Positions 1-64,000 of a stretch of 64,000 nucleotides of DNA are shown here, piece after piece (within the stretch, counting starts at the first letter, position 1; each line of letters begins with the position of its first letter). Source of the stretch: Bifidobacterium coryneforme (lineage in GTDB: Bacteria > Actinomycetota > Actinomycetes > Actinomycetales > Bifidobacteriaceae); assembly GCF_000737865.1 (NCBI RefSeq), contig NZ_CP007287.1, positions 35,982 to 99,981 on the forward strand, read 5' to 3'. The notes beneath the pieces were generated by a model that worked only from the letters and a program-made list of their open reading frames with translations, was not told the origin of the DNA and made no database searches. The position numbers were made by a program, and so were the translations under genes.

Positions 1-253
<253 letters not shown>

Positions 254-427
254 AACACCCACCCCCGTCGAGGGGTGGAGGCATCGACACCACTGCGAAC
301 GAGACCTGCGGCAATGAACACGAACGGCCACAGGCGATCGACAACGAAACACGCGTCCACCGTCCGGTCCCCGAACCGTCACCACGACCCGCCCGCCGCG
401 CCAAGCGCAGGGCCGGTACAACAGAAT
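254..427 (+). other. 23S-5S internal transcribed spacer
   Basis: This stretch of about 175 bases separates the 23S and 5S genes. I see no tRNA gene in it. It is rich in short GC runs and presumably holds the RNase III processing stems that flank the mature rRNAs, but I did not fold it. Confidence 0.6.
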
Positions 428-545
428 TTGCGGCGGTCATGGCCTGGGGGAGACGCCCGGTCCCATTCCGAACCCGGAAGCTAAGACCCAGCACGGCAAT
501 GGTACTGCACTCGGAAGGGTGTGGGAGAGTAGCACACCGCCGCTC
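428..545 (+). rRNA. rrf: 5S ribosomal RNA
   Basis: About 118 bases with the classical 5S core GGTCCCATTCCGAACCCGGA near 459-478 and GGTGTGGGAGAGTAG near 518-532. The two ends pair as a terminal helix: GCGGCGGT at 430-437 with ACCGCCGC at 536-543. It lies downstream of the 23S gene in the usual rrn order. Confidence 0.95.
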
Positions 546-559
546 CACAACATCGGACA

Positions 560-595
560 GGGGTCCCGCACGGCACACGCCGCACGGGACCCCTT
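560..595 (+). terminator. rrn operon terminator hairpin
   Basis: A perfect 9-bp inverted repeat, GGGGTCCCG at 560-568 and CGGGACCCC at 585-593, contains a second small inverted repeat (CGGC/GCCG) in its loop and is followed by TT. It sits 15 bases after the 5S gene, where an rRNA operon terminator is expected. Confidence 0.8.
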
Positions 596-896
596 CCACA
601 TACACCGACACCCCCACCCACAACGCTGCGGGACCCAACCGAACCGCCGGACACCGCCCTGACGGACACTGCTACAACCGGGCCCATGCCTGCCCCGCTC
701 CGCGCCCGCCCCTTCGGCCGCAGATGGAAGGCACCCCTCGCATCACAAGCACCACCACACCCACGTTCTGCGCTCTTTATGAATGGCTGAAGCCATCGCA
801 AACGGGGACGTGCGAATAGGCCTGCTGATGCCTGCGGATGATTCTGCGGACAAAGCATCGATTGAGGCGTCATAATGTATGTATCGATTACATCAG
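596..896. other. intergenic region without recognised gene
   Basis: About 300 bases between the rrn terminator and the end of the leftward ABC operon. Open frames here have no ribosome-binding site or recognisable protein sequence, and I call none of them. The left part is C-rich and the right part is more AT-rich. Confidence 0.5.
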
Positions 897-919
897 GCGT
901 GAGTATTTTTGGCTCACGC
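897..919 (-). terminator. stem-loop after the ABC ATPase gene
   Basis: A 7-bp inverted repeat, GCGTGAG at 897-903 and CTCACGC at 913-919, with a 9-base loop lies just past the stop of the leftward ATPase gene (ends at 925). No clear T-run follows on the minus strand, so termination efficiency is uncertain. Confidence 0.4.
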
Positions 920-924
920 TGCTC

Positions 925-1659
925 TCAAGCCGGTCTGACGTTTTCCTCTTGGGTTACTTCGAAAAGCTGCTCGACGGTGGGATGGGTCAGAACATCATCG
1001 CAGATGCCGTTGGAAAGCACGACGACCCGGTCAGCGGTCGCGGCGATCTCCAGGTCATGGGTGACCATGATTAGGGAGCTGCGTGGTGTAACGGTCTGTC
1101 GCAATAGATGCATGACCGATTGTGCGGTCGAAGGATCGAGCGATCCGGTTGGTTCGTCTGCGAATAGGATATCGGGACTGCGCAGCAGCGCCCTTGCGAT
1201 GGCGACGCGCTGACGCTGTCCTCCCGACAGATTGTCCGTCCGTTCATGGCCCATCCCGTCGAGACCCACCTGTTTCAGGAGTGCATAGACTTGCTTACGA
1301 GAGGCGTGGATGCCGGCCATCTTGGCAGGGAGGAGCACATTGTCAGCGACGTTGAGTGCACTGACCAGGTTGAGATCCTGGAACACGAATCCGACGTGAT
1401 CGCGTCGTAGTCGTGAGAGCTGCGCGTTGGATTGTCCTGTGACGTCCTGTCCACACAAACTGATGGACCCGGAATCTGGCTTAAGCAGTCCACACAGGCA
1501 ATAAAGCAGCGTGGACTTGCCTGAACCCGACCTGCCGACGATGGCCACGAACTCGCCGGGGTGCACGCTCAGATCAATGCCACGTAACACTTCGACACGG
1601 TCTCTTCTTGTGTGGTAGGCCTTGCGGATCCCTGAGGCTGCGAGCAATGGTGATGTCAT
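925..1659 (-). CDS. ABC transporter ATP-binding protein (LolD/MacB type)
   Basis: A 244-residue nucleotide-binding subunit that would power the FtsX-type permease encoded just upstream. Visible motifs are Walker A GRSGSGKST near residue 42, Q-loop VFQD, signature LSGGQRQR near residue 145, Walker B ILFADEPTG and an H-loop VTHD. Length and motif spacing match the LolD/MacB/BceA class, which works in export, antimicrobial-peptide resistance or sensing rather than nutrient import. The start lies 3 bases after the stop of the permease gene, so the two are co-transcribed. The substrate cannot be deduced. Confidence 0.92.
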   Translation of the reverse strand: MTSPLLAASGIRKAYHTRRDRVEVLRGIDLSVHPGEFVAIVGRSGSGKSTLLYCLCGLLKPDSGSISLCGQDVTGQSNAQLSRLRRDHVGFVFQDLNLVSALNVADNVLLPAKMAGIHASRKQVYALLKQVGLDGMGHERTDNLSGGQRQRVAIARALLRSPDILFADEPTGSLDPSTAQSVMHLLRQTVTPRSSLIMVTHDLEIAATADRVVVLSNGICDDVLTHPTVEQLFEVTQEENVRPA

Positions 1660-1662
1660 GAT

Positions 1663-2439
1663 CTACCTTTCGTCGAGAACTACGTCGATTACCTGTCTGT
1701 GGGTGATTCCTGCAGTGATGGCGGCGAGCATCACGACAACGAAGAGCATGCCGAAAGCCACGATTCCTGCGGCCTGCCAGCCTGGCAGGGTGAATGGTGC
1801 GGATGGTATCGGACCCGAGGTGAGTGCGTGGTCCATGGCCAGCTCGTTGACCCACACGATTGCATAGGCGAAGACGAGCGAAAGGGCCAGATAAATCACA
1901 GTCTCGCATGCGACCTTCATCCAGACCAGTCTGCTGGTGCCGCCGCCGGCGATCAGGACTGCAGCATCCCTGCCTCTGCTGCGCATGGTGGCGAACACGA
2001 CCGATGAGGCGGCGACGCATCCGACGATGACAGCCCCGCCGAACAGCACCGCCATCTGTTTCGGGGGCGCAGACACGGTCTCGCCGGATCCTGAAAGCAC
2101 TGAACTCAGTTTGCCGACCCACGCCATCATCACACCGACCGCGCCGCCGGCCAGCCCGATGGGCATTATCAGTCCGCGGGTCAGGTCGGGGTGCGAGGAA
2201 GCTTCACTTACTGCCAGAAACCACGGAGTGCCGAGTCGATTGGAACCCAGTCCGATGAGTGCGAGCAGCCCTCGTATCAGAGGAGTGGCGCAGCATGCGA
2301 CCACCAGGCACACAAGCATGCCCATACCCGCGTACACGGTCATGAAATCTCCCTCAGCTCGCTTCGAGATAAGCGGTCGCGCATTGCCTATCGCTATGTA
2401 GAGCGCCGCGGTTCCCACGATAATGGCGACTGACAGCAC
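1663..2439 (-). CDS. FtsX-like ABC permease, C-terminal part (downstream of in-frame TGA)
   Basis: 258 residues with about six membrane segments, ending one codon gap before the ATPase gene. The reading frame continues upstream without a break to the stop codon of the preceding gene: between that TGA (2458-2460) and the nominal GTG start (2437-2439) there are exactly six sense codons (K-R-I-L-R-A) in the same frame. The segment starting with these basic residues looks like the normal middle of a 10-helix FtsX permease. I therefore read it as the second half of one permease split by a nonsense codon. Independent initiation at GTG is possible, but the only SD-like sequence is too close to it. 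Confidence 0.75.
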   Translation of the reverse strand: MLSVAIIVGTAALYIAIGNARPLISKRAEGDFMTVYAGMGMLVCLVVACCATPLIRGLLALIGLGSNRLGTPWFLAVSEASSHPDLTRGLIMPIGLAGGAVGVMMAWVGKLSSVLSGSGETVSAPPKQMAVLFGGAVIVGCVAASSVVFATMRSRGRDAAVLIAGGGTSRLVWMKVACETVIYLALSLVFAYAIVWVNELAMDHALTSGPIPSAPFTLPGWQAAGIVAFGMLFVVVMLAAITAGITHRQVIDVVLDER

Positions 2440-2457
2440 GGCTCTTAAAATGCGCTT

Positions 2458-3060
2458 TCACAAAGAAAATCCACTCCGCGATGTCTGACCGTCACCGCGT
2501 ACTGCCTCCAGAACATCGCCGCGCGCGATTCTCCTGGCCGGAAGCAGCCCGCCCAGAACGCAGATCACGCCTGTGGATCCGGCGCCGATCCACAGAGCGA
2601 GTGGAATAAGAGGTTGAGCCAGCACGTCATTCGAGGGCAGCCCGCTGGAAGAAATAAGACGCGCGAACGGAAACCATGCCAGTCCCGCCACTAGCGCTCC
2701 CAGCAGGGAGGACAGTAGGCCTACCAGAAGCACCTCGCCAAGAAGCACCACGAACACCGTCCGGGGCAGAACGCCTGCCAACTGCCACAGCCCCACGGAA
2801 CGACGCTGCAATCCCAGACATACGCGAATCACCATCATCAGCGACAGGAAACCCACCAGAACACAGAACCCCAACGCCACGCCTCCGAACGCGACGAACG
2901 CCTGCTGCGCCTCGCCGGATGTGTTAGCACCGGCAACCACCAATCCAATGTCCAGAGTGACCGTCACCGCCAGAATCGCAGAAGTGACGATCAATGCCAG
3001 CCACGATGCCACATCAATAGCCACGGAACGCACCACAAGCTTCAACAGAAACATACGCAT
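2458..3060 (-). CDS. FtsX-like ABC permease, N-terminal part (ends at in-frame TGA)
   Basis: 200 residues: one N-terminal membrane helix (about 17-40), then an FtsX-type block of three helices (about 50-75, 95-122, 148-170). It finishes with the typical post-helix motif PARRIARGDVLEAVRGD. In full-length family members this motif is followed directly by the second half of the protein, and here the following frame is open again after the single TGA at 2458-2460. Restored, the permease would have about 465 residues, a normal size. First gene of the leftward permease-ATPase operon; the SD before its ATG (GAGAG) is weak. Confidence 0.75.
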   Translation of the reverse strand: MRMFLLKLVVRSVAIDVASWLALIVTSAILAVTVTLDIGLVVAGANTSGEAQQAFVAFGGVALGFCVLVGFLSLMMVIRVCLGLQRRSVGLWQLAGVLPRTVFVVLLGEVLLVGLLSSLLGALVAGLAWFPFARLISSSGLPSNDVLAQPLIPLALWIGAGSTGVICVLGGLLPARRIARGDVLEAVRGDGQTSRSGFSL

Positions 3061-3340
3061 CTCTCGATTCTTAGGTGAACCATCTGATTACGTCCACTGC
3101 CACCCTTGCAGTGTTAGAGAAGACCGATGATATATCCTACCGCGGCAATGACTCTAATCCATAAAGGGCTATCTGAAAAATGGCGACGCTCATTCTCCCC
3201 AGCAATAGCGAGCAATGCCTTGAATCCATCAGAACTGAGCGCCGGTTCGCTTGCCGACTTCGATTTCCTTCAGGAACGTCCTTTCACCCACCCTTGTAAG
3301 CACATCCGCACCTCTGACGGGCAATGAGTGCCGTACGTTT

Positions 3341-4228
3341 CTAGGCCTTGAAATGCCTCTCGTCGTTCATGGTGGCGAAGTTCAGTCCAATCAGGATGCC
3401 ACCACCCACGTAGTTGCCCAGCATGGCCACGATGACCACCAGGATGGCCTTCCAGGCATTGACCTGCCCGAAGACCCCGAGAGTGAGGAAAAGGGCGGAA
3501 TCGGCGACAGAGTGCTCGAAGCCGCAGAAGGAGAACACGAAGACGGACACAATCATGATGGTGCACTTGGTGAAGTCGTTGGAGAGCTTGCCGTTGTACA
3601 CCATGAGCATGGCGACGTTGATGCAGAAGTTGCATAGAATACCGCGGACGAAGAGGTCGGCGAAGCCCATGGGGCCTCCCGAGACATAGCCGGTCTTGGT
3701 GGCTGCCGCTGTCAACATCTGGTCAAGGGTCGGCCCGCTGACGATGGAAGAGAATCGAAGGATGACGGACACAATCAGGAGTCCAACCAGATTGCCCAGG
3801 AAGCAGAGGCCCAGGATTCGCAGCGATGTCAGCCAGCCCAGGCGCTTGTGGTAGGCGCCTATGGTGACCACCATCATGTTGGAGGTCAGCAGTTCAGAGT
3901 TGGTGTAGTAGATAAGGACCAGAGCCCACCCGAAGGTGGTCGCGGCCAGGACCTTCCCCGCCAGGACCAGGCCATGGTTGTCCGGGTTCTGACCGGCCTG
4001 CCCCATGATGACGAAATAGGCCGTAAAGAAGATGCCTATGAACAGGCCGGCCGCGGTGGCCCGCTGGAGGTACTTCCCCGTCAGATCGCCGCTCATGGTC
4101 TTCTTGCTCTCGACCACGTCCAGGACAGTGCTGATGAAGGCCCGCCCGGGGAAGAGGGGCTGCCCCCCTGGGGCTGACTTACCGGACCCGCCGTCTTGGT
4201 TGGGCATCTGGTTGAATTGTTCGTTCAC
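3341..4228 (-). CDS. formate/nitrite transporter (FNT) family channel
   Basis: About 295 residues with six membrane segments, matching the FNT family (FocA, NirC) that moves formate, nitrite or related small anions across the cytoplasmic membrane as pentamers. Visible family features include the GFEHSVAD motif near the fifth helix and GNYVGGG near the C-terminus. Bifidobacteria make formate with pyruvate formate-lyase, so formate export is the likely role; this is inference. The start chosen is GTG at 4228 (protein begins V-N-E-Q-F-N). The frame extends upstream to 4294, but those residues look unlike coding sequence. The N-terminal 25 residues are polar and variable. It seems to be a single-gene unit. 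Confidence 0.9.
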   Translation of the reverse strand: MNEQFNQMPNQDGGSGKSAPGGQPLFPGRAFISTVLDVVESKKTMSGDLTGKYLQRATAAGLFIGIFFTAYFVIMGQAGQNPDNHGLVLAGKVLAATTFGWALVLIYYTNSELLTSNMMVVTIGAYHKRLGWLTSLRILGLCFLGNLVGLLIVSVILRFSSIVSGPTLDQMLTAAATKTGYVSGGPMGFADLFVRGILCNFCINVAMLMVYNGKLSNDFTKCTIMIVSVFVFSFCGFEHSVADSALFLTLGVFGQVNAWKAILVVIVAMLGNYVGGGILIGLNFATMNDERHFKA

Positions 4229-4328
4229 GGGTCCATTATGGCATTCCAGAGCCCGGGAAGAGCGGTCTCCGGGGCCGACTGTGTGGGAATTCACTTATCC
4301 GTCATTGCCGGCATCGGGTCCTTATGCC

Positions 4329-7148
4329 TTACTCGGTGCGCAATGCCGTGGCGGGATCCTGCTTGGCTGCCTTCCGGGAGGGAATCAGGCCGCCAATCAG
4401 GGTCAGGACCACACTCAGAACGACCAGAGCCACCCCGCCGGAGACAGGGAGGGCTGCGTTGACTTCAGTGGTTCCCATGAAGTGATGCATGATGCTGTTG
4501 GCCGGGATTATCAGGAGGAGGGTGATTCCCACACCAAGGAGTCCGGCCAGGAGGCCGATGATGCCGGTCTCGGCATTGAAGACGTTGGAGACGTTCCGCT
4601 TGGATGCTCCCATGGCACGGAGAATCCCGATCTCCTTGGTCCGTTCCAGGACCGAGATGTAAGTGATGATGCCGATCATGATTGAGGAGACCACCAGGGA
4701 GACCCCCACGAAGGCAATCAGGACGTAGGTGATGACGTTGATGATGGTGGTCACCGAGTTCATCATCAGGCCTACGTAGTCCGTGTAGACAATCTTGTTC
4801 TTCTCCGAGGTCTTGTCGTTATAGTGCTTGATGGCATCACCCACGGAATTCTTGTTCTCGAAACTGTCCGTGTAGATACTGATTCGGGAGGGGGCGTTCC
4901 GGGAGACCATGCCGAAGTCACTCAGGTTGTCGGCGTATGTGCCGGTGGAAACATACTGGTTGTATATGGCGACCAGAACATCTTGCGGGGCCGTGGCGAT
5001 GTACTGGTCGAAGGCCTGCGCGGTCTGCTGCTCGGCCATGGCACCTGAGGCGCTGGCCTGCTCCGACGGGGCGGTGGCTGCAGATCCCTGGGAGCCGGCT
5101 CCCATCTGAACCCCGGCCGCTGAACCACTCATGAAGCCCTGGGCCATGCTGGCCTTCTGGCTGACCCCAAGGGAAGCGATGTAATCCTTGGCGTCGCTGG
5201 CCTTGGCCGCATCGTCCGCAGGGGCGAAGGCCATGCCGTTCAGGACGCTATGGTCCTGGTCGGCCTCCTGGTCGGTGACGATGGGGCTGGTCTTGGCCTG
5301 GTCAATCAGGTAGTCGGTCAGTTGCCGTGTGTATCCAACGCCCACCTTGAGCGGGGTGGCCTTGGCGTCCTCGTTGGGTCGGACGACCCCGACGATCTGC
5401 AGGTGCATGGCCTTGTCGGCTACCTTGGCCATTTCGTCCGCGTTGTCGCCGATGTAGCGGTAGTGGCCGTCATCACCCTTGACGTACTGGTCTGCGGCCG
5501 GCACCATGGAGAGCTTCTGCTGCATGACCTTGGAGTAGTCGATGGGGGAGGTGTCGGTTTCGACCTCCTGGCCGCTGTTGAGCTTGCTCATGATGTCGGA
5601 GTACTGGTTGGAGGGCAGGACGCCAAGTTTGTAGAGGCTGGTGACGGGGATCTGGTTGTTCTTGTCCAGCACCAGAACGACCTGATCCTTGGCCTTGGGC
5701 CAGGAACCGTCAACCACCTGGTAGTTGTCGGTCACCACCTTGCTGATGGTGGTCTTGGCATCTGCACCGGGCATGATCTCCCCGAAGATCTCCGGAGCCT
5801 TGTTCTTGTCGGTCTTGCCGGTCAGGTGCGACATCTGCATGGACTGGATGTCGCCCATATCGCTGTTCGTGTTGGCGGAGGCCATCTGACTGGCTGCGGA
5901 GCCGGTGTCCTGCGCACCCATGGTCACCTTGTCGGCGGAGACCAGCTTGCCCTCGGGATCATGCCCGAAGACAGCGAACTTGGTGTCGTAGGAGTACTGA
6001 ATGCCCACCGACCCTACGTACTGGTGAATCTCGCTCTTGGGGTTGTCCAGGTACTTTTTGAAGCCTGTCAGGTTGTTCTGGGTGATGCTGCTGGTCAGGC
6101 TCGAGGCCCCCTTGATGCTGGAATCATCGGGGTATATGGCCTTGAGGTCCTTGTGGGACTTGGCCTCCTTTTCGGATTCCTGGGCCGAGTCCATGATCTT
6201 GTTCAGGTCGAAGGACTGCTCCTGGATCGTGATGGGGTAGGAGGTCATGGTCTCACGTTGGATGTTGTCGATGTACCGGTTCACGCCGGTGGATACGGAC
6301 AGGATCAGCGCTATGCCGATGATGCCGATTGACCCGGCGAAGGAGGTGAGAAGGGTCCTGGCCTTTTTGGTCCGCAGGTTGTTGAAGCTCAGGGAGAGGG
6401 AGGTAAGGAGCCCCATCGAGGCCTTGCCGAAGGTGCGGTGCTGGGCCTGCTCCTTGGGAACCTCTTCCTCGACCACAGGATTGGAATCGCTGAGAATGAC
6501 CCCGTCGTGCAGTTCCACGATTCGGGTGGCGTACTGGTGGGCCAGCTCCGGATTGTGAGTGACCATGACGACCAGGCGGTCCTTGGCCACCTCCTTGAGG
6601 AGGTCCATGATCTGGACCGAGGTCTCGGAGTCCAGTGCCCCGGTGGGCTCATCGGCCAGGAGGATGCTGGGGTTGTTCACCAGGGCACGGGCTATGGCAA
6701 CCCTTTGCATCTGGCCGCCGGAGAGCTGGTTGGGCCGCTTGTTGACATGCTCGCCCAGGCCTACCTGCTCCAGAGCCTTGACAGCCCGGGTATGGCGTTC
6801 CTTGCGGGATACCCCGGAAATGGTCAGGGCCAGCTCCACGTTCGAGAGGATGGTCTGGTGGGGAATCAGGTTATAGCTCTGGAATACGAAGCCAACCGTG
6901 TGGTTACGGTAGGAGTCCCAGTCCCGGTCCTTGTACCTCTTGGTGGATGTCCCGTTGATGATCATGTCTCCGCTGTCGTACCGGTCCAGGCCGCCGATGA
7001 TGTTCAGCAGAGTGGTCTTGCCTGATCCCGATGGGCCCAGGATGGCCACGAACTCGTTGTCCCGCAGGTTGACGCTGACGTCATCCAGGGCCTGCTGGAC
7101 AAAATCCCCGGTCTTGTACTGTTTGGAGACGTGTTCAATCTGCAGCAC
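4329..7148 (-). CDS. fused ABC ATPase-FtsX permease (MacB-like exporter)
   Basis: 939 residues. An N-terminal ABC ATPase (about 1-235) has Walker [10 protein letters not shown], signature LSGGQMQR, Walker [13 protein letters not shown] and H-loop VTHN. A membrane helix follows (about 270-292), then a large extracytoplasmic domain (about 295-780) rich in Lys, Asp, Ala and Ser, and a C-terminal FtsX block with three helices (about 785-930) ending [15 protein letters not shown]. This is the MacB architecture, which couples ATP binding to mechanical movement of an external domain rather than direct transport through the membrane. The start is GTG at 7148 with GGGGA upstream. The external domain carries a Met/Ala/Gln/Ser low-complexity stretch near residues 675-710. 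Substrate unknown. Confidence 0.9.
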
Positions 7149-7236
7149 TATGATTCCCCGCTTCTTGGCTGTTCAGTGATATCGATTCCAGAAGCTCAAG
7201 CTTACGCCACAAGTATGGGTAAAGCCTGGGTGCCGT

Positions 7237-10200
7237 CTAATCCACGGACTTCAGGGCTTCCAGCATGTCTACGTTTCTGAGCTTGTGGTTGACCAGCCAT
7301 CCCAGAACGGCCGTGATGACCACGATCATGACCAGGGGAATGGCGAAGGCCACCCACCTGATGGAGGGGTCGAACATGATGTTGTCGGGCGGGACGGTGG
7401 TGATGATGTAGTGGTGGAGCCAGGCTCCGAATCCGTACCCGGCAAGGACTCCGATGGCCGAGAGGAGGATGGTTTCCCGGTAGATGTACATGGTCACTTC
7501 GTGGTCGTAGAAGCCCAGGACCTTGATGGTGCTTAGCTCGCGGATGCGCTCCTCAACGTTCAGGTTGGTCAGATTGTAGAGAATGACCAGGGCCAGGAGG
7601 GTGGCCACGATAACCAGCACCTGCATGATTATGTTCATGGACCGGACCACTGTGTCGATCTGGCCCATCATGGTGGTGTTCTGCACCACGCCCTGGATGC
7701 CGTCGATCCGCATGAAGGAGGCGGCCTGCTTCCGGGTGTTCTCCACGCTGGAATCCTTGAAGGTGACCAGGTGGGCATTGGCGGAGTAGTCCTGGTGGAA
7801 AACGGCCTGGTAGGTGGTCGGACTCATGAAGACGAAGTGCCCCAGATACATCTCGCAGATTCCATCCACCCGCATGGTTCTGTCCCTGCCTCCGGAATCC
7901 TGGAGGGTGATGGACCCACCGACCTTGGTTCCGGTCAGCTGGGCTATCCGCTCGGAGATGACCACCCCGTCGCCCGTGAGGTCCAGGGGTTTGTGGCCCG
8001 AGCGGGTGTCCAGGTTGATGAAGTCGTTCAGGTGGCTGACCGAGGCCGGCGCAAGCATCGTGATGGCCTGCTTGTCGGCGTTGTGGCCTGCTGTCTTGCT
8101 CATTTCCTCGTAACGGACGTTCATGGACCCGTTCACGTCGGCCCTGTCCAGCCGCTTCCTGATGGTGGCCTGCTGGTCGGCGGTGGCCTGACTGCTCTCG
8201 GCGGCAATCAGGTCGTAGCGAACCACCTGGCCGAACTGATGCTCGTTGATGGCCGATATGGACCCCTGTACGCCGAACCCGGTCATCAGAAGGGCCACGG
8301 AGCCGCAGACCCCGAAGATGGTCATCAGCATCCGCTGCTTGTAGCGGAATATGTTCCGTGCGGTGACCTTGTGGGTGAAATTGAGCCGATTCCAAATCAG
8401 CGGAATATGTTCGAGGAGAATCTTCGATCCGGCGCTGGGCGGTTTGGGCAGGAGGAGGGCGGAGGGCTTCTCGCGCAGCTCCCGCCAGGCACTCAGGAAG
8501 GCCGGGACCACGGCACTCAGGAAGGCCAGCAGGCAGGCCAGGAGGGTGATTGGCAGGTGGAAGCCGTAGTGGATGGGTGGCATGTCGAAGGCAGGGGAAT
8601 ATGCCTGGTAGATAATCCAAGGCATGAGGGTGTGGCCGGTGATGATGCCGATGATGGCACCCAGGGCCGAGGCCACCCCGCCGTAGACCAGGAACTTGGC
8701 CATGACATCGCGGTCCCGATAACCCAGGGCCTTCAGTGTTCCTGCGTTGATTCGCTCCTCATCCACGAAGCGGGTCATGGTCGTGAAGGTGACCAGGGCG
8801 GCCACCAGGTACATGAAGTAGGGGAAGATCTTGGCCAGGGAATCCACGATGAAGGAGACGGAGACGTAGACCTTGTAGCCCTCTGAACCGGGCGCTTCCC
8901 TGCGTGAGTCCAGAGCGTAGACGGGCTCCCCCATGCGCTTCAGCCGGTCGGCCGACTTGTTCAGCTCCTCCTGGGAGTCGTCGATTTTCTTCAAGGCCTC
9001 AGGGCTCTCCCGGTTGAATTGGTCCAGTTTGGCCTGATAATCCGCGGTGTTCTGGTTTAAGTCGGATTGACCCTGATCGATTTGCTCCTGTGCCGAAGCC
9101 CTACTGGCAGCCAGGGTCTGCCGGGACTGATCCAGCCTTGCCCGGCCCTGGTCGAGCTGGGCGGTGGCCTGGTCCAGTTGGGTTTTCCCCTGGGCCAGCT
9201 GGCGCTCGCCCTCTTCCACCTCTGCCCTCGCCTGAATCAGATCCTGGCGCCGCCCGTCGAGTTCCTGCTGGGTGGCTGCGACCTGGGCCATGCCCGGGGT
9301 GTACTGGTTGGACAGGAAGGCCTCGCGGCCTGCCTGGACTTCGGCCACCATGGCATCGATTTGGGGTGACTGACGGTTGAGCTCGTCTAGCTGGGCCTGG
9401 AGTTCCGCCTTCGTGCGGTTGAGCTTCTCCTCCTGTTCGGGGGTCAGCCCGGGGGCTGACAGCTCCGTGTCGACGGCCTGAATCTGGCTGGTGACCTGCG
9501 CGATGCCTTGCCTGCATTGGGTCTGAGCCGCCTGGGTCTGGGCCACGGCCTGGTCGGCCTGGGTCTTCCCGTTCTCCAGTTGCTGGCGGGAGGCATCAAG
9601 CTGGTCCTGCCCCTGGTTGATGGCCGCCTGTCCCTGGTCGACCTGCCCCCTGCCTTGGGCCACCTGGTCCGCCGAAGATTGGTATATGGCCTGTTGCCGA
9701 GTCAGTTCGGCCTGGCCCTGGTCCGCCTGCCGCTGCCCTTGGTCGATGGCTGCCTGGGCCTCGGACGTCTGGGATGCCATCTGGTCCCTGGCTGCCTGGA
9801 GGCTCTGGGCAGCCTGGTCCAGTTGCTGTCGGCCCTCGTCCAGTTGTCGTCGGTTTCCTTCGAGTTCCCTCCTGGCCTGATTCACCTGGTCCTGCCCCTG
9901 GTCCAGCTTTTCCTTGAGGGGGCGTTTGACGGTGGCAAGCCTTGCCGTGGGGCGATCGGCCAGAATCCTGTTCAGGGCGTCCTTGTGACCTTGCAGTGCA
10001 TTGATATACCGGTCCGAGTAGTGGTCCTGAATCCGGTCCAGGTCCTTGAAGGTCAGGCGGGCAATCATGACCTCGTCGGAATCGAAGGCACCCGGTGTGG
10101 ATACGGCATATGAATCCAGGGATCCCGACCCGGCGGTGGACGGCCCCATGTTGACCTTGCTCAGGATTTCGGTCGATTTGACCGTCCCAACCACCTGGAA

Positions 10201-10704
10201 CCTGCGGTGTCTGAGTATCTTCCTGCCCAGCTGGTCGGCCTTTTCGTCCACTTCAATGCTGGTGCCGATGGGGTGGCTTTCGGCCAGGGCCGTATCGATG
10301 GCTATCTGGTCCGGCCTGGTGGGCATGGACCCCTCCACCAGTTCGTAGGTGGATATTCGTTTGGGGGCCGAGTAGATGCGCAGGCTCTGGTCGCCCCCTT
10401 TCAGGACCACGTCCTTGAGGTAGCCGTACTCGATTCCGGAGCTGCCCGGCGCGGTGTCTATGGCCTTTCGGTCATCCTGGTCCAGCCCATAGCTGCTGAT
10501 GACCGTCAAATCGGCCAGGTGGTGTTCGGAAAGGTAGGCGTTGCCTGCCTGCCGCATGTCCGGTCCGGCCACGCTCAATCCCACCAGGGCGAAGGACCCT
10601 AGTGCGACCAGGCAGACGATGGAGATGAACCGTCCCAGGGACTTGCGGAAGGAAATGCGGATGTCGTGCCAGAGCACCCTTCTGACGGTCTGCATCTTCA
10701 CCAC
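7237..10704 (-). CDS. large FtsX-family ABC permease with long coiled-coil insert
   Basis: 1155 residues. There is one N-terminal membrane helix (about 28-50), an external domain, and then a Gln/Asp/Ala-rich region at about 265-605 with recurring D-Q-G-Q-type units spaced like heptads, predicted to be a long coiled coil. An FtsX block follows (about 630-775), then a second external domain and a C-terminal FtsX block (about 1010-1150). This 'predicted permease with coiled-coil' form pairs with a separate ATPase, here the gene whose end overlaps this start (10698-10704). The coil probably projects from the cell surface as a rigid arm. Alternative starts GTG/GTG/ATG lie within the first four codons. 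Substrate unknown. Confidence 0.88.
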   Translation of the reverse strand: MVKMQTVRRVLWHDIRISFRKSLGRFISIVCLVALGSFALVGLSVAGPDMRQAGNAYLSEHHLADLTVISSYGLDQDDRKAIDTAPGSSGIEYGYLKDVVLKGGDQSLRIYSAPKRISTYELVEGSMPTRPDQIAIDTALAESHPIGTSIEVDEKADQLGRKILRHRRFQVVGTVKSTEILSKVNMGPSTAGSGSLDSYAVSTPGAFDSDEVMIARLTFKDLDRIQDHYSDRYINALQGHKDALNRILADRPTARLATVKRPLKEKLDQGQDQVNQARRELEGNRRQLDEGRQQLDQAAQSLQAARDQMASQTSEAQAAIDQGQRQADQGQAELTRQQAIYQSSADQVAQGRGQVDQGQAAINQGQDQLDASRQQLENGKTQADQAVAQTQAAQTQCRQGIAQVTSQIQAVDTELSAPGLTPEQEEKLNRTKAELQAQLDELNRQSPQIDAMVAEVQAGREAFLSNQYTPGMAQVAATQQELDGRRQDLIQARAEVEEGERQLAQGKTQLDQATAQLDQGRARLDQSRQTLAASRASAQEQIDQGQSDLNQNTADYQAKLDQFNRESPEALKKIDDSQEELNKSADRLKRMGEPVYALDSRREAPGSEGYKVYVSVSFIVDSLAKIFPYFMYLVAALVTFTTMTRFVDEERINAGTLKALGYRDRDVMAKFLVYGGVASALGAIIGIITGHTLMPWIIYQAYSPAFDMPPIHYGFHLPITLLACLLAFLSAVVPAFLSAWRELREKPSALLLPKPPSAGSKILLEHIPLIWNRLNFTHKVTARNIFRYKQRMLMTIFGVCGSVALLMTGFGVQGSISAINEHQFGQVVRYDLIAAESSQATADQQATIRKRLDRADVNGSMNVRYEEMSKTAGHNADKQAITMLAPASVSHLNDFINLDTRSGHKPLDLTGDGVVISERIAQLTGTKVGGSITLQDSGGRDRTMRVDGICEMYLGHFVFMSPTTYQAVFHQDYSANAHLVTFKDSSVENTRKQAASFMRIDGIQGVVQNTTMMGQIDTVVRSMNIIMQVLVIVATLLALVILYNLTNLNVEERIRELSTIKVLGFYDHEVTMYIYRETILLSAIGVLAGYGFGAWLHHYIITTVPPDNIMFDPSIRWVAFAIPLVMIVVITAVLGWLVNHKLRNVDMLEALKSVD

Positions 10705-11399
10705 TCCACGTTGTCGATGTCTTCGGGGCTGCTGTTGGTCTCTACGGACTGTACTCGGGCGTCATGCATACGAATCACCCGGTCGGCGATGGGGGCGATG
10801 GCTGCATTGTGGGTGACGATAACCACAGTGGCGCCGTGCTTGCGGCATTGGTCCTGGAGGATGCGCAGCACCTGCTTGCCGGTCCGATAATCCAGTGCCC
10901 CAGTGGGCTCGTCGCAGAGAAGGATCTTGGGGTTCTTGGCCACGGCCCTGGCGATGGCCACCCGCTGCTGCTCGCCGCCCGAAAGCTGGGCGGGGAAGTT
11001 GTCAATCCGGTCACCCAGACCGACATCAATCAGGGTCTGGACCGGGTCGGCGGCGTTTTCCACAATCTCCGATGCCAACTCCACGTTTTCCCGGGCGGTC
11101 AGGTTGGCTACCAGGTTGTAGAACTGGAAGACGAATCCCACGTCATAGCGGCGGTAGGTCGTCAGCTGTCGGGCGTCATAGCCGGCGATGTCCTTGCCGT
11201 CCACGACCACCTGGCCCTCGCTGCAGGTGTCCATTCCGCCCAGGATGTTCAGAACGGTCGATTTGCCCGCGCCAGAGGCTCCCAGGATGACGACCAGTTC
11301 CCCCTTGTCGATGGAGAAGGTGACGTCCTTGTTGGCCGCAATGGTCGTTGCACCGGTCACATACCGCTTCGTTTCTCCGATGACGTCGATGTAGCCCAT
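10698..11399 (-). CDS. ABC transporter ATP-binding protein for the coiled-coil FtsX permease
   Basis: About 233 residues, with Walker [10 protein letters not shown], signature LSGGEQQR, Walker [13 protein letters not shown] and H-loop VTHN, all in the LolD/MacB class. The start is ATG at 11399, preceded by an AAGGA ribosome-binding site 6 bases away; the frame stays open further upstream but that part looks non-coding. Its stop overlaps the start of the giant permease by 7 bases, so the pair is translationally coupled and forms one exporter. Confidence 0.92.
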
Positions 11400-11553
11400 T
11401 CGTGTCCTTCTTTTCCTTGACAGCCGGGTTTGGTGACCGAAGCGTATGGTTGCTCCGCATCCCGATACCGGTATTCCCCTGTAAAACTGTAGACACAAGG
11501 GGTGGTCAGGTCCAAGGGGAAGCACTGTGGTTCAGGCGTGTCGCAGGGTATGA

Positions 11554-13014
11554 CTAGAGGGCGCCGATCAGGCTTTCCATACTGTTTTGGTCGGTCACCA
11601 GTCTGCCCTGGCGGAAGGTCAGGAAGCGTTGACAGGTCTGCCGGAGGAACTCTTCATCGTGGGAGATTATCAGGATTATGGTGCCCCGGTCCTGCATGTA
11701 CCGTATGGCCCGAGTCACCTGGTTCATGTGATACAGATCCAGGCCGCTCGTGGGTTCGTCCAGGATGACCAGATGCTTGTCGGCCATGATGGCCGCTGCT
11801 ATGGCCACCCGCTGCTTCTCTCCGCCCGACAGGGTGTTGGGATGACGGTCAAGCAGGCCGTCCAGGTCCAGTTCCGAGGTGACGTCATCGAGGAGTTCGG
11901 GCCGTCTGGCACCCAGGAGGAGCTCCTTGCGGACGCTCTCGCAGAAGAGCTGGTAGTTCACGTCCTGGAAGACCATGTAGGAGTTCTCTATCAGCTCCCT
12001 TGTCGACTGCCGCTTGTCGTTCAGGAAGAACTCACTGCCGTGTTCGGCCTTGTGCAGTCCGGTCAGAAGGTTGGCCAGGGTGCTCTTACCTGCTCCGTTT
12101 CTGCCGATGATACCGGTGATCTGCTGGTTGGATACCGTCAGATCGTCAATCTGTACGGCCGGGGTCTGTCCGTGGTCGTAAGAGAAGGAGAGATTGGTTA
12201 CCCGGAGGCTGGATTCACTCCGACCGGTCGCTGTTACGGTGGCCGATGCCTGGCTGTCGGCATTGTGTGGCTCGGGCAGGACCAGGGCCCGCAGGCCAAG
12301 CTGCTCGCGTTCTTCGGGGCTGATGGCCGCCATGGATTCCGGGGTGAAGGTGCCGGCCACCTGGCCGTCACGGATGACCAGGAACCTGTCGGCCAGGTCC
12401 CTCAGATAGTAGAGCCTGTGCTCGATGACCAGGATGGTCAGCCCCAGGGCCTTGAGCTTGCCGAGAATGGCGGTCAGCGCCTCTATGGCCTCTACATCGA
12501 GGTTGCTGGAAGGCTCGTCAAGGACCAACAGCTCGGGGTCGGCCATGCAGGATGAGGCTATGGCAATCATCTGTTTTTCGCCGCCCGATAGGGAGAACAT
12601 GCTGCGATCCAGCAGGCGTTCGATGCCGAAGAGGGCGGTCACCTGGTCCATGCGCTTGCTGATGGTTTCCCGCTCCATCCCCATGTTCTCCAAGGGGAAG
12701 GCCAGTTCGCTGCGCACGTCGGTGGTGAAGAACTGGGTTTTGGGGTTCTGGAATACCGAGCCCACCCTTCTGGACAGTTGGTATATGGGCTGATCGATGG
12801 TCTCGGTACCGTCCAGAAGGCAGTGCCCATCCAGCTCACCCTCGTAGAGTTCGGGAATCAGGCCGTTGACAATCCTGGATATGGTGGTCTTGCCGCATCC
12901 GCTCTTGCCTGTAATCACCAGGAGCTGCCCCTTGCCGACCTCCATGTCGACATGGTCCAGCGATGGTTGCGCGGCGTCTTCGTAGACAAAGCTGATGTTC
13001 TTACCGGAGAGCAT
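11554..13014 (-). CDS. ECF transporter double ATP-binding protein (EcfA-type, two ABC domains)
   Basis: About 486 residues made of two complete ABC domains in tandem. The first has Walker A GKSGCGKT (about 36-43), LSGGEKQM and Walker B LLVLDEPSSNLD. The second has Walker A GRNGAGKST (near 305), LSGGEKQR and LVILDEPTSGLD. A single chain therefore supplies both ATPases of an energy-coupling factor module. The start chosen is ATG at 13014 with GGAG nine bases upstream; an earlier TTG at 13029 is possible. It overlaps the end of ecfT by 14 bases and ends the S component-EcfT-EcfA operon. Confidence 0.9.
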   Translation of the reverse strand: MLSGKNISFVYEDAAQPSLDHVDMEVGKGQLLVITGKSGCGKTTISRIVNGLIPELYEGELDGHCLLDGTETIDQPIYQLSRRVGSVFQNPKTQFFTTDVRSELAFPLENMGMERETISKRMDQVTALFGIERLLDRSMFSLSGGEKQMIAIASSCMADPELLVLDEPSSNLDVEAIEALTAILGKLKALGLTILVIEHRLYYLRDLADRFLVIRDGQVAGTFTPESMAAISPEEREQLGLRALVLPEPHNADSQASATVTATGRSESSLRVTNLSFSYDHGQTPAVQIDDLTVSNQQITGIIGRNGAGKSTLANLLTGLHKAEHGSEFFLNDKRQSTRELIENSYMVFQDVNYQLFCESVRKELLLGARRPELLDDVTSELDLDGLLDRHPNTLSGGEKQRVAIAAAIMADKHLVILDEPTSGLDLYHMNQVTRAIRYMQDRGTIILIISHDEEFLRQTCQRFLTFRQGRLVTDQNSMESLIGAL

Positions 13015-13690
13015 AGAAGGCAGCTCCAATCAGGACGAGTCCCAGCAGGCACATGGCGGCATCCGCCAGGGTGAACCTGACCCGGACCAGGGAGGTCTTG
13101 GGGCCAGGGTCGGTGAGCCCCCTTGTCAAGGCAGCCGATGCCAGGTCGGATGCCACATTGGTGGCATTGCTCAGCAGCGGCACGTAGATGAACTCCATGG
13201 TTCTGACGGGGTGACGCACCATGTCGCCGGTGGTGGTGGCAATCCCCCTGAACTTCATGGCCTTGCGAATCTGCCGGTAGTCGTTCCGTACGGTCGGGAA
13301 GAAGCGGAAGAGCACGCTGGTGGGTATGACTATCCACTGGGGAACGTGCAGACGGCGCAGGCTGCAGATGATTTCGGAGACCTTGGTGGTTCCGGATATG
13401 TAGGCCCCTACAATCACGACCGGCAGCATCTTGCCCAGGCCTACAAAGAAGAAGAGTATGTAACGTCCGAAGAGGTTCTCGGGGGCCAGGTATGCCAGAT
13501 AGGTCCCCACCGCGAATACGGCGGTGATGCCGACCCACTTCAAGCCCTTCCTGATTCTGCCATCCACAAACTGGAAACTGCAGAAATACAGGGTGATGGC
13601 CAGGGTCAATGCGTCGGGCAGGGTGAAAAAGAGCAGCCCGTTGGCAAAGACAACCAGGAAGAACTTGCTGTAGATCGATATCCTTTTCAT
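13001..13690 (-). CDS. ecfT: energy-coupling factor transmembrane protein EcfT
   Basis: 229 residues with several membrane helices and EcfT features: a cytoplasmic coupling-helix region of the A-R-G type (here KAMKFRGIA near 145-155) and a second motif near the C-terminus (SAALTRGL). EcfT joins the substrate-binding S component to the two ATPase domains and transmits the ATP-driven movement. The start codon overlaps the stop of the S-component gene by 4 bases (ATGA), and the end overlaps the ATPase gene, giving one tightly coupled operon. Confidence 0.88.
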   Translation of the reverse strand: MKRISIYSKFFLVVFANGLLFFTLPDALTLAITLYFCSFQFVDGRIRKGLKWVGITAVFAVGTYLAYLAPENLFGRYILFFFVGLGKMLPVVIVGAYISGTTKVSEIICSLRRLHVPQWIVIPTSVLFRFFPTVRNDYRQIRKAMKFRGIATTTGDMVRHPVRTMEFIYVPLLSNATNVASDLASAALTRGLTDPGPKTSLVRVRFTLADAAMCLLGLVLIGAAFYALR

Positions 13691-14295
13691 GCCTTGGCAG
13701 GTATCCTCGCGAAGTGGCGCTTGACGATCATTGATCCGATCCAGGCTCCCAGCAGGGCGCCTGCGATGGTGACAACCACACAGATTATCAGGGTGGGTGT
13801 GCTGATCTGTGCAAAGACCTTATCGATGTAGGCCTGGTTCTTGCCCTTCCTGACGAGGCTGGCCACGTAGGCGTTCTTCATGAACCAGAGGGGCAGGGCA
13901 GGGCCGGTGTTGCCGAAGGCGAATATGGTGTAGCTCAGGTAACGCATGGGTTCGGACTTGCCCTTGCCCACCACGTTCTGCAGGAAGTCGGCCAGGACCC
14001 CGCAGAACACGTAGGGGATGAACGAGAAGGCGAAGTGTCCGGAGACCAGGAAGAAGAGGCCCATCAGGATGCCCATGATGGTGATGCCGCCGAAGCGGGG
14101 GACCTTGTTGGATATGAGCATATAGACCGGTCCGGCAATCAGGCCGACGATACCGGGCAGGAGGATGGACGAGAAACCGGGCAGAATCATGCCGGTCACA
14201 AACCCCGTGAGGAAGGCGGCCAGGGCCATGCAGATGAAATACAGGGCACTGTATATGCCGATGTTGATGAGGTCCTTGGCTTTGAGTGTGTTCAT
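13687..14295 (-). CDS. MptD-family ECF transporter S component
   Basis: About 202 residues, very hydrophobic with about six membrane helices and a basic tail (IVKRHFARIPAKA). This matches the MptD / Trep_Strep family of putative S components, whose substrate is not established. The start is ATG at 14295, with GGGAG about 12 bases upstream; the frame stays open to 14430 but those residues look non-coding. The next genes are EcfT and a double ATPase, a complete ECF importer. A divergent pair of ABC exporter genes begins about 390 bases away, a gene neighbourhood that I recall recurring for this S-component family. Confidence 0.88.
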   Translation of the reverse strand: MNTLKAKDLINIGIYSALYFICMALAAFLTGFVTGMILPGFSSILLPGIVGLIAGPVYMLISNKVPRFGGITIMGILMGLFFLVSGHFAFSFIPYVFCGVLADFLQNVVGKGKSEPMRYLSYTIFAFGNTGPALPLWFMKNAYVASLVRKGKNQAYIDKVFAQISTPTLIICVVVTIAGALLGAWIGSMIVKRHFARIPAKA

Positions 14296-14511
14296 GGGTA
14301 TGTATGCTCCCGTTCGGGCGTAGTGGGCCGTCATGGCAATTATTCTGGGCATCCACCGTTTTCCTGGCTCGTCCCCCCAAAGTCTCCGGGCGGGGAGTAT
14401 CGGCTCCCTGCAGAAACGGCCCAGGCTCAATCCTGCAGTTTGATCCGCGGCTCACCCGGCCGGTCTGATGGATGTGGAACGAGTCTAAGATGATTCTTGT
14501 GGATTTGGCAA
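14296..14511 (-). promoter_or_regulatory. possible promoter and structured 5' leader of the ECF operon
   Basis: Reading leftward, TTGCCA (14506-14511) and TAGACT (14482-14487) are spaced by 18 bases and resemble -35 and -10 boxes. A leader of about 175-185 bases would follow. In it, CTGGGC and CCGTTT on one side can pair with GCCCAG and AAACGG on the other, enclosing a small GGAG/CTCC hairpin. That is compatible with a folded regulatory leader, but it matches no riboswitch class I know. Prediction by eye only. Confidence 0.3.
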
Positions 14512-14688
14512 TGAAGATTTCGTGAAGATTTACTCTATCTGGACTTGCTGTCGCTGATTACGGTCCTGTTTCCTGGTTTTCCATGCTTCTCTTCAGGATT
14601 TCCAAATTTCGGGTATTGCCCTTCCGAAAGCCCTTTTGTTAGTCTGCATCTACAAACGAGCAATGATAATTTTCGGATGGAATCAAGC

Positions 14689-16563
14689 ATGATCAATAAG
14701 GAACTTCTGCATTTGCCGGGTGCCAAGGTATCCGGCAGCGTCATTTTGGGCCTCCTGCATACGGTGGGGGCCGTGGCGGAGCTGGTGATCATGATCCTGT
14801 CCATCTACGCTCTGGGATTCCTCTGGGGCCTGCCGGTTCCGGGGCTGCTGAGCCCCCTTGTCGGACGGATTCCCGCCCTGGCGGTCAGCCTGGTGGTGCT
14901 GATTCTGGTCCGAGGACTCTGCCTTCTGGCGATCAGCCGGTGTTCCGCCTCTCTGGGCACCTCAATCAGCACGGCCCTTTCGGAGGATCTCTACCTTTCC
15001 ATGTTTGACGGCAGGCAGCGAAAGGTTGATGGGAACCGCCCCAACCAGAGCCTTGCCATGCTGTCCACGGAGGGCGTGAAGCGGGTGGCTTCCTACTTCA
15101 CGGATTTCCTGCCCATTCTCTTCCAGTCGGTCATGATGCTGCCTGTCGTGCTGCTTGTCCTCCTGCCGGTCAGCCCTGTGGGTGCCATCGTCGTGCTGGT
15201 GGGCATGGTGGTCATGCCCTTTACCCTCAGGATGGGAACCAAGCGCAACACCAAGGTCCAAACGGCGCATCTGCGCAAGTACGACAAGGTGGGGGTCCAC
15301 TTCGAGGAGTCCCTGCGTGGCCTGAATACGTTGAAGATCTTCCACGCTGACCAGGCCGAAGCCGACCGCCTGGCAGAGGACTCCGAAGGTTTCCGCCGCC
15401 AGACCATGGCGGTTCTGGCCGGGCAGCTGCGTAGTCTGATCAATGCCGACATGATGATCCACCTGACCGTCATCCTGGCTGCCGTTCTGACCGTGCTGGT
15501 CCAGTGGGGCTCGGGCCCACGTATCTGGCTTCTGCCCTCCATCGTGGTCGTCCTAACCGGTGTCCGTCTTTTTGCCCCCGCTCAACGTATGAGCTACCTG
15601 GCACATGCCGGTGTGGTGGCCACCCGTCAGGGTAAGGCCATTGCCGCCATACGCCGGGAAAGGCAGGAGGAGGAAGCACATGACCGGGCCGACCGAGAGG
15701 TTTCAGGCCCGGCCGGTTCCGAGTCCTCCCAGGGTGCATGTGCCGATACGGATGCGAGGCAGGGAGGCGCGACTGTTGAGCAGGTCGATCCAGACGATGG
15801 TGAGGGCGCTGGGATTGAGTGCGGGATCAAGGCCGACAATCTCAGGTTTACGTATCCCGACGGGTTCACTGCACTGCATGCCCTGAATTTCGAACTTCCG
15901 CAACAAGGACATATCGGTATTGTCGGTGCTTCCGGATCGGGCAAGTCGACTTTGGCTTCCATCCTGAGCGGGCAGCTCAAGGGGTATGAGGGAAGCCTGA
16001 GTGTATTCGGTAATCAGGTAAGCCGGATGTCCCCCTCGGACCTGATAACTTCCCAAACCGTGGTCAGGGGTACCGATCATCTTTTCAGTGGCACCCTGCG
16101 GTCCAACCTTGACCCGGCGGGTGTCGGGTACTCGGATGAGGTTCTGAAGCAGGCCTTGAGGGATGTGGACCTCCAAGACCTGTTGAGTCGGCCGGAGGGG
16201 CTGGAATCTCGACTTGAGCCAGGCGGCTCAAACCTGTCGGGAGGGCAAAGGCAGCGCCTTTCCATTGCACGAGGGCTCCTGCGTGGATCCAGGCTCTACA
16301 TCTTCGACGAGGCCACCAGCGCCGTCGACCGTGAGCACGATGCCAGCCTGGCCGCCCTGATGGATCGGCTTGGCAGGTCCAGCCTGGTCATCACCATCAC
16401 CCACCGCCTGGCCGGGGTACGGGATGCGGACAGGATCCTGCTTCTGGATCAGGGGCACTTGGTGGAAAGCGGCGATTTTGACCAGCTCATGGAAGCGGGC
16501 GGACTCTTTGCGGCCCAGTGGAACGAGCAGGAACGATACGAAGAGTTGGAGGCCGCACGATGA
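14689..16563 (+). CDS. ABC exporter half-transporter 1 (fused membrane and ATPase domains)
   Basis: About 624 residues: a six-helix transmembrane domain (about 15-320), a charged linker (about 325-390), then an ABC ATPase with Walker A GASGSGKST, signature LSGGQRQR, Walker B LYIFDEATSAVD and H-loop THR. Together with the next gene it should form a heterodimeric exporter. The overall form resembles CydD/CydC, but no cydAB genes are in the window, so that name is not safe. The start chosen is ATG at 14689 with GGA about 8 bases upstream; ATG at 14677 is an in-frame alternative. The stop overlaps the next start (ATGA). Confidence 0.85.
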   Translation: MINKELLHLPGAKVSGSVILGLLHTVGAVAELVIMILSIYALGFLWGLPVPGLLSPLVGRIPALAVSLVVLILVRGLCLLAISRCSASLGTSISTALSEDLYLSMFDGRQRKVDGNRPNQSLAMLSTEGVKRVASYFTDFLPILFQSVMMLPVVLLVLLPVSPVGAIVVLVGMVVMPFTLRMGTKRNTKVQTAHLRKYDKVGVHFEESLRGLNTLKIFHADQAEADRLAEDSEGFRRQTMAVLAGQLRSLINADMMIHLTVILAAVLTVLVQWGSGPRIWLLPSIVVVLTGVRLFAPAQRMSYLAHAGVVATRQGKAIAAIRRERQEEEAHDRADREVSGPAGSESSQGACADTDARQGGATVEQVDPDDGEGAGIECGIKADNLRFTYPDGFTALHALNFELPQQGHIGIVGASGSGKSTLASILSGQLKGYEGSLSVFGNQVSRMSPSDLITSQTVVRGTDHLFSGTLRSNLDPAGVGYSDEVLKQALRDVDLQDLLSRPEGLESRLEPGGSNLSGGQRQRLSIARGLLRGSRLYIFDEATSAVDREHDASLAALMDRLGRSSLVITITHRLAGVRDADRILLLDQGHLVESGDFDQLMEAGGLFAAQWNEQERYEELEAAR

Positions 16564-18350
16564 GCCGACAGAGGACTTCCAAGCAGAAGGGAACCGGATC
16601 GTTGAGCGGTACCAGTACAAGTGCCATGTCCAAGGAGGAGGTCGGCCCCCTGGCCGGCGGCGGCTCTCTGAGCATCATGCGTCGAATGGCCGGACTGATG
16701 AGGCCCCTGGCAGCCACCGAAGGTAAGGCCATAGGATGCGGGTCGCTCGGCCACCTGTGCTCTGTGTGGTGCGTCATGGCCGCGACGGCGGCCCTGATAG
16801 GTCTGAGTGGACTGGCCGGAAACGGCAGCTGGCTGAGCTGGACCTGGATTGCCTGGGCGGTGGTGTCCATTGTGGCCGGGGTGCTCAAGGGGGTTATGGC
16901 CTACGGCGAGCAGTACTATAACCATGAAATGGCGTTCAGTGTCCTGCGCGACATCCGTGTGACCGTTTTCGATAAGATGCGGACTCTGGCCCCGGCCAAG
17001 TTGTCGCGGCGTGGGAGGGGCAACATGGTCACCGTCCTGACCGATGACATCGAGGCTCTGGAGATTTTCTACGCCCATACCCTTTCACCCATCGCCATTG
17101 CCGTGATCACCGCCGTGGTCAACCTGGTCACGCTGACTGTCTTGTCCGGGTGGATGGGACTGATGGCCCTGGTTTCCTACCTGATCGTAGGCCTGGTCAT
17201 CCCCCTGCTCAGCGCCTCGCCCACCTTCCGCGTGGCCATGGCGGAGCGGACAGCCCAGGGGCGCCTGCATAGCCTTCTTCTGGAGACCCTGGACGGGCGG
17301 CGTGAGCTGGTGGCTCTGGGTGCCGCCGATCAGGTCAGGCAGAACCTGGATGAGGCCACCGGTGACATGCTGGAATCTCGGCGCCGCACCTCACGCAACA
17401 CCCTCTACAACGACCTGGCCACCCAGGTGGCCACCCTCGTCTGCATGGCCGCTTTCACCCTGGCCGTCTGCGCGCTCGCAGGCAGAGGAGCGATTGGTCT
17501 GGCCCCGGCCATGATTGGTCTGGTTGGTTTCCTCAGTTCCTTCGGTCCCCTGATTCCTGTGGCCAGACTGGGTTCGGGCCTGCAGCCCACCATCGCTGCC
17601 GCCCGAAGGGTCTTCGGCCTGCTGGACGAGGAGCCTGAGGTTGAAGAGGTGGCTGAAGGGTCCAGACTGCCTGCCTATTCAGGCACCCATGCCGGTGGGC
17701 TCTCCTTCGGTTATGCCACCGGGTCTGACCAGGATGGGAGCGGTTCCCTGGTTCTGCATGACCTGGAACTGGACATCAAGCCAGGGGACCTGGTCGGGGT
17801 CCAGGGTGAGAACGGGGCCGGGAAGACCACGCTCATCGACCTGCTCATGCGCTTCCGAGACAGGAATGCTGGCGACCTGACCGTCTCCGGCCTGTCCATC
17901 GAGACCATCAACACCGCTGATCTGCGTGCCCGACAGACCCTGGTGAGCCAGGATACCTATATATTCAGTGAAACCCTGGCCGACAACATCGCCATAGCCC
18001 GACCTGGTGCCAGCCGGGAGGAGATTGCCGAGGCCGCCAGCCAGGCCTGCCTTGATGATCTGATTGACCAGCTGCCCAAGGGACTGGACCAGGTTCTGAC
18101 CGGCAACGGATCCGAACTCTCCGAAGGGCAGAAGCAGCGGGTGGCCCTGGCCCGCGCCTTCCTGAGCCAGGCCTCCCTGCTCCTGCTGGACGAACCGACC
18201 AGCAACATGGATGCCCTCCTGGAGGGCAAGGTGCTCAAATCCCTGATTGATCAACAGGGTGACAGGGCCTACCTGATCGTCTCCCACCGGCCCTCGGTCC
18301 TGGCCCAGGTCAATCGGCTGTTGTCGCTAGATGGTGGAAGATTTGTATGA
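16560..18350 (+). CDS. ABC exporter half-transporter 2 (fused membrane and ATPase domains)
   Basis: About 596 residues with the same layout: a Ser/Thr/Gly-rich N-terminus of about 45 residues, six membrane helices, then an ABC ATPase with Walker A GENGAGKTT, Walker B LLLLDEPTSNMD and H-loop SHR. The signature is LSEGQ instead of LSGGQ, so one of the two composite ATP sites of the heterodimer may be less active, as in many heterodimeric exporters. Translation is coupled to the first half by the ATGA overlap at 16560-16563. This is the last gene before the AT-rich island. Confidence 0.85.
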   Translation: MSRQRTSKQKGTGSLSGTSTSAMSKEEVGPLAGGGSLSIMRRMAGLMRPLAATEGKAIGCGSLGHLCSVWCVMAATAALIGLSGLAGNGSWLSWTWIAWAVVSIVAGVLKGVMAYGEQYYNHEMAFSVLRDIRVTVFDKMRTLAPAKLSRRGRGNMVTVLTDDIEALEIFYAHTLSPIAIAVITAVVNLVTLTVLSGWMGLMALVSYLIVGLVIPLLSASPTFRVAMAERTAQGRLHSLLLETLDGRRELVALGAADQVRQNLDEATGDMLESRRRTSRNTLYNDLATQVATLVCMAAFTLAVCALAGRGAIGLAPAMIGLVGFLSSFGPLIPVARLGSGLQPTIAAARRVFGLLDEEPEVEEVAEGSRLPAYSGTHAGGLSFGYATGSDQDGSGSLVLHDLELDIKPGDLVGVQGENGAGKTTLIDLLMRFRDRNAGDLTVSGLSIETINTADLRARQTLVSQDTYIFSETLADNIAIARPGASREEIAEAASQACLDDLIDQLPKGLDQVLTGNGSELSEGQKQRVALARAFLSQASLLLLDEPTSNMDALLEGKVLKSLIDQQGDRAYLIVSHRPSVLAQVNRLLSLDGGRFV

Positions 18351-18907
18351 ATCTTTGTAGCTAATAGGCTGATTCTGATGCAATCTAGTGTTTCTGATTA
18401 CGTCGATTGTTGCGCATTCGCATCTTGTCTATCGGCTGGTCAATTATAAATTTGGAATCTATCATTTTCTCTTTTCAATTAGTCATGTTGTTGGATAATC
18501 GGATTGGGTTCACAGTTTCAGCCTATCTGTGTTATGGAAATAGAAGAATAGTGATTCGGGACTGTTTAAAATTAGCTTAGAAAATTAAAACAGCCGCAGT
18601 TCAAATTGTCATAGCAGAGTCGTCCAAGTGGAGTTTCAGCAGTCTATGTAGACCGGTTCAATCAGTCTTTCATTAGTCTCGTTATCGATCTTCTCGACTG
18701 CTTGTAGGTTCAGGAAGTACAAATGAACGGGCAAAGCGCAGTGATTCACTTGTAAAGTACTAGAACAAGGGTTGAGAACGCCGAATATCGTATATAGTGA
18801 TAGCAGATTTGTGTTGCTCAAGCTATAAACAGTAATAGGGAAGACCATGTAATGTAGTTGCAGCCCGTGTAGTCGGGATTTTCCAGGAGCTGCATATTAT
18901 ATGTAGT
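18351..18907. other. AT-rich intergenic stretch at the left edge of the island
   Basis: About 550 bases, visibly richer in A and T than the genes to the left. No confident gene. On the minus strand at 18636-18848 there is a 70-codon frame whose last 25 residues (including EKIDNETNERLIEPVYI) look like real protein, while its first half does not. It may be the tail of a lost gene, but I recognise no family. A weak inverted repeat (CTGTTT 18562-18567, AAACAG 18588-18593) lies further left. Confidence 0.4.
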
Positions 18908-19732
18908 TTACTCCCGTTTTTTGCACTTTTGATTGTAATCACTTTGGATTTTGCTACCAAAGCAATAGATTTCTGCCAGGGTTAACGACTGAATTTTAAA
19001 TAAGTCATTTTCCAACTCTTCGAGAGTTAAATTAGTATCGCTCATCATTCCGCCGTGAACTGCCTCGTTTCTGTTCTGAATCAAAGATTCAAGGAAATCG
19101 GTGAATAAAGATGACTGTTTTGCAGATTCTGACTCATGACGGTTTTCATTAGTTTTTAATTCATGACGGTTTTCATTAATTTGGTAGGGGAATGAAACTG
19201 TCATCCTAGACAAGTAAGCAGTCTCTTTCTTAATAAAATTATCTGAATCTTCAAAAGAATTTTTGAATACAATCTCAAAATCAGAATCATATAGTGTCCT
19301 ATTGATGTCTCTGACACTAAAATGCTCACAGCATTGTTTTACTGTGTCTGACGTTAAATTGCTAGAGTGGTTAAGAAAGTCATCTTTGATTTTGAGGTTT
19401 ACTTCTTGGCGGAGTAGTTCTTTTGTTATTTTAGTAATTTGCTGCCCTTTGACATCTTGGTTTCCAAGCAGTGTATATTTGACATATGCTCGTACAAGCG
19501 GCTCTGGAAGGGAAACATAGTCACTGGCCTCATTGATGTCACTTAGTATCCCTTTTAGTACGCCATAAAAACCACCCTCGAAATGCGAGCATAGCATCAA
19601 AAAGGCCGCTTTAAGATAAATCGGTTTTTTGCGTGAAGGAGTTCGCTTGTCTTTAACTAATCTGATCATTTCAGAGAGCTCTTTCCAGCGCTCTTCAAGA
19701 ACTATGATCTCGTCATGAAGATTACTGCTCAT
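18908..19732 (-). CDS. HEPN-domain protein (MAE_28990/MAE_18760-like putative RNase)
   Basis: 274 residues, mostly helical and polar. Near the C-terminus is the HEPN ribonuclease motif R-N-E-A-V-H (R221, H226; R-x4-H), and near the N-terminus a helix with SHFEGGF (49-55), as in the MAE_28990/MAE_18760 HEPN families known from prokaryotic conflict systems. HEPN proteins with this motif are typically metal-independent RNases used as toxins or in abortive infection. The start overlaps the end of the DUF262 gene by 11 bases, so the two are coupled. Residues about 186-200 hold a tandem N-E-N-R-H-E duplication coming from an 18-base direct repeat. Base composition is far more AT-rich than in flanking core genes. 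Confidence 0.8.
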   Translation of the reverse strand: MSSNLHDEIIVLEERWKELSEMIRLVKDKRTPSRKKPIYLKAAFLMLCSHFEGGFYGVLKGILSDINEASDYVSLPEPLVRAYVKYTLLGNQDVKGQQITKITKELLRQEVNLKIKDDFLNHSSNLTSDTVKQCCEHFSVRDINRTLYDSDFEIVFKNSFEDSDNFIKKETAYLSRMTVSFPYQINENRHELKTNENRHESESAKQSSLFTDFLESLIQNRNEAVHGGMMSDTNLTLEELENDLFKIQSLTLAEIYCFGSKIQSDYNQKCKKRE

Positions 19733-20831
19733 CGATTATGGCCTGCTCAGCTAATTGGGTTCGAGTTTTCAGGGCATTTGCATCTGTAATTGATCCACTA
19801 GTCGCTGAAATAAATTCTTCGGCGTCAAAGAGTTTGGCGAACTCTGCGCGTGCATTTTTCTTATAGTGCCTATTGGAGAGGCGCATGTCGTCATCGCTTA
19901 TGATCACCGCGTCGAATACAGCGGCATTAAAGCGCGATGCAAATTCTCGTTTTGAGCCAGAAGGATTCTTCTTCGCAAATGCATCTTCACCTAGGTTCTC
20001 TTTTATGCGATGCATTGCGGATGTAAACTGCACTCGAAAGCTGCTTATTTCCTTTTCGTCGGCATATTGATGCTTCTTCATGAAATTCGAAAGGAAATTC
20101 GACATCAGGGGGGTGTAATCACGATAACGCCCGTTCGTAAGTGCAAAAAAGCGCAGGATGAATTCGATATCGTCCATCTTGCTGATCCTTTTTTGCGAGA
20201 AATGCGTCAGTCCAATAAACGTAGGATCCTTGGCTAGCTCTTGTAGCAGTTTATTAAATGGGCCACCATATGTTGAATTCCTCAATTCTTGAGAAGTAAG
20301 TTGCACAGAACCCGTGTTCAATCTTTCGAATACATCGAATTTAACTGTTTCGTCAACAGTTGAATCGATACGTAAGCAGTTTATTGTCCGATCCCTAATT
20401 CGTCGTTTCAGGAAATCGGGTAGCTGGCTAAATTTCCGGCCATTTAGTTCTAAAATAATCCCTAAATCAGTAAGAGCAAATTTATCCTCAAAATAGTTCT
20501 TGATCGATGTCAATCTCTGCTGGCCATCGATAACTGAGTAATATCCATCTCCCGCGGTTTCATCAGAATCAATATCTACGTCATTCGACAAGTAAATAAA
20601 AGGAATGGGAATATTAAGTATCAGGCTCTCAATTAGTCTTGACGACTTCCCTTCGTCCCAACGGTATTTACGCTGATATTCAGGGTTTAGTTTAATTTTG
20701 TTGTCATCTATTTGCTTTATAAGCGTATTTATATCGTAGTTGACCTGTTGGGTTCGAATAGTATGCTCTTTCGTTAATTGCTTTAACTTATCGATGTTTG
20801 TGCTTTGAAACATAGATCTAGCATATAACAC
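19722..20831 (-). CDS. DUF262 (GmrSD N-terminal-like) protein
   Basis: 369 residues. The DUF262 hallmark D-G-Q-Q-R is at about residues 102-106, preceded by PEYQRKYRW and followed by a second family motif FERLNTG near 170. DUF262 is a ParB/Srx-like fold used in GmrSD, BrxU and SspE, where the DGQQR motif is linked to nucleotide binding or hydrolysis. The C-terminal DUF1524 HNH nuclease of GmrSD is missing: the last 150 residues are helical without an H-N-H pattern. The effector is thus probably the HEPN protein encoded next. Start at 20831 is supported by AGGAA about 10 bases upstream; ATG at 20813 is an alternative. AT-rich, likely acquired. Confidence 0.85.
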   Translation of the reverse strand: MLYARSMFQSTNIDKLKQLTKEHTIRTQQVNYDINTLIKQIDDNKIKLNPEYQRKYRWDEGKSSRLIESLILNIPIPFIYLSNDVDIDSDETAGDGYYSVIDGQQRLTSIKNYFEDKFALTDLGIILELNGRKFSQLPDFLKRRIRDRTINCLRIDSTVDETVKFDVFERLNTGSVQLTSQELRNSTYGGPFNKLLQELAKDPTFIGLTHFSQKRISKMDDIEFILRFFALTNGRYRDYTPLMSNFLSNFMKKHQYADEKEISSFRVQFTSAMHRIKENLGEDAFAKKNPSGSKREFASRFNAAVFDAVIISDDDMRLSNRHYKKNARAEFAKLFDAEEFISATSGSITDANALKTRTQLAEQAIIDEQ

Positions 20832-21083
20832 TGTTTCCTATATGATGTGTAACGATTATTTCTTTAATTTACAGACTACGTTGGCGCGAATTGTCACGTA
20901 AGTTTATATATAGATTCGAGAAAGTGTATATGCTGTTGGTGAAGGCGCTTAAACGAACTGGATGCGTTCTAGATGTGTCGGTTAACCTAACCACAGGTGT
21001 CAAGGAGAATCTGCCGTCGAGGCTTCTTTCATAGGCATTACTTGTTTATGTTTATCCGTCGCCTGTTTTAGTTAGCGAGAGTT

Positions 21084-21494
21084 TTATAACTGTCCTGACG
21101 CGATACTCACGATTAACTGTAAAGACCTGACAACCCGATTGATTGCCTCTTTGATTCCTGCGCCGGGGCGCTTCAGCTTGATTTGCACCCTCGGCAGGCC
21201 GTCGATGAGAATCGTCATATCGTAACTGTTCCTATAGACGGCATTGCCCTTGTGCGTCTTGTCCATCGTTGCCTGATAGATGTTTCGGTAGATGTCGGAG
21301 CTGAAGAAATCCAGATACACGGTCTTACCGTTATTCGGCGTTGGCACGTACTTATCGCGGATGATTTTCTCGGACTCGTAAACGCTATGGTTGTTGACAT
21401 GAATCATCACACGTCTGTACTCAGCATCTGAGAACGTTGCCTTGCTCTTCGCTTCAGCCGGGTTCTCGGCATCGTATTCGGAGGCGTGCGTCGT
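21084..21494 (-). pseudogene. type I restriction subunit R (HsdR) N-terminal remnant
   Basis: The frame from 21494 to the stop at 21084 encodes the start of an HsdR subunit: a segment with FSDAEYRRVMIHVNNHSVYE, then TVYLDFFSSD, and the nuclease-domain motifs Y-D-M-T-I-L-I-D-G-L-P and Q-I-K-L-K-R-P-G. In active HsdR these are the PD-(D/E)xK region. After EAIN the sequence departs from the family and stops at about residue 137. The remaining part of the roughly 1000-residue enzyme, and hsdM and hsdS, are absent nearby. No start codon precedes the coding-like part: the codon before it is TAG (21495-21497). I read it as a decayed fragment. Confidence 0.75.
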
Positions 21495-21689
21495 CTATTC
21501 GCTTTCTTCCTGTTTACCATTCGTGGTTCTAGCGAACGCTTTGGTTTCCTTGCGGTCGTGCTTCTGGCGTCGGCTTCGAGCACGTTGAGCATAGCCATCA
21601 TATCTTGCTTCTTGGCCGTATGCAGCCTCCTTTTTACTTCCTTGCAATAGATACTCACTATCTAACAAATAACTAATGAGTATCTCATC
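21495..21689 (-). pseudogene. unidentified gene tail preceding the HsdR remnant
   Basis: A 64-codon open frame ends at TAG 21495-21497 in the same frame as the HsdR remnant. It reads as plausible protein (for example EAAYGQEARYDGYAQRARSR and KQEESE at the end), but it lacks a clear start. I do not recognise the family. A single-base change can explain the junction: ATAGACGACG here, against ATGACGACG, would give a normal 4-base stop/start overlap between this gene and hsdR. That is inference. Confidence 0.35.
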
Positions 21690-21697
21690 TCAGTCTT

Positions 21698-22014
21698 GTT
21701 CTACTTCAGCTTTACCCGTCCGAACGGCATACCGGCGGGCGTTCTCACCTTGGCGCACATCGCGCGAACGTCTTGGCCGCGGGGCCACGGCCGTCCACGG
21801 AGATGGCGGAGCGCTTGAGTCTTGTGCCTGCGGTTGCCGCGGGCTCCGGCAGTAGACGATGTTGCGCGTCCAAGGGCTGGAAATAGCTTAAACGATAATA
21901 CGGGCTTTCTAGTCCATAAAAGCGGAAAAGGAGTGCCTACATTGCGCTCTCTAAATCGATAAATAAGTCCAAGCTCGTTCCTGAAGAAGATCAGTCCGAC
22001 GCTTCATATTTTTG
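21698..22014. other. decayed DNA between restriction remnant and tRNA-Ala
   Basis: About 320 bases without an intact gene. On the minus strand there are protein-like pieces in two frames: one at about 21761-21935 (containing ESPYYRLSYFQPLDAQHR), and one at 21701-21760 starting ATG and ending FGRVKLK. A frameshift between them could join them into one lost gene. I recognise neither piece. The stretch looks like a gene graveyard next to a tRNA. Confidence 0.35.
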
Positions 22015-22087
22015 TGGAGCTAGCCGGGTTCGAACCGGCGACCCTCTGCTTGCAAAGCAGATGCGCTACCAGCTGCGCCATAGCCCC
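22015..22087 (-). tRNA. tRNA-Ala (anticodon TGC)
   Basis: A complete cloverleaf reads from 22087 to 22015: acceptor GGGGCTA pairs with TAGCTCC, D-arm GCGCAGCTGGTAGCGC, anticodon loop TTTGCAA with anticodon TGC, T-arm GCCGGTTCGAACCCGGC, discriminator A at 22015. CCA is not encoded. It lies 34 bases downstream of tRNA-Ile on the same strand and borders the AT-rich island. Confidence 0.95.
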
Positions 22088-22121
22088 GTGATTGGAATGA
22101 ACTTCAAAAAGCAGAAGTGCG

Positions 22122-22195
22122 TGGGCCTGGGAGGACTTGAACCTCCGACCTCATCCTTATCAGGGATGCGCTCTAACCAGCTGAGCTACAGGCCC
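22122..22195 (-). tRNA. tRNA-Ile (anticodon GAT)
   Basis: A complete cloverleaf reads from 22195 to 22122: acceptor GGGCCTG pairs with CAGGCCC, D-arm AGCTCAGCTGGTTAGAGC, anticodon loop CTGATAA with anticodon GAT, T-arm GGAGGTTCAAGTCCTCC, discriminator A. CCA is not encoded. The pair Ile-Ala is in the same order as in many 16S-23S spacers, but here it stands alone. Confidence 0.95.
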
Positions 22196-22339
22196 ATTCC
22201 ATGTGACTCCGGAGAATCACACAAATGATTAGCATACCATGTGGGCAGAGTAAGTCAATTCGCGTCGCGTCGTGAGTTGCAAGATTACAAGCTACATCGC
22301 GGGGGTGGTGAAGAATGCAGGTATGACGGAGATTCGTAT

Positions 22340-23017
22340 ATGACCAAGACAATTGGTGGCGGCAGACGGGGCCGGGGTGCCGGATCGACGGTCAAGCGCC
22401 GCCTGCTTGAGTTGGATGGTGAAGAGGTCCTGGTCATCAGCAAGCGAATCAAGAACGTCTACCTGCGGGTGAAACCGCCTGAAGGAGGGCTTGAAGTCAC
22501 GGCTCCGGTCGGTCTCTCGGATAAGCAGCTTGAGGAGTTCGTCCGGGCCAGGAGGGTTTGGATTGGCCGGACCCGAGGGCGTATCAGTAACTCCATTTCG
22601 GAGATTGCGAGTGATTCCAACGATTCTGCCGATGACCGAAAAGCAGATGGTGAGAGCAGATGCGGGGATGAACCGCAGGAGAAGGACCGATCCGAGGATA
22701 GGGCCAGGCGAATCATCGAAGAGCGGCTGCCTCGGTTGGTTGAAACCTGGGTGCCGGTCGTCGGTAAGCGCCCCACGGCCATTACTCTGCGCCACATGAA
22801 GACCCGCTGGGGGTCCTGTACTCCTTCCACGGGCCGGATTCGGCTCAATACTGAGCTGGCCTGGCTGGATCCTGAACTTCTGGAGTATGTGCTCGTTCAC
22901 GAGCTGACCCACCTGCATGCCCATGGACATGGCCCCCTGTTCCAGGAGCTGATGACCAGGTACATGCCGGATTGGCGACAACGCAGAAAGCAACTCAACC
23001 AGTACGTGGTTATCTGA
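22340..23017 (+). CDS. YgjP-like (M48/SprT-related) metal-dependent hydrolase
   Basis: About 225 residues. The C-terminal half carries the zinc-peptidase motif H-E-L-T-H followed by HAHGHG (HExxH plus a third histidine), preceded by the family motif TRWGSCT. This is the YgjP/DUF45 family of predicted cytoplasmic zinc hydrolases, whose substrates are not well established. The middle (about 85-125) is a Ser/Asp/Lys-rich insertion. The start is ATG at 22340 with GGAG about 8 bases upstream; the frame is open from 22241, but the extra residues look non-coding. Single gene, transcribed away from the tRNAs. Confidence 0.87.
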   Translation: MTKTIGGGRRGRGAGSTVKRRLLELDGEEVLVISKRIKNVYLRVKPPEGGLEVTAPVGLSDKQLEEFVRARRVWIGRTRGRISNSISEIASDSNDSADDRKADGESRCGDEPQEKDRSEDRARRIIEERLPRLVETWVPVVGKRPTAITLRHMKTRWGSCTPSTGRIRLNTELAWLDPELLEYVLVHELTHLHAHGHGPLFQELMTRYMPDWRQRRKQLNQYVVI

Positions 23018-23190
23018 ATATCCCAGGCCTGTATTCTACGGCGGCTCGGATTACGCCGGGGACCGCACAGAGATGAATGAACGACTGGCTGATATCCGAC
23101 CACATCGGGGTGGGAATGCGCTTGGGTGCTTGTTTCCGCGCTAGCGTGGGTGGTGAGCGCTGTTCAAGGACGGCAGATGAAGGAGCGATG

Positions 23191-23958
23191 ATGACGGATT
23201 CAACGAATACGATCAAGCGGGCAGTGGTCACCGGTGCATCAAGTGGCATCGGGCAGGCCAGTGTCAGGGCCCTGGTGGGTAAGGGTTGGCAGGTGGTGGG
23301 TCTGGCCCGCCGCGAGGAGAACCTGCGGGACCTGGCCAAGGAGCTGGGCGAGGGATTCACCTATCAGGTCTGTGATGTGACCGACGAGGATTCAACACGG
23401 AATGCCGTGGATGCCGTGCTGTCGGAAGGTCCGGTCAAGGCCCTGGTCAACTGTGCGGGGGCAGCCTTCGGCAAGGATGCCGTGGCCACCTCGAACCTGG
23501 ACGATTGGCGGGGCATGTATGAGCTCAACGTCTTGGGTACGTTGAGGGTCATCCAGAAGTTCCTGCCGGCCCTAAAGGAGTCCGAGGGTACGGTCCTGGT
23601 TGTTTCATCGACCGCCGGTATCGAACCCTACGAGGGTGGTGGCGGATACTGCGCTTCCAAGGCAGCGGAACGGGTCATGGCCCGTATTCTGCGTCTGGAA
23701 TTGGTCGGTGAGCCGGTTCGGGTGGTTGATATCGCACCTGGCTTGGTCCATACCGATGAGTTCTCCCTGAAACGGTTCGGTGGCGATTCCTCCAAGGCCG
23801 ATGCCGTTTATGCCGGGGTGCCGGATCCCTTGACCGCCGATGATGTCGCCGGATGTGTTTCCTGGGCTCTGGAGCAGCCCGATACGGTTGATGTCGACCA
23901 GATTGTGGTTCGTCCTCGTGCCGAGGGTTCCTACACCAAGCTCTATCGCAAGGGCTGA
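23191..23958 (+). CDS. short-chain dehydrogenase/reductase (YdfG-like)
   Basis: About 255 residues with the classical SDR pattern: TGASSGIG nucleotide loop near residue 10, NCAGA in place of NNAG, catalytic Ser (VVSSTAG) and Y-C-A-S-K (YxxxK). The stretch PGLVHTDEFSLKRFGGD resembles YdfG-type NADP-dependent 3-hydroxy acid dehydrogenases, which oxidise serine or 3-hydroxypropionate-like substrates; the true substrate is not provable here. Two ATGs follow each other at 23188 and 23191. AGGAG upstream fits the second better. Confidence 0.88.
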   Translation: MTDSTNTIKRAVVTGASSGIGQASVRALVGKGWQVVGLARREENLRDLAKELGEGFTYQVCDVTDEDSTRNAVDAVLSEGPVKALVNCAGAAFGKDAVATSNLDDWRGMYELNVLGTLRVIQKFLPALKESEGTVLVVSSTAGIEPYEGGGGYCASKAAERVMARILRLELVGEPVRVVDIAPGLVHTDEFSLKRFGGDSSKADAVYAGVPDPLTADDVAGCVSWALEQPDTVDVDQIVVRPRAEGSYTKLYRKG

Positions 23959-23973
23959 TGGCTCGCAATAAAA

Positions 23974-24008
23974 AGCGGGCTGATTGGCGTTTTACCAATC
24001 ATCCCGCT
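23974..24008 (-). terminator. shared terminator between SDR gene and dps
   Basis: The arms AGCGGGCTGATTGG (23974-23987) and CCAATCATCCCGCT (23995-24008) pair along 14 positions with one mismatch and enclose a 7-base loop. On the minus strand the stem is followed by TTTTT, making a good intrinsic terminator for the leftward dps gene. It probably also ends the rightward SDR transcript. Confidence 0.8.
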
Positions 24009-24090
24009 CTCCGTGCTACCTGCCGGACTGTCGCCAATCATCGATTGACGGAACAACCGGCTTGGAACAGCCGAGGTGATTCCGGAGGAA

Positions 24091-24570
24091 TCAGAACAGG
24101 TGGCTCCTCATGAACCACTGGAAGTGCTCCAGCTCCTGGACGTGGTCCTGGAGGATGTTGGAGCTGATGACATCCAGGTCATCCAGCTTGCTGATGGCCT
24201 CGCGGTCCAGCTTGATGAAGGTGGTGTAGTACTTGTCGAGTGCCTTCAGATAGTCCAGGGCATCCTGGCGACCGGTCAGCTCAAGGCCCTCCCAGTTGCG
24301 GTTCTTCACGATGTCGTCTGGGCGTCCGGCGGGTGAGCCACCCAGGGTGGCGATGCGCTCGGCGGTCTCGTCGGCCATGTTCAGAACCGAGTCGACCTCG
24401 GGGTCCATCATCTCGTGGATGCCGATGAACTCCTTGCCTTTCATGTTCCAGTGGGCATGCTTGAGAACCAGGGCGGTCTCCTGCTCCTGGCTCAGGCGCT
24501 CCTGGAGGATTGCGATGACCTTCTCACTGGTGGCTTCGTCCAGCCCCGGTACGGTAAAGTTCAGTGCCAT
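24091..24570 (-). CDS. dps: Dps-family DNA-protection ferritin-like protein
   Basis: 159 residues, the usual Dps length. The pattern HAHWNMKG with a following H-E-M-M-D-P-E-V-D and A-D-E-T-A-E-R is the inter-subunit ferroxidase centre of Dps dodecamers, which oxidise Fe(II) with hydrogen peroxide and store it, preventing hydroxyl radical formation. The C-terminus (QWFMRSHLF) is typical. The ribosome-binding site AAGGAG lies just before ATG at 24570. A stand-alone gene with a strong terminator, near ahpC and the AhpF-like reductase, consistent with peroxide defence. Confidence 0.93.
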   Translation of the reverse strand: MALNFTVPGLDEATSEKVIAILQERLSQEQETALVLKHAHWNMKGKEFIGIHEMMDPEVDSVLNMADETAERIATLGGSPAGRPDDIVKNRNWEGLELTGRQDALDYLKALDKYYTTFIKLDREAISKLDDLDVISSNILQDHVQELEHFQWFMRSHLF

Positions 24571-24745
24571 AATCTCTCCTTCGTTCGTCGGCGTATCGTC
24601 AGCGATTCCATTCGGCCGGTTTCCAAACCGACCCTTACTTCAACCCTAGCCATGGATACCTGCGAGTATGGGGATTTCCCGGGAGATTAGTGTGATTATT
24701 CAGACCTTCTGGGGCACATGTCCCTCTCGACGAGGAGGGCCGGCG

Positions 24746-26122
24746 CTATTCCTTGTCTCCATCAGAAGTATCGGAGTTCGCTGCCTCCGACTTACTGCCA
24801 TCGTCATCCTCGGAGCCGTCGCTTGGGAGCGCTTCGCGGTGTCTGACCTCGATGGTCTCGATACGCCGCCCATCAACCCTGGTAACGACCATGTCGTACC
24901 CGTCGTCGGAGTGGACCACATCGCCCACCCTGCCCATCCGCCCGGTCTGGGCCAGGAAGTACCCGGCCAGGGTTTCGTAGGGCCCGTCTTCCAGTTCTAT
25001 TCCGGTCAGGTCAGCGAAGTCCTCGATGGTCATGCCGCCATCCACCTTGGCCACCCCGTTCACGAAGGCGGAGGCTCCCGACTGGGCCGACCCCTTCTCT
25101 TCGGGCAGGTCGTACTCATCGCGGATATCACCCACGAGCTCCTCGGTCATATCCTCCAGTGTCACGATGCCATCGGTGCCGCCATACTCGTCGATGACCA
25201 CGGCCAGGTGGATTCCCTTCTTGCGCAGGCGTTCCAGGCTGGGAAGGAGCTTGGAGGTTCCGGGCAGGGAGATGCCGGGCCTGGTTACATCAGCCACGGT
25301 CCGGGCGCGCCGGTTGCGCACATCGAGGAGATCGCGCACATGGACGAATCCAAGAACATCATCGAAGTCACGGCCGGTCACCGGGTAGCGTGAGTAAGGC
25401 TCGTTGTGGACGAAGTCGGCCGCCTCCTTCAGGGGCATATCGCCCGAGATGAAGACCACGTCGGCCCTGGGGCGCATGACCTCGGCCACACTGGTCTCCG
25501 AGGCGTCGAAGACATCGCCCAGAATCATCCGCTCATCCTTGCTCAGGTTGGTGTTGGAGGAGACCAGGACGCGCAGCTCATCGTCGCTGACCTGGGTGTC
25601 GGTCTGCTGGGGGTCGAAACCGAGGATACGCACGATGCCGTTGGTGTTCTTGGCAATCAGCCAAATAAGCGGTTTGCAGATGGTCGAGAACATGTCGATG
25701 GCCGGTACCACCGCCCGGGCTATTTTCTCCGTGCGCTGCATGGCGATGCGCTTGGGCACCAGCTCAGAGATGACGATGGAGCAGTAGGAGATGATCAGGG
25801 TCAATACGATGGTGGTCAGGGTCGAGGCCAGTCCGGCATGGACGCCCCAGCCGGTCACCACCGGAACCACGTAGGGCGCTATCGATGAGGCGCCGAAGGA
25901 GGCCGAGAGGAATCCGGACAAGGTCACGCCTATCTGGACGGACGAAAGGAAGGTGTTGGGATCGCGGGCGATTCGGGCCACCCTGGCGCCGCGGGCATCC
26001 TGCTGTTCCATCTGTTCCAGCTGCGATCCGCGCAGGGAGACCAATGCCAGCTCGGTTCCCGAGAAGACGGACCCGATCAGGAGGAAGACGAAGATAAGCA
26101 GGATGTTGAGCCATAATGACAT
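24746..26122 (-). CDS. hemolysin-family CNNM/CorC membrane protein
   Basis: 458 residues. The N-terminal DUF21/CNNM domain has about four membrane segments (1-30, 60-85, 95-125, 135-160), followed by two CBS domains (about 205-330, with VVIDEYGGTDGIVTLEDMTE) and a C-terminal CorC_HlyC domain (about 345-425, containing GYFLAQTGRMGRVGD). The last 30 residues are acidic. Relatives include magnesium transporters and MpfA-type magnesium exporters; 'hemolysin' is a historical label. The role in magnesium or divalent-cation homeostasis is inferred from the family. No operon partner is visible. Confidence 0.9.
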   Translation of the reverse strand: MSLWLNILLIFVFLLIGSVFSGTELALVSLRGSQLEQMEQQDARGARVARIARDPNTFLSSVQIGVTLSGFLSASFGASSIAPYVVPVVTGWGVHAGLASTLTTIVLTLIISYCSIVISELVPKRIAMQRTEKIARAVVPAIDMFSTICKPLIWLIAKNTNGIVRILGFDPQQTDTQVSDDELRVLVSSNTNLSKDERMILGDVFDASETSVAEVMRPRADVVFISGDMPLKEAADFVHNEPYSRYPVTGRDFDDVLGFVHVRDLLDVRNRRARTVADVTRPGISLPGTSKLLPSLERLRKKGIHLAVVIDEYGGTDGIVTLEDMTEELVGDIRDEYDLPEEKGSAQSGASAFVNGVAKVDGGMTIEDFADLTGIELEDGPYETLAGYFLAQTGRMGRVGDVVHSDDGYDMVVTRVDGRRIETIEVRHREALPSDGSEDDDGSKSEAANSDTSDGDKE

Positions 26123-26296
26123 GCCTCCAATGTACGTTATGGTCTTCTCTATCCGGGGTATCCAGTGCCATAGAGGTCAAACCGGCTGGCGCCGCCCACG
26201 GGGTTCCGGCTGGTGCGAGTGGCAGGGTGCCTGCTCGGCCGGATGGTGGGTCCGAGGGGATCCCCAACCTTGGGCAGGCGGGACTCCGTGGATTGG

Positions 26297-26977
26297 TCAG
26301 AAGGAGAGAACCTGAACCTTGCCGCTGGTCAGACTGTAGCGGGCCCCCACCATCATGATCCGTCCCTCGGCAACGGCCTGGCGGATGACCTCGGACCTGT
26401 CGACCAGGACCTCGATGGTCCGGGCTATATGCACCGATTCGTATTCGTCAGTGGTCTCCAGGCCGGCCTCCTGAGCCGCCAGAATCGAAGTGCCCACCTG
26501 GTTGACGATTGGTGAGGGGCTGTCGTGGACGAAGGTCTCATCCAGGGCCTCGTCTCCGGGTTCGATTCGGGTCCTTCCTGTTTCCGAACGGTGGTCTTCG
26601 ATGGCCCGCAGGCAGGCGGTCACGGCTCCGCAGTGCTCATGCCCCATCACCACCAGAAGCGAGATCTTCAACTCGGTAATGGCGAATTCCAGGGATGCCA
26701 GAACCGATGGGTCCAAGGTCTGACCGGCCGTGCGGACCGTGAAGAGGTCACCCAGCCCCTGGTCGAAGATGATTTCAGGTGGAACCCGGGAGTCCGAACA
26801 GGAGAGAACAACAGCATCCGGAGACTGGGCATCAATCAAAGACTCCCGTGTTTCCGCGTCCTGCCAGGGGTGTTCAGCCTGCCCTTCGAAGAAGCGGCGG
26901 TTGCCGGCCAGCATCCTGCTCCAGGTCGCGTTGGCGCGGGGCTCTCCCTCTGATGCGGGCGTGCGATTTTCGCTCAT
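26297..26977 (-). CDS. beta-class carbonic anhydrase
   Basis: About 226 residues. The zinc ligands and catalytic residues of beta-carbonic anhydrases are present: Cys60 with Asp62 and Arg64 in SCSDSR, and His113 and Cys116 in GHEHCGA. The enzyme interconverts carbon dioxide and bicarbonate. The start is ATG at 26977 with AAGGAG eight bases upstream; ten further codons upstream are open but unlikely. The PEP carboxylase gene lies about 5 kb away and uses bicarbonate, so supply for anaplerosis is a likely role (inference). Single gene, divergent from ahpC. Confidence 0.93.
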   Translation of the reverse strand: MSENRTPASEGEPRANATWSRMLAGNRRFFEGQAEHPWQDAETRESLIDAQSPDAVVLSCSDSRVPPEIIFDQGLGDLFTVRTAGQTLDPSVLASLEFAITELKISLLVVMGHEHCGAVTACLRAIEDHRSETGRTRIEPGDEALDETFVHDSPSPIVNQVGTSILAAQEAGLETTDEYESVHIARTIEVLVDRSEVIRQAVAEGRIMMVGARYSLTSGKVQVLSF

Positions 26978-27111
26978 GGCGGGGACTCCTTCTGGCTGCT
27001 CTGGCATATCCCTCTATCATAGGCGGCCATCAGGGGGCTCTGTGCCGTATATCACACAGGCTGGGATGATACCCACCTTTCGGTGCCCAGTCTCGGTCGC
27101 TAGCATGGAAT

Positions 27112-27203
27112 CGGTATCCGACCCGGCCCGTCGCCTCTTGTACGAGGTTCTGAATCTTCGACAATCCGAGGGTGTTCCGGGTGGTCGGATTGACGGTATC
27201 CGA
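27112..27203 (+). promoter_or_regulatory. duplicated 10-base element upstream of ahpC
   Basis: CGGTATCCGA occurs twice in the ahpC upstream region, at 27112-27121 and 27194-27203, the second copy just before the ribosome-binding site AAAGGA. The unit is partly self-complementary (CGGTATCCG). It could be a regulator site for peroxide control, but no matching known operator comes to mind and chance is possible. Confidence 0.25.
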
Positions 27204-27226
27204 TAATTCCCCGAAAGGAACCAACC

Positions 27227-27790
27227 ATGACGCTACTGCAGCATGAAATCACCGACTTCAAGACCCAGGCCTTCCAGAGCGATGACATCCACGAGGTGAC
27301 CAAGCAGGACCTGCTGGGTCACTGGTCAGTCCTCTTCTTCTACCCCGCGGACTTCACCTTTGTCTGCCCGACCGAACTTGAGGACCTGGCCATCAAGTAC
27401 GAGGACTTCAAGAAGGCCGGCTGTGAGATCTACTCGGTCTCCTGCGACACCGAATTCGTCCACAAGGCGTGGCATGAGGCCAACGAGAAGATCGCCAAGA
27501 TCCAGTACCCGATGCTTGCCGACCCCACAGCCACCCTGGCCAAGGACCTGGATACGTACAACGAGGCCGAAGGCAAGGCAGAGCGAGGCGATTTCATCCT
27601 GTCCCCCGAAGGCAAGGTCGTGGCCTACGAGGTCATCTCCTCCAACGTGGGCCGTAACGCCGACGAGCTGCTGCGTCGCGTCCAGGCCTCGCAGTTCGTC
27701 TATGAGCACGGCGATCAGGTCTGCCCTGCCAAGTGGGAGCCGGGCGATGACACCATCGAGCCCAGCCTGGACCTGGTGGGTCAGCTCTGA
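27227..27790 (+). CDS. ahpC: alkyl hydroperoxide reductase subunit C (peroxiredoxin AhpC)
   Basis: 187 residues, the typical 2-Cys AhpC length. The peroxidatic cysteine is Cys47 in the motif D-F-T-F-V-C-P-T, and the resolving cysteine is Cys166 in D-Q-V-C-P-A-K-W. AhpC reduces hydrogen peroxide, organic peroxides and peroxynitrite and is recycled by a flavoprotein reductase; the next gene encodes an AhpF-like reductase about 180 bases downstream in the same direction. AAAGGA precedes the ATG. In catalase-poor actinobacteria such as bifidobacteria this pair is a main peroxide defence. Confidence 0.96.
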   Translation: MTLLQHEITDFKTQAFQSDDIHEVTKQDLLGHWSVLFFYPADFTFVCPTELEDLAIKYEDFKKAGCEIYSVSCDTEFVHKAWHEANEKIAKIQYPMLADPTATLAKDLDTYNEAEGKAERGDFILSPEGKVVAYEVISSNVGRNADELLRRVQASQFVYEHGDQVCPAKWEPGDDTIEPSLDLVGQL

Positions 27791-27968
27791 TTCAAGCGTC
27801 CTGAACGGACCATTCCAGTGAGCCAGGGGAACCTGCTCATCGGAGCGGCGCTGCTTGGCGGAGTGCATCCGCCTTTCCGGAGGGCCGGTTCCTCCGGTCG
27901 CCAGGTCGCCGTTGCGATTGAGGGGTTCCCCTTACTGTATGCACTTCATCGACAAGGAAATAAGGAAC

Positions 27969-29714
27969 ATGACGGAAGACAAGAATCTCTATGACGTGGT
28001 CATCATCGGTGGTGGCCCTGCCGGACTGAGCGCCGGGCTCTACCTGGCCCGTGCCCGGTACCGTACTCTGATTCTGGAGAAGGACGATTTCGGCGGGCAG
28101 ATCACCATCACTGCGGACGTGGTCAACTACCCAGGAGTGGCCAGGACGGATGGGCGCAAGCTGACCGAGACCATGCGTCAGCAGGCCCAGGACTTCGGTG
28201 CGGAGTTCATGACGGCCGAGGCCACCGGGATTGATGTGGATGGCGACATCAAGGTGGTCCACACATCCAGGGGCGATCTGCGGACCTTCGGCGTCCTGAT
28301 TGCCACCGGAGCCAGCCCCCGTAAGATCGGGTTCGAAGGTGAGCAGGAGTACGCCGGCAGAGGAGTGGCCTATTGCGCCACCTGTGACGGGGAGTTCTTC
28401 TCCGGGCGTGAGGTCCTGGTTGTTGGCGGAGGATTCGCCGCCGCCGAAGAGTCCGTCTTCCTGACCAAGTACGCCACCAAGGTCACCCTCCTCGTGCGTG
28501 AGGAGGACTTCACCTGTGACGCCTCCGTGGCCGCCGAGGCCAGGAACAACGACAAGATCGAGATTCACTACTCCACCGAGCTCCAGGGTGTCTCCGCCGG
28601 TCCGGGCGGCCTGGTCGAGGCCACCCTCCTGGACAGGACCACCGGGGAGACCAGGGCCTGGAAGCCGGCCGACCAGGGCACCTTCGGTGTCTTTGTTTTC
28701 GCGGGCTATGTGCCTCAGACCGGCCTGGTCAAAGGCGTGGTTGACCTGGACGATCACGGGTACGTCATCACCCATGGCTACCTGGAGACCTCGGTCCCGG
28801 GCGTCTACGCCGCTGGCGACCTGCGGGTGAAGAACCTCCGCCAGGTCATCACCGCCACCTCTGACGGTGCTGTGGCGGCCGTGGAGTTGGAGCGCTATGC
28901 CTCCGATATGTCCGCCCGGACCGGTTTGGTGCCGCCCAGACCCGAGAACACCCCCTATGAGAAGTCCGAAAAGGAGGCTGCCGAGTCGGCTGCTGCTTCT
29001 GGTACCTCGCCGGCTCCCGTGGCCCAGGGTGCGGGAAATGCCCCAGCCAAGACATCCGGCTTCTTTGGGCCCGATATCAGGAAGCAGCTGGATGTGGTCT
29101 TCGGACGGATGACGGCCAGGCTGATTCTGAAGCTGGAGCTGGACGACAGCCCGGTCTCCGGGGAATTGCGCACCTTCATCGACGAGCTGGTCTCCCTCTC
29201 CGACGGTCTCCTGAGCAGCCAGGTCGAGAACGCTTCGGGTGTGCAGGACTTCGACCCGGCAGGTGATCTGCCTGGTGCCCGTCCCTGCGTGCGCATCTGC
29301 CGGATTGGCGCCGATGGCGAGGCCGAGGAGACAGGTCTGGCCTTCCATGGTGTGCCCAGCGGGCATGAGTTCAACTCCTTCGTCCTGGCCCTGTACAACG
29401 CGGCAGGCCCCGGTCAGCAGGTTGACCAGGCAACCTCGGATAGGATCGATGCCATCAACGACCAGGTCGATATCATGATGCTGGTCTCGCTGACCTGCAC
29501 CATGTGCCCCACCACGGTCCTCTCCGCCCAGCGGGTGGCCTCCCAGAACGGGAAGGTTCGTGCCGAGGCCTATGACCTCTCGCACTTCCCCACCCTGAAG
29601 GACCAGTACCAGGTCATGAGTGTGCCCTGTATCGTCATTCGGAAGGGCGGCCAGGAAACTGTGGAGTTCGGTAAGAAATCAGTGCCGGAGATGCTGGATC
29701 TGATTGGGGCGTAG
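27969..29714 (+). CDS. AhpF-like NADH-peroxiredoxin reductase with C-terminal thioredoxin-like domains
   Basis: About 581 residues. Residues 1-325 are a thioredoxin-reductase core: FAD motif GGGPAG (14-19), redox pair Cys136-A-T-Cys139, a second dinucleotide motif GGGFAAAE (153-160) and GDLR near 280. An Ala/Pro/Ser linker (about 345-375) leads to a region matching the two-fold thioredoxin-like domain found at the N-terminus of enteric AhpF, including GHEFNSFVLAL and a second disulfide Cys510-T-M-Cys513, then a V-P-C segment. The electron-relay domain thus sits at the C-terminus instead of the N-terminus. It likely passes NADH electrons to AhpC. Start ATG 27969 follows AAGGAA sites; the frame is open from 27855. 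Confidence 0.9.
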   Translation: MTEDKNLYDVVIIGGGPAGLSAGLYLARARYRTLILEKDDFGGQITITADVVNYPGVARTDGRKLTETMRQQAQDFGAEFMTAEATGIDVDGDIKVVHTSRGDLRTFGVLIATGASPRKIGFEGEQEYAGRGVAYCATCDGEFFSGREVLVVGGGFAAAEESVFLTKYATKVTLLVREEDFTCDASVAAEARNNDKIEIHYSTELQGVSAGPGGLVEATLLDRTTGETRAWKPADQGTFGVFVFAGYVPQTGLVKGVVDLDDHGYVITHGYLETSVPGVYAAGDLRVKNLRQVITATSDGAVAAVELERYASDMSARTGLVPPRPENTPYEKSEKEAAESAAASGTSPAPVAQGAGNAPAKTSGFFGPDIRKQLDVVFGRMTARLILKLELDDSPVSGELRTFIDELVSLSDGLLSSQVENASGVQDFDPAGDLPGARPCVRICRIGADGEAEETGLAFHGVPSGHEFNSFVLALYNAAGPGQQVDQATSDRIDAINDQVDIMMLVSLTCTMCPTTVLSAQRVASQNGKVRAEAYDLSHFPTLKDQYQVMSVPCIVIRKGGQETVEFGKKSVPEMLDLIGA

Positions 29715-29721
29715 AGACGGC

Positions 29722-29749
29722 GCGGCACCGGCCGAAACGCCGGTGCCGC
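29722..29749 (+). terminator. stem-loop after the AhpF-like gene
   Basis: A perfect 11-bp stem, GCGGCACCGGC (29722-29732) with GCCGGTGCCGC (29739-29749), and a 6-base loop begin 8 bases after the stop codon. The T-tract is poor, but the stem is very stable and well placed as a transcript end. Confidence 0.7.
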
Positions 29750-30424
29750 CTACCTGCCGAGCCTCCTCTGGGGTTGTGTAAGAGGGCCATGTAGCTCAAT
29801 TTGGAACGCCCGGGGCCTGCCTTTACGGCAAGGCCTATAATTGAATGTGCATCCTGAGGGATGCTTGCTGCAGGGGAGATGTGCGGACCAACTGAGCAAA
29901 GGTGGCTGGCCGATGGAGAAGTTCCTTGAACTGACTTGTTGGGCTCCCACACACTTGGTCGACGATGCTGTCGCCGGAACTGGTCCGAATGCACGCCCCT
30001 GTGTCGCCCGCCCCTGCTTCATGCGGTAAAACTGGAGCGAGAGACAATCCCGATTCGAGGTCGGCTGATGACGGTTGGCACTCACGATCGGGGTGGGATA
30101 CCGGCTCATCCTGACGGAGCATGCTCCGCCCCCAATGTCGGAGTTCTCTTTTCCCTCAAGAGCTCCGCTGGAGCATGTGATGTCGAGATGGGTCGGGCAT
30201 CCTGCACCTTCGAGTTCAGACAGCTCTCGGTTTTTACGGTGCGGCGCACGCGGTGTCGCAGGTTTGATGACCGCATGGTTTCACGCTGATGGACGCACAC
30301 TCTCAACAGGAGATGCGCTCCTATCTGTTGCAATCCGCCCCTGGCGGCCTGGTCTCCCAAATCATCCGGCCAATGGTGGAAAATGGAGGAGACGGAGTTT
30401 CATGCAAAGGGGAGGAAACCCATC
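29750..30424. other. long non-coding stretch upstream of the glycine-repeat protein
   Basis: About 675 bases, large for this compact chromosome. Several short open frames exist on both strands, but none has a ribosome-binding site or protein-like sequence. A perfect 14-base palindrome CGGAGCATGCTCCG lies at 30115-30128, and GCTCCGCTGGAGC hairpin-like repeats of the same core lie about 40 bases further on. A TAGCTCAATTTGG string at 29791 mimics a tRNA D-arm, but the rest does not fold as a tRNA. It may hold a long regulatory leader, a small RNA or a decayed gene. Confidence 0.4.
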
Positions 30425-31447
30425 ATGAGTGAGCAGGACACGACGGAAAACACGAACACTGGCCCGGCGACGGATCAGCAGAAGGGGGCTGGTACCGAGA
30501 GTAGGGGAAATCGTAAACGGCGTATCGTTGTCATCGTGGCTGCTGTGGTCTTCCTGCTGGTGGTTGCGGCTGTCGTGGCAGGTGTGCTGGCTACCAGGGA
30601 ACGGCATACCGTCGCCCTGGAGGACTGTACTCGATCCGGCAAAGCCTATGAGACGAGCGTCGCTGATCTAAAGCGTAACCAGGAGCAGGCCCAGAAGGTG
30701 TTGGCGGCTACGCCCGCCCAGAATACGGCTGACCCCAAGACCCATGCGAGCCTGGAGCAGACCGCTCTGAAGAAGGCGGATCGGACCACCGTCTCCTGCG
30801 CGGCCAGCCAGAGCACGACGGAACTCAACCGGAACAAGGACAGGCTTGACAAGGCCGCGTCAGTCAACAAACGGCTGGCCCGCCTGAACAAGGACGGTGC
30901 CGCCAAGGTGGAGGCCTTGGCCAAGGCCAAGACCCTGAGCGATGAAAAGCAGGCCCTGGATGCGTCGATCAGTGCGGCTGCCGCACTGTTGGGCGACTCG
31001 GACGGGAAGGTTGCCGACAATGCCGTCAGGGAGAGCCTGGGCAAGGCCCTGGATGACGCCAGGCAGGTCAGTGGTAAGAAAGGCATCACCGACCCGAAGA
31101 CCTATACGGATGCGAAGCAGGCGCTCGATGGGGCCATCAATGCCGTGAACGACTCGATTGGCCAGAAGCAGGCCGCCGATGAGGCAGCTGCCGCCCAAGC
31201 TTCCGCGGTAAGTGGGACAGGAAGTGCGTACGCAGGTGGCGGTATCACTGGAAATGGCTACACCGGTGGTGGCTACTCTGGTGGTGGCTATACCGGTGGT
31301 GGTTATTCGGGTGGTGGCACAGGTGGATATGCGCCTGGCGTTCATCTTGATTCAGGAACGGTTGTTCTTAACCCGGGTACTCCTCCGGATGCAACTGTTG
31401 AGTTTGAAGCATGCGGAATTCTAGGGACTGCCCCTCATTTTTGTTGA
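30425..31447 (+). CDS. membrane-anchored surface protein with glycine-rich repeats (unknown function)
   Basis: About 340 residues. A polar N-terminus (1-33) ends in basic residues R-K-R-R, then one membrane helix (about 34-56) is followed by a long Lys/Ala/Asp-rich helical region (about 60-265). Near the end is a tandem repeat of the unit G-Y-T/S-G-G (about 275-305), then a C-terminal tail with two cysteines (CGILGTAPHFC). The single helix with positive residues on the N-side predicts a type II membrane protein with the coil outside. Similar bifidobacterial proteins carry the unreliable label 'colicin transporter'. The start at 30425 is supported by GGGGAGG about 10 bases upstream. Function not known. 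Confidence 0.75.
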   Translation: MSEQDTTENTNTGPATDQQKGAGTESRGNRKRRIVVIVAAVVFLLVVAAVVAGVLATRERHTVALEDCTRSGKAYETSVADLKRNQEQAQKVLAATPAQNTADPKTHASLEQTALKKADRTTVSCAASQSTTELNRNKDRLDKAASVNKRLARLNKDGAAKVEALAKAKTLSDEKQALDASISAAAALLGDSDGKVADNAVRESLGKALDDARQVSGKKGITDPKTYTDAKQALDGAINAVNDSIGQKQAADEAAAAQASAVSGTGSAYAGGGITGNGYTGGGYSGGGYTGGGYSGGGTGGYAPGVHLDSGTVVLNPGTPPDATVEFEACGILGTAPHFC

Positions 31448-31665
31448 TATAGCAGTTTGAAATGACGGGAATAGGTAGAAGTAAGAACCGGTCCGTTCAG
31501 AGTGTCTTCCTGTGGGGTATACCTCTATCTGAGGAGCTCTTGTGTCTTGGTCAACCATGGACCGGATGAAAGAATCAGCGATGTCACCGGGAGAGACGAA
31601 GACTGCACACGCCAGAACCCCAAGATTGGGAAGACAGGGTGTGTAGACCAACATCCATAACGAGC

Positions 31666-31700
31666 GTGGCCCTGCTCCGGAGAAATCAGAGCAGGGCCAC
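31666..31700 (-). terminator. stem-loop after ppc
   Basis: A perfect 12-bp stem, GTGGCCCTGCTC (31666-31677) and GAGCAGGGCCAC (31689-31700), with an 11-base loop sits 24 bases after the ppc stop on the minus strand. It is the probable transcript end for ppc. No long T-run follows. Confidence 0.7.
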
Positions 31701-31723
31701 GGAACTGCCCAGGGGGCAGGGCA

Positions 31724-34483
31724 TCAGCCAGTGTTCTGGAGGCCGGCGGCGACTCCCGAAACGGTGCAGAGAATCAGGTAGATGAAGTCCGCCTGCTGGC
31801 TCTTGCTGAGCTCCTCCTTGTCGTTGCGCCGCCGCAGGGTTCGCAGGGCGCGTACCTGGGTGACCGATAGGGCATCCACGTAGGGAGAGCGGATACGGAT
31901 GGCCTGGCCCAGCACGTGGCGATGCTGCAGGGGCCACTCGTCGCCGACGATTTGCAGAACCCACTTGCGGGTCAGCTCCATCTCCGAAAGGACCTTCTGA
32001 CTCAGATCGTCACGATCACCCAGGGACAGGTACATCTTGGCGATGCGCTCGTCGGTCTTGGCCAGGCTCATTTCGATGTTGTCGATGAAGGTGCTGAAGA
32101 GGGGCCATTCCTCGTAGGCCTGGCGCAGGGTATCCAGGTCATTGAACTCCTCGCAGGCCGTTCCCAGGCCGTACCAGGCGGCCAGGTTGATGCGGGCCTG
32201 TGCCCAGGAGAAGACCCAGGGTATGGTCCGCAAATCATCCAGGGACTTGGCTCCCAGACCACGCTTGGCGGGGCGGGAACCAATGGGGAGGAGGCCGATT
32301 TCGTTCAGAGGCGTCACGATGGAGAACCAGGGAGCGAAGTCGGGGGTGTGGAGGAGGTCCAGGAAGCGCCGGTGGGCGGAATCGTCCAGCTTGGCGGCCA
32401 TGTCAGAGTACTTCTCCGTCATGGTCGTATTGCGCTCTTCGACGCTGGGGGCCGACTGGAGCAGGGTGGCTGCGGCAACGGACTCGATGTGGCGGATGGC
32501 CAGAACCGGGTTGCCGTAGCGGGCGAAAATCACCTCGCCCTGTTCAGTCAGCTTGAAGCGGCAGTTCACGGAGCCCACCGGCTGTGCCAGGACCGCCCTG
32601 TTGGCCGGGCCGCCACCGCGACCCACGGCGCCGCCGCGGCCGTGGAAGAGGGTCACGTCGATGTCATGGCTCTGGGCCCACTTGGCGATGCGCTCCTGGG
32701 CGGAGTGCAGGGCCAGGGTGGCCGATACGGGTCCGGCATCCTTGGAGGAGTCGGAGTATCCCAGCATGACCTCCATCTTGTTGCCGGTTTTCTTGAGGCG
32801 GGCCTGGACCTCGGGGATCTTGATGATCTCCTCCAACACATCCACCGAATTCTGCAGATCCTCCAGCTGCTCGAACAGGGGGATCACGTCGATGACGGGA
32901 ACGTCCTCGGCATGCTCGAAGGCCAGACGGTTCAGCTCGTAGACGTCCTTGACGTTCTGGGCCGACTTGGTGAAGGAGATGATGTAGCGGCGGGCCGCCT
33001 TCTGCCCGTTGCGCTTCTGAATGGCACCCAGGGCACGGAAGGTGTCGAGCACCTCGTGGGTCATGGGCTGCAATTCGCCGCGCTCGCCGTGCAGGCCGTG
33101 TTCGCGGATGTCCTCCAGGGCGCGGGCGTGGACCAGTGAGTGCTGACGGAACTCCATCTCGACCATGTGGAAACCGAAGGTCTGGGCCTGCCATATCAGG
33201 TCCTGGAGGGGGCCGTAGGCCTGGCGGACGGCCCCGGCTGCGGCCAGGGAGTCCTGGACAATCTTCAGGTCGGCGATGAAATCGTCGCAGCTGCGGTACA
33301 TCAGGTCGGCGTCACGCTTGATGGTGGCGGTGAGCCTGTCGGCGATGACCAGGACCACGGCCCGGTGCAACTCCCTGTGGGAGACGACCTCGGCGCGGTC
33401 GGTCAGGCGCTCGCTCATTTCCTTCTGGTGGCTCCACAGGCTTCGCAGTTCGCTGCTGGGCGGGGTGGTAGTCGCTTCCATGGTCATGTTGCGGCCGACG
33501 GTGGAGGTCGCCTCCTGGAGGGCCTTGAGCACGTGGTCGGAGAACTTGCGGGCCACCTTGCGCGAGACCTTGGCGGTGACGTTCGGATTACCGTCCCTGT
33601 CGGAGCCTATCCAGCTGCCGGGGTGGAAGAAGGCGGGGCAGACGGGCTTGACCGTACCGGCCTTCTTGCCCAACATCCAGTCGTCGAACCTGCGGTAGAC
33701 CCTGGGGATGGTCTGGAAGAGGGTGGCATCGAAGATGTCGAGGATGGTGTTGGATTCCTCCACGGGCGTCGGCTTCTTGGTTGCGATGGGGGAGGTGCGG
33801 AAGAGGGCGTCGATCTCGTTGTGGAGCAGACGCTCGTTTTCCACCCGCTCGGAACCGCCCAGTCCACGGCGAACGGCCAGCAGGTTGGCGATGCGGCGTA
33901 TCTTGCCCTCGACGGCCTTACGTCGCGCCTCGGTGGGATGGGCGGTGAATACCGGATGGAACTCCAGTTTTTCCAGCAGTTCCGAGGCCTTGGCCGGACC
34001 CATCTCCTGAAGGAGTTGGCTGTAGGCGCTGGTCATTTCGTTGATGGGGTCGGTGCCCTTGACACCCAGGTCGATCTTTCCTTCGCGCTCATGCAGGACG
34101 CGCACCCGGTAGTTCTCCTCACAGAGGTTGGCCAGGTGGAAGTATGTAGTCAGAGCCCGGGCCAGGAGTTGCGAGTCCTGTATGGATGTGTCGTCAATCA
34201 GGGCGACCGCCTTGGCCAGACCGTCCTCGTCGGGGAGGGGGTCGGAGGGGTGTCTGTTGAAATGCTCGGCACTGGCCGCCACCACATCTTCGCGCAGCGA
34301 GTCGAACCGGTTGAGCAGTTCCTTGTCGAATTCCCCCAGAACATCCCGAAGCAGTCGCAGGCACAATGCCATATCCTCACCCAGTGATTGGGGAAGATCG
34401 CGCTCCTCCGGGCCTTTTGTGCCGGTACCGGACGCAACCAGGGTCGCATCCGCCGCCGTGATTTGCTGATTACTATCTGTCAT
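31724..34483 (-). CDS. ppc: phosphoenolpyruvate carboxylase
   Basis: About 919 residues, the full bacterial PEPC length. Diagnostic segments are VFTAHPTEARRK (catalytic His), FHGRGGAVGRGGGP (mobile loop with catalytic Arg), LGYSDSSKDAG, and the C-terminal Q-N-T-G that binds the inhibitor aspartate in other PEPCs. The enzyme joins bicarbonate to PEP to make oxaloacetate, the main anaplerotic step in bifidobacteria. The start is ATG at 34483 with a strong AAGGAGG site; 13 further open codons upstream are ignored. It is transcribed leftward and alone, divergent from the ThrE-type gene. Confidence 0.97.
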   Translation of the reverse strand: MTDSNQQITAADATLVASGTGTKGPEERDLPQSLGEDMALCLRLLRDVLGEFDKELLNRFDSLREDVVAASAEHFNRHPSDPLPDEDGLAKAVALIDDTSIQDSQLLARALTTYFHLANLCEENYRVRVLHEREGKIDLGVKGTDPINEMTSAYSQLLQEMGPAKASELLEKLEFHPVFTAHPTEARRKAVEGKIRRIANLLAVRRGLGGSERVENERLLHNEIDALFRTSPIATKKPTPVEESNTILDIFDATLFQTIPRVYRRFDDWMLGKKAGTVKPVCPAFFHPGSWIGSDRDGNPNVTAKVSRKVARKFSDHVLKALQEATSTVGRNMTMEATTTPPSSELRSLWSHQKEMSERLTDRAEVVSHRELHRAVVLVIADRLTATIKRDADLMYRSCDDFIADLKIVQDSLAAAGAVRQAYGPLQDLIWQAQTFGFHMVEMEFRQHSLVHARALEDIREHGLHGERGELQPMTHEVLDTFRALGAIQKRNGQKAARRYIISFTKSAQNVKDVYELNRLAFEHAEDVPVIDVIPLFEQLEDLQNSVDVLEEIIKIPEVQARLKKTGNKMEVMLGYSDSSKDAGPVSATLALHSAQERIAKWAQSHDIDVTLFHGRGGAVGRGGGPANRAVLAQPVGSVNCRFKLTEQGEVIFARYGNPVLAIRHIESVAAATLLQSAPSVEERNTTMTEKYSDMAAKLDDSAHRRFLDLLHTPDFAPWFSIVTPLNEIGLLPIGSRPAKRGLGAKSLDDLRTIPWVFSWAQARINLAAWYGLGTACEEFNDLDTLRQAYEEWPLFSTFIDNIEMSLAKTDERIAKMYLSLGDRDDLSQKVLSEMELTRKWVLQIVGDEWPLQHRHVLGQAIRIRSPYVDALSVTQVRALRTLRRRNDKEELSKSQQADFIYLILCTVSGVAAGLQNTG

Positions 34484-34752
34484 CAGTCCTCCTTGCCGAA
34501 TCTCCGGTTGCCCGGTCATCAACCATTCCGCGGCACCTCCGCGGTTATTGGTGGTTGGCGTTGCAGGCCCACAGCCTTCGAATTAGCGGCTCACTCTTCA
34601 TTCTAGGTCGCCTACGGCATATTTGTATTTCATGGTCCATCCGGCATCCGTCACGTTGTGAATGGGTGTGGCTCGCCTGACATATGGACGGGTTTCCTGC
34701 ATACAGGGTGGTTTACCTGGTCATGACCGGCCAGCGTGACGTGGGAGGGAGT

Positions 34753-36531
34753 ATGAATGAAAGGGTGAAAACCAAGAGCAGCGGATTGCCGCATCACGAT
34801 CCCCGCCGTACGGAAGCGGGTGCCAGGAGGGTCAGCAAGTACCATACCCATTCCATTCCCCTGGATATGGAAGACATCGAGCGGGACTATGACAAGCCCA
34901 TCCTCGATGCCTGCATAGCGGCCAAGACCAGCCTCATAGTACGGGTGGGGATGCTGGAACTGGGGGCGGGCACCGGGAGCTTCCGTGTGCGCCAGATGAT
35001 GCACCGAATCGCCTATCCGATGGGGGTCCATGTCCGGGCCGACGTGAACCTGACCGACATCGAAGCCTCCTGCACCGATGGGGTTTCGCGGATTACCGAG
35101 GTGGTCGACCTTCCCACCACCGGTGTCAATACGGAGCGAATCTGGCTCCTGGAGCACTTTGCCGACTGGCTCAGCGTCAACTGTGGGCAGAGCAGCACGT
35201 ACCATGTCATGCCTTCGGTTTCCGAGGAGCTGGTCGATAATCTGGATGATCCCCACGTGTATGCGGTTGCCCGCAAGGCCTTGAAGGATCTGCTGGCCCA
35301 CGATGCCGCAGCGGTTGAGGCCCTGAAGGAGACCACTGCGGAGGCGGTGGAGAACCTGGACCAGATTGAGCAGAGCCGGCTTGAGGCGGCGCAGATGGAC
35401 ACGATGACGGCCGTTGGTCTGGGTGCCGTCGGAAATCAGGCGGCCTCCAGCCTTGATGGGGGCGACGGGGCGGCTGAGATTACCGCCGAACATATAGAGC
35501 GGGACGAATCCTCCGGTGTGGAACCCGTCGCCGCCGATAGAGGCATTACGGTCCGTCAGGCCCATGAACGCCTGAATCTGATTGAGCGTAGAAAGCCCCT
35601 CTACTCTCCGATCTTCTACGGCTTCGCTGCGGCGGTGGCCTGCGCCGCATTCGTCTTTCTTCTTGGCGGTGGCCCATATGACATGGCGGGCGCCTTTGTC
35701 GGCGCGGGCATCGGTCAGTGGTTCCGCCGGCAGATGCTGGACCGTAGAATCAACCAGTTCTTCGCCACCGGAGCCTCGGTGATCATCGCCGCCCTGGCCT
35801 GCATCGGCACCCTACGTCTGGTCGGGTTCTTCGACCCGGTGGCCCTGAGGCACGACACCGCATACATTGGTGCCATCCTCTATGTGATTCCGGGCTTCCC
35901 CCTGGTCACCGGTGGCCTGGATATCGCCAAACTGGATTTTCCCTCGGGGATACAGCGCATCACCTACGCCTTCTCGATTATCCTGGTCGCCACCCTGGGT
36001 GGCTGGGCCGTTGCCAGGATGGTCATGCTCAACCCGCAGGGCTTCGAGCCCATGGTCCTCAACGCCTGGGTCCTTGCCGGTCTGCGTATGGTTGCGGCCT
36101 TCTGCGGGGTATGGGGATTCTCGGTCCTCTTCAATTCTCCCCAGCGCATGGCCCTGGTTGCTGCCACCATCGGGGCCCTGACCGATACGATGCGTCTGGA
36201 GATGCAGGATCTGCTCAACGTCCCGCCGGAGATGGGTGCCTTCCTCGGGGCCTTCGTGGCCGGTATCCTGGCCACGGTCTGGCGGTCATCGGTCCGCCAT
36301 GGATACCTGCCGCCGGATCTGGGGTATCCACGTATCAGCCTAACCGTCCCCTCCATCGTCATCATGGTGCCCGGGCTTTACATGTACCGGGCCATGTTCT
36401 ACCTGGGGCAGTTCAATACTCTGGAGGCGCTGGACTGGGCCTTCCGGGCCTTCATGGTCATCATCTGCCTGCCCATCGGACTGGTGGTGGCCAGGGTCAT
36501 CACCGATAAGTCCTGGCGTTACGACGTATGA
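34753..36531 (+). CDS. threonine/serine exporter family protein (ThrE-type)
   Basis: About 592 residues. The N-terminal cytoplasmic DUF1212 domain (about 45-205) has the family motif D-I-E-A-S-C-T-D-G. A charged linker region (about 205-290) precedes about ten membrane helices (about 295-590), including the small ThrE_2-type half. ThrE of Corynebacterium glutamicum exports threonine and serine. This protein has both halves in one chain, as ThrE does. The start is ATG at 34753 with GGGAGGGAG just upstream; 23 open upstream codons look non-coding. It converges on trpS with a shared terminator. Confidence 0.88.
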   Translation: MNERVKTKSSGLPHHDPRRTEAGARRVSKYHTHSIPLDMEDIERDYDKPILDACIAAKTSLIVRVGMLELGAGTGSFRVRQMMHRIAYPMGVHVRADVNLTDIEASCTDGVSRITEVVDLPTTGVNTERIWLLEHFADWLSVNCGQSSTYHVMPSVSEELVDNLDDPHVYAVARKALKDLLAHDAAAVEALKETTAEAVENLDQIEQSRLEAAQMDTMTAVGLGAVGNQAASSLDGGDGAAEITAEHIERDESSGVEPVAADRGITVRQAHERLNLIERRKPLYSPIFYGFAAAVACAAFVFLLGGGPYDMAGAFVGAGIGQWFRRQMLDRRINQFFATGASVIIAALACIGTLRLVGFFDPVALRHDTAYIGAILYVIPGFPLVTGGLDIAKLDFPSGIQRITYAFSIILVATLGGWAVARMVMLNPQGFEPMVLNAWVLAGLRMVAAFCGVWGFSVLFNSPQRMALVAATIGALTDTMRLEMQDLLNVPPEMGAFLGAFVAGILATVWRSSVRHGYLPPDLGYPRISLTVPSIVIMVPGLYMYRAMFYLGQFNTLEALDWAFRAFMVIICLPIGLVVARVITDKSWRYDV

Positions 36532-36533
36532 AA

Positions 36534-36572
36534 ACAGGTCTGCGGAGCGACTTGCCGGCTCCGCAGACCTGT
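36534..36572. terminator. bidirectional terminator between ThrE-type gene and trpS
   Basis: A perfect 15-bp stem, ACAGGTCTGCGGAGC (36534-36548) and GCTCCGCAGACCTGT (36558-36572), with a 9-base loop lies between two convergent genes. On the minus strand it is followed by TTTT, giving trpS an intrinsic terminator; it starts 3 bases after the exporter stop codon. Confidence 0.85.
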
Positions 36573-36593
36573 TGCCTGGAGGTTTCGGTCTTT

Positions 36594-37685
36594 TCAGTAC
36601 CGCATTCCCATGGCCGAGCGGACCTGGTCCAGGGTCTCCTCGGCGATGCGTTCGGCCTTCCTGTTGCCCTCGTCCAGCACGTCGTGGATGTAATCCATGT
36701 CCTTGGACAGTTCGGCCCTGCGCTCACGGTGCGGGGCAAGGAAGGTGTTGACCGAATCGGTCACATAGGCCTTGAGGGCGCCTGCACCGGAATCACCGAT
36801 TTCCTCGGCGATTTCCCTGGGGTCGCGTCCGGTTACCAGGCCGGCAGTGGTCAGGAGGGCCGAGACCTGGGGACGGTTGACCGGATCGAAGGTGATTCTG
36901 CGCTCGGAATCCGTGGGCGACTTTTTGATCAGCTTGGCGGTCTCCTCGGCGGTGGCTCCCAGCATGATGGAGTTCCCGTATGACTTGCTCATTTTCCGTC
37001 CATCCAGGCCCGGAATCTCGGGGGAGTCGGAGAGGATGGCCGCCGGCTCCGGGAAGACGGTGTTCCCACCGGCGTAGCGCTCGTTGAAACGGCGGGCGAT
37101 GGTCCTGGTCAGCTCCACGTGGGGGAGGTTGTCCTTCCCGATCGGGACCACATTGGCCTTGCAGAAGAGGATGTCGCAGGCCTGGTGGACCGGGTAGGTC
37201 AGGAGCAGTCCGGTCAGGGCGTGGCCACTGGCCTCCATCTCGGACTTGACTGTCGGATTGCGATGCAGCTCGGCCTCCGTCACCAGGGAGAGGAAGGGGA
37301 GCATGAGCTGATTCTCGGATGGGGTGGCCGAGTGGGTGAAGATCATGGTCTTGCTGGGGTCGATGCCGGCCGCCAGGTAGTCCAGGACGAGGTTGAGGAC
37401 GTTGTCCTTCATGTGCTCGGTGGTATCGCGGTCGGTGATGACCTGATAGTCGGCGATGATGATATTGGTATGGACCCCTCGGTCCTGCATCTGGACGCGC
37501 TCGCGGATGGAGCCGAAATAGTGGCCCAGGTGGAGACGCCCCGTGGGCCTGTCTCCGGTCAGCATCGTGTACTGTCCGGGGTTCTCCTTCAGCTTGGCCA
37601 GGACCTGGTCCGACAGCTTTTTGGCGGTTTTGAAGCTCTCGCTGATCTCATTGCCTGCCGCTGTGACCTGCTCTTCGCTCTGCAT
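36594..37685 (-). CDS. trpS: tryptophanyl-tRNA synthetase
   Basis: 363 residues, a class I synthetase that charges tRNA-Trp. The HIGH-type motif appears as H-L-G-H in TGRLHLGHYFGSI and the second signature as KMSKS in GRKMSKSYGNS. Tryptophan-pocket and dimer-interface regions are continuous and full length. Essential gene, transcribed leftward as a single unit. I saw no T-box-like leader in the 150 bases before the start. Confidence 0.97.
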   Translation of the reverse strand: MQSEEQVTAAGNEISESFKTAKKLSDQVLAKLKENPGQYTMLTGDRPTGRLHLGHYFGSIRERVQMQDRGVHTNIIIADYQVITDRDTTEHMKDNVLNLVLDYLAAGIDPSKTMIFTHSATPSENQLMLPFLSLVTEAELHRNPTVKSEMEASGHALTGLLLTYPVHQACDILFCKANVVPIGKDNLPHVELTRTIARRFNERYAGGNTVFPEPAAILSDSPEIPGLDGRKMSKSYGNSIMLGATAEETAKLIKKSPTDSERRITFDPVNRPQVSALLTTAGLVTGRDPREIAEEIGDSGAGALKAYVTDSVNTFLAPHRERRAELSKDMDYIHDVLDEGNRKAERIAEETLDQVRSAMGMRY

Positions 37686-37791
37686 GGACCCGCCCTTGTC
37701 GAAATGCCGAAATGCCGTTGGAAATTGCTTTTATCGTAAAAGTCCGAGTAGACAAGATAAGCAGGTGGTAATCTCTTATGTGATGCAAACT

Positions 37792-37820
37792 TACAATCAT
37801 TGTGCCTAACGTGCACGTTA
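37792..37820 (+). promoter_or_regulatory. candidate -10 box and 14-base palindromic operator before the DUF3073 gene
   Basis: TACAAT at 37792-37797 resembles a -10 box; the -35 region is poor. Ten bases on, at about +3 relative to the expected start of transcription, lies a perfect 14-base palindrome TAACGTGCACGTTA (37807-37820), a common operator position. The ATG follows at 37839. The binding protein is unknown. Confidence 0.4.
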
Positions 37821-37838
37821 CCTGGCGAAGGGGGTCGG

Positions 37839-38552
37839 ATGGGCCGCGGACGTCAGAAGGCTAAGCAGACGAAAATAGCCCGTAAGCTCAAGTATCTGAC
37901 AACTGATACGGATTACGACGAGCTGGCCAAGGAACTAAGTGGCAAGGAGCCCGGTGAGGGGCCTGCCGATCCCTTTACGGTGGTCGAGGCCGAATACGGG
38001 CATGCGGATTCAGCCGAAAAGTCCTCCGACACAGTTGGTGCTCTGCCTGATACGGCGGATGCGGCATCAGCCCCCGCAGACGATGATCTGGACGATTATG
38101 CGCGCTGGGCTGCCGAGGCTGCGGCCAAGGCCACATCCGGTGAGATGCCGGTGACGCCCAAGCCCCGCAAGCGTATCCCCATTCCCGTTCCCAGCATCCT
38201 GGGGCATGGTGCCCCGAAGAAGGACACGAAGGACGCAGCCGTAAAGACGGAATCCCAGAAGGCCGGCGCCAAGTCAGGCTCCAAGGCGACCAAGACAGGC
38301 AAGAACGCCGTATCCACCAAGACCGCGGGTAGCAAGGCCTCGAGTGCCAAGGTGGCCGACAAGACATCCGCCTCCAAGACGGGTGCAACCAAGGCCAAGA
38401 CCAAGGCATCCGGTAAGACTTCGGCCAAGAGTGCTTCCAAGGCCACGGCCGGGTCCGGCTCGGGCAGGAAGTCCACGGCATCCAAGTCTTCAACCAAGGC
38501 AGGCACGAAGGCATCGGGTCCGGCAAAGGCTGGTTCCAAAAAGGCCGAGTGA
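37839..38552 (+). CDS. DUF3073 protein with lysine/alanine-rich histone-like tail
   Basis: About 237 residues. The first 40 residues (MGRGRQKAKQTKIARKLKYL...) are the DUF3073 domain, a small conserved protein of actinobacteria with unknown function. Residues about 40-100 are acidic and contain D-D-D-L-D-D-Y-A-R-W. From about 105 to the end the chain is almost only Lys, Ala, Ser, Thr and Gly in K-A-S-K / K-T-A-x units, like the C-terminal tail of histone H1 or of mycobacterial HupB. Such tails bind nucleic acid, so a DNA- or RNA-associated role is plausible but unproven. Most DUF3073 proteins I know of are short and lack this tail. The start is supported by AAGGGGG upstream. Confidence 0.82.
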   Translation: MGRGRQKAKQTKIARKLKYLTTDTDYDELAKELSGKEPGEGPADPFTVVEAEYGHADSAEKSSDTVGALPDTADAASAPADDDLDDYARWAAEAAAKATSGEMPVTPKPRKRIPIPVPSILGHGAPKKDTKDAAVKTESQKAGAKSGSKATKTGKNAVSTKTAGSKASSAKVADKTSASKTGATKAKTKASGKTSAKSASKATAGSGSGRKSTASKSSTKAGTKASGPAKAGSKKAE

Positions 38553-38560
38553 CCTATAGG

Positions 38561-38579
38561 CCGGTTGCAGGGCAACCGG
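38561..38579 (+). terminator. short stem-loop after the DUF3073 gene
   Basis: An 8-bp stem, CCGGTTGC (38561-38568) and GCAACCGG (38572-38579), with a 3-base loop lies 8 bases after the stop. Only a weak T-rich segment follows, so it may work as a terminator or just as an mRNA end stabiliser. Confidence 0.45.
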
Positions 38580-38635
38580 GTTAATCGCCTGAGGCCTTCT
38601 TGCTTTGGTGACTGTCACCTGTTTAGGTGAGTCAA

Positions 38636-39064
38636 TCAGACCAGGGGCAGCAATTCGTGAAGGTCGTCGCGTTCGCCGACGGCGGTTATGTGTCCGACTT
38701 CTCGCTCCTCCTGCCAACTGGTTATTCCAGTGGCCAGGCGCAGCCAGACCTCCGGGTCCAGTTCGATGACATCGGGCGGGGTCAGGTTGTGGGGGTCCGA
38801 AGCCGGACCGTCCAGAATCTTGATGGCCCCCCAAGGAGCCACCCTTACCTCCACTCCTGGTCCGGGGGCCTTGATCTCCAACATATGCAGGGAGTATCGC
38901 ACGGCCATGGCAGCCTGGCGTCGGGGTACTTTCGGGTCGATGGCCATTCGTGCGGACACATCATCGGGGTCGGTCAGGCCCTGCCTGATCTCCTTGGCCA
39001 TATCCCGCCAGGACAGGAAATCCCGACGACCCTCTTCCACGTCAGCTTCTCGTATGACACTCAT
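38636..39064 (-). CDS. bacterial SCP-type (sterol carrier-like, SCP_3) protein
   Basis: About 142 residues. The central part (MAVRYSLHMLE, then VEVRVAPWGAIK) and the end (DPEVWLRLATG, GERDDLHELLPLV) match the small actinobacterial SCP_3 'sterol carrier' family, whose physiological ligand is unknown. The start is ATG at 39064; the longer open frame upstream to 39349 has no protein-like sequence. The upstream GGGAA is a modest ribosome-binding site. Single gene converging on the DUF3073 gene. Confidence 0.75.
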   Translation of the reverse strand: MSVIREADVEEGRRDFLSWRDMAKEIRQGLTDPDDVSARMAIDPKVPRRQAAMAVRYSLHMLEIKAPGPGVEVRVAPWGAIKILDGPASDPHNLTPPDVIELDPEVWLRLATGITSWQEEREVGHITAVGERDDLHELLPLV

Positions 39065-39290
39065 GTTCCCATTGTGGCCCAGCTGGGAACCTGGCGTGTC
39101 ACCATTTCCGCCTGGCGTGGTCCATCCCCGGGCAAAACGAGTGGGAGTCCTCGTAAGAGCATGAATATACAAAAAGAGGAGCCTGTTGCCCGCACGTCCG
39201 CAAACGAAGCGCGCCGCTTCATGCTCATTGACATGAGCGGGCGGTGCCTTGCGTGAACGCTGGGTCAGGCTCCCCTCCGGCCGGAACGGT

Positions 39291-39518
39291 TCAGGCCGTG
39301 GCGCCTTCCTGCAGAGGGGAAATGGTGTCCGTGGACTCCTCACCCTCATCCTTGGTCAGGCCCAGGTCAACCGGCGATGAGCTGTTCTCCCAGGGCTCCT
39401 CCCAGGGATCATAATCCGGGTTCTGCTGCTTGTATATGAACAGAGCGACAACGCCAGCCAGCAGCGTGCCGAAGAGCAGAGCAAAGAACTTCCAGCCGTT
39501 TGAAGATTTGTTCTCCAT
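39291..39518 (-). CDS. small single-pass membrane protein (unknown function)
   Basis: 75 residues: a short polar start, one membrane helix (about 9-29: FFALLFGTLLAGVVALFIY), then an acidic, Pro/Trp-containing tail with D-P-W-E-E-P-W-E. A strong AAAGGAG site stands 6 bases before the ATG, which supports real translation. I recall similar short membrane proteins with a D-P-W tail in other actinobacteria. No function can be assigned. Confidence 0.7.
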   Translation of the reverse strand: MENKSSNGWKFFALLFGTLLAGVVALFIYKQQNPDYDPWEEPWENSSSPVDLGLTKDEGEESTDTISPLQEGATA

Positions 39519-39671
39519 GTTTGGCTCCTTTCGACGACGATATGCCGGCCTTGCCCGTTATGGCCGACTCCCTTTCCATCCTAGTGGATGGAAGCGAACG
39601 GGTGCGACGACGGGCCGATTGAAGCACGGAAAAGGCACACAGGGCCCAAGGTGCCGGGGTAGAGTGGGCAC

Positions 39672-40445
39672 ATGCTCAACGGCAAGTACACCAATCCGGG
39701 AGGTTCGGGCAGGGGGTCGAGTGGGCCCCTGGCCTACATGCGCAGGCGGTGGGGGAGCGACCTTCCCCTGGCGACGGTGGGGATTACCCTGATTTGCATT
39801 CTGGTCTGGCTGGTTCAGATGATTGCCTACCTGCTCCGGCCGCAGGATTATCTGACCGTCCTGGTCAACCGATTGGCTTTCGCCCCGGCCCTGGCCCTGC
39901 GGAGCCCGTGGATGTTCGTCACCTCCATGTTCATGCACTCGACCAATGTGACCCACATCCTCTTCAACATGATCACCCTCTGGGTGGTGGGACCGGTATT
40001 GGAGCGCTTCCTGGGGAGGTGTCGCTTCCTGGTGCTCTACCTCTTGAGCGGACTTGGCGGCGATCTGGGCTTGATGGTCTATGCCGCACTGGTTCCGAGC
40101 GGATGGAGCACGTCGGCCATCGGTGCCTCGGGGGCCCTCTTCGGGCTCTTCGGCGCCATTCTGGTGATTTACCGCCGTATGGGAATGGACATTCGATCCA
40201 TGGTGATCTGGATGGTCCTCAACTTCTGCATGCCCCTCATCGTGCCGGGAATCGCCTGGCAGGACCATGTAGGCGGATTCCTGGCAGGTCTCCTCTATAT
40301 GGTCGCCTTGGACCGCATCGCGGGACGGGCCAGGACCGCAAGGTCCTTTACCGTGCGGTGGATTGGCATCGCGATTGTCTTCCTGGGGGTTATTGCCGCT
40401 CTGGCCTTCCTCTGCAATATGACCAACCCCATCCCCTTCATGTAA
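39672..40445 (+). CDS. rhomboid-family intramembrane serine protease
   Basis: 257 residues, six membrane helices. The catalytic dyad is visible: Ser153 in G-A-S-G-A (helix 4) and His199 in D-H-V-G-G-F (helix 6). Helix 2 carries H-x2-x-N residues (HILFN, about 95-99) that form the oxyanion region. Rhomboids cut transmembrane substrates within the bilayer; the substrate here is unknown. It is the last gene before the DnaA-box region, which separates it from crgA. Confidence 0.92.
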   Translation: MLNGKYTNPGGSGRGSSGPLAYMRRRWGSDLPLATVGITLICILVWLVQMIAYLLRPQDYLTVLVNRLAFAPALALRSPWMFVTSMFMHSTNVTHILFNMITLWVVGPVLERFLGRCRFLVLYLLSGLGGDLGLMVYAALVPSGWSTSAIGASGALFGLFGAILVIYRRMGMDIRSMVIWMVLNFCMPLIVPGIAWQDHVGGFLAGLLYMVALDRIAGRARTARSFTVRWIGIAIVFLGVIAALAFLCNMTNPIPFM

Positions 40446-40461
40446 GGAGCGCCGGCGGCAA

Positions 40462-40643
40462 ATTACACACGTGTAATCTATCCACAACTGTTGATAAAAG
40501 TGTGGATAAGTTGCGTATAAGTCCCTGATTCTGGTGCATATGCTGGGTAAAAGTGTGGATAAGTAACCCAAAATCGTTGCAAATAGGACGATTCTGGGTT
40601 GTGTACAAAGTGTTTGTAACTACAGGGTGAAGGGTGTGGATAA
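40462..40643. promoter_or_regulatory. cluster of DnaA boxes with inverted repeats (candidate origin-like or DnaA-titrating locus)
   Basis: Three perfect DnaA boxes TGTGGATAA lie at 40501-40509, 40554-40562 and 40635-40643. Two near-perfect boxes are at 40478-40486 (CTATCCACA) and 40489-40497 (TGTTGATAA), and weaker ones near 40512 and 40600. An inverted repeat with 13-base arms and one mismatch (40565-40577 and 40588-40600) and ATTACAC/GTGTAAT (40462-40468, 40471-40477) flank them. The region is gene-free and more AT-rich than its surroundings, 110 bases from crgA. Five good boxes in 166 bases is far above chance. In mycobacteria crgA lies about 13 kb from dnaA-oriC, so closeness to the origin is expected; dnaA itself is not in this window. 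Confidence 0.75.
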
Positions 40644-40755
40644 GTCAAATTCCTGAGTACGGATGTGACCACGGATAGTCTGCCGGATATGGAAAACCCC
40701 GGAAGCGCAAGTCATAGAGGCTGCGATTCCGGGGCTCTCGGGAAGATGAATCGGC

Positions 40756-41292
40756 TCAGTGCCACCACATGGTCATCAGGAAGCCGACCAGCAGGATGCC
40801 GAAGCCGACGGCCAGATTCCAGTTGCCGATGGTGGGAATCGGGTAGACATTGCCTCGGGTGGAGGAGATGTAGTAGATCACGATCCAGATCAGACCCAGC
40901 AACATCAGGGTGACGAAGAGGGGAACGAACCAACGGGGGTTCGCCTTGGTGCCCTTGATGGTCTCTTCCACGCGCTTGGTGTTCTCCTCCTGGCGCTGGA
41001 TGATACGACGCATCTGGGGGGTCATGTGCTTCTTGTCGACGCTCTGGTTGAGAACCGCCTCGACCTTGTCCATGGACAGACCGTACTCCTCGTCATCCAG
41101 GTCGTCGTCGGAGTCCTTATCGCCTGAATCGCCGGACGCATCAACATCGGTGTCTCCGGCCTTGGCCTCGGCCTCTTCCGACTTGTCTGGTGCCGACTCG
41201 GACGTGGGTTCCCCGGTCTCGACGGTCTCCTCGGCCTTGACAGGCTCCTCGTCCACCGCCTCGTCTGTGTCATGGAGCTGATGCTCTGCCAT
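40756..41292 (-). CDS. crgA: cell division protein CrgA
   Basis: About 178 residues. The C-terminal 90 residues match CrgA: MTPQMRRIIQ-type amphipathic stretch, N-P-R-W-F-V-P membrane helix 1 (about 118-140), a short loop with IPTIGNWN, and membrane helix 2. CrgA binds FtsZ, FtsI and PBPs and helps division-site assembly in actinobacteria. Unlike the mycobacterial protein of about 93 residues, this one carries an Asp/Glu-rich N-terminal extension of about 80 residues. Start ATG 41292 has AAGGAG nine bases upstream. It is next to a DUF881 gene and the pknB cluster, as in Mycobacterium tuberculosis. Confidence 0.92.
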   Translation of the reverse strand: MAEHQLHDTDEAVDEEPVKAEETVETGEPTSESAPDKSEEAEAKAGDTDVDASGDSGDKDSDDDLDDEEYGLSMDKVEAVLNQSVDKKHMTPQMRRIIQRQEENTKRVEETIKGTKANPRWFVPLFVTLMLLGLIWIVIYYISSTRGNVYPIPTIGNWNLAVGFGILLVGFLMTMWWH

Positions 41293-41380
41293 GAGAATAT
41301 TCTCCTTCATTCGGTCTACTAAGACATAGTAGCGGTTAGACTCGAACGTAATACTATCGCAGACGGGAATGAGGGGCGCA

Positions 41381-42133
41381 ATGGTCAGGAGGACGGGCAA
41401 GCACGGTGCTCGCAAGTCCCTGGTGGGTACGGTGGCGGTGGCTGTGGTCCTGGCTCTTGTCGGGTACATGTTGACTGTGAATATCCGGGTCAATAGGACC
41501 GTGACCGTCACATCGGATACGGCCGGCCTGGTGGAGGAACGTGAGAGCAAGGCCTCCGGTCTGCGCCAGGACATCAATTCCATGAGCTCCCAGATCAACG
41601 CTCTGAAAAACCTGACTGACGACAAGGACGGATCCGACTCCAGGGAGGATGCCGGGGCGGGAACGGTCCTCAAGGCCGTCCAGGGACCTGGGTTGACGGT
41701 GACCCTGAACGATTCCCCCCTCTGGCAGCAAAAGGTGGGGCAGGACGGATCCTCAGCCAATATCAACGACTATGTGATTCACCAGCAGGACGTGGAGAGT
41801 GTGGTCAACGCCCTCTGGGCCGGCGGGGCCGAGTCCATGCAGATTCAGGACCAGAGGGTCCTGCCCACTTCGGCTGTGCGCTGCGTGGGCAATGTGCTCC
41901 TCCTGCATGGAAGAAAGTACTCGCCGCCATATAAAATCGCTGCCATAGGTCCGACTGATCGCATGAACAAGGCCTTGGATGATTCGCCGTCAGTCAAGGT
42001 CTATAAGGAGTATGTGAATACGCTGGGCCTGGGGTGGAAGGTGGAGAACTCCGATAACCTCCGCTTCGCCGAGGCCACCGCGGTGCTCCAGCCCCTCCAA
42101 TACGCATCAGTGGACGAGAAAGCGCAAGAATGA
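41381..42133 (+). CDS. DUF881 membrane-anchored protein
   Basis: About 250 residues. One N-terminal membrane helix (about 16-38) is followed by a short coiled coil (about 50-80) and the extracytoplasmic DUF881 domain, with G-P-G-L-T-V-T-L-N-D and I-N-D-Y-V-I-H-Q-Q-D near the middle. DUF881 proteins are linked by gene position to division and cell-wall genes in actinobacteria and firmicutes; the molecular role is unclear. Start ATG 41381 follows GAGGGG. The end overlaps the sortase gene by 4 bases, and it is divergent from crgA. Confidence 0.88.
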   Translation: MVRRTGKHGARKSLVGTVAVAVVLALVGYMLTVNIRVNRTVTVTSDTAGLVEERESKASGLRQDINSMSSQINALKNLTDDKDGSDSREDAGAGTVLKAVQGPGLTVTLNDSPLWQQKVGQDGSSANINDYVIHQQDVESVVNALWAGGAESMQIQDQRVLPTSAVRCVGNVLLLHGRKYSPPYKIAAIGPTDRMNKALDDSPSVKVYKEYVNTLGLGWKVENSDNLRFAEATAVLQPLQYASVDEKAQE

Positions 42134-43260
42134 CATCAGAAGAGCCGGGAAACGACTACGCCCCCGATTCGAGGAATGAGGCCGGGGACAGCCCCAAAAA
42201 AGGCCCCAGCAAACTGGTTTCCGTGGCAGAGATTCTGGGAGAGCTGCTTATAACCCTGGCTGTTTTCTGCGCGCTCTATGTTGTCTGGCAACTCTGGTGG
42301 ACGGGCGTACAGTCGGAGCACCGGCAGTTGGAGGCCCGTGAGGCCTCCTCCTGGAGCAAACCCGCCTCCGGTGATACCGAGCGCGTGGCCCAGCCCCAGC
42401 ACGGTAATCCCCCGGTCGAACCGGAATCGGCCGCCGATGGCGAATTGATGGCCCAGCTCTACATTCCTCGCTTCGGCGAGCATTGGGAGCGCAATGTCGT
42501 TCAGGGCACCTCGCCCTCCCAGCTGGCCTATGCCGGCATCGGGCATTACCCCACCTCGCAGATGCCTGGTGAACTGGGCAATGTAGCTCTTGCCGGCCAC
42601 CGCGCCGGATACGGTGAACCCCTGGCCCATGTTGACGAGTTCAAGCCCGGCGATGCCATCGTGCTTCGGACCAAGAACTACTGGTACGTGTACCGCTACA
42701 CCTCTTACAAGATCGTCCTGCCTGACCAGGTCGATGTGATTGCGCCCAATCCCGAGCGGCCGGACGATCCTGCCACCAAACGGATGATCACCCTGACCAC
42801 CTGCGAACCCAAGTATTCCACGGCCACCCATCGCTGGGTCAGCTGGGGCGAACTCGACTACTGGGCCAAAGTCTCCGATGGTGTGCCCAGGGAGTTGATG
42901 GGGGATCAGGGGACCGATGTGCTCTTCGCCGACAAGGCCTCGACACCCCTGGTCAGGGTCGGTTCTCTCCAGACAACGATTCTGGTGCTGATTGCCGCCT
43001 ACCTGGTCATCTACCTGGCCGCCCTGCTGGCCTGGCGCTATCCCCTTCTACGGGAAATCAAGAACGGGACCAGGCCCCGCCCGGTGGCCAGCATCTATGG
43101 CTGGATTCTGCGTCATCAGTCCGGCACCGCACCCATTCGCTGGATACTGATGATTCTGCTCATTCTGGTCATCGCCTGTGCCCTGCTGGAGTGGGGCTTC
43201 CCCTGGCTGGCCACCAACGTGCCCTACCTCAGGCAGATGTCCAACTACTCCGCCTTCTAA
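42130..43260 (+). CDS. class E sortase with extra C-terminal membrane helices
   Basis: 376 residues. An N-terminal membrane helix (about 33-57) precedes a sortase domain with catalytic His in A-G-H-R-A-G-Y, Cys in L-T-T-C-E-P-K-Y and the Arg in T-H-R-W. Class E sortases of actinobacteria typically use LAXTG-like substrates and anchor surface proteins or pilin bases. Two more membrane helices follow (about 275-300 and 330-355), which is longer than most sortases. In M. tuberculosis the equivalent position between the DUF881 gene and pknB is held by trpG. Overlap ATGA with the DUF881 gene suggests co-translation. Confidence 0.88.
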   Translation: MTSEEPGNDYAPDSRNEAGDSPKKGPSKLVSVAEILGELLITLAVFCALYVVWQLWWTGVQSEHRQLEAREASSWSKPASGDTERVAQPQHGNPPVEPESAADGELMAQLYIPRFGEHWERNVVQGTSPSQLAYAGIGHYPTSQMPGELGNVALAGHRAGYGEPLAHVDEFKPGDAIVLRTKNYWYVYRYTSYKIVLPDQVDVIAPNPERPDDPATKRMITLTTCEPKYSTATHRWVSWGELDYWAKVSDGVPRELMGDQGTDVLFADKASTPLVRVGSLQTTILVLIAAYLVIYLAALLAWRYPLLREIKNGTRPRPVASIYGWILRHQSGTAPIRWILMILLILVIACALLEWGFPWLATNVPYLRQMSNYSAF

Positions 43261-43320
43261 AGGTATCCTGGTCGGATTCTGGGCCTTCGACTTATGTTTC
43301 CGGTTCCCGACCGATATGCA

Positions 43321-43358
43321 AGCGGCTGTCCTGCAACTTGAATTGCAGGACAGCCGCT
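43321..43358. terminator. bidirectional terminator between sortase gene and pknB
   Basis: A perfect 16-bp stem, AGCGGCTGTCCTGCAA (43321-43336) and TTGCAGGACAGCCGCT (43343-43358), with a 6-base loop lies between two convergent transcription units. It is followed by a T-rich stretch on the plus strand (CGTTGTTTGG). It probably ends both transcripts. Confidence 0.8.
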
Positions 43359-43392
43359 CGTTGTTTGGGAGACCCCGATATCTCTCCCGGGG

Positions 43393-45537
43393 TTAACTCT
43401 TGGTCGAGATGGTCACCGGTGGCTTGTTGTCGACCGGGGCACCCGGGGCCGGGTCGACACCGACCACCTTGGCGTTATCCGTTGTCGGCCCGTTCACGGA
43501 AACACTGGTAATGCCCAGTTCCGCGAGTTTGTGCTTGTAGCTGCCCAGGGTGTCGCCATTGTAGGAGGGGATGGCCAGACCACTGGAGGTGGTCAGGTTC
43601 ACCGCGTCGCTGAACTTGTCAATGACGGTTCCTGCGGACGGGTTCTGCTCTGTTACCTTGGCGTTGTCATCGTTGGGGCCGTTGACATTGATCTTCACCC
43701 CTTCGCCCAGTTCCTGCCTCGCCTGGGCCAGGGTCTTGCCGATGAGGTTGGGCATACTCATCCCGCTGGAGACGGACAGGGTAATCATGGTTCCCTGCTG
43801 GACTGATGATCCGGGGGCCGGATTGGAACTGATGACCGTGCCCTTGGCCGCCGTTTTGGAGGGTTCCTCCTGGATGGTGATGTTGAAACGTTGGCTCTGC
43901 AGGATATTGGTGGCCTCATCCTTGGACTTGCCGGTCAGGTCAGGCACCTTGGTCATGCCCGAGGAGATATAGAGCAGGACGTTGCTCCCCTTGGGGATGC
44001 TCTGCCCGCTGGCGGGGTCGGTTCTGGTCACATGGTCCTTGGGCACGTCCGTACTGTCTTCGACGGAGGCAGCGGGCGATACCTTGAAGCCCGCCTTTTC
44101 CAGGGTTCTCTTGGCGCTGTCCTGGTTCTGCCCCTTGACATCGGGGATGGCGGAATCCTTGGGTCCTGCCGAGAACCAGACGGTCACCGTGGAACCCTTG
44201 GGGACCTGGCTGCCACCCTTGGGGTTCTGCTTGGTGAAGGTGCCCTTGGGCTCGGAGGAATCGTTGTCCTCTCTCTCCTGGTACTTGAGCCCCGCGGCTG
44301 TGATCTTCTCCCTGGCCAGGACCTTGGACATCTGATTGGTGATGGTCGGCACAGTGGTGGTCTGCGTGCGGTCCTTGCTGAAGAACGCCCAGGCGCCCAG
44401 ACCGATGGCCAGGACCAGGATGACCCCCAGAACGGAGCCGATGATGATCTTCTTCTTGCGCTTGGCCTTTTGGGCGGCCTGCTTGGCCTTCTGTGCGGTG
44501 GCGATGGGGGCGGCGGCTCGGGCCTCATCCTCAATCGGGCTGAAGGCCTGGGTGGCTGCCGTGGCCTCGTCCTCTGAGGGCAGAGCCGAGGTGGCGGCCT
44601 CCTGTTCGGCGTCCTTCCTGGCCTTGAGGTTCGAAAGGTCGGTCAGGGGGTTGAAGGCGGCAGCCACGGGAGTGCCGCCGTTCATGTAGGCCATGATGTC
44701 GTTCTTGAAGGCCCCTGCCGTGGCGTAGCGGTTCTGGCGGTCCTTGGCCATGGCCTTGGCGCAGATGGAGTCCCACATCCGGGGAAGGCCGGGCACGATG
44801 CTGCTGGGCGGGGTCGCCACCTCGGACACATGCTGATAGGCGATGGCCACGGCCGTATCCCCGTTGAAGGGCGGCCGTCCGGTCAGCATCTCGTAGAGCA
44901 CGCAGCCGGCGGAGTAGAGGTCGGAGCGCATATCGACGCTCTCGCCCCTGGCCTGCTCGGGGCTCAGGTACTGGGCCGTGCCCACCACACCCTGGGATTG
45001 GGTCATGGTGGCTGCGGAGTCATCCAGGGCGCGGGCGATGCCGAAGTCCATGACCTTGACGATGCCCTGCTCCGAAATCATGATGTTGCCGGGCTTGATG
45101 TCGCGGTGGATGATTCCCATATGGTGGGAGTACTCCAGGGCGGCCAGGACCCCCAGCATCACCTGCTCGGCGTCACGTTGGCTCAGGGCGCCGTTTTCCT
45201 TGAGGATGGCCCTCAGGGTCTGGCCTTTCACATACTCCATGACCAGGTAGGGCACCCGCTCATGGTTGCCCTGGCTGTCGACCAGGATTTCCTCGCCTGA
45301 GTCGTATATGGAGACGATGTTGGGATTGTTGAGCTGGGCGACCGCATGGGCCTCGCGCCTGAACCGGGACAGGAATATCTCGTCGTTGGTCAGGTCGGAC
45401 CGCATGATCTTGATGGCAACGATCCTGCCGAGCCGGGTGTCCAGCGCTGTGTAGACCTCGGCCATACCGCCGCGCCCGATCAGTTGTTCGAGCTGGTAAC
45501 GTCCGTTCGCCAAGGAAGGCGGCAGTGTGATGCTCAT
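43393..45537 (-). CDS. pknB: serine/threonine protein kinase PknB with PASTA repeats
   Basis: 714 residues. Kinase domain about 14-280: G-rich loop GRGGMAEV, catalytic lysine in V-A-I-K-I, H-R-D-I-K-P-G-N and D-F-G. A basic juxtamembrane stretch ends in one membrane helix (about 365-388), followed by five PASTA-like repeats, each with a VP-x-x-x-G/P-x-G-S pattern, which bind peptidoglycan fragments or muropeptides. PknB senses wall state and phosphorylates division and wall-synthesis proteins. The start overlaps the pknA stop by 4 bases. It is the last gene of the fhaA-to-pknB operon, which ends at the hairpin at 43321-43358. Confidence 0.95.
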   Translation of the reverse strand: MSITLPPSLANGRYQLEQLIGRGGMAEVYTALDTRLGRIVAIKIMRSDLTNDEIFLSRFRREAHAVAQLNNPNIVSIYDSGEEILVDSQGNHERVPYLVMEYVKGQTLRAILKENGALSQRDAEQVMLGVLAALEYSHHMGIIHRDIKPGNIMISEQGIVKVMDFGIARALDDSAATMTQSQGVVGTAQYLSPEQARGESVDMRSDLYSAGCVLYEMLTGRPPFNGDTAVAIAYQHVSEVATPPSSIVPGLPRMWDSICAKAMAKDRQNRYATAGAFKNDIMAYMNGGTPVAAAFNPLTDLSNLKARKDAEQEAATSALPSEDEATAATQAFSPIEDEARAAAPIATAQKAKQAAQKAKRKKKIIIGSVLGVILVLAIGLGAWAFFSKDRTQTTTVPTITNQMSKVLAREKITAAGLKYQEREDNDSSEPKGTFTKQNPKGGSQVPKGSTVTVWFSAGPKDSAIPDVKGQNQDSAKRTLEKAGFKVSPAASVEDSTDVPKDHVTRTDPASGQSIPKGSNVLLYISSGMTKVPDLTGKSKDEATNILQSQRFNITIQEEPSKTAAKGTVISSNPAPGSSVQQGTMITLSVSSGMSMPNLIGKTLAQARQELGEGVKINVNGPNDDNAKVTEQNPSAGTVIDKFSDAVNLTTSSGLAIPSYNGDTLGSYKHKLAELGITSVSVNGPTTDNAKVVGVDPAPGAPVDNKPPVTISTKS

Positions 45538-46523
45538 AGGGTTTCCCTTCCGTTCATCCCTTCAGGAACGTCTGCAGTCTTGTTTCCACTTTGCGTCCAG
45601 GGAAGTCTTAACAGGTTTTTCGCCATGTGCGGCTTGCTGATGATTTGCCGTGGCCGGGGTGCATCGGGGTCCATTATCTCCGTCTGGCCGATTTGCTGGT
45701 CAAGCAGGCGCTGCTCGATTTTGGCCAGGGTATGGGATACCACCAGGGCATTTGCCGGACGGTCACGTGGGTCCTTGGCCAGCATGGACATGATGAAACT
45801 GGTCAGCTGGGTGTCGATCGAATCCGGCAGGGGCGGTACGGGGTCGTTCACGTGGGCGGCCGCGATGTCCACCGGAGTGGCCCCGGTGAAGGGCCGATGC
45901 CCGCACAAGCCCTCGTAGGCGACGACACCCAGGGAATAGATGTCGGACTGGGGGGTGGCCTGGAGCCCCTGGGCCTGCTCGGGCGATATGTACTGGGCCG
46001 TGCCCACCACCATCCCATCCTGGGTGATCTGACCCTGGTTGGTGGAGTAGGAGACTCCGAAGTCGGTGATTTTGACCTCGCCCGTCTCGGAGACCATGAT
46101 GTTGGCGGGTTTCACGTCCCGGTGAATCACACCATGCGAGTGGGCCACGTAAAGGCCTCGGGCCGTCTGGATCAGGATGGGCAGGAGTTCTGTCGGCTCC
46201 AGCGAACCCCGTGATCGGTAGATGTCCGCCAGGGAGTCGCTGGGGACGTACTCCATGATCAGGAAGCCGATGCCGTCGTGTTCGTAGTACTCGAAGAGGG
46301 CCGCGATGTTGGGGTGGGCCAGATTGGCCGAGTTATGGGCCTCTGCCCGCAAGCGAAGGAGCTTGGACTCTTCGTTGGTCAGGTCGCCACGGAGGGCCTT
46401 GATGGCGACCACGCGGCCCAGCTCGATGTCATAGCCCTTCCAGACCTCTCCCATGCCACCTTGGGCCAGGCGTCGGTCGAGACGGTACCGACGATGTATG
46501 AGCTGTCCCTCTATCAGCTTCAC
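45534..46523 (-). CDS. pknA: serine/threonine protein kinase PknA-like
   Basis: About 329 residues. It is a kinase domain with A-Q-G-G-M-G-E-V glycine loop, V-A-I-K-A lysine, H-R-D-V-K-P-A-N catalytic loop and D-F-G, followed by about 60 polar residues. I see no membrane helix or sensor domain, so unlike mycobacterial PknA it appears soluble or is anchored by partners. Start GTG at 46523 overlaps the pbpA stop by 4 bases (GTGA); the end overlaps pknB (ATGA). Confidence 0.92.
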   Translation of the reverse strand: MKLIEGQLIHRRYRLDRRLAQGGMGEVWKGYDIELGRVVAIKALRGDLTNEESKLLRLRAEAHNSANLAHPNIAALFEYYEHDGIGFLIMEYVPSDSLADIYRSRGSLEPTELLPILIQTARGLYVAHSHGVIHRDVKPANIMVSETGEVKITDFGVSYSTNQGQITQDGMVVGTAQYISPEQAQGLQATPQSDIYSLGVVAYEGLCGHRPFTGATPVDIAAAHVNDPVPPLPDSIDTQLTSFIMSMLAKDPRDRPANALVVSHTLAKIEQRLLDQQIGQTEIMDPDAPRPRQIISKPHMAKNLLRLPWTQSGNKTADVPEGMNGRETL

Positions 46524-47983
46524 TTGGCAGCCTCCTGCATCACGCTCTTCATGATCGGGCCGGCGATTTCCATGCCATAGGAGGAGATGCCGTGGACCAC
46601 CACGGCGACGGCCACCTTGGGCTTGTCGGCCGGAGCGAATCCTATCATCCACCCGTCATTGGAGGTATTGCCCGCACCGATCTGGGCGGTGCCGGACTTG
46701 GCGGCCACCTGCATGCCGGGAATCTGCAGATCGGGATAGCTTTTGGTGGTCACTCCCTCCATCATCTCGGTCAGAGCCTGGGACGTGTCTGCCGAGAAGG
46801 TCTGAGAATAGACGGAGGGCGTGGTCTCGCTGATGACGCTCAGATCGCTGGAGCGGACCCGGTCCACCAGGGTGGGCTGCATGAGCTTGCCCTCGTTGGC
46901 CACGGCCGCCGCAATCATGGCGTCCTGGAGGGGGGTGGCAAGGGTGTCGCCCTGACCGATGGAGGCGAGGGCTATCTTATCGGGGGTCTGCTCGCCCGGG
47001 AACTTGGAGGCCACGGCCCGCATGGGGGAACCGGAGGAGTTGGTCCCGTCCAGGGTGATTGTGGACCCGTACCCGAATTTCTTGGCCTGGTCGGCGATGG
47101 TCTTGCCACCCAGGGAAACCCCCAACTGGGAGAAGGCCGTGTTCGAGGAGTAAGCCAGGGCATCCTGCATGCTGATCTTGCCGTTGACCCCGTCCCCGGC
47201 GGCCGTGGCATTGGTCATATCGTACGCGGTGCCGGGCAGGGTGTACGAAGCACCTGCCGGGATTTCGCTATCGGGACTGTACTGGCCGGATTCCAAAGCG
47301 GCTGCGGCCACGACCACCTTGAAGGTGGACCCAGGCGGATAGAGCTGTGAAGTGGCCCTGTTCAGCATGGGGTTGTCGGCGCGTCTGGCAAGTTCCTGGT
47401 AGGCCCTTGAAGCGTCGGAGCTGTCGTGCCCGGTCAGTGCGCCGGGGTCGTAGCTGGGGGTGCTGACCATGGCCAGGATTCGCCCGGTTGAGGGTTCTAT
47501 GGCCACCACCGAGCCGGACATACTACCCAACATCCGGTAGGCGGTCTCCTGCATGCGGGGATTTATGGAGGTCTCGATGGAGGCCCCCTTGTTCTGGGTG
47601 CCTGTGAAGAGCGACTTGGCCCGGTCCATCCAGAGACTGTCGGACTGACCACTCAGGAGGCGATCCCTGGAAGCCTCGATGCCCCGGTCGGCCGGGCTGG
47701 TGATCGAGTAGTAGCCGGTTACCGGAGCGTAGACGTTTCCGTTCATGTACTTGCGCTGGTACTGGAAGGAGTCGTCGATGGGGTCGGACATGGCCATGAC
47801 GGTTCCGTCCGAGGCCAGGATGGCCCCTCGTGGCGCGGCGTACTCATGGTACAGGGCCCGCATGTTGCGCGAATCCGCGTTCAGGGAGTTGGCCCGGACC
47901 ACCATGATGAGGGTGCTGGAAATACCCAGGATGACAAAGAGGACGATGACGGCATTGAAAAGCTGCCGTAAGGACTTGTTCAT
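46520..47983 (-). CDS. pbpA: penicillin-binding protein PbpA (peptidoglycan transpeptidase)
   Basis: 487 residues: one N-terminal membrane helix (about 9-31), a linker domain, then a transpeptidase domain with S-T-F-K (SxxK), S-S-N (SxN) and K-S-G-T (KTG-type) motifs. It is the monofunctional class B PBP that works with the glycosyltransferase RodA encoded next, to make peptidoglycan at poles or septum under PknA/PknB control. 4-base overlaps join it to rodA and pknA. Confidence 0.95.
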   Translation of the reverse strand: MNKSLRQLFNAVIVLFVILGISSTLIMVVRANSLNADSRNMRALYHEYAAPRGAILASDGTVMAMSDPIDDSFQYQRKYMNGNVYAPVTGYYSITSPADRGIEASRDRLLSGQSDSLWMDRAKSLFTGTQNKGASIETSINPRMQETAYRMLGSMSGSVVAIEPSTGRILAMVSTPSYDPGALTGHDSSDASRAYQELARRADNPMLNRATSQLYPPGSTFKVVVAAAALESGQYSPDSEIPAGASYTLPGTAYDMTNATAAGDGVNGKISMQDALAYSSNTAFSQLGVSLGGKTIADQAKKFGYGSTITLDGTNSSGSPMRAVASKFPGEQTPDKIALASIGQGDTLATPLQDAMIAAAVANEGKLMQPTLVDRVRSSDLSVISETTPSVYSQTFSADTSQALTEMMEGVTTKSYPDLQIPGMQVAAKSGTAQIGAGNTSNDGWMIGFAPADKPKVAVAVVVHGISSYGMEIAGPIMKSVMQEAAK

Positions 47984-49479
47984 TCCGCCCCTCCCTTCAT
48001 CTGCTGCGTCGGGGAGTTGCTGGTGTCTGTATGGGCATGACGACTTTCGTTCTCGCTGCCGGTGCTGCGTGAGGACCGGTGGCCCTTGCCTTCGGTCTGC
48101 TCCTCGGCCTCATGCTGACGCAGAACGGCCAGGGCCTCGTACTGGAAGGTATCGGATGAGACTTCCGGGGCAGGCTTGTTGGCTGCGTTGGAGATGATGA
48201 TCAGAAGGACGGCCAGGATGCAGTTGGCCACCAGGCTGGACCCGCCGGCCGCCATGTACGGCATGGTCAGACCGGTCAGGGGGATGACCAGGGTGATGCC
48301 GCCCACGACCGTGAAGACCTGGAAGGCCATGGTGAAGACCAGGCCGGAGGCCAGGAGTTTACCGAACCCATCCTTGATTTTCATGGCCGTTATCATTCCG
48401 GAGGCCACGATGATCAGGTAGAGGGCCAGAACAACCAGAAGGCCGGTGAGCCCAAGTTCCTCGCCGATGGAGGAATAGATGAAGTCGGAGTTGGCCAGGG
48501 GGGTGATCCAGGGCCTGCCCTGCCCCAGTCCGGTTCCTGTCAGTCCACCTGCGGCCAATCCGAAGATGCCTCTGACCAGCTGGCCGGACCCTCCGAATTC
48601 CTTGCCGTACTCGGCGTCGCTGAAAGGATGGAGCCAGGCGTCGACCCTGGCCCCTACGTGGGCGAAGACCATGGATGCCACGACAGCCCCGACGATGAAG
48701 AAGACCGCGCCGATGGCGATCCAGCTGGTTCGCCCCGTGGCCACGTAGAGCATGGAGACGAACATGGCGAAGTACATAAGGGAGGTACCCAGGTCATGCT
48801 GGAGCACCAAGACGCCCAGGGAGATCATCCAGACGATGATGATGGGCCCCAGGTCCTTGATGCGGGGCATCCGCATGCCGAGGAACTTCTTGCCGCCAAC
48901 GGCCAGCTGGTCGCGGTGGTCGAAAAGGTAGGCGGCGAAGAAGAAGGCCAGGAAGAGCTTGGCGAACTCACCGGGCTGGATGGTGTGGGAACCCACGCCC
49001 ACCCAGATGCGAGCCCCACCGATTTCGCGGCCGACCACCGGCAGCATGGGGGAGAGGAGGAGTACCAGGCCCACAACCATGCTGACATACGAGAATCGCC
49101 GAAGAACCCGGTAGTCCCGCAGGGTGACCACCAGAATCCCGCAGAGGACCAGGGCCAGGCTGAGCCAGACCAACTGGGTCATGCCAACCTTGGTCGGTTC
49201 GCCGATTTTGGCATTGCGCAGGTCGATGCGCGTAATCAACGTGGTTCCCAATGAGCTCAGTATGACCACGCTGGGGAGGATGACCTGGCTCCCGTAAGGC
49301 TGGAATATCTCCAAAAGTACCCAGAGGGCGATGAAGAGAACCGCGGTGACCGCAAGCATGACCATGAAGGGACCAGGCAGGCCCCCGTTGGTCCGGGCGA
49401 ACATCTGGAAGAAACCGACGAACCCCACCAAAAGGGAGAAGAGCAACAGCGACAGGCGTCGCAGGCGTGTGGAGATCAT
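47980..49479 (-). CDS. rodA: SEDS-family peptidoglycan glycosyltransferase RodA/FtsW
   Basis: 499 residues with about ten to twelve membrane helices. SEDS features are visible: a long conserved segment G-A-R-I-W-V-G-V-G with P-G-E-F-A-K-L (about 155-175) and P-L-T-G-L-T-M-P-Y near the C-terminus. It polymerises lipid II in partnership with PbpA. The tail of about 70 residues is polar, with His/Ser/Glu, and lies in the cytoplasm. 4-base overlaps on both sides couple it to pstP and pbpA. Confidence 0.94.
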   Translation of the reverse strand: MISTRLRRLSLLLFSLLVGFVGFFQMFARTNGGLPGPFMVMLAVTAVLFIALWVLLEIFQPYGSQVILPSVVILSSLGTTLITRIDLRNAKIGEPTKVGMTQLVWLSLALVLCGILVVTLRDYRVLRRFSYVSMVVGLVLLLSPMLPVVGREIGGARIWVGVGSHTIQPGEFAKLFLAFFFAAYLFDHRDQLAVGGKKFLGMRMPRIKDLGPIIIVWMISLGVLVLQHDLGTSLMYFAMFVSMLYVATGRTSWIAIGAVFFIVGAVVASMVFAHVGARVDAWLHPFSDAEYGKEFGGSGQLVRGIFGLAAGGLTGTGLGQGRPWITPLANSDFIYSSIGEELGLTGLLVVLALYLIIVASGMITAMKIKDGFGKLLASGLVFTMAFQVFTVVGGITLVIPLTGLTMPYMAAGGSSLVANCILAVLLIIISNAANKPAPEVSSDTFQYEALAVLRQHEAEEQTEGKGHRSSRSTGSENESRHAHTDTSNSPTQQMKGGAE

Positions 49480-51023
49480 GAGGAGTGCTGCCCATCCTCT
49501 GGATTGTCCGAAGGGGTCGGGGATGCGGAGGGCTTGATCCGGTCGCCCCCCTTGTTCCGCTCCTCGCTCAGGCTTCTGGCCTCATGCCTGATCAGGGTGG
49601 CATGCTCCTCGGCATCTGCCAGACTGGAGACCGTGATTCCCGCGTCGAGCTGATCGCGCCAGGACTGGGGCAGGTTGTTTACCTCGATGTCGGTTGACCT
49701 GACCGGGTGGGAGAGGGAGACCGCGAAGGCCTTGGTGGGCACACCCTGGTAGATGGTGACCCTGCCGTTCTCCTGACCCAGATAGTACTGTTTCTGGCTC
49801 CATCCATAGGCGCTGGCTGTTCCTCCCGCCAGCCCCGCCAACACCATGGCGGCAATGGCGGCCAGTACGAGACGCATGCGGAATCGGTGGGAGCGGTCGC
49901 GCTTGCGTTGCTCCAGCTGTTCCTTGTGGATAGCATCTGCCACTTCAGGGTCGTAAGGGTCATCCGTTTGCGACCCATCCTTCTTGAGAACAACCGGAAT
50001 CTCGCTCGTATCGAGCACGTGGCGTTCGCCGCTTTCCTCGCGAGCGGCCGAGGGCTGGACCATGACCCCCCGGGTCTCCTCCTCTTCCGGTTCCCCGCCC
50101 TGGGTCAGGACGGCGGCCCGCTTGGCGGGGGACTCGTTGGACTCGTCGCGCAACCTTGGTGTGGCGGCCACCGGTTCGTCGAGGATGTCGGCCAGGGCTT
50201 CCAGGTTGGAGCTTGCCGCTCCACCGACCAGAGGGGTCTGGTGGGGCAGATCAAAGGCATCCGCATCCAGTGCAAGGGTGGCGTCGGCGATGACGACGGT
50301 CACGTTATCGGTGCTGCCGGCCTTCAGGGCCATGGTGACCAGCTGCTGGGCGCACTCGGCCTGGTCGGAGACCGACTCCAGAACCTCGGCGATGGTTGAA
50401 TCCTCCAAAACGCCGCAGAGGCCGTCTGAGCAGAGCATCCACCGGTCGGCGGGCCGGGCCTTGCTGATGGAGATATCCGGCCTGGGGTCGATGTCGAAAT
50501 CACCCAGGACCCTCATGACCACGTTGCGCTGGGGATGGCTCTTTGCCTCGGCAGGTGAGATACGGCCCGTGTTGATCAGGTGCTGAACATAGCTGTGGTC
50601 CTGGGTCATCCGAACCAGTCGACCTTCGCGCAGGAGGTAGGCCCGGGAGTCGCCGATATGGGCCAGAACCCAGGATCCGTCGGCCAGGGCCAGGGCGGTG
50701 ACCGTGGTCCCCATCCCCGAGAGTCGATGCTCCCGCTTGGCCTTGCCCACGATGGCATCATGGGCGGCAATGACCGAGGTCTCCATCATCTGGGCCAGGG
50801 ACTGCACGTCCTGGTCACGGTCGTCACGCTCGATATGGGCCAGTGACCTGATGGCGATGGTCGAAGCCGTGTCGCCTCCGGCATGGCCACCCATTCCATC
50901 GCACATGGCCACCAGGCGTTCTCCGGCAAAGGCGGAGTCCTGGTTGTTGCTACGCACATAACCCACATCGGAAACGGCGGTGGAATATAGGAACAGACGT
51001 TCGGATTGGTCGGTCTTGGTCAT
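49476..51023 (-). CDS. pstP: PP2C-family protein phosphatase PstP
   Basis: 515 residues. The PP2C domain (about 1-240) has the metal-binding motifs D-G-M-G-G-H, S-G-M-G-T-T, G-D-S-R-A-Y, D-G-L-C-G and S-T-D-N-V-T-V. A long polar linker, a membrane helix (about 400-420) and an external domain of about 90 residues follow. PstP removes phosphates from PknA/PknB and their substrates. The start is ATG at 51023, five bases after the fhaB stop; the end overlaps rodA by 4 bases. Confidence 0.94.
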   Translation of the reverse strand: MTKTDQSERLFLYSTAVSDVGYVRSNNQDSAFAGERLVAMCDGMGGHAGGDTASTIAIRSLAHIERDDRDQDVQSLAQMMETSVIAAHDAIVGKAKREHRLSGMGTTVTALALADGSWVLAHIGDSRAYLLREGRLVRMTQDHSYVQHLINTGRISPAEAKSHPQRNVVMRVLGDFDIDPRPDISISKARPADRWMLCSDGLCGVLEDSTIAEVLESVSDQAECAQQLVTMALKAGSTDNVTVVIADATLALDADAFDLPHQTPLVGGAASSNLEALADILDEPVAATPRLRDESNESPAKRAAVLTQGGEPEEEETRGVMVQPSAAREESGERHVLDTSEIPVVLKKDGSQTDDPYDPEVADAIHKEQLEQRKRDRSHRFRMRLVLAAIAAMVLAGLAGGTASAYGWSQKQYYLGQENGRVTIYQGVPTKAFAVSLSHPVRSTDIEVNNLPQSWRDQLDAGITVSSLADAEEHATLIRHEARSLSEERNKGGDRIKPSASPTPSDNPEDGQHSS

Positions 51024-51028
51024 GGCGC

Positions 51029-51541
51029 CTACCTCAACTCGAAGGTTGTGGCGCCGATTCGAACGGGCACTCCGGCCGGCAGGATGGTCGGCGTTGCGAT
51101 GCGCTGGCTCGAAACAATGGTGCCGTTGGTCGACCCAAGGTCCTCGATGGCCCACTGGCCGCTGGCCGGGTCCTGATAGACCCGGGCATGGTGGCCGGAG
51201 ACGAATTCGTCATCCAGGACGAGGGTGTTGGAAGAGGATCGACCCATGGTGATGGGCTGACCCGAGAGCGGGGTGGTGGACCCGGCCAGGGGTCCATCAA
51301 TGACCACCAGGAGGGTGGGGCCGGCCTGCGGGGAATGACCGGCAGCCACCGGAGCAGCCGAACGGGTCGCCGGGGGTACCTGACGGCGTGCTGCACGTTG
51401 GCAGCGTCGGCGGTTGTGCGAAGTTCGGGGCGAGAAAGTCTCGATATCCTTGCGCAGGGACCTGATTGCCAGCCAGACAAAGACCCATAGCAGTGCCAGG
51501 AATCCATATTTGAGGATGGCGAATGTCAGTTCGGTCAGCAT
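51029..51541 (-). CDS. fhaB: FhaB, membrane-anchored FHA-domain protein
   Basis: 170 residues: a membrane helix near the start (about 8-27), a basic linker, then an FHA domain (about 75-168) with G-R-S-S-S-N, S-G-H-H-A and L-G-S-T-N-G-T motifs that bind phosphothreonine. FhaB (FipA) connects the kinases to septal wall synthesis in mycobacteria. Located 33 bases after fhaA and 5 before pstP. Confidence 0.92.
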   Translation of the reverse strand: MLTELTFAILKYGFLALLWVFVWLAIRSLRKDIETFSPRTSHNRRRCQRAARRQVPPATRSAAPVAAGHSPQAGPTLLVVIDGPLAGSTTPLSGQPITMGRSSSNTLVLDDEFVSGHHARVYQDPASGQWAIEDLGSTNGTIVSSQRIATPTILPAGVPVRIGATTFELR

Positions 51542-51574
51542 AATGATATCGACCTTACGTCAAGGCCTGGCTAT

Positions 51575-52279
51575 TTACGAATCCTGCTCCTGCGAAGAAG
51601 CCCAATACAGGATGCGCGTTCGGCCAACGGTGATGGTATTGCCGTCGAGCAGGGTGGCGGCGGGAACCTGGTGCCCTTCCACGTATGTTCCGTTGGTGGA
51701 GCCCAGATCGCGGGCGACTACGCCCTTGTCGGTGATTTCAATCTGAAGATGGCGGCGTGAGATTCCCGCATCGTCAATGACGATGTCGCATGAGGATCCA
51801 CGGCCTATGGTGGTCTTGGGGGCGGTCAGGAGGTACTGCCGACCATTGATCTCCAGAACGGGGCAATCCTTGGATTCGCTGGGTGTGGTGACCGGAGCCG
51901 CGTTCCCCTGGACAGACTCCGCGCTCAGGTGGAAGTCACCCTTGTTGAGGTTCAGATCCTCTTCGAAGATGACCACGACCGGGCCGACAAAAGCGTAATG
52001 CTGGCTTTCGGCGTACTTGGTGAGGTTATCGGCCAGCTCGTTGGCCAGGGCCTCGGATCCCCACTGTTCGATCCGGTCGAAGTCCGGGGTCGAGAGTCGG
52101 AACCGGTACTCATTGGGTGCCACCGTGCGGTCACGACCGACGGGCATGGCCTGTGAGTCTATCTCGCGCTCGAGGGCGCTTGACAGGTCGACAGGCTGAA
52201 GATCCTTGGAGCCAAACTTCGAGAAGACGCCGTTGACGGCCCCCTCCACGCTCTTCTCGAAACGGTCGAGAACGCTCAT
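51575..52279 (-). CDS. fhaA: FhaA, DUF3662 plus FHA-domain protein
   Basis: 234 residues. The N-terminal DUF3662 domain (about 1-115: MSVLDRFEKSVEGAVNGVFS...) and the C-terminal FHA domain (about 145-230, with G-R-G-S-S-C, S-R-R-H-L-Q and L-G-S-T-N-G-T) are shorter than in the mycobacterial protein because the long linker is nearly missing. FhaA binds phosphorylated MviN and regulates lipid II export in mycobacteria. First gene of the operon; it is preceded by an AT-rich stretch with TATAAA near 52307 and AAAGGG before the ATG. Confidence 0.93.
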   Translation of the reverse strand: MSVLDRFEKSVEGAVNGVFSKFGSKDLQPVDLSSALEREIDSQAMPVGRDRTVAPNEYRFRLSTPDFDRIEQWGSEALANELADNLTKYAESQHYAFVGPVVVIFEEDLNLNKGDFHLSAESVQGNAAPVTTPSESKDCPVLEINGRQYLLTAPKTTIGRGSSCDIVIDDAGISRRHLQIEITDKGVVARDLGSTNGTYVEGHQVPAATLLDGNTITVGRTRILYWASSQEQDS

Positions 52280-52563
52280 AGTTAACCCTTTCTATATAAC
52301 TCCTTTATAGTACGTGACCGTGGGCGGGGCAGCAGATGTGCCCGCGGATACTTGCAAATTCTTCAATGAAACCAGCCGAGACCGGTCTTTGAAAAGGTCG
52401 GTATTGCAAGGGTTCATGCGGATTCCGGGGCGGATATCCGGGCGGGGGTGGCCGTGGTGGTGCTGATATCGAGATTCCCCTTTGGGGAAGTGGACGCCTA
52501 TCATCAGACCAGATGCATGGCCCGATGGGAGGACCGTGCAAGACATCCGGCAGGAGAGAGAGC

Positions 52564-55086
52564 ATGGTCGAAGAGGAGAACCCTGGTTTACGGGATTCCG
52601 GTCCCGTCTCGGCAATAGAGGACTTCCCGCGTATGAAGGCCCGGACACTGCGGTTCACCCTTGGTGCGCCCCGGTCGGCCAGGGCCGTTGGAGATGGCTC
52701 CCGCGCCCTCTTCCTGCGCTCCGACGGGGCGGAGGACCTGGTGACCTCCTTATGGCTCTCCTCCTTCGACAAGGATGGTGGTCACCACGAGATTCTCCTG
52801 GCCGACCCCCGTAACCTCCTTGCTGATGCCGATGTGGAGGATGTGCCTGCGGAGGAACGGGCCAGACGTGAGCGCTCGCGTGAAGGCGGGGAGGGAATCG
52901 TCTCCTACAGCGTTGACCGGTCCGGTGACCGGGTGGTTTTCACCCTGGGCGGGCAGCTCTGGCTGGTTCGGATTGCCCAGGACGGTCTGAGTGCCTCGAC
53001 CAGGACCCTGGGGCGGATGGAGGCCGATGGGTCCCGGCACTATGCTGATCAGGCCATTCTCAACCCGACCATCTCGCCCGACGGGTCCAAGGTGGCCTAT
53101 TCCACCGGCTCCTCCATGATGATGGTCCTGATTGGTCAGGAGACTGGACTTGACCAGGAGTTCCCCGTACTGACCCTGGGTGCCGATGCCGGCGATGAGA
53201 TGACCCTGGGGTTGGCGGAGTTCGTGGCCGGCGAGGAAATGGACCGGTATCAGGGATTCTGGTGGTCTCCCGATTCCGATGCCCTCCTGGTGGAGCATAC
53301 TGATGATTCGAATGAGCCGATCTGGTATGTCAGCGATCCCGCAAATCCCCAGGAAGCCCCTAAAGCCAGGCGCTACCCCCAGGCTCTGACGGAAAATGCC
53401 CGGGTGGGGCTGGCCTTGGTGAGTCTGAACCAGGAAGGGCGCCCCGTCCGGGTAGGTGAGGTGGACTGGGATCACCAGGCCTTCGAATACCTGGCCGTGG
53501 TCCGCTGGCAGGATGGGCATCAACCCCTTCTGCTTGTTCAGAACCGCAGACAGACCGAAGACAGGATTCTGGGTATTGAGATTCCGGCCCGCGAGAATGG
53601 AACCGATGGGGCCTCTCAGGATCTGGTAGAGGTCTCGGATGGCGGCGTCCCCCGTCTCTCCCCCGAAGGGGTATCCCGTGTGCCGACCCGTGAACTGGGG
53701 GCACACAGCAACAATCAGTGGTTGGACATTGTGGAAGGACTGCCGGCCTACCGCCCCGACGGCGGGCTGGTGGATGCCCTGATCGATACCCAGTGCGATA
53801 CCACCCGCCTGCAGGTGAACGGAAAGGCCTTCTCTCCGGCTGGATGTCAGATCAGGCGGGTCATATCGGTCGGGCCGGATAACGTGCTGGCCATTGTCTC
53901 CACCGATCCCCGCAGCTTCGACCTGATGGGTCTGGGCTATGACGGCAGCGTCCATGTGCTCAACCGGCTGCCGGGCCTCTGGACGGCCTCCCGGGCCGGA
54001 CGGGGTGTCGTGGTCGAGTGCCATACCATGGCCTCGTCCCATGGTCAGATCAAGCACTGCTACCTGGGCGAGGACGATTGTCTGGACCGGCTGGGAGTGG
54101 ATGGACTTGGACTGATCACCGATGACCGGAGGAAGGCCTCCGACGGTCCCGCCTCCACGGTTGAGGCCATGACGGGCGGAACCCCCGGGGGGATTCCCGG
54201 GGCCGACACCCAGGCCGCTGCGGTCGGGCGTGATCAGGTCGACCCCGGCCATCTGAACAGTCTGGGAGCAAGGAGTGCCGTTCTGGCGGACCACAGCAGC
54301 CAGCCCGGTTTCACCCCCGATGTCGACTTCGTCCGGATGGGTGCCCATGGGCTCTTCGGGGCCATCGTCCATCCTTCGCCCGCCAGCCCCTATGCCGGGG
54401 CGGAGCACCTGCCTGTACTCCTGAAACCGTACGGGGGGCCGGGAGCACAGCAGGTTCTCTTCAATCAGGCCTATTACTGGGAGTCCCAGTGGTGGGCCGA
54501 CCAGGGCTTCCTGGTCCTGACCGCCGACGGACGCGGTACTCCGGGTCGCGGCCCCGCCTGGGACAGGGCGATATTCGAAGACATGGCCCAGGTGACCCTG
54601 GATGACCAGCTGGAGGCCCTCCAGGCCCTGCCTGATTTCGCCCCAGAAGCAGATTTGGACCACGTAGCCATGATTGGGTGGTCCTACGGCGGCTTCCTTT
54701 CGGCCCTGTCCGTCCTCAGGGCTCCCGACCAGGTTCACGCGGCCTGTGCAGGCGCTCCTCCCACCGACTGGACCCTTTACGACACCCACTACACCGAGCG
54801 CTATCTGGGTCTGGATCCCGAGGTGTACCGGCGCAACAGCATCATCGATGACGCACCACTCCTGCGTAGGCCCCTGATGCTGATTCATGGGTTCGCCGAC
54901 GACAACGTGTCCGTGGCGAACACCCTGCGCCTGTCCGGGGCCCTGATGGCGTCCGGTAGGGAACATACGGTCCTTCCCCTGTCCGGAATCACCCATATGA
55001 CCAATGATGAGACCGTGGCCAGGAACCTGCTGGTCCTCCAGAGGGACTTCCTCTACAAGGCCCTGGCGTTAGATTCGAGACCATGA
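52564..55086 (+). CDS. S9-family serine peptidase (prolyl oligopeptidase / DPP IV-like)
   Basis: About 840 residues. The N-terminal part (about 30-560) is a beta-propeller with a DPP IV-type region (Y-S-T-G near 180, EFVAGEEMDRYQGFWWSPD near 220). The C-terminal alpha/beta-hydrolase (about 590-835) has the catalytic Ser in G-W-S-Y-G-G-F, Asp in H-G-F-A-D-D-N and His in G-I-T-H-M. No signal peptide is seen, so it is probably cytosolic and digests imported proline-containing peptides. Start ATG 52564 has AGGAG about 9 bases upstream. The end overlaps the ClC gene by 4 bases. Confidence 0.92.
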   Translation: MVEEENPGLRDSGPVSAIEDFPRMKARTLRFTLGAPRSARAVGDGSRALFLRSDGAEDLVTSLWLSSFDKDGGHHEILLADPRNLLADADVEDVPAEERARRERSREGGEGIVSYSVDRSGDRVVFTLGGQLWLVRIAQDGLSASTRTLGRMEADGSRHYADQAILNPTISPDGSKVAYSTGSSMMMVLIGQETGLDQEFPVLTLGADAGDEMTLGLAEFVAGEEMDRYQGFWWSPDSDALLVEHTDDSNEPIWYVSDPANPQEAPKARRYPQALTENARVGLALVSLNQEGRPVRVGEVDWDHQAFEYLAVVRWQDGHQPLLLVQNRRQTEDRILGIEIPARENGTDGASQDLVEVSDGGVPRLSPEGVSRVPTRELGAHSNNQWLDIVEGLPAYRPDGGLVDALIDTQCDTTRLQVNGKAFSPAGCQIRRVISVGPDNVLAIVSTDPRSFDLMGLGYDGSVHVLNRLPGLWTASRAGRGVVVECHTMASSHGQIKHCYLGEDDCLDRLGVDGLGLITDDRRKASDGPASTVEAMTGGTPGGIPGADTQAAAVGRDQVDPGHLNSLGARSAVLADHSSQPGFTPDVDFVRMGAHGLFGAIVHPSPASPYAGAEHLPVLLKPYGGPGAQQVLFNQAYYWESQWWADQGFLVLTADGRGTPGRGPAWDRAIFEDMAQVTLDDQLEALQALPDFAPEADLDHVAMIGWSYGGFLSALSVLRAPDQVHAACAGAPPTDWTLYDTHYTERYLGLDPEVYRRNSIIDDAPLLRRPLMLIHGFADDNVSVANTLRLSGALMASGREHTVLPLSGITHMTNDETVARNLLVLQRDFLYKALALDSRP

Positions 55087-56417
55087 CCCAAGCGATGCAG
55101 GGACGGGAAGAGTTCGGTGCGGACCGCCGGGGAGGCATTGACCCCCCGCAGGTCGGTCGTTCCCTGCCCAGGTTCTGGGGTCTTGCCTTATCGGTCCTGG
55201 TTCTGGGGTCTTTGGTGGGCCTGTCTTCGGGCCTACTGGCCCTCTTTTTCGAGTGGATACAACGTACCGTCCTTGGCTTCGTCGAATCCCCGGGGGTCTC
55301 CACCCCCTCGCAGGTGCCCACTCTACGGCGGGTTGCATCAGTCCTTATCGGAGGCCTGGTTGCCTCTCTTATCTGGTGGTTCTTGCGTAACCGGACCCGT
55401 AAGGTGCCCTCGGTCGGTCAGGCGGTCAAGGGTGCCGATATGCCCGTCTGGCAGACGGTTCTGCATGTGCTGACCCAGATTTTCCTGGTGGCCACGGGGG
55501 GTTCCATCGGTCGTGAGGTGGCTCCTCGTGAGGCCGGAGCCATGCTGGGTGGTATCTGGTGGAGGGCGGCATCCCGCTTGGGACTGCGTAAGGATGACAG
55601 GTCCCTATTGGTGGCGGCCGCGGCAGGTGCTGGATTCGCGGGAATCTATATAGCCCCCCTGACCGGCACCTTTTTCGGTATAGAAGTCCTCCTGACCGGG
55701 GTTGATATGACCGCCGTCATGGTCACCCTGTCCATGTCGTGCCTGGCCACCCTGGTCGGGGGTTCCATCAAGGGGTTCGACTCCTACTACCTGGTGGGGC
55801 ATGACTCATTTTCCCCCTGGTTCATGGCTTTTGTGCTCTTGGCCGGTCCGGTCATGGGTCTGGCTGGTGCCGGTTTCCGTTGGCTGACCACGTGGGCTCA
55901 GAACCACCGCACCACGGGGCCTGCCATCATCTGGCAACTGACCGGGGTGGCCCTCCTGACCGGATTGGTGTCCATCTGGATGCCCGAGGTCATGGGCAAC
56001 GGTCGGGCCCTGGCCCAGGTGGGCATGAGTCAGCACGCCGTTTCGGGAGACTCTCTGGTAGCTCTCCTGATTCCGGTATGCGCTTTGCTGATTATGGCTC
56101 TGGCCAAGGCTGTTCTGACCACTGCCACCATCAGGGCCGGTGCTTCGGGTGGCACCCTGACCCCCTCCATCGCTCTGGGATCCAGCCTGGGTGCAGCCAT
56201 GGGACTGGTCGTGTCCTGGTGGTTCCCGGGTCTGCCCCTCTGGCAGTGCGCCGTACTTGGTGCCGCTGCTCTGCTGGCGGCCTCTCAATCGGCTCCCTTG
56301 ATGGCTATGTCCATGCTGATGGAGGTCTGCCACCTCCCGGTCGGAGGTTTTATGCCACTGGGGTTTGCCGTGGCCCTGTCAGTGGCTGTATCCCGCCTTC
56401 TTCGTAAGGGTGCGTAG
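55083..56417 (+). CDS. ClC-family chloride channel or proton antiporter
   Basis: 444 residues with about ten membrane helices. ClC hallmarks are present in modified form: G-G-S-I-G-R-E-V-A-P-R-E (GREGP-type region, helix F), I-Y-I-A-P-L-T-G (helix H) and G-A-S-G-G-T-L-T-P-S (GxFTP region, helix N). The usual G-S-G-I-P motif is not clear. The atypical GREVAPRE is shared with a subgroup of actinobacterial ClC proteins, as I recall. Coupled to the upstream peptidase by the ATGA overlap, perhaps only for expression. Confidence 0.87.
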   Translation: MTQAMQGREEFGADRRGGIDPPQVGRSLPRFWGLALSVLVLGSLVGLSSGLLALFFEWIQRTVLGFVESPGVSTPSQVPTLRRVASVLIGGLVASLIWWFLRNRTRKVPSVGQAVKGADMPVWQTVLHVLTQIFLVATGGSIGREVAPREAGAMLGGIWWRAASRLGLRKDDRSLLVAAAAGAGFAGIYIAPLTGTFFGIEVLLTGVDMTAVMVTLSMSCLATLVGGSIKGFDSYYLVGHDSFSPWFMAFVLLAGPVMGLAGAGFRWLTTWAQNHRTTGPAIIWQLTGVALLTGLVSIWMPEVMGNGRALAQVGMSQHAVSGDSLVALLIPVCALLIMALAKAVLTTATIRAGASGGTLTPSIALGSSLGAAMGLVVSWWFPGLPLWQCAVLGAAALLAASQSAPLMAMSMLMEVCHLPVGGFMPLGFAVALSVAVSRLLRKGA

Positions 56418-56465
56418 GCGCGAACCGAGTCAGACGGTTCAGCCTGCCCATCTGTACCGCAGCCC

Positions 56466-57056
56466 TTACGGAATCCAGCGGAAAGCCTGTACAATCAGGG
56501 CCACTTGTTCGGCCCCTGGTAGCTGCTCGGCACCTCTCTTCGCCCACTTCCTTGCGACGGCATCAAGCTCGGAATTCATCTGTTTCATCTGATCGGGTGT
56601 CAGCATCAATACGGAATCACTGCTTACGCCTGCGCTGGCCCACTCCTTTGGAAGATCAGGCAATGCGTCTAGATAGCGTTCGTAGGTTTGCTCATATGCC
56701 AGTGCTGCCGAGCGCCTAAAGAGATCTGTTGCTTCTTCCTCGGTGGCATCATCCCTGTCTGAGGACTCTACAAGTGTTGCAGTCTGGCTTGCCTTCCACC
56801 AGCTTTGCCTCTTATCTTGCTCGGCGTTCCGTACCTTTTCTGCGAGTCCAACTTTTGCCAGCCGAGAGAGATGGTAGCTTATTGCGCCTGGCGCCTCCCC
56901 AAGGAAGCTGCTTATAGATCCGACGTTCTGCGTTCCCTTGACTCGCAAGACTCCAAGAATCCTCATCCTGATGGGGTTGGCTAGGACTTTAAGTGTTTCG
57001 CTGTTTGAAGCTCTTGGGATTTCAGACTTTTCATCTGCGGATGCTTCTTGAGTCAT
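56466..57056 (-). CDS. ArsR-type winged-helix transcriptional regulator
   Basis: About 196 residues. A winged helix-turn-helix (about 20-95) has L-A-N-P-I-R-M-R-I-L and the recognition region A-P-G-A-I-S-Y-H-L-S, as in ArsR/HTH_20 regulators. The helical C-terminal part (about 100-196) probably forms the dimer or ligand domain. The start is ATG at 57056 with GAGAGGAG eight bases upstream; the earlier open codons are ignored. It is divergent from an MFS exporter, with repeated GTACAAA sites between them, so autoregulation and control of the exporter are likely. GC content is lower than in neighbouring core genes. Confidence 0.88.
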   Translation of the reverse strand: MTQEASADEKSEIPRASNSETLKVLANPIRMRILGVLRVKGTQNVGSISSFLGEAPGAISYHLSRLAKVGLAEKVRNAEQDKRQSWWKASQTATLVESSDRDDATEEEATDLFRRSAALAYEQTYERYLDALPDLPKEWASAGVSSDSVLMLTPDQMKQMNSELDAVARKWAKRGAEQLPGAEQVALIVQAFRWIP

Positions 57057-57099
57057 AAGAAAAGCTCCTCTCTTTCCCTCGAGAACCATAGCAAGCAAG

Positions 57100-57131
57100 T
57101 TGTACAAATAAGTTATACAAATAGTTTGTAC
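57100..57131. promoter_or_regulatory. repeated operator between ArsR-type regulator and MFS exporter
   Basis: Two direct repeats, TTGTACAAATA (57100-57110) and TTATACAAATA (57113-57123), spaced 13 bases apart, are followed by an inverted copy of the core, TTTGTAC (57125-57131). The outer copies form an inverted repeat GTACAAA...TTTGTAC centred near 57116. This is a good candidate operator for the adjacent winged-helix regulator. The -35/-10 elements could not be placed with confidence. Confidence 0.6.
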
Positions 57132-57311
57132 GTGTTATTCTCATATCAATCCAATAAGGCGAGCAGCACACCATACGGAAAGAAGGAAGCCACGGAAAAG
57201 GTAATAAGACCCTTCCGCGAGAGGTATTGATGAGACTCCTTCCATACTGTTGATGGAACACCTGGCAGTGAGTGAGACCGGCTTCTCCCTAACCCCTGAA
57301 AGAGTGAACTG

Positions 57312-58559
57312 ATGGCCGAATCCACGCGCTCAGAGTCCTTCTGGAAAAATCCGGAGTACTTATCCTGGTTTACAGCGGACACCGCTTCCGCTGTCGGTCT
57401 CTCCATCAAAACCTTGTCTTTATCGTTGCTTGGTTATTCTGTATCCGGTTCGCTGGTGTCGGCAGGCTGGCTCGGAACACTTTCATTGGTGGCTCAGCAG
57501 GGCTTGAGCATATTCGGCGGTACATATATAGATCGCCACGATAGGAAAAGGCTGATTGCTTTCAACGCATTGGCCGGATTCGTCTTATGGGGAACCATTG
57601 CGATTCTGGGTTTGGTCAACCATCTCTCTTTTACGGTTCTGATTGTGCTATCAGTGACTGCATCGGCGATCAACGGGTTCTTGGGGGGTGCGACAGATGC
57701 CATGCTTCGGTCAATTATCGGTGTCCGCAATTACCCGAAGGCCAGAAGCATCAACGAAGGAAGAGACTCAACCGTCAATATGACCGGCAGCCCACTCAGT
57801 GGATTTCTCTATTCGCTGCATCCGATGCTCCCGTTTTTCACAGCATCGTTCATGTACGCCATCGCCGGAATTGCTGCTTTTGGATTAAAAACCGGCAATC
57901 AGCAGATCGAGAAGACTCAATCAGATAGGAAGTCCTACGGTCAAGACTTCTTGTCGGGCTGGAAGTGGTCGCTGAAGCGTAAGACCGTGGTGCTCTCCGT
58001 CAGCGCTGCCAGTCTTGCCAGCTTCGGCATCAATGGAATTCAATATGCCATCCAGCTCGATCTGACTGGAAAGAGAGTAAATTCCACCTACATCGGTCTC
58101 GTTGGCGCCGGAATTTGCCTTGGTATGATTGCCGGATCGCTCATTGCAAACAAAATCAGCAATACCGCACCTGTCGGCAAGAGTGTGTGTCTGGCTTTTG
58201 CCTGCATCAGTCTCTTTATGATTCCCATGGTCGTGTCGGGGAATCAACTTGTGATTATCACCTGCAACTCTCTGATTGGTATTCCCTTCCCAATCATTAA
58301 CTCTTTGCTTGTTGGCTTCATTTTTGCGAAAGCCCCAAACCAGATGCAAGGCAGAATTGGTGTTACTCTTACGGCTCCATCGCAAATGGCAGCGGCGTTC
58401 TGTAGTGCTATAGCGGGAACCCTGCTTACGGCCATCAGGTTCCGCGCAACAGTTATTGTATTTTCCTCCACATTCTTTTTGGGCACCTTGATGATTTTGA
58501 CATCACGCTCAATTCGGCAAATACCAAGTTCCGCGCAATGGGAAGAGGCTGTTTTGTAA
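57312..58559 (+). CDS. MFS-family transporter (drug-efflux-like)
   Basis: 415 residues with about twelve membrane helices in two halves and the loop motif G-G-T-Y-I-D-R-H-D-R-K-R (MFS motif A, about 68-79). A central loop with K-T-Q-S-D-R-K follows helix 6. The partner regulator on the other strand suggests an inducible exporter, perhaps for a drug or metabolite. Codons end more often in A/T than in flanking genes, which suggests horizontal gain together with the regulator. A weak GAAAGAG site precedes ATG 57312. Confidence 0.88.
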   Translation: MAESTRSESFWKNPEYLSWFTADTASAVGLSIKTLSLSLLGYSVSGSLVSAGWLGTLSLVAQQGLSIFGGTYIDRHDRKRLIAFNALAGFVLWGTIAILGLVNHLSFTVLIVLSVTASAINGFLGGATDAMLRSIIGVRNYPKARSINEGRDSTVNMTGSPLSGFLYSLHPMLPFFTASFMYAIAGIAAFGLKTGNQQIEKTQSDRKSYGQDFLSGWKWSLKRKTVVLSVSAASLASFGINGIQYAIQLDLTGKRVNSTYIGLVGAGICLGMIAGSLIANKISNTAPVGKSVCLAFACISLFMIPMVVSGNQLVIITCNSLIGIPFPIINSLLVGFIFAKAPNQMQGRIGVTLTAPSQMAAAFCSAIAGTLLTAIRFRATVIVFSSTFFLGTLMILTSRSIRQIPSSAQWEEAVL

Positions 58560-58568
58560 GCCGTCTTT

Positions 58569-58597
58569 GATGACAAGCGGACCCCTGGCTTGTCATC
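58569..58597 (+). terminator. terminator hairpin after the MFS gene
   Basis: A perfect 10-bp stem, GATGACAAGC (58569-58578) and GCTTGTCATC (58588-58597), with a 9-base loop begins 9 bases after the MFS stop codon. It is a plausible transcript end, though no T-tract follows. Confidence 0.65.
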
Positions 58598-58620
58598 CGT
58601 GGAAGTCGATTTTGCGATAG

Positions 58621-58652
58621 CAGGCAGCAAGTATCCGGTTGCTTGCTGCCTG
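58621..58652 (-). terminator. terminator hairpin after the MerR-type gene
   Basis: A perfect 11-bp stem, CAGGCAGCAAG (58621-58631) and CTTGCTGCCTG (58642-58652), with a 10-base loop lies 25 bases after the MerR-type gene stop (minus strand). Together with the hairpin at 58569-58597 it separates two convergent units. Confidence 0.65.
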
Positions 58653-58677
58653 ACGCTACATACGGTTTGCAGAAGGC

Positions 58678-59379
58678 TCAGGACAGCTCGGTCGTCCGGG
58701 GGAGATCCTTGGAAAGTTGCAGGTGGGCCAGGCGGCGCAGGCCAATCAGGATTGGTTCGGTCATGACCATGCCCAGGACCGAGACCGTGATGCTGTCCTC
58801 GCGCTTGGGCCAGGGCACAAGGGAGAAGTCGACCTTGGCAACCTCCCGTGCAAGGTCCGCAAAGCGTGCCAGTTCATCCCGGCCCCAGGGGATACCAGCC
58901 TTGCGGGCGGCATCGATGGCATCTTCAAGCTGTCGTACGTAGGGCAGGTCCGGCAGGTCCTCGAATCCCACCGTTTTTAGGTCCTCACGAATCTGTTTCA
59001 GACGCTCGTCCCTGTCCGCTTCGGTTTCCTTATCAATCTGGTTTTCCCCGAATTCGTCCTTATCCCTGTCGTCCTTTTCCGAGTACCTCTTGGCCCTGCT
59101 GTCATAGGAGGGGAGGGCAACGGCGGCCCTGGTCAGGACGTCGCCCAGGCTCATATCGGGATCATCCACGGCGGAGAGGATGGTTTTGACCTGGTTGACC
59201 GACAACCCGACGACGTGGATCAGTGTGTCGATCAGGTCCAGTCGTTTCAGGTGGGATCCGTCATACTCGCTGAGCCGGGCCCTCACCTTGGTCCCCGGCT
59301 GCATCATCCCCTCACGAAGGTAATACTTGATTGTGGCTGCCGAAATCCTACTGCGGCGTGAGAGCTCAGCCAGCTTCAT
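58678..59379 (-). CDS. MerR-family transcriptional regulator
   Basis: About 233 residues. The N-terminal winged helix (about 1-70: MKLAELSRRSRISAATIKYYLREG...) is clear MerR type. The middle and C-terminal part is helical and charged (about 90-140 very rich in Asp/Glu/Lys/Arg), with no cysteine metal site visible, so a metal sensor is unlikely. Start ATG 59379 with GAAGGAG five bases before it. Divergent from the two YhgE/Pip genes, 306 bases apart, which may be its targets (inference). Confidence 0.87.
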   Translation of the reverse strand: MKLAELSRRSRISAATIKYYLREGMMQPGTKVRARLSEYDGSHLKRLDLIDTLIHVVGLSVNQVKTILSAVDDPDMSLGDVLTRAAVALPSYDSRAKRYSEKDDRDKDEFGENQIDKETEADRDERLKQIREDLKTVGFEDLPDLPYVRQLEDAIDAARKAGIPWGRDELARFADLAREVAKVDFSLVPWPKREDSITVSVLGMVMTEPILIGLRRLAHLQLSKDLPRTTELS

Positions 59380-59684
59380 ACACACTCCTTCAAGAACTTG
59401 TCATCCCCCATGACGGCGTGGTCAAACGGTAAAAACGCTGTGAATGCATAAGATGAAGTCACTATTGTTGCATGTTTCGTGCCGCCTTGCCATCCTAGTG
59501 TCGAATAGGCATGGATATGTAAACGAGGCGGCGGGGCCCGTTTGAGGATTCACGAAGAGCTGACCCGGACAAGCATCAAGGCAGGGTGGCTATACTCGGG
59601 CGGGGCGAGACCGCTGGCGGACCTGGCGGCAGGAAACACCCTGTCGGGAACCGGATCGGACTATTGAGAAGGAGGTGCCTGGCG
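59380..59684 (+). promoter_or_regulatory. divergent region between MerR-type gene and YhgE operon
   Basis: About 300 bases. TATACT at 59591-59596 is a good -10 candidate for the rightward operon, leaving a leader of about 85 bases to the GTG start; the -35 region is poor. The left half is AT-richer and may hold the promoter for the MerR-type gene. I could not see a MerR-type palindrome with certainty. Confidence 0.35.
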
Positions 59685-62420
59685 GTGAGGACCATACTGG
59701 CCATCTTCAGGCGAGACCTCTGGAGGATACTGCGCAATCCCGTGGCCCTGGTGGTCACCATAGGCGTGGCCATCCTCCCATCGCTGTATGCCTGGTTCAA
59801 CATCATGGCCCTGTGGGACCCGTACAGCAATACCAAGGAGCTCCCCGTGGCAGTGGTCAGCATGGATCGGGGTGCCCAGTCGGCCCAGACGGGCAAGCTC
59901 AACGCGGGGCGGTCGGTCATCGAGGAGCTGAGGGACAACAAGAGCCTCGGCTGGAAGTTCATGGACGACGACAAGGCGGCCATCGACGAGGTGAACTCAG
60001 GTCGCTGCTACGCGGCCATCATCATTCCCGAACGGTTCAGCTCGGACCTGGTCGGTGTGGTCGAGGGGACCGGAAGCAGACCCGCCCTGGATTATTACGT
60101 CAACGAGAAGAAGAACGCCATCGCCCCCAAGGTGACCGATACGGGGGCCTCCACAATCGACCAGGAAATCAATACGGTCTTCATCTCGGCGGTCAGTGAC
60201 GCCCTGGCCGGGAAGGTGCTGGAGACGGCCGGCGATGCCCAAGGGGCGGCCGAGCAGACCAGGAGCCAGGTGGTGGGTGATCTGGGGCGGACCATCGACC
60301 AGATCGATCAGATGGCGGCGCAGCTGGATCGGATCGACTCCACCATGGGCCAGGCTCGGCAGACAGTGGCGGATTCCAAGCAGAACATCAAGGATCTGCA
60401 GGCCCAGATAGCCTCAACCCAGACCACCCTGAGCAAGGCCCAGGGCACCATGACCCAGGTTCGGGATGACAGTCTGGGATTTTCCACCGCTCTGAACCAG
60501 GCTCTGGCCAACGGCACGACAGACCTGTCGAACGGGATTGCGGATGTGAACACGGTGGCCGGCGGCATCACCGCTGACCTGAACACCACCCAGGACAAGG
60601 TTGATCGTGTCAACTCGAGTCTTGGGCAGCTGGTCGATGCCAACGGGAGGGCAGTGGATGGACTTCAGTCCGGTCTGGACCATTCCGGACTGCGACCGGG
60701 AGATCCTGTGTATGACACCATCCAGGGGCAGATCACCAGTCTGAAGACCACCAACCAACAGCAGAAATCCTCTTTGGACAGTTTCAGGAAGAACTCGTCG
60801 GCCGCCCTGAAATCGGGCAAGCAGGCCACGTCGGACCTGAGCTCGGCCATGACTGGTACCGGCAATACGGGCATCGCGGCGCTGTCAACGGCCAGCCGTG
60901 GACTGACCGGAACCACCATGCCCAATCTCCTTACGGGGTTGGATAATCTCAACGCCTCCAACGGCTCCCTCCAGGGTGCCCTGACCAGCCTGTCGACCAC
61001 AGCCGCTCAAACATCGACCCTCCTTGACCAGCTGGATTCGACCATCGGCCAGGCCCAGACCACCCTGGCAACCACCAAGACCTCACTGGCCTCGGTCAGG
61101 TCGGATCTGGATGTGGTTCGTACCGATGTGGCTGCCCTGGGGTCCTCAGCCGCCTGGAACCGGATATCCCAGACCCTTGGTCTGAACCCCGAGTCGTTCG
61201 GCAAGGCCATGGCGACCCCTGTGGAACTGGAAACCCATACGGTCTACCCAGTCAGCAACTACGGGTCCTCGGTGGCACCCTTCTATACCAATCTGGCCCT
61301 TTGGGTGGGTGGTTTCATTCTGATCGCCATCTATAAGCTGGAGGTCGACAAGGAGGGTATCGGCAAGTGCAACGCCACCCAGGCCTACCTGGGTCGCTGG
61401 CTCCTCCTCGTTTTCGTTGGCTTCTTCCAGGCCCTGATTGCTACGGTGGGCGACCTGATGTTGGGCGTCCAGTGCCAGCAGCCCCTCCTTTTCGTTCTTG
61501 CCGGGGTGTTCTCCTCCTTCGTCTACATCAATATCATCTACGCCCTGGCCGCCTCGTTCCGTCACATCGGCAAGGCCCTGGCCGTGGTCCTGGTCATCCT
61601 GCAGATTCCGGGTTCCTCGGGTATGTATCCGATTGAAATGATGCCCGACTTCTTCCGGAACCTGAATCCCTGGCTCCCCTTCACCTACGGAATCAATGCC
61701 ATGAGGGAGACCATCGGCGGCATGTACGGGTCCCATTACTGGGTGGATATGCTCCACGTCTTCTGGTACCTGCCGGTTGCCCTCCTGATTGGTCTGGTGG
61801 TGCGGCGGTACCTCCTCAACCTGAATGCCCTCTTCGACCGGCGTCTGGGCGCCACCGACCTGATGCTGACCGAGCAGAACCACTCGGCCGATCGGAGACT
61901 GAACCTCGGCAACCTGGCCCGGGCCTTCATGGGCGGCGGTGAGGAAGGCTACCATGCGATTCTGCGGCAGCGGGCCCATCGCTTCCTGTCAATCTATCCG
62001 TCCCTGATCAGGGCGGGCCTGGCCCTGGTTCTCCTGCCTGTTCTCTTCCTCATCCTCCTTTTCAGCACCGAGGCCAAGATTGTCATGCTGATCGCCTGCA
62101 TCGCCTCCATCGTGCTGATCGATACCTATCTGATTGTTGTCGAGTACATCTGTGACAGCTATGTTCAGCAGCTTGGTATGACCGAGAGGTCCGGTGACGA
62201 CTTCCGTTCCCTGATTCTGCCCGCGGCCCGTGGGCGCCGAGCAGGAGACACCGCCACGACCAGGCTGACTGCTGCCGCCCACGAATCCATCCGGAGACGT
62301 GACGGGGTCGGAACGGACCAGGGAAAGGGCGGCGCCTCCGAGGGCGCACCCGGGAGCACGGGCGGTTCGGGCCCGGACCACAGGGGCTTTGAGGAATCCG
62401 AAGGTGGTGAGAACCGATGA
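59685..62420 (+). CDS. YhgE/Pip-family membrane protein 1
   Basis: About 911 residues. An N-terminal membrane helix (about 15-35) is followed by the conserved W-D-P-Y-x-N-T motif and an external domain (about 40-190). A long Gln/Ser/Thr/Asp-rich coiled-coil region comes next (about 195-520), then a C-terminal ABC-2-type block of five to six membrane helices (about 535-720), a loop, and two more helices (about 775-825) with a Gly/Arg-rich tail. Relatives include phage-infection protein Pip of Lactococcus and components of type VII (ESX-like) secretion. The start is GTG at 59685 with GGAGGTG nearby. The end overlaps the next gene by 4 bases. Confidence 0.88.
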   Translation: MRTILAIFRRDLWRILRNPVALVVTIGVAILPSLYAWFNIMALWDPYSNTKELPVAVVSMDRGAQSAQTGKLNAGRSVIEELRDNKSLGWKFMDDDKAAIDEVNSGRCYAAIIIPERFSSDLVGVVEGTGSRPALDYYVNEKKNAIAPKVTDTGASTIDQEINTVFISAVSDALAGKVLETAGDAQGAAEQTRSQVVGDLGRTIDQIDQMAAQLDRIDSTMGQARQTVADSKQNIKDLQAQIASTQTTLSKAQGTMTQVRDDSLGFSTALNQALANGTTDLSNGIADVNTVAGGITADLNTTQDKVDRVNSSLGQLVDANGRAVDGLQSGLDHSGLRPGDPVYDTIQGQITSLKTTNQQQKSSLDSFRKNSSAALKSGKQATSDLSSAMTGTGNTGIAALSTASRGLTGTTMPNLLTGLDNLNASNGSLQGALTSLSTTAAQTSTLLDQLDSTIGQAQTTLATTKTSLASVRSDLDVVRTDVAALGSSAAWNRISQTLGLNPESFGKAMATPVELETHTVYPVSNYGSSVAPFYTNLALWVGGFILIAIYKLEVDKEGIGKCNATQAYLGRWLLLVFVGFFQALIATVGDLMLGVQCQQPLLFVLAGVFSSFVYINIIYALAASFRHIGKALAVVLVILQIPGSSGMYPIEMMPDFFRNLNPWLPFTYGINAMRETIGGMYGSHYWVDMLHVFWYLPVALLIGLVVRRYLLNLNALFDRRLGATDLMLTEQNHSADRRLNLGNLARAFMGGGEEGYHAILRQRAHRFLSIYPSLIRAGLALVLLPVLFLILLFSTEAKIVMLIACIASIVLIDTYLIVVEYICDSYVQQLGMTERSGDDFRSLILPAARGRRAGDTATTRLTAAAHESIRRRDGVGTDQGKGGASEGAPGSTGGSGPDHRGFEESEGGENR

Positions 62421-64000
62421 AGAACATCTGGAGGATACTGCGCAAGGACCTGTCTGATGCCACCAGCAACGTCATCGCCATCATAGTTCTGATGGGGTTG
62501 GTTATCGTGCCGGCCCTTTACGCCTGGTTCAACATCGCCGCCAGCTGGGACCCCTATAAGAACACCAAGGCCATCAAGGTGGCCGTGGCCAATACCGACA
62601 AGGGGTACAAGTCCGACCTGATTCCGGTCAAAATCAACGTGGGGGAGACGGTTACCAGCACCCTGCGGGCAAACGACCAGCTGGACTGGAAGTTCGTCAA
62701 CCGTGACCAGGCGTTGGATGGGGTGCGCTCAGGTGAGTACTATGCCGCCATCATCATCCCCAAGGATTTCAGTGCGGATATGATGACCCTGTTCTCGCCC
62801 GACATGGAACATGCCAAGCTTGAGTACTATCTGAACGAGAAAAAGAACGCCATCGCCCCTCATGTCACCGAGCAGGGTGCGGATACGGTGGCCACCACCA
62901 TCGACAAGACCTTCGTCAAGACCGTGGGACAGGTGGGGATTGACCTCGCCAGCCAGGTATTCACATACTCCAAGAGCCCCCAGGCCCAGGACTATCTGGA
63001 CAGGGCCACCGATCACATCAATCAGATATCAGGCAGGTTGGCCACTGCATCCGATCAGGTGAACGCCTACGCGGGTCTGCTGGACTCGTCGGGACAGATG
63101 ATCGACTCCACCGGCAGGATTCTGGGACAGTCCGACTCCGCCCTTTCCCAGACCAGGAAGTCCCTGAACCAGGGAGTCAAGGGCACCAAGGACCTGGGGA
63201 AGTCCCTTTCCGGCTCGGCCGACTCGGTCAATACAGCCCTGGACCAGGCTTCCGGAGCCTATGACACCATCGCTTCCAAGATTGACGACGCCTTTGCCCA
63301 GGTAGGGAATCAGAGTGCTGCGGTCAGCGGTCAGTTGGACGATTTGAGCAACAGGGTCAACGCCTCGGCCGCCGACTATGACGGATTGATTGCCAGCCTG
63401 GATGCCTTGCGGGACTCTGTTCAATCCGACGCGGGTCTGACTCCCGCCCAGCGCCAGGCCCTGTTGGATGCCATCGACCGGGCCCAGGCCAACATGCGCA
63501 CCGCCCAGGCCTCCCAGCGCGACCTGGCCGACCACATCAGCCAGGCTTCGCAGGCGGTCAGGGACGGTTCGGGCAAATTGGATGAACTCCACCAGGGCCT
63601 TAAGGACAGAATCAGCCAGGCCCGTTCCTCGGTTGACCAGGTACGCGACCAGTACAGGAAGGATCTGAAGCCGCGACTGGATGACCTGGCGGGGGCCGTC
63701 GATACCGTGGTCGGCTCTACAGGCCAGCTCTTGACCGGCCTGGATGGCACCATCAAGGGGGCTTCGGGCCTGACCGGCTCCATGGCCGATGACATCAGCC
63801 ATACCAAGGACCAGCTGACCGGCATTTCCCAGCGGCTTGCCCAGGCCGCGAAGCGGTTGACCGACCTGAGCGGCCACCTGACGCAGGCCTACCAGGGTCA
63901 GGATGCCGAGAGCGTCAAGTCTCTCCTGGCCGGCGATTCGGACACGTTGGCCTCTCTCCTGGCCTCCCCGGTCGGTGTCAACCGTCATGCCGTCTTCCCG
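62417..64000 (+). CDS. YhgE/Pip-family membrane protein 2 (partial, runs off the window)
   Basis: The frame is open from ATG 62417 to the end of the window, 528 codons, with no stop. It starts MKNIWRILRKDL, then a membrane helix and the same W-D-P-Y-K-N-T motif as gene 1. It continues with EYYLNEKKNAIAPH, which corresponds to DYYVNEKKNAIAPK in gene 1, and goes into a long Gln/Asp/Ser coiled-coil region. It is clearly a paralogue of the upstream gene, with ATGA overlap, so the two probably form a heteromer. The C-terminal membrane block should follow outside the window. Confidence 0.9.
   Translation, partial: MKNIWRILRKDLSDATSNVIAIIVLMGLVIVPALYAWFNIAASWDPYKNTKAIKVAVANTDKGYKSDLIPVKINVGETVTSTLRANDQLDWKFVNRDQALDGVRSGEYYAAIIIPKDFSADMMTLFSPDMEHAKLEYYLNEKKNAIAPHVTEQGADTVATTIDKTFVKTVGQVGIDLASQVFTYSKSPQAQDYLDRATDHINQISGRLATASDQVNAYAGLLDSSGQMIDSTGRILGQSDSALSQTRKSLNQGVKGTKDLGKSLSGSADSVNTALDQASGAYDTIASKIDDAFAQVGNQSAAVSGQLDDLSNRVNASAADYDGLIASLDALRDSVQSDAGLTPAQRQALLDAIDRAQANMRTAQASQRDLADHISQASQAVRDGSGKLDELHQGLKDRISQARSSVDQVRDQYRKDLKPRLDDLAGAVDTVVGSTGQLLTGLDGTIKGASGLTGSMADDISHTKDQLTGISQRLAQAAKRLTDLSGHLTQAYQGQDAESVKSLLAGDSDTLASLLASPVGVNRHAVFP

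Follow-up and report, generated by a model that had tools for sequence, protein, structure and literature searches.

The overlapping DUF262 and HEPN genes on the minus strand of the window (the whole 64,000-nucleotide stretch of Bifidobacterium coryneforme DNA that was analysed) probably form a horizontally acquired two-gene anti-phage module, in which an NTP-dependent DUF262 sensor would restrain and then license a HEPN RNase. The DUF262 (GmrS/ParB-like) gene was found at 19722..20831 (-) and encodes 369 aa from a GTG codon, an in-frame ATG 18 bases into the ORF being an alternative plausible start (363 aa), followed by the HEPN gene (RiboL-PSP/MAE_28990-like) at 18908..19732 (-), which encodes 274 aa from an ATG codon. 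The products are a predicted NTP-binding sensor or regulator and a predicted RNase effector, respectively, and the two genes share 11 bases (19722..19732, (-)), an overlap from which we infer translational coupling. The DUF262 protein was found to match Pfam GmrSD_N (DUF262) with an E-value of 1.7e-28, and the HEPN protein was found to match HEPN_RiboL-PSP (E 2.4e-17) and HEPN_MAE_28990 (E 3.3e-8). DUF1524/HNH was absent from both proteins and from three neighbouring ORFs in the Pfam scan (for the DUF262 protein, none at E<=1). The G+C content was 0.37-0.43 per kb between 18500 and 21500, as against about 0.60 further out. The first-pass annotation had described an AT-rich, minus-strand pair with this overlap, in which a DUF262 protein with DGQQR and without DUF1524/HNH accompanies a HEPN protein with intact R221 and H226, and this description was borne out by the ORFs found at the same positions, the base composition, the Pfam matches and the motifs given below. 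The genome is a single contig of 1,755,151 bases, in which DUF262 was matched once. Promoter and terminator scans gave numbers close to chance (7 found vs 7.2 expected and 3 found vs 3.5 expected, respectively), and nothing apart from the tRNAs was found above the Rfam gathering score between 18300 and 22300. Compared by sequence with solved structures, the HEPN family had no match (best E 0.35) and the DUF262 protein showed weak similarity to 7p9k only (E 5.9e-4), which we take to be BrxU.

In the DUF262 protein, Q53 and R54 of the QR motif (residues 53-54, codons at 20670..20675, (-)), D102, G103, Q105 and R106 of the DGQQR motif (residues 102-106, codons at 20514..20528, (-)) and F168 and N172 of the FxxxN motif (residues 168-172, codons at 20316..20330, (-)) were found to be invariant in 47 DUF262 proteins. 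These three motifs are described for GmrSD-type DUF262 domains in the available passages of PMC12137116 and PMC11411939. The HEPN protein was found to contain R221-N-E-A-V-H226 (Rx4H, codons at 19055..19072, (-)), and neither R221 nor H226 varied when 8 or 38 HEPN proteins were aligned. Among the 8 diverse proteins (the window HEPN and seven partners at 11-23% identity to it) only the columns N125, R221 and H226 were invariant; the same three were invariant in the 38 close HEPN proteins (window included), together with D65, F156, P182 and K246, and E52, R221 and H226 were conserved at 90% or more when all 80 downstream proteins were taken, also those that are not HEPN. Residues R221, N222 and H226 fit the Rx4-6H pattern in having a polar residue next after R; the pattern is described as a metal-independent RNase motif in the available part of PMC3710099, and the window HEPN was found to combine a HEPN profile match with Rx4-6H, the combination by which the HEPN RNase superfamily is recognised. 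The invariant DUF262 and HEPN residues are the pattern that would be expected from selection on a working NTP pocket and HEPN active site.

Judged from the sequences of its relatives, the pairing of DUF262 with HEPN is not a matter of chance. A HEPN gene was found directly downstream of DUF262 in 76 of the 82 evaluable loci, in a sample of 86 (the best 80 loci of 227 relatives in genome contigs and 6 loci in viral contigs) that leans towards HEPN partners because all three seeds of the three-row query alignment (A3) carry them, and the case that the first-pass annotation had named against itself, homologues usually lying apart, is thus not what these relatives present. Window-only queries found no relatives in genome contigs or viral contigs, whereas A3 did. 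The other four loci (L093, L099, L107, L115) were unevaluable, with contig ends within 160 bases of the DUF262 stop. Pfam accounts for 73 of the 76 HEPN-bearing loci (74 of 80 members matched, window included, the identity of the six members that miss a Pfam HEPN being deduced from the locus readings), and L104, L121 and L123 were counted as HEPN-bearing by our own HEPN profile, L121 weakly. The count also includes L070, L094 and L123, which are broken by frame or stop changes; L076 is cut by a contig end. No HEPN was found downstream in six evaluable loci (L112, L125, L126, L136, L141, L147), of which L125, L136 and L141 are cyanobacterial DUF262 genes with the same core and no HEPN neighbour, L125 and L136 being located near a gyrA-like gene as judged by eye. 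The tabulated gene pairs (L062-L098 and L142-L146, leaving out L093 and L094) were found to contain 36 overlapping pairs out of 40, followed by 3 that abut and 1 with a gap, and the overlap lengths are approximate, the starts having been picked mechanically. The closest plasmid relative, from K. aerogenes, was found to contain a DUF262 44% identical to that of the window and an annotated HEPN gene that overlaps it by 1 base. Two DUF262-HEPN pairs were found on opposite strands within an 11-kb stretch at L070, one HEPN being split by a frame change. In another genome of the same genus (L004), a 181-aa frame containing RNSFVH overlaps and follows a distant DUF262 (33% identical), the two being possibly another DUF262-HEPN pair in the genus.

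A less biased survey with the NsnA profile in 396 Actinomycetota genomes gave matches in 30 genomes at 33 places, and the 20 places examined were the highest-scoring apart from the window. A HEPN partner was recognised by our own profile in 4 of these 20 (L156, L157, L159, L160) and a Menshen-like P-loop ATPase partner in 3 (L152-L154). Directly downstream at L165 and L168 was a small gene with RNxIAH that matches no Pfam family at 0.01, and downstream at L158 was a 207-aa frame with RDPVVH, unmatched by either profile; L155 ends in an HNH-like sequence, and the remaining places examined were unclear or without a partner. The reverse search, with HEPN profile A4 at E<=1e-5 in 385 genomes of the phylum of the seed genome G589 and 276 Actinomycetota genomes, matched 4 genomes, namely that of the window, G589 and two independent weak ones (E 4.3e-7 and 1.8e-6). 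DUF262 was found immediately upstream in all four, two of which are neither window nor seed. The HEPN subfamily is rare (one genome, that of the window, among 276 Actinomycetota and 3 among 385 in the phylum of G589), and the four matched genomes, all with DUF262 upstream, indicate that it is sparse, yet paired with DUF262 wherever found.

The pairwise distances of DUF262 and HEPN were found to be correlated over 78 pairs (Mantel r 0.874, to which shared host ancestry could add), none of 2000 permutations being as high (maximum 0.15), and the 37-row close group gave r 0.858, again with 0 of 2000 permutations as high. The set consisted of the 86 loci minus 19 whose genes were broken, cut, missing or duplicate, plus the window and 10 other loci. 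In the tree of 98 DUF262 rows, which was midpoint-rooted and in which several long branches, including L148, are unsure, the 8 Menshen-type rows were found together (93/55) and the HEPN-partner side was split off at 100/93. The window was grouped with L062 (Propionibacteriaceae, 49% identical) in a 40-row clade (100/100), all with HEPN, which was found to span the eight phyla Actinomycetota, Bacillota, Bacteroidota, Cyanobacteriota, Pseudomonadota, Campylobacterota, Spirochaetota and Verrucomicrobiota.

The pair represents the only sizeable genes of a 2.8-kb low-GC segment (18321..21136, no strand assigned) that has no blastn match in the same-species genome G1133, to which its two flanks are 97% and 95% identical. 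The segment is followed by a type I hsdR remnant (21137..21472, (-)) that shares 84% identity with a 979-aa ORF of G1133, with a 108-aa ORF at 21084-21410 matching HSDR_N (E 1.3e-7), and then by tRNA-Ala and tRNA-Ile (22014-22195), in agreement with the restriction-gene debris and tRNA pair that had been reported beside the module. At this site, G1133 was found to contain ORFs of 407, 524 and 979 aa, by eye HsdS, HsdM and HsdR, and a protein search found no DUF262 relative in G1133. The site was taken from 14 of 26 other matched genus genomes and the ORFs were read in all 14. The cargo was found to vary across these genomes, often with low GC, and further restriction or methyltransferase genes were recognised in it by eye from the translations, as were a TIR-like protein and Abi-like ones. 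The type I-like ORFs of G1133, the hsdR remnant and the varying cargo indicate that the pair has replaced a restriction system, or sits in its ruins, at a variable cargo site. The bounds of the site (18321-22000; L182-L195) are an ABC-transporter gene and tRNA-Ala/Ile. Further cargo in relatives, named by eye, includes type I RM, a Dam-type methylase with a ParB-like protein, and proteins of 1670-1855 aa.

A pair of the same architecture has been studied experimentally. PD-T4-2 consists of DUF262 and a PF18735 HEPN according to the available text of PMC10952713, and in the passages available of Vassallo et al. 2022 (PMC9519451) T4 plaquing rises on its deletion in ECOR65 and it protects K-12. 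The defence-module reading of the first-pass annotation therefore stands as to a conserved pairing of DUF262 with HEPN instead of HNH, at a variable site with restriction genes, and falls as to the pairing being unstudied, since PD-T4-2 has this architecture and protects E. coli from T4. As in PD-T4-2, the window pair has two genes, DUF262 first and HEPN second, in overlapping or abutting order, and its DUF262 was matched by PADLOC PD-T4-2_A (150.4 bits, 1.7e-44), below the score of NsnA (276.5 bits, the best). Unlike in PD-T4-2, the window HEPN has 274 aa against the 168 positions of the PD-T4-2_B profile and gave no match at E<=1 to this or any other PADLOC profile, and the window DUF262 lies in its separate 40-row clade, the placement of the long L148 branch being unsure. 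None of the 80 downstream proteins was matched by the PD-T4-2_B profile at E<=0.001; among genomes, the profile had matches in 2 of 247 from the class of G589 and in none elsewhere (0/149, 0/6 and 0/295). L148 is the one strong match (173 bits), with a 168-aa HEPN that contains Rx4H (RNRAAH) and matches HEPN_RiboL-PSP below the curated cut-off only; the DUF262 and HEPN genes of L148 share 14 bases, and over 243 columns the L148 and window DUF262 proteins are 30% identical. The window-type HEPN was compared with six aligned rows assembled around L148, which comprise PD-T4-2_B-like and further short HEPN partners, and the similarity was weak (66% probability over 76 columns). Given the lack of a PD-T4-2_B match and this weak comparison, the window pair is laid out like PD-T4-2 but is not a member by profile. 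Abortive infection as the mechanism was not found in the literature passages on PD-T4-2.

Menshen shares the DUF262 core. The Menshen-type DUF262 alignment was found to match the window-type DUF262 over 325 columns, the core nearly at full length, and NsnA is the profile that scores the window DUF262 best. The NsnA match does not discriminate, since 8 DUF262s without an adjacent NsnB were scored at 185-277 bits by the same profile. In Menshen, NsnB (OLD-like/DUF3696 ATPase) and NsnC adjoin the DUF262 gene, as in L023 (DUF3696/AAA ATPase and NsnC), whereas no NsnB- or NsnC-like ORF was found between 18350 and 22014, the window HEPN matched neither, and the Menshen-type DUF262s cluster apart from the HEPN-partnered side of the tree. 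Membership of Menshen was rejected because NsnB and NsnC do not adjoin the window pair. GmrSD, BrxU and SspE type IV restriction systems have in common with the window a DUF262 with QR, DGQQR and FxxxN and differ in that the window pair lacks the DUF1524/HNH nuclease, its predicted effector being a separate HEPN protein; GmrSD was rejected because HNH/DUF1524 is absent. HNH-like C-terminal ends were recognised by eye in DUF262 relatives without a HEPN gene (L107, L126, L155) and in the more distant L009 and L016. These tails and the pairing of the same core with NsnB and NsnC support an exchangeable cutting part in DUF262 systems, in line with the earlier proposal that the cutting part had been replaced by another effector. 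It is conceivable, though we put it forward only tentatively, that one DUF262 sensor core is wired to at least three effectors (a HEPN RNase gene, a fused HNH, and an OLD-like ATPase with NsnC) and that the window pair is the RNA-cutting counterpart of modification-dependent restriction, using the same NTP-driven sensing of phage DNA to direct cutting at RNA of the cell or the phage, within a subfamily that crosses phyla and is filed under Menshen by the PADLOC profiles used.

The HEPN family itself had been listed earlier. The 2013 table of Anantharaman et al. (PMC3710099) contains the entry 'Ribo L-PSP-HEPN ... operon with ParB', with the same HEPN family by Pfam name and with DUF262 being ParB-like there; in the part of the paper available, it is a table entry without mechanism or experiment, and the subfamily of the window is not singled out. 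No description of this DUF262-HEPN subfamily was found by a full-text literature search whose scope lay outside most subscription papers. The DUF262-HEPN architecture is thus already known, of which the window appears to represent a divergent, widely scattered subfamily.

From PD-T4-2, we infer a defence role for the window pair; NTP use by DUF262, the RNase activity of HEPN and the direction of control are equally putative. In the module proposed here, DUF262 would bind and hydrolyse NTP through DGQQR and would sense a signal of infection. Foreign or modified DNA is a plausible signal, as judged from GmrSD, BrxU, SspE, TgvAB and GrwAB, where DUF262 and DNA nucleases are used together against DNA that is modified or marked (available text of PMC10952713, PMC12137116 and PMC11411939). 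The co-translated HEPN would be held in check by DUF262 until the signal, upon which DUF262 would license it to cut RNA through R221 and H226, and the RNA cutting would stop phage development and perhaps the cell too. The overlap of the genes and the second position of the predicted RNase would also suit a type II toxin-antitoxin system, with HEPN acting as the toxin, DUF262 acting as a plain antitoxin and the role being mainly insert maintenance or stress response and not phage sensing, and HEPN toxins with nucleotide-using partners exist (HEPN/MNT, in the available part of PMC7641770). We regard this as unlikely, since DUF262 has kept all its NTP-pocket motifs, for which a plain antitoxin would presumably have no use, the DUF262 core is common at nearly full length to Menshen NsnA, whose partners are not HEPN, and an HNH-like tail takes the place of HEPN in some DUF262 relatives.

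Modification-dependent restriction, in which DUF262 would recognise modified phage DNA and HEPN would be an accessory that cuts or blocks DNA, giving direct immunity and no RNA-based arrest, was considered distinctly improbable. Neither window protein has HNH/DUF1524, and PMC3710099 (available part) presents Rx4-6H as the motif of a metal-independent RNase, even though the five systems named above pair DUF262 with DNA nucleases and the L148 pair, a PD-T4-2_B match, was found by eye between hsdS and hsdR. A pair that is decaying or no longer active, left over in a single strain by chance after one acquisition, would agree with G1133 having no DUF262 relative, with the window HEPN matching its own genome only among 99 genomes searched, and with the broken hsdR next door; both frames are intact and the residues invariant across wide divergence are present, which makes this reading very improbable. 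The proposed sensor-and-RNase module would make the pair a direct test of DUF262 as a general NTP-driven sensor that drives RNA as well as DNA cleavage, and DUF262-driven RNA cleavage would, if true, bear on the mechanism of PD-T4-2. The window clade spans eight phyla in the sample, but the DUF262 is its only component that PADLOC names (NsnA scoring best), and the effector is missed, 0 of the 80 downstream proteins scanned being named as the HEPN component of a known system.

Relatives were found to occur on plasmids and phages. With tblastn, the window HEPN alone gave nothing in plasmids or phages at E 0.01, the K. aerogenes HEPN gave its own plasmid only and the L062 HEPN gave nothing in phages, and the K. 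aerogenes pair had no DNA match in E. coli genomes at E 1e-5. The neighbour set consisted of 142 of 149 chosen flanking ORFs from 31 loci of L062-L097, with ORFs over 1500 aa dropped. Among the 25 of 147 Pfam families listed for these ORFs (E<=1e-8) were Eco57I methylase in 5, phage integrase in 5 and N6_Mtase in 3, followed by resolvase, D12 methylase and BsuBI/PstI endonuclease in 2 each and by many housekeeping families, and PADLOC at E<=1e-20 gave type II methylase profiles in up to 5. The control, 40 of 41 window ORFs outside the island and not matched for taxon, contained no restriction profile among the 25 PADLOC profiles listed, with mad3 in 5 and PD-T4-6 in 2. By the methylase, endonuclease, integrase and resolvase matches in their flanking ORFs, some DUF262-HEPN pairs lie near restriction and mobility genes. 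At L143, the pair was found in a viral contig whose flank matches the replication region of a Citrobacter phage at 78%, suggesting carriage of the module by prophages.

What the first reader, a model, noticed from the sequence alone, without database searches (positions are those of the whole stretch)
18908..20831. Candidate two-gene defence module: DUF262 protein coupled to a HEPN RNase
An AT-rich, minus-strand pair with 11-base overlap encodes a DUF262 protein with the DGQQR motif but no DUF1524/HNH nuclease, and a HEPN protein with an intact R-x4-H (R221, H226). In GmrSD-type systems the DUF262 part is the nucleotide-using regulator and the HNH part cuts DNA. Here the cutting part seems to be replaced by a predicted RNase, suggesting regulator-controlled RNA cleavage, i.e. 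an abortive-infection or toxin-like design. It lies beside restriction-gene debris and a tRNA pair, a common place for defence genes. I do not know of an experimental study of this exact pairing.
Basis: partly seen in the sequence, partly recalled or inferred. Interest (0 to 1): 0.75.

Follow-up and report, generated by a model that had tools for sequence, protein, structure and literature searches.

The report
Predicted phage-defence gene pair, known type
A Bifidobacterium chromosome carries an apparently acquired two-gene module, a predicted nucleotide-binding sensor plus a predicted RNA-cutting enzyme, of a type already shown to protect E. coli from a virus, at a spot where several related bacteria keep other anti-virus genes.

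Summary
In detail: a minus-strand operon of a DUF262 protein (19722-20831, DGQQR, no DUF1524/HNH) overlapping by 11 bases a HEPN protein (18908-19732, R221-x4-H226). The pairing is real: in loci fetched by DUF262 similarity alone, a HEPN gene lies directly 3' in 46 of 80 genome and 67 of 80 viral contigs. R221, H226 and also E52 are near-invariant. The claim that this pairing is unstudied is wrong: PD-T4-2, anti-T4 defence of E. coli ECOR65, has DUF262 and a PF18735 HEPN, and the operon link was tabulated in 2013. The window pair shares that architecture but is divergent: its HEPN matches no PADLOC model, and its DUF262 scores best with Menshen's NsnA although no Menshen partner is present. 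The pair lies in a 2.8-kb AT-rich segment standing in place of a type I restriction operon that the sister genome has, at a variable tRNA-side site where 11 of 14 examined congeners have defence-type genes. Best reading: a PD-T4-2-like module in which a ParB/Srx-fold sensor controls a HEPN RNase; the trigger, RNA cutting and abortive outcome are inferred.

The parts
19722..20831 (-). Gene A: DUF262 / GmrSD_N protein, 369 aa, predicted ParB/Srx-type nucleotide-binding sensor
   Evidence: PF03235 1.7e-28; PADLOC NsnA 276 bits, PD-T4-2_A 150 bits; model pLDDT 88.0, closest solved folds BrxU, ParB, SspE
20514..20528 (-). Codons of D102-G-Q-Q-R106 (nucleotide-pocket motif)
   Evidence: read; D102, G103, Q105, R106 in 55 of 55 rows of A7
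18908..19732 (-). Gene B: HEPN protein, 274 aa, predicted RNase effector
19055..19072 (-). Codons of R221-N-E-A-V-H226, HEPN catalytic motif
   Evidence: R221 in 99 of 101 (K in 2) and H226 in 101 of 101 rows of A5; four HEPN hits were left out of A5, three of them without a visible motif
19577..19579 (-). Codon of E52, third near-invariant residue of the HEPN family
   Evidence: E in 100 of 101 rows of A5, D in one
19722..19732 (-). 11-base overlap of gene A stop and gene B start (likely translational coupling)
   Evidence: in 124 homologous pairs the median gap is 1 base, 56 overlap (the search rule admitted gaps of -80 to +120)
18324..21136 (.). Segment (2.8 kb, 39-41% GC) with no match in the sister genome at this site; 18347-21136 has none in any of the 14 congeners read; carries genes A and B
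   Evidence: blastn at E <= 1e-3 against L192-L205; GC
21126..21476 (-). Remnant of a type I restriction gene (HsdR residues 53-173); intact copies exist in other genomes at this site
   Evidence: tblastn 71% over 121 residues; HSDR_N hit of the 108-aa ORF
16518..18350 (+). ABC transporter gene, left border of the variable site
   Evidence: PF00005/PF00664; conserved flank
22014..22195 (-). tRNA-Ala(tgc) and tRNA-Ile(gat), right border of the variable site
   Evidence: ARAGORN, Rfam, conserved flank

Best explanation
A two-gene anti-phage module of the PD-T4-2 type. Gene A makes a ParB/sulfiredoxin-fold (DUF262) protein that binds a nucleotide through its DGQQR pocket and recognises a sign of infection, perhaps modified phage DNA, as its relatives GmrSD, BrxU and SspE do. 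In the resting cell A keeps HEPN protein B inactive or does not activate it. On infection a nucleotide-dependent change in A releases or activates B, whose R221/H226 site (with E52) cuts RNA and blocks phage production, probably at the cost of the cell. Shown here: the genes, their coupling in many phyla, the conserved motifs, the predicted folds, and the place at a site of exchanged defence genes. Known from print: PD-T4-2, with the same two domains, blocks T4. Inferred: nucleotide use, the trigger, RNA cutting, abortive outcome.
For: Domains and motifs. Adjacency: HEPN directly 3' of DUF262 in 46 of 80 genome and 67 of 80 viral loci fetched by DUF262 alone. Among 1,776 other ORFs in 174 loci an early profile gave 6 hits and the final one 8, of which 7 also lie beside the DUF262 gene and 1 (L147, E about 2e-4) does not. 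Pfam, independently: 95 of 101 HEPN rows match PF18735. In the window's phylum 5 of 9 HEPN places over cut-off adjoin a DUF262 gene, though 92 of 346 genomes have any. Carriers include plasmids, phages and a prophage. The segment stands where the sister genome has type I R-M, at a variable site with restriction and other defence genes. PD-T4-2 deletion and cloning results. BrxU/ParB/SspE-like fold of A, HEPN-like fold of B.
Confidence: 0.62

Rival explanations
1. Toxin-antitoxin pair: B is a constitutively toxic HEPN RNase, A its nucleotide-regulated antitoxin; the main role is self-maintenance or stress response, with phage defence a by-product.
For: Regulator-first overlapping gene order; presence on a 3.9-kb plasmid with two other annotated genes; HEPN toxins of MNT-HEPN pairs are the nearest solved folds of B; a HEPN-ParA ATPase dyad was postulated to be a toxin-antitoxin pair (passages).
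Against: DUF262 proteins are coupled to nucleases in GmrSD, BrxU, SspE and Menshen (passages). Congeners have restriction and other defence genes at the site. PD-T4-2 came out of a phage selection. The two ideas are not exclusive.
Confidence: 0.2
2. Type IV restriction-like system in which A, a ParB-family protein, is itself the DNA-cutting part and B only assists.
For: The 2013 paper speaks of ParB-fold endoDNases and, for the related MAE_28990 family, of an operon with a ParB nuclease (passages); ParB/Srx proteins are said to nick DNA (passage).
Against: No HNH/DUF1524 domain in A. In BrxU, GmrSD and SspE the cutting is ascribed to DUF1524. B keeps the HEPN motif in 99-101 of 101 relatives, which a mere accessory would not need.
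Confidence: 0.1
3. A Menshen (NsnABC) variant or remnant, since A scores best with NsnA.
For: NsnA 276 bits against PD-T4-2_A 150 bits.
Against: No NsnB/NsnC neighbour. Five of five HEPN-linked DUF262 proteins scanned (window, L003, L007, L008, L206) score NsnA first. On the tree the window lies in a set of 9 HEPN-linked rows (support 100), apart from the 6 DUF3696-linked rows.
Confidence: 0.03

Closest known systems
PD-T4-2 (E. coli ECOR65; Vassallo et al. 2022, PMC9519451)
   Same: DUF262 and HEPN of PF18735; the E. coli prophage pair L206, which matches both PADLOC PD-T4-2 models, has the same gene order and an overlapping start.
   Different: Window DUF262 lies in another part of the tree than L007, the 56% neighbour of L206 (L206 itself is not on the tree). 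HEPN is longer (274 against 211 aa in L206) and misses PD-T4-2_B. The ECOR65 sequence itself was not fetched.
RiboL-PSP-HEPN / ParB operons (Anantharaman et al. 2013, PMC3710099)
   Same: Same HEPN family, table entry 'operon with ParB'.
   Different: Computational prediction of a general class, not this locus.
Menshen (NsnABC)
   Same: Homologous DUF262 component; best PADLOC model for gene A.
   Different: Partners are an AAA/DUF3696 protein and NsnC, not HEPN.
GmrSD / BrxU / SspE
   Same: DUF262 domain with DGQQR; BrxU and SspE are among the closest solved folds.
   Different: They carry a DUF1524 nuclease; gene A has none.

Membership tests
PD-T4-2 | DUF262 gene followed by an adjacent HEPN gene, same strand | tested here: met
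   order as in L206
PD-T4-2 | HEPN component of PF18735 (listed for PD-T4-2 in PMC10952713) | tested here: met
   2.4e-17, over cut-off; table passage
PD-T4-2 | Match to PADLOC model PD-T4-2_A | tested here: met
   150 bits, 1.7e-44, but NsnA scores higher
PD-T4-2 | Match to PADLOC model PD-T4-2_B | tested here: not met
   no hit at E <= 0.1; of 14 HEPN proteins scanned only L007 and L206 hit it
PD-T4-2 | Protection against T-even phages | not testable with these tools
   needs an experiment
GmrSD type IV restriction | DUF1524/HNH nuclease part | tested here: not met
   only PF03235 in gene A, only HEPN families in gene B
Menshen | NsnB (AAA/DUF3696) and NsnC beside NsnA | tested here: not met
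   no other ORF of comparable size between the ABC gene and the tRNAs; gene B matches no PADLOC model; contrast L010
HEPN superfamily RNase | R-x4-6-H motif (spacing recalled) in an all-helical protein | tested here: met
HEPN superfamily RNase | Match to a solved HEPN fold | tested here: inconclusive
HEPN superfamily RNase | RNA cleavage | not testable with these tools
   needs an experiment

The most novel reading that the evidence does not exclude
The DUF262 (ParB/Srx) domain is a general infection sensor that evolution couples to different killers: HNH DNases, DUF3696/OLD-type ATPase partners and, most often in this branch, HEPN RNases. The window's clade is an unrecognised RNA-cutting subtype, distinct from PD-T4-2 as the detection model used here defines it, with its own trigger and a long HEPN whose third near-invariant residue (E52) is part of the active or regulatory site.
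Probability: 0.35. Interest if true: 0.55.

Novelty: new member of a known kind. Interest (0 to 1): 0.36.

Why it matters
It corrects a claim of novelty and shows that a tested but little-studied defence architecture (PD-T4-2) belongs to a large DUF262-HEPN family found in many bacterial phyla, plasmids and phages. The PADLOC 2023 HEPN model for PD-T4-2 matched 2 of the 14 HEPN proteins scanned, so such pairs are probably under-called. It also marks a site of exchanged defence genes in a Bifidobacterium group that can be mined for further systems.

Tried and rejected
HEPN protein alone against genome contigs: 37 pattern matches, none a relative; against plasmids: none. The protein search gave 5 hits, one of them 99% identical (it needs shared exact words, so distant kin are missed). 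PDB by sequence: no match for A at E <= 1, two at E 1.1-1.4 for B.

RNA antitoxin as in AbiF systems (recalled): Rfam at E <= 1 over 17900-22300 gave the two tRNAs and two matches below their cut-offs. Promoter and terminator scans: 7 and 2 found against 7.6 and 2.3 in shuffles.

Menshen: disfavoured (no NsnB/NsnC; tree). A single origin of HEPN linkage: not supported; the label needs 9 changes, at least 5 forced by starred branches, against 27.4 in shuffles (quick tree; 13 of 174 loci left out for a DUF262 frame outside 300-480 aa, then de-duplicated at 85%).

PADLOC as a measure of the site is weak by count: 11 of 20 ORFs scanned there had a hit at 1e-5, against 5 of 10 long ORFs elsewhere in the window, one of the latter strong (PD-T4-6, 589 bits, to my knowledge a protein-kinase family; the others look like ATPase, SMC-like and DruC models). 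What differs is the kind: full-length restriction subunits, PD-Lambda-5 A with B, ThsB. The AbiD hit in L198 (37.9 bits) is weak. No matched-interval control was run.

HEPN profile: iterated on a small set, so its E-values are lenient. For the Pfam check and residue counts (A5) I used window, P0002-P0005 and 96 of 100 de-duplicated hits (of 124); dropped were L009 (broken), L080 and L098 (cut by the locus end) and L102 (short, no motif). Of the 124 hits five show no R-x4-H: L009, L098, L102, L131, L136, so the A5 counts lean slightly high.

Ten plasmid/phage loci (L003-L012) were hand-picked for variety from 297 plasmid and 46 phage records: six have an intact HEPN directly next, L011 one after a 182-base gap, L009 a broken one, L010 and L012 a DUF3696-like gene.

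Full report
What is there. Gene A (19722-20831, minus, 369 aa) is PF03235 over residues 36-188, with D102-G-Q-Q-R106 and no DUF1524/HNH hit. Gene B (18908-19732, minus, 274 aa) is PF18735, the RiboL-PSP-HEPN family, with a weaker PF18737 match. Their 11-base overlap is typical: across 124 homologous pairs the median distance is 1 base, 56 overlap and 123 are within 20 bases; my rule admitted gaps of -80 to +120.

Is the pair more than chance? In 346 genomes drawn from the window's phylum, PF18735 is over its cut-off at 9 places in 8 genomes (12 genomes at E <= 0.001), and 92 genomes have a PF03235 match. By coordinates 5 of the 9 places (G000, G072 C9, G123, G265, G272) sit directly beside a DUF262 gene; 4 do not (G156, G161, G193, and G072 C47, which is at a contig end). 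A HEPN gene lies directly 3' in 46 of 80 and 67 of 80, with R-x4-H in 44 of 46 and 65 of 67. As a control the profile was run on the 1,776 other ORFs of at least 130 aa in these and 14 further loci: the early profile hits 6, the final one 8; 7 of these are themselves beside the DUF262 gene but missed by my distance or length rule (L009, L011, L047, L071, L095, L110, L141), and 1 is elsewhere (L147, E about 2e-4). Counting them, adjacency is 48 of 80 and 70 of 80. The viral set holds near-copies; after removing DUF262 proteins 85% alike it is 47 of 67 genome rows (frames of 300-480 aa only) and 45 of 53 viral rows. Pfam agrees independently: 95 of 101 HEPN rows match PF18735 at 1e-3.

Is it known? 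Yes in kind. A 2023 review lists DUF262 and PF18735 HEPN for PD-T4-2 and notes that it has no DUF1524 (PMC10952713, passages). Vassallo et al. 2022 (PMC9519451; section 7 read; passages) report that deleting PD-T4-2 from ECOR65 greatly raises T4 plaquing and that it also works in K-12; the domain drawing and abortive-infection plots are in figures I could not see. Anantharaman et al. 2013 (PMC3710099, passages) give 'operon with ParB' for RiboL-PSP-HEPN. Papers holding both DUF262 and HEPN: 2; PD-T4-2: 4 (PMC11291487 passage seen; PMC13268207 listing only); GmrSD and HEPN: 4 (PMC12839542 passages seen; PMC11090510 and PMC5512222 listing only). By what I saw none is a mechanism study of the pair. 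The library holds open-licence papers only.

Same kind, different branch. PADLOC gives gene A NsnA (276 bits) above PD-T4-2_A (150 bits) and gene B nothing. NsnA is the Menshen DUF262: L010, with the DUF262-DUF3696 arrangement, matches NsnA, NsnB and NsnC in order; that the Nsn names stand for Menshen is my reading of the DUF262 plus OLD-type pairing described for Menshen. The best model is misleading here, because five of five HEPN-linked DUF262 proteins scanned (window, L003, L007, L008 and the E. coli pair L206, which matches both PD-T4-2 models) score NsnA first. On a tree of 135 DUF262 proteins the window falls in a set of 9 rows (support 100), all HEPN-linked, with Klebsiella plasmid L003 and two Hymenobacter genomes; the 6 DUF3696-linked proteins form a separate group (support 83). 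L206 was not on the tree; its nearest relative in the set, L007 (56%), lies in a different, 51-row clade. L206 and L007 share PF18735 with gene B. The broad HEPN profile aligns to theirs at 97.7%, the narrow profile of gene B's close relatives only weakly (14%).

Setting. The genome is a single 1,755,151-base contig. The closest homologue of gene A that carries an organism name is from Bifidobacterium sp. B4001 (61%). From memory, this length and that of G014 (1,734,546) fit the honeybee species B. coryneforme and B. indicum; that is recall, not a test. Gene B is found in 1 of 27 congeneric genomes and not in the same-species G014; gene A has distant matches (28-35% identity, best 3.6e-27) in 3 of the 26 others, none in G014. 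Against G014, 17970-18323 is 98.6% identical, 21137-21472 is 84% identical inside its HsdR gene, and 18324-21136 has no match. G014 has there HsdR (823 bits) and HsdM (451 bits) and a third gene of 407 aa, by position HsdS, not scanned. So the pair stands in place of most of a restriction operon, of which an HsdR fragment remains.

The site. Between the ABC gene and the tRNA pair, 14 congeners have intervals of 3.2-14.2 kb with differing content. Defence-type genes mark 11 of 14: type I (G014, G010, G020), type IIG-like (G004, G022, G018, G019), type III (G007), PD-Lambda-5 A+B (G012), ThsB with a SLOG-family neighbour (G009), and a weak AbiD (G008); in G011, G025 and G003 I found none. 20 of 56 ORFs (of 100 aa or more) were scanned with PADLOC, in 10 of the 14 intervals; G010, G020, G022 and G025 were assigned by 92-98% identity of their large proteins to scanned ones. 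A control of ten long ORFs elsewhere in the window gave a hit in 5, so the rate of hits (11 of 20) says nothing; the weight lies in the full-length restriction subunits and two-part systems. This is circumstantial evidence for a defence role.

Mechanism. Shown: paired, co-oriented, conserved genes with intact motifs, also on mobile elements, and here at a site of exchanged defence genes. From relatives: DUF262 proteins bind or hydrolyse nucleotides and in SspE switch the nuclease part. Inferred: A senses infection and switches on B, B cuts RNA, infection aborts. A toxin-antitoxin reading is the main rival and differs mostly in emphasis.

Verdict. Observation confirmed, novelty claim refuted: a divergent member of the DUF262-HEPN kind whose tested representative is PD-T4-2. 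The fresh points are the breadth of the family beyond the detection model used, the near-invariant E52, and the tRNA-side site.

Noticed in passing
window 19124-19177: A 27-base tandem repeat (copies 85% identical) inside the HEPN gene adds a repeated N-E-N-R-H-E stretch absent from relatives P0002-P0005; it falls in the lowest-confidence part of the model.
   Followed up: partly
window 18350-22013 and L192-L205: Variable site between an ABC transporter gene and tRNA-Ala/Ile with different defence-type genes in congeners. Two literature searches (5 papers listed, 10 of 35 listed) showed no paper on such a site in Bifidobacterium by title or abstract.
   Followed up: partly
window 18324-18907: 584 bases at 39% GC downstream of the HEPN gene have no recognised gene or RNA; the 70-aa ORF 18636-18848 has no family match.
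   Followed up: partly
L009 4126-5157: Nostoc plasmid copy of the pair: the HEPN reading frame is interrupted by a stop while the DUF262 frame is open.
   Followed up: no
L110 4393-6387: Pseudomonas copy whose DUF262 frame is broken into two ORFs beside an open HEPN frame.
   Followed up: no
L007: A 3.9-kb E. coli plasmid whose four annotated genes are the DUF262-HEPN pair, a VbhA-family antitoxin and a replication protein.
   Followed up: no
window 57000-58600: A second AT-richer stretch (about 49-53% GC) carries a 415-aa ORF (57312-58559) that by eye reads like a membrane transporter.
   Followed up: no
L035, L112, L113, L116, L119, L123, L125, L127, L128: Nine DUF262 proteins of about 440-475 aa, none with a HEPN gene directly downstream, form one group on the tree (support 99); possibly a self-contained type.
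   Followed up: no
window 43393-45537: A 714-aa protein matches PADLOC PD-T4-6 strongly (589 bits); likely a housekeeping protein kinase (recalled), which shows how lax single PADLOC hits can be.
   Followed up: no
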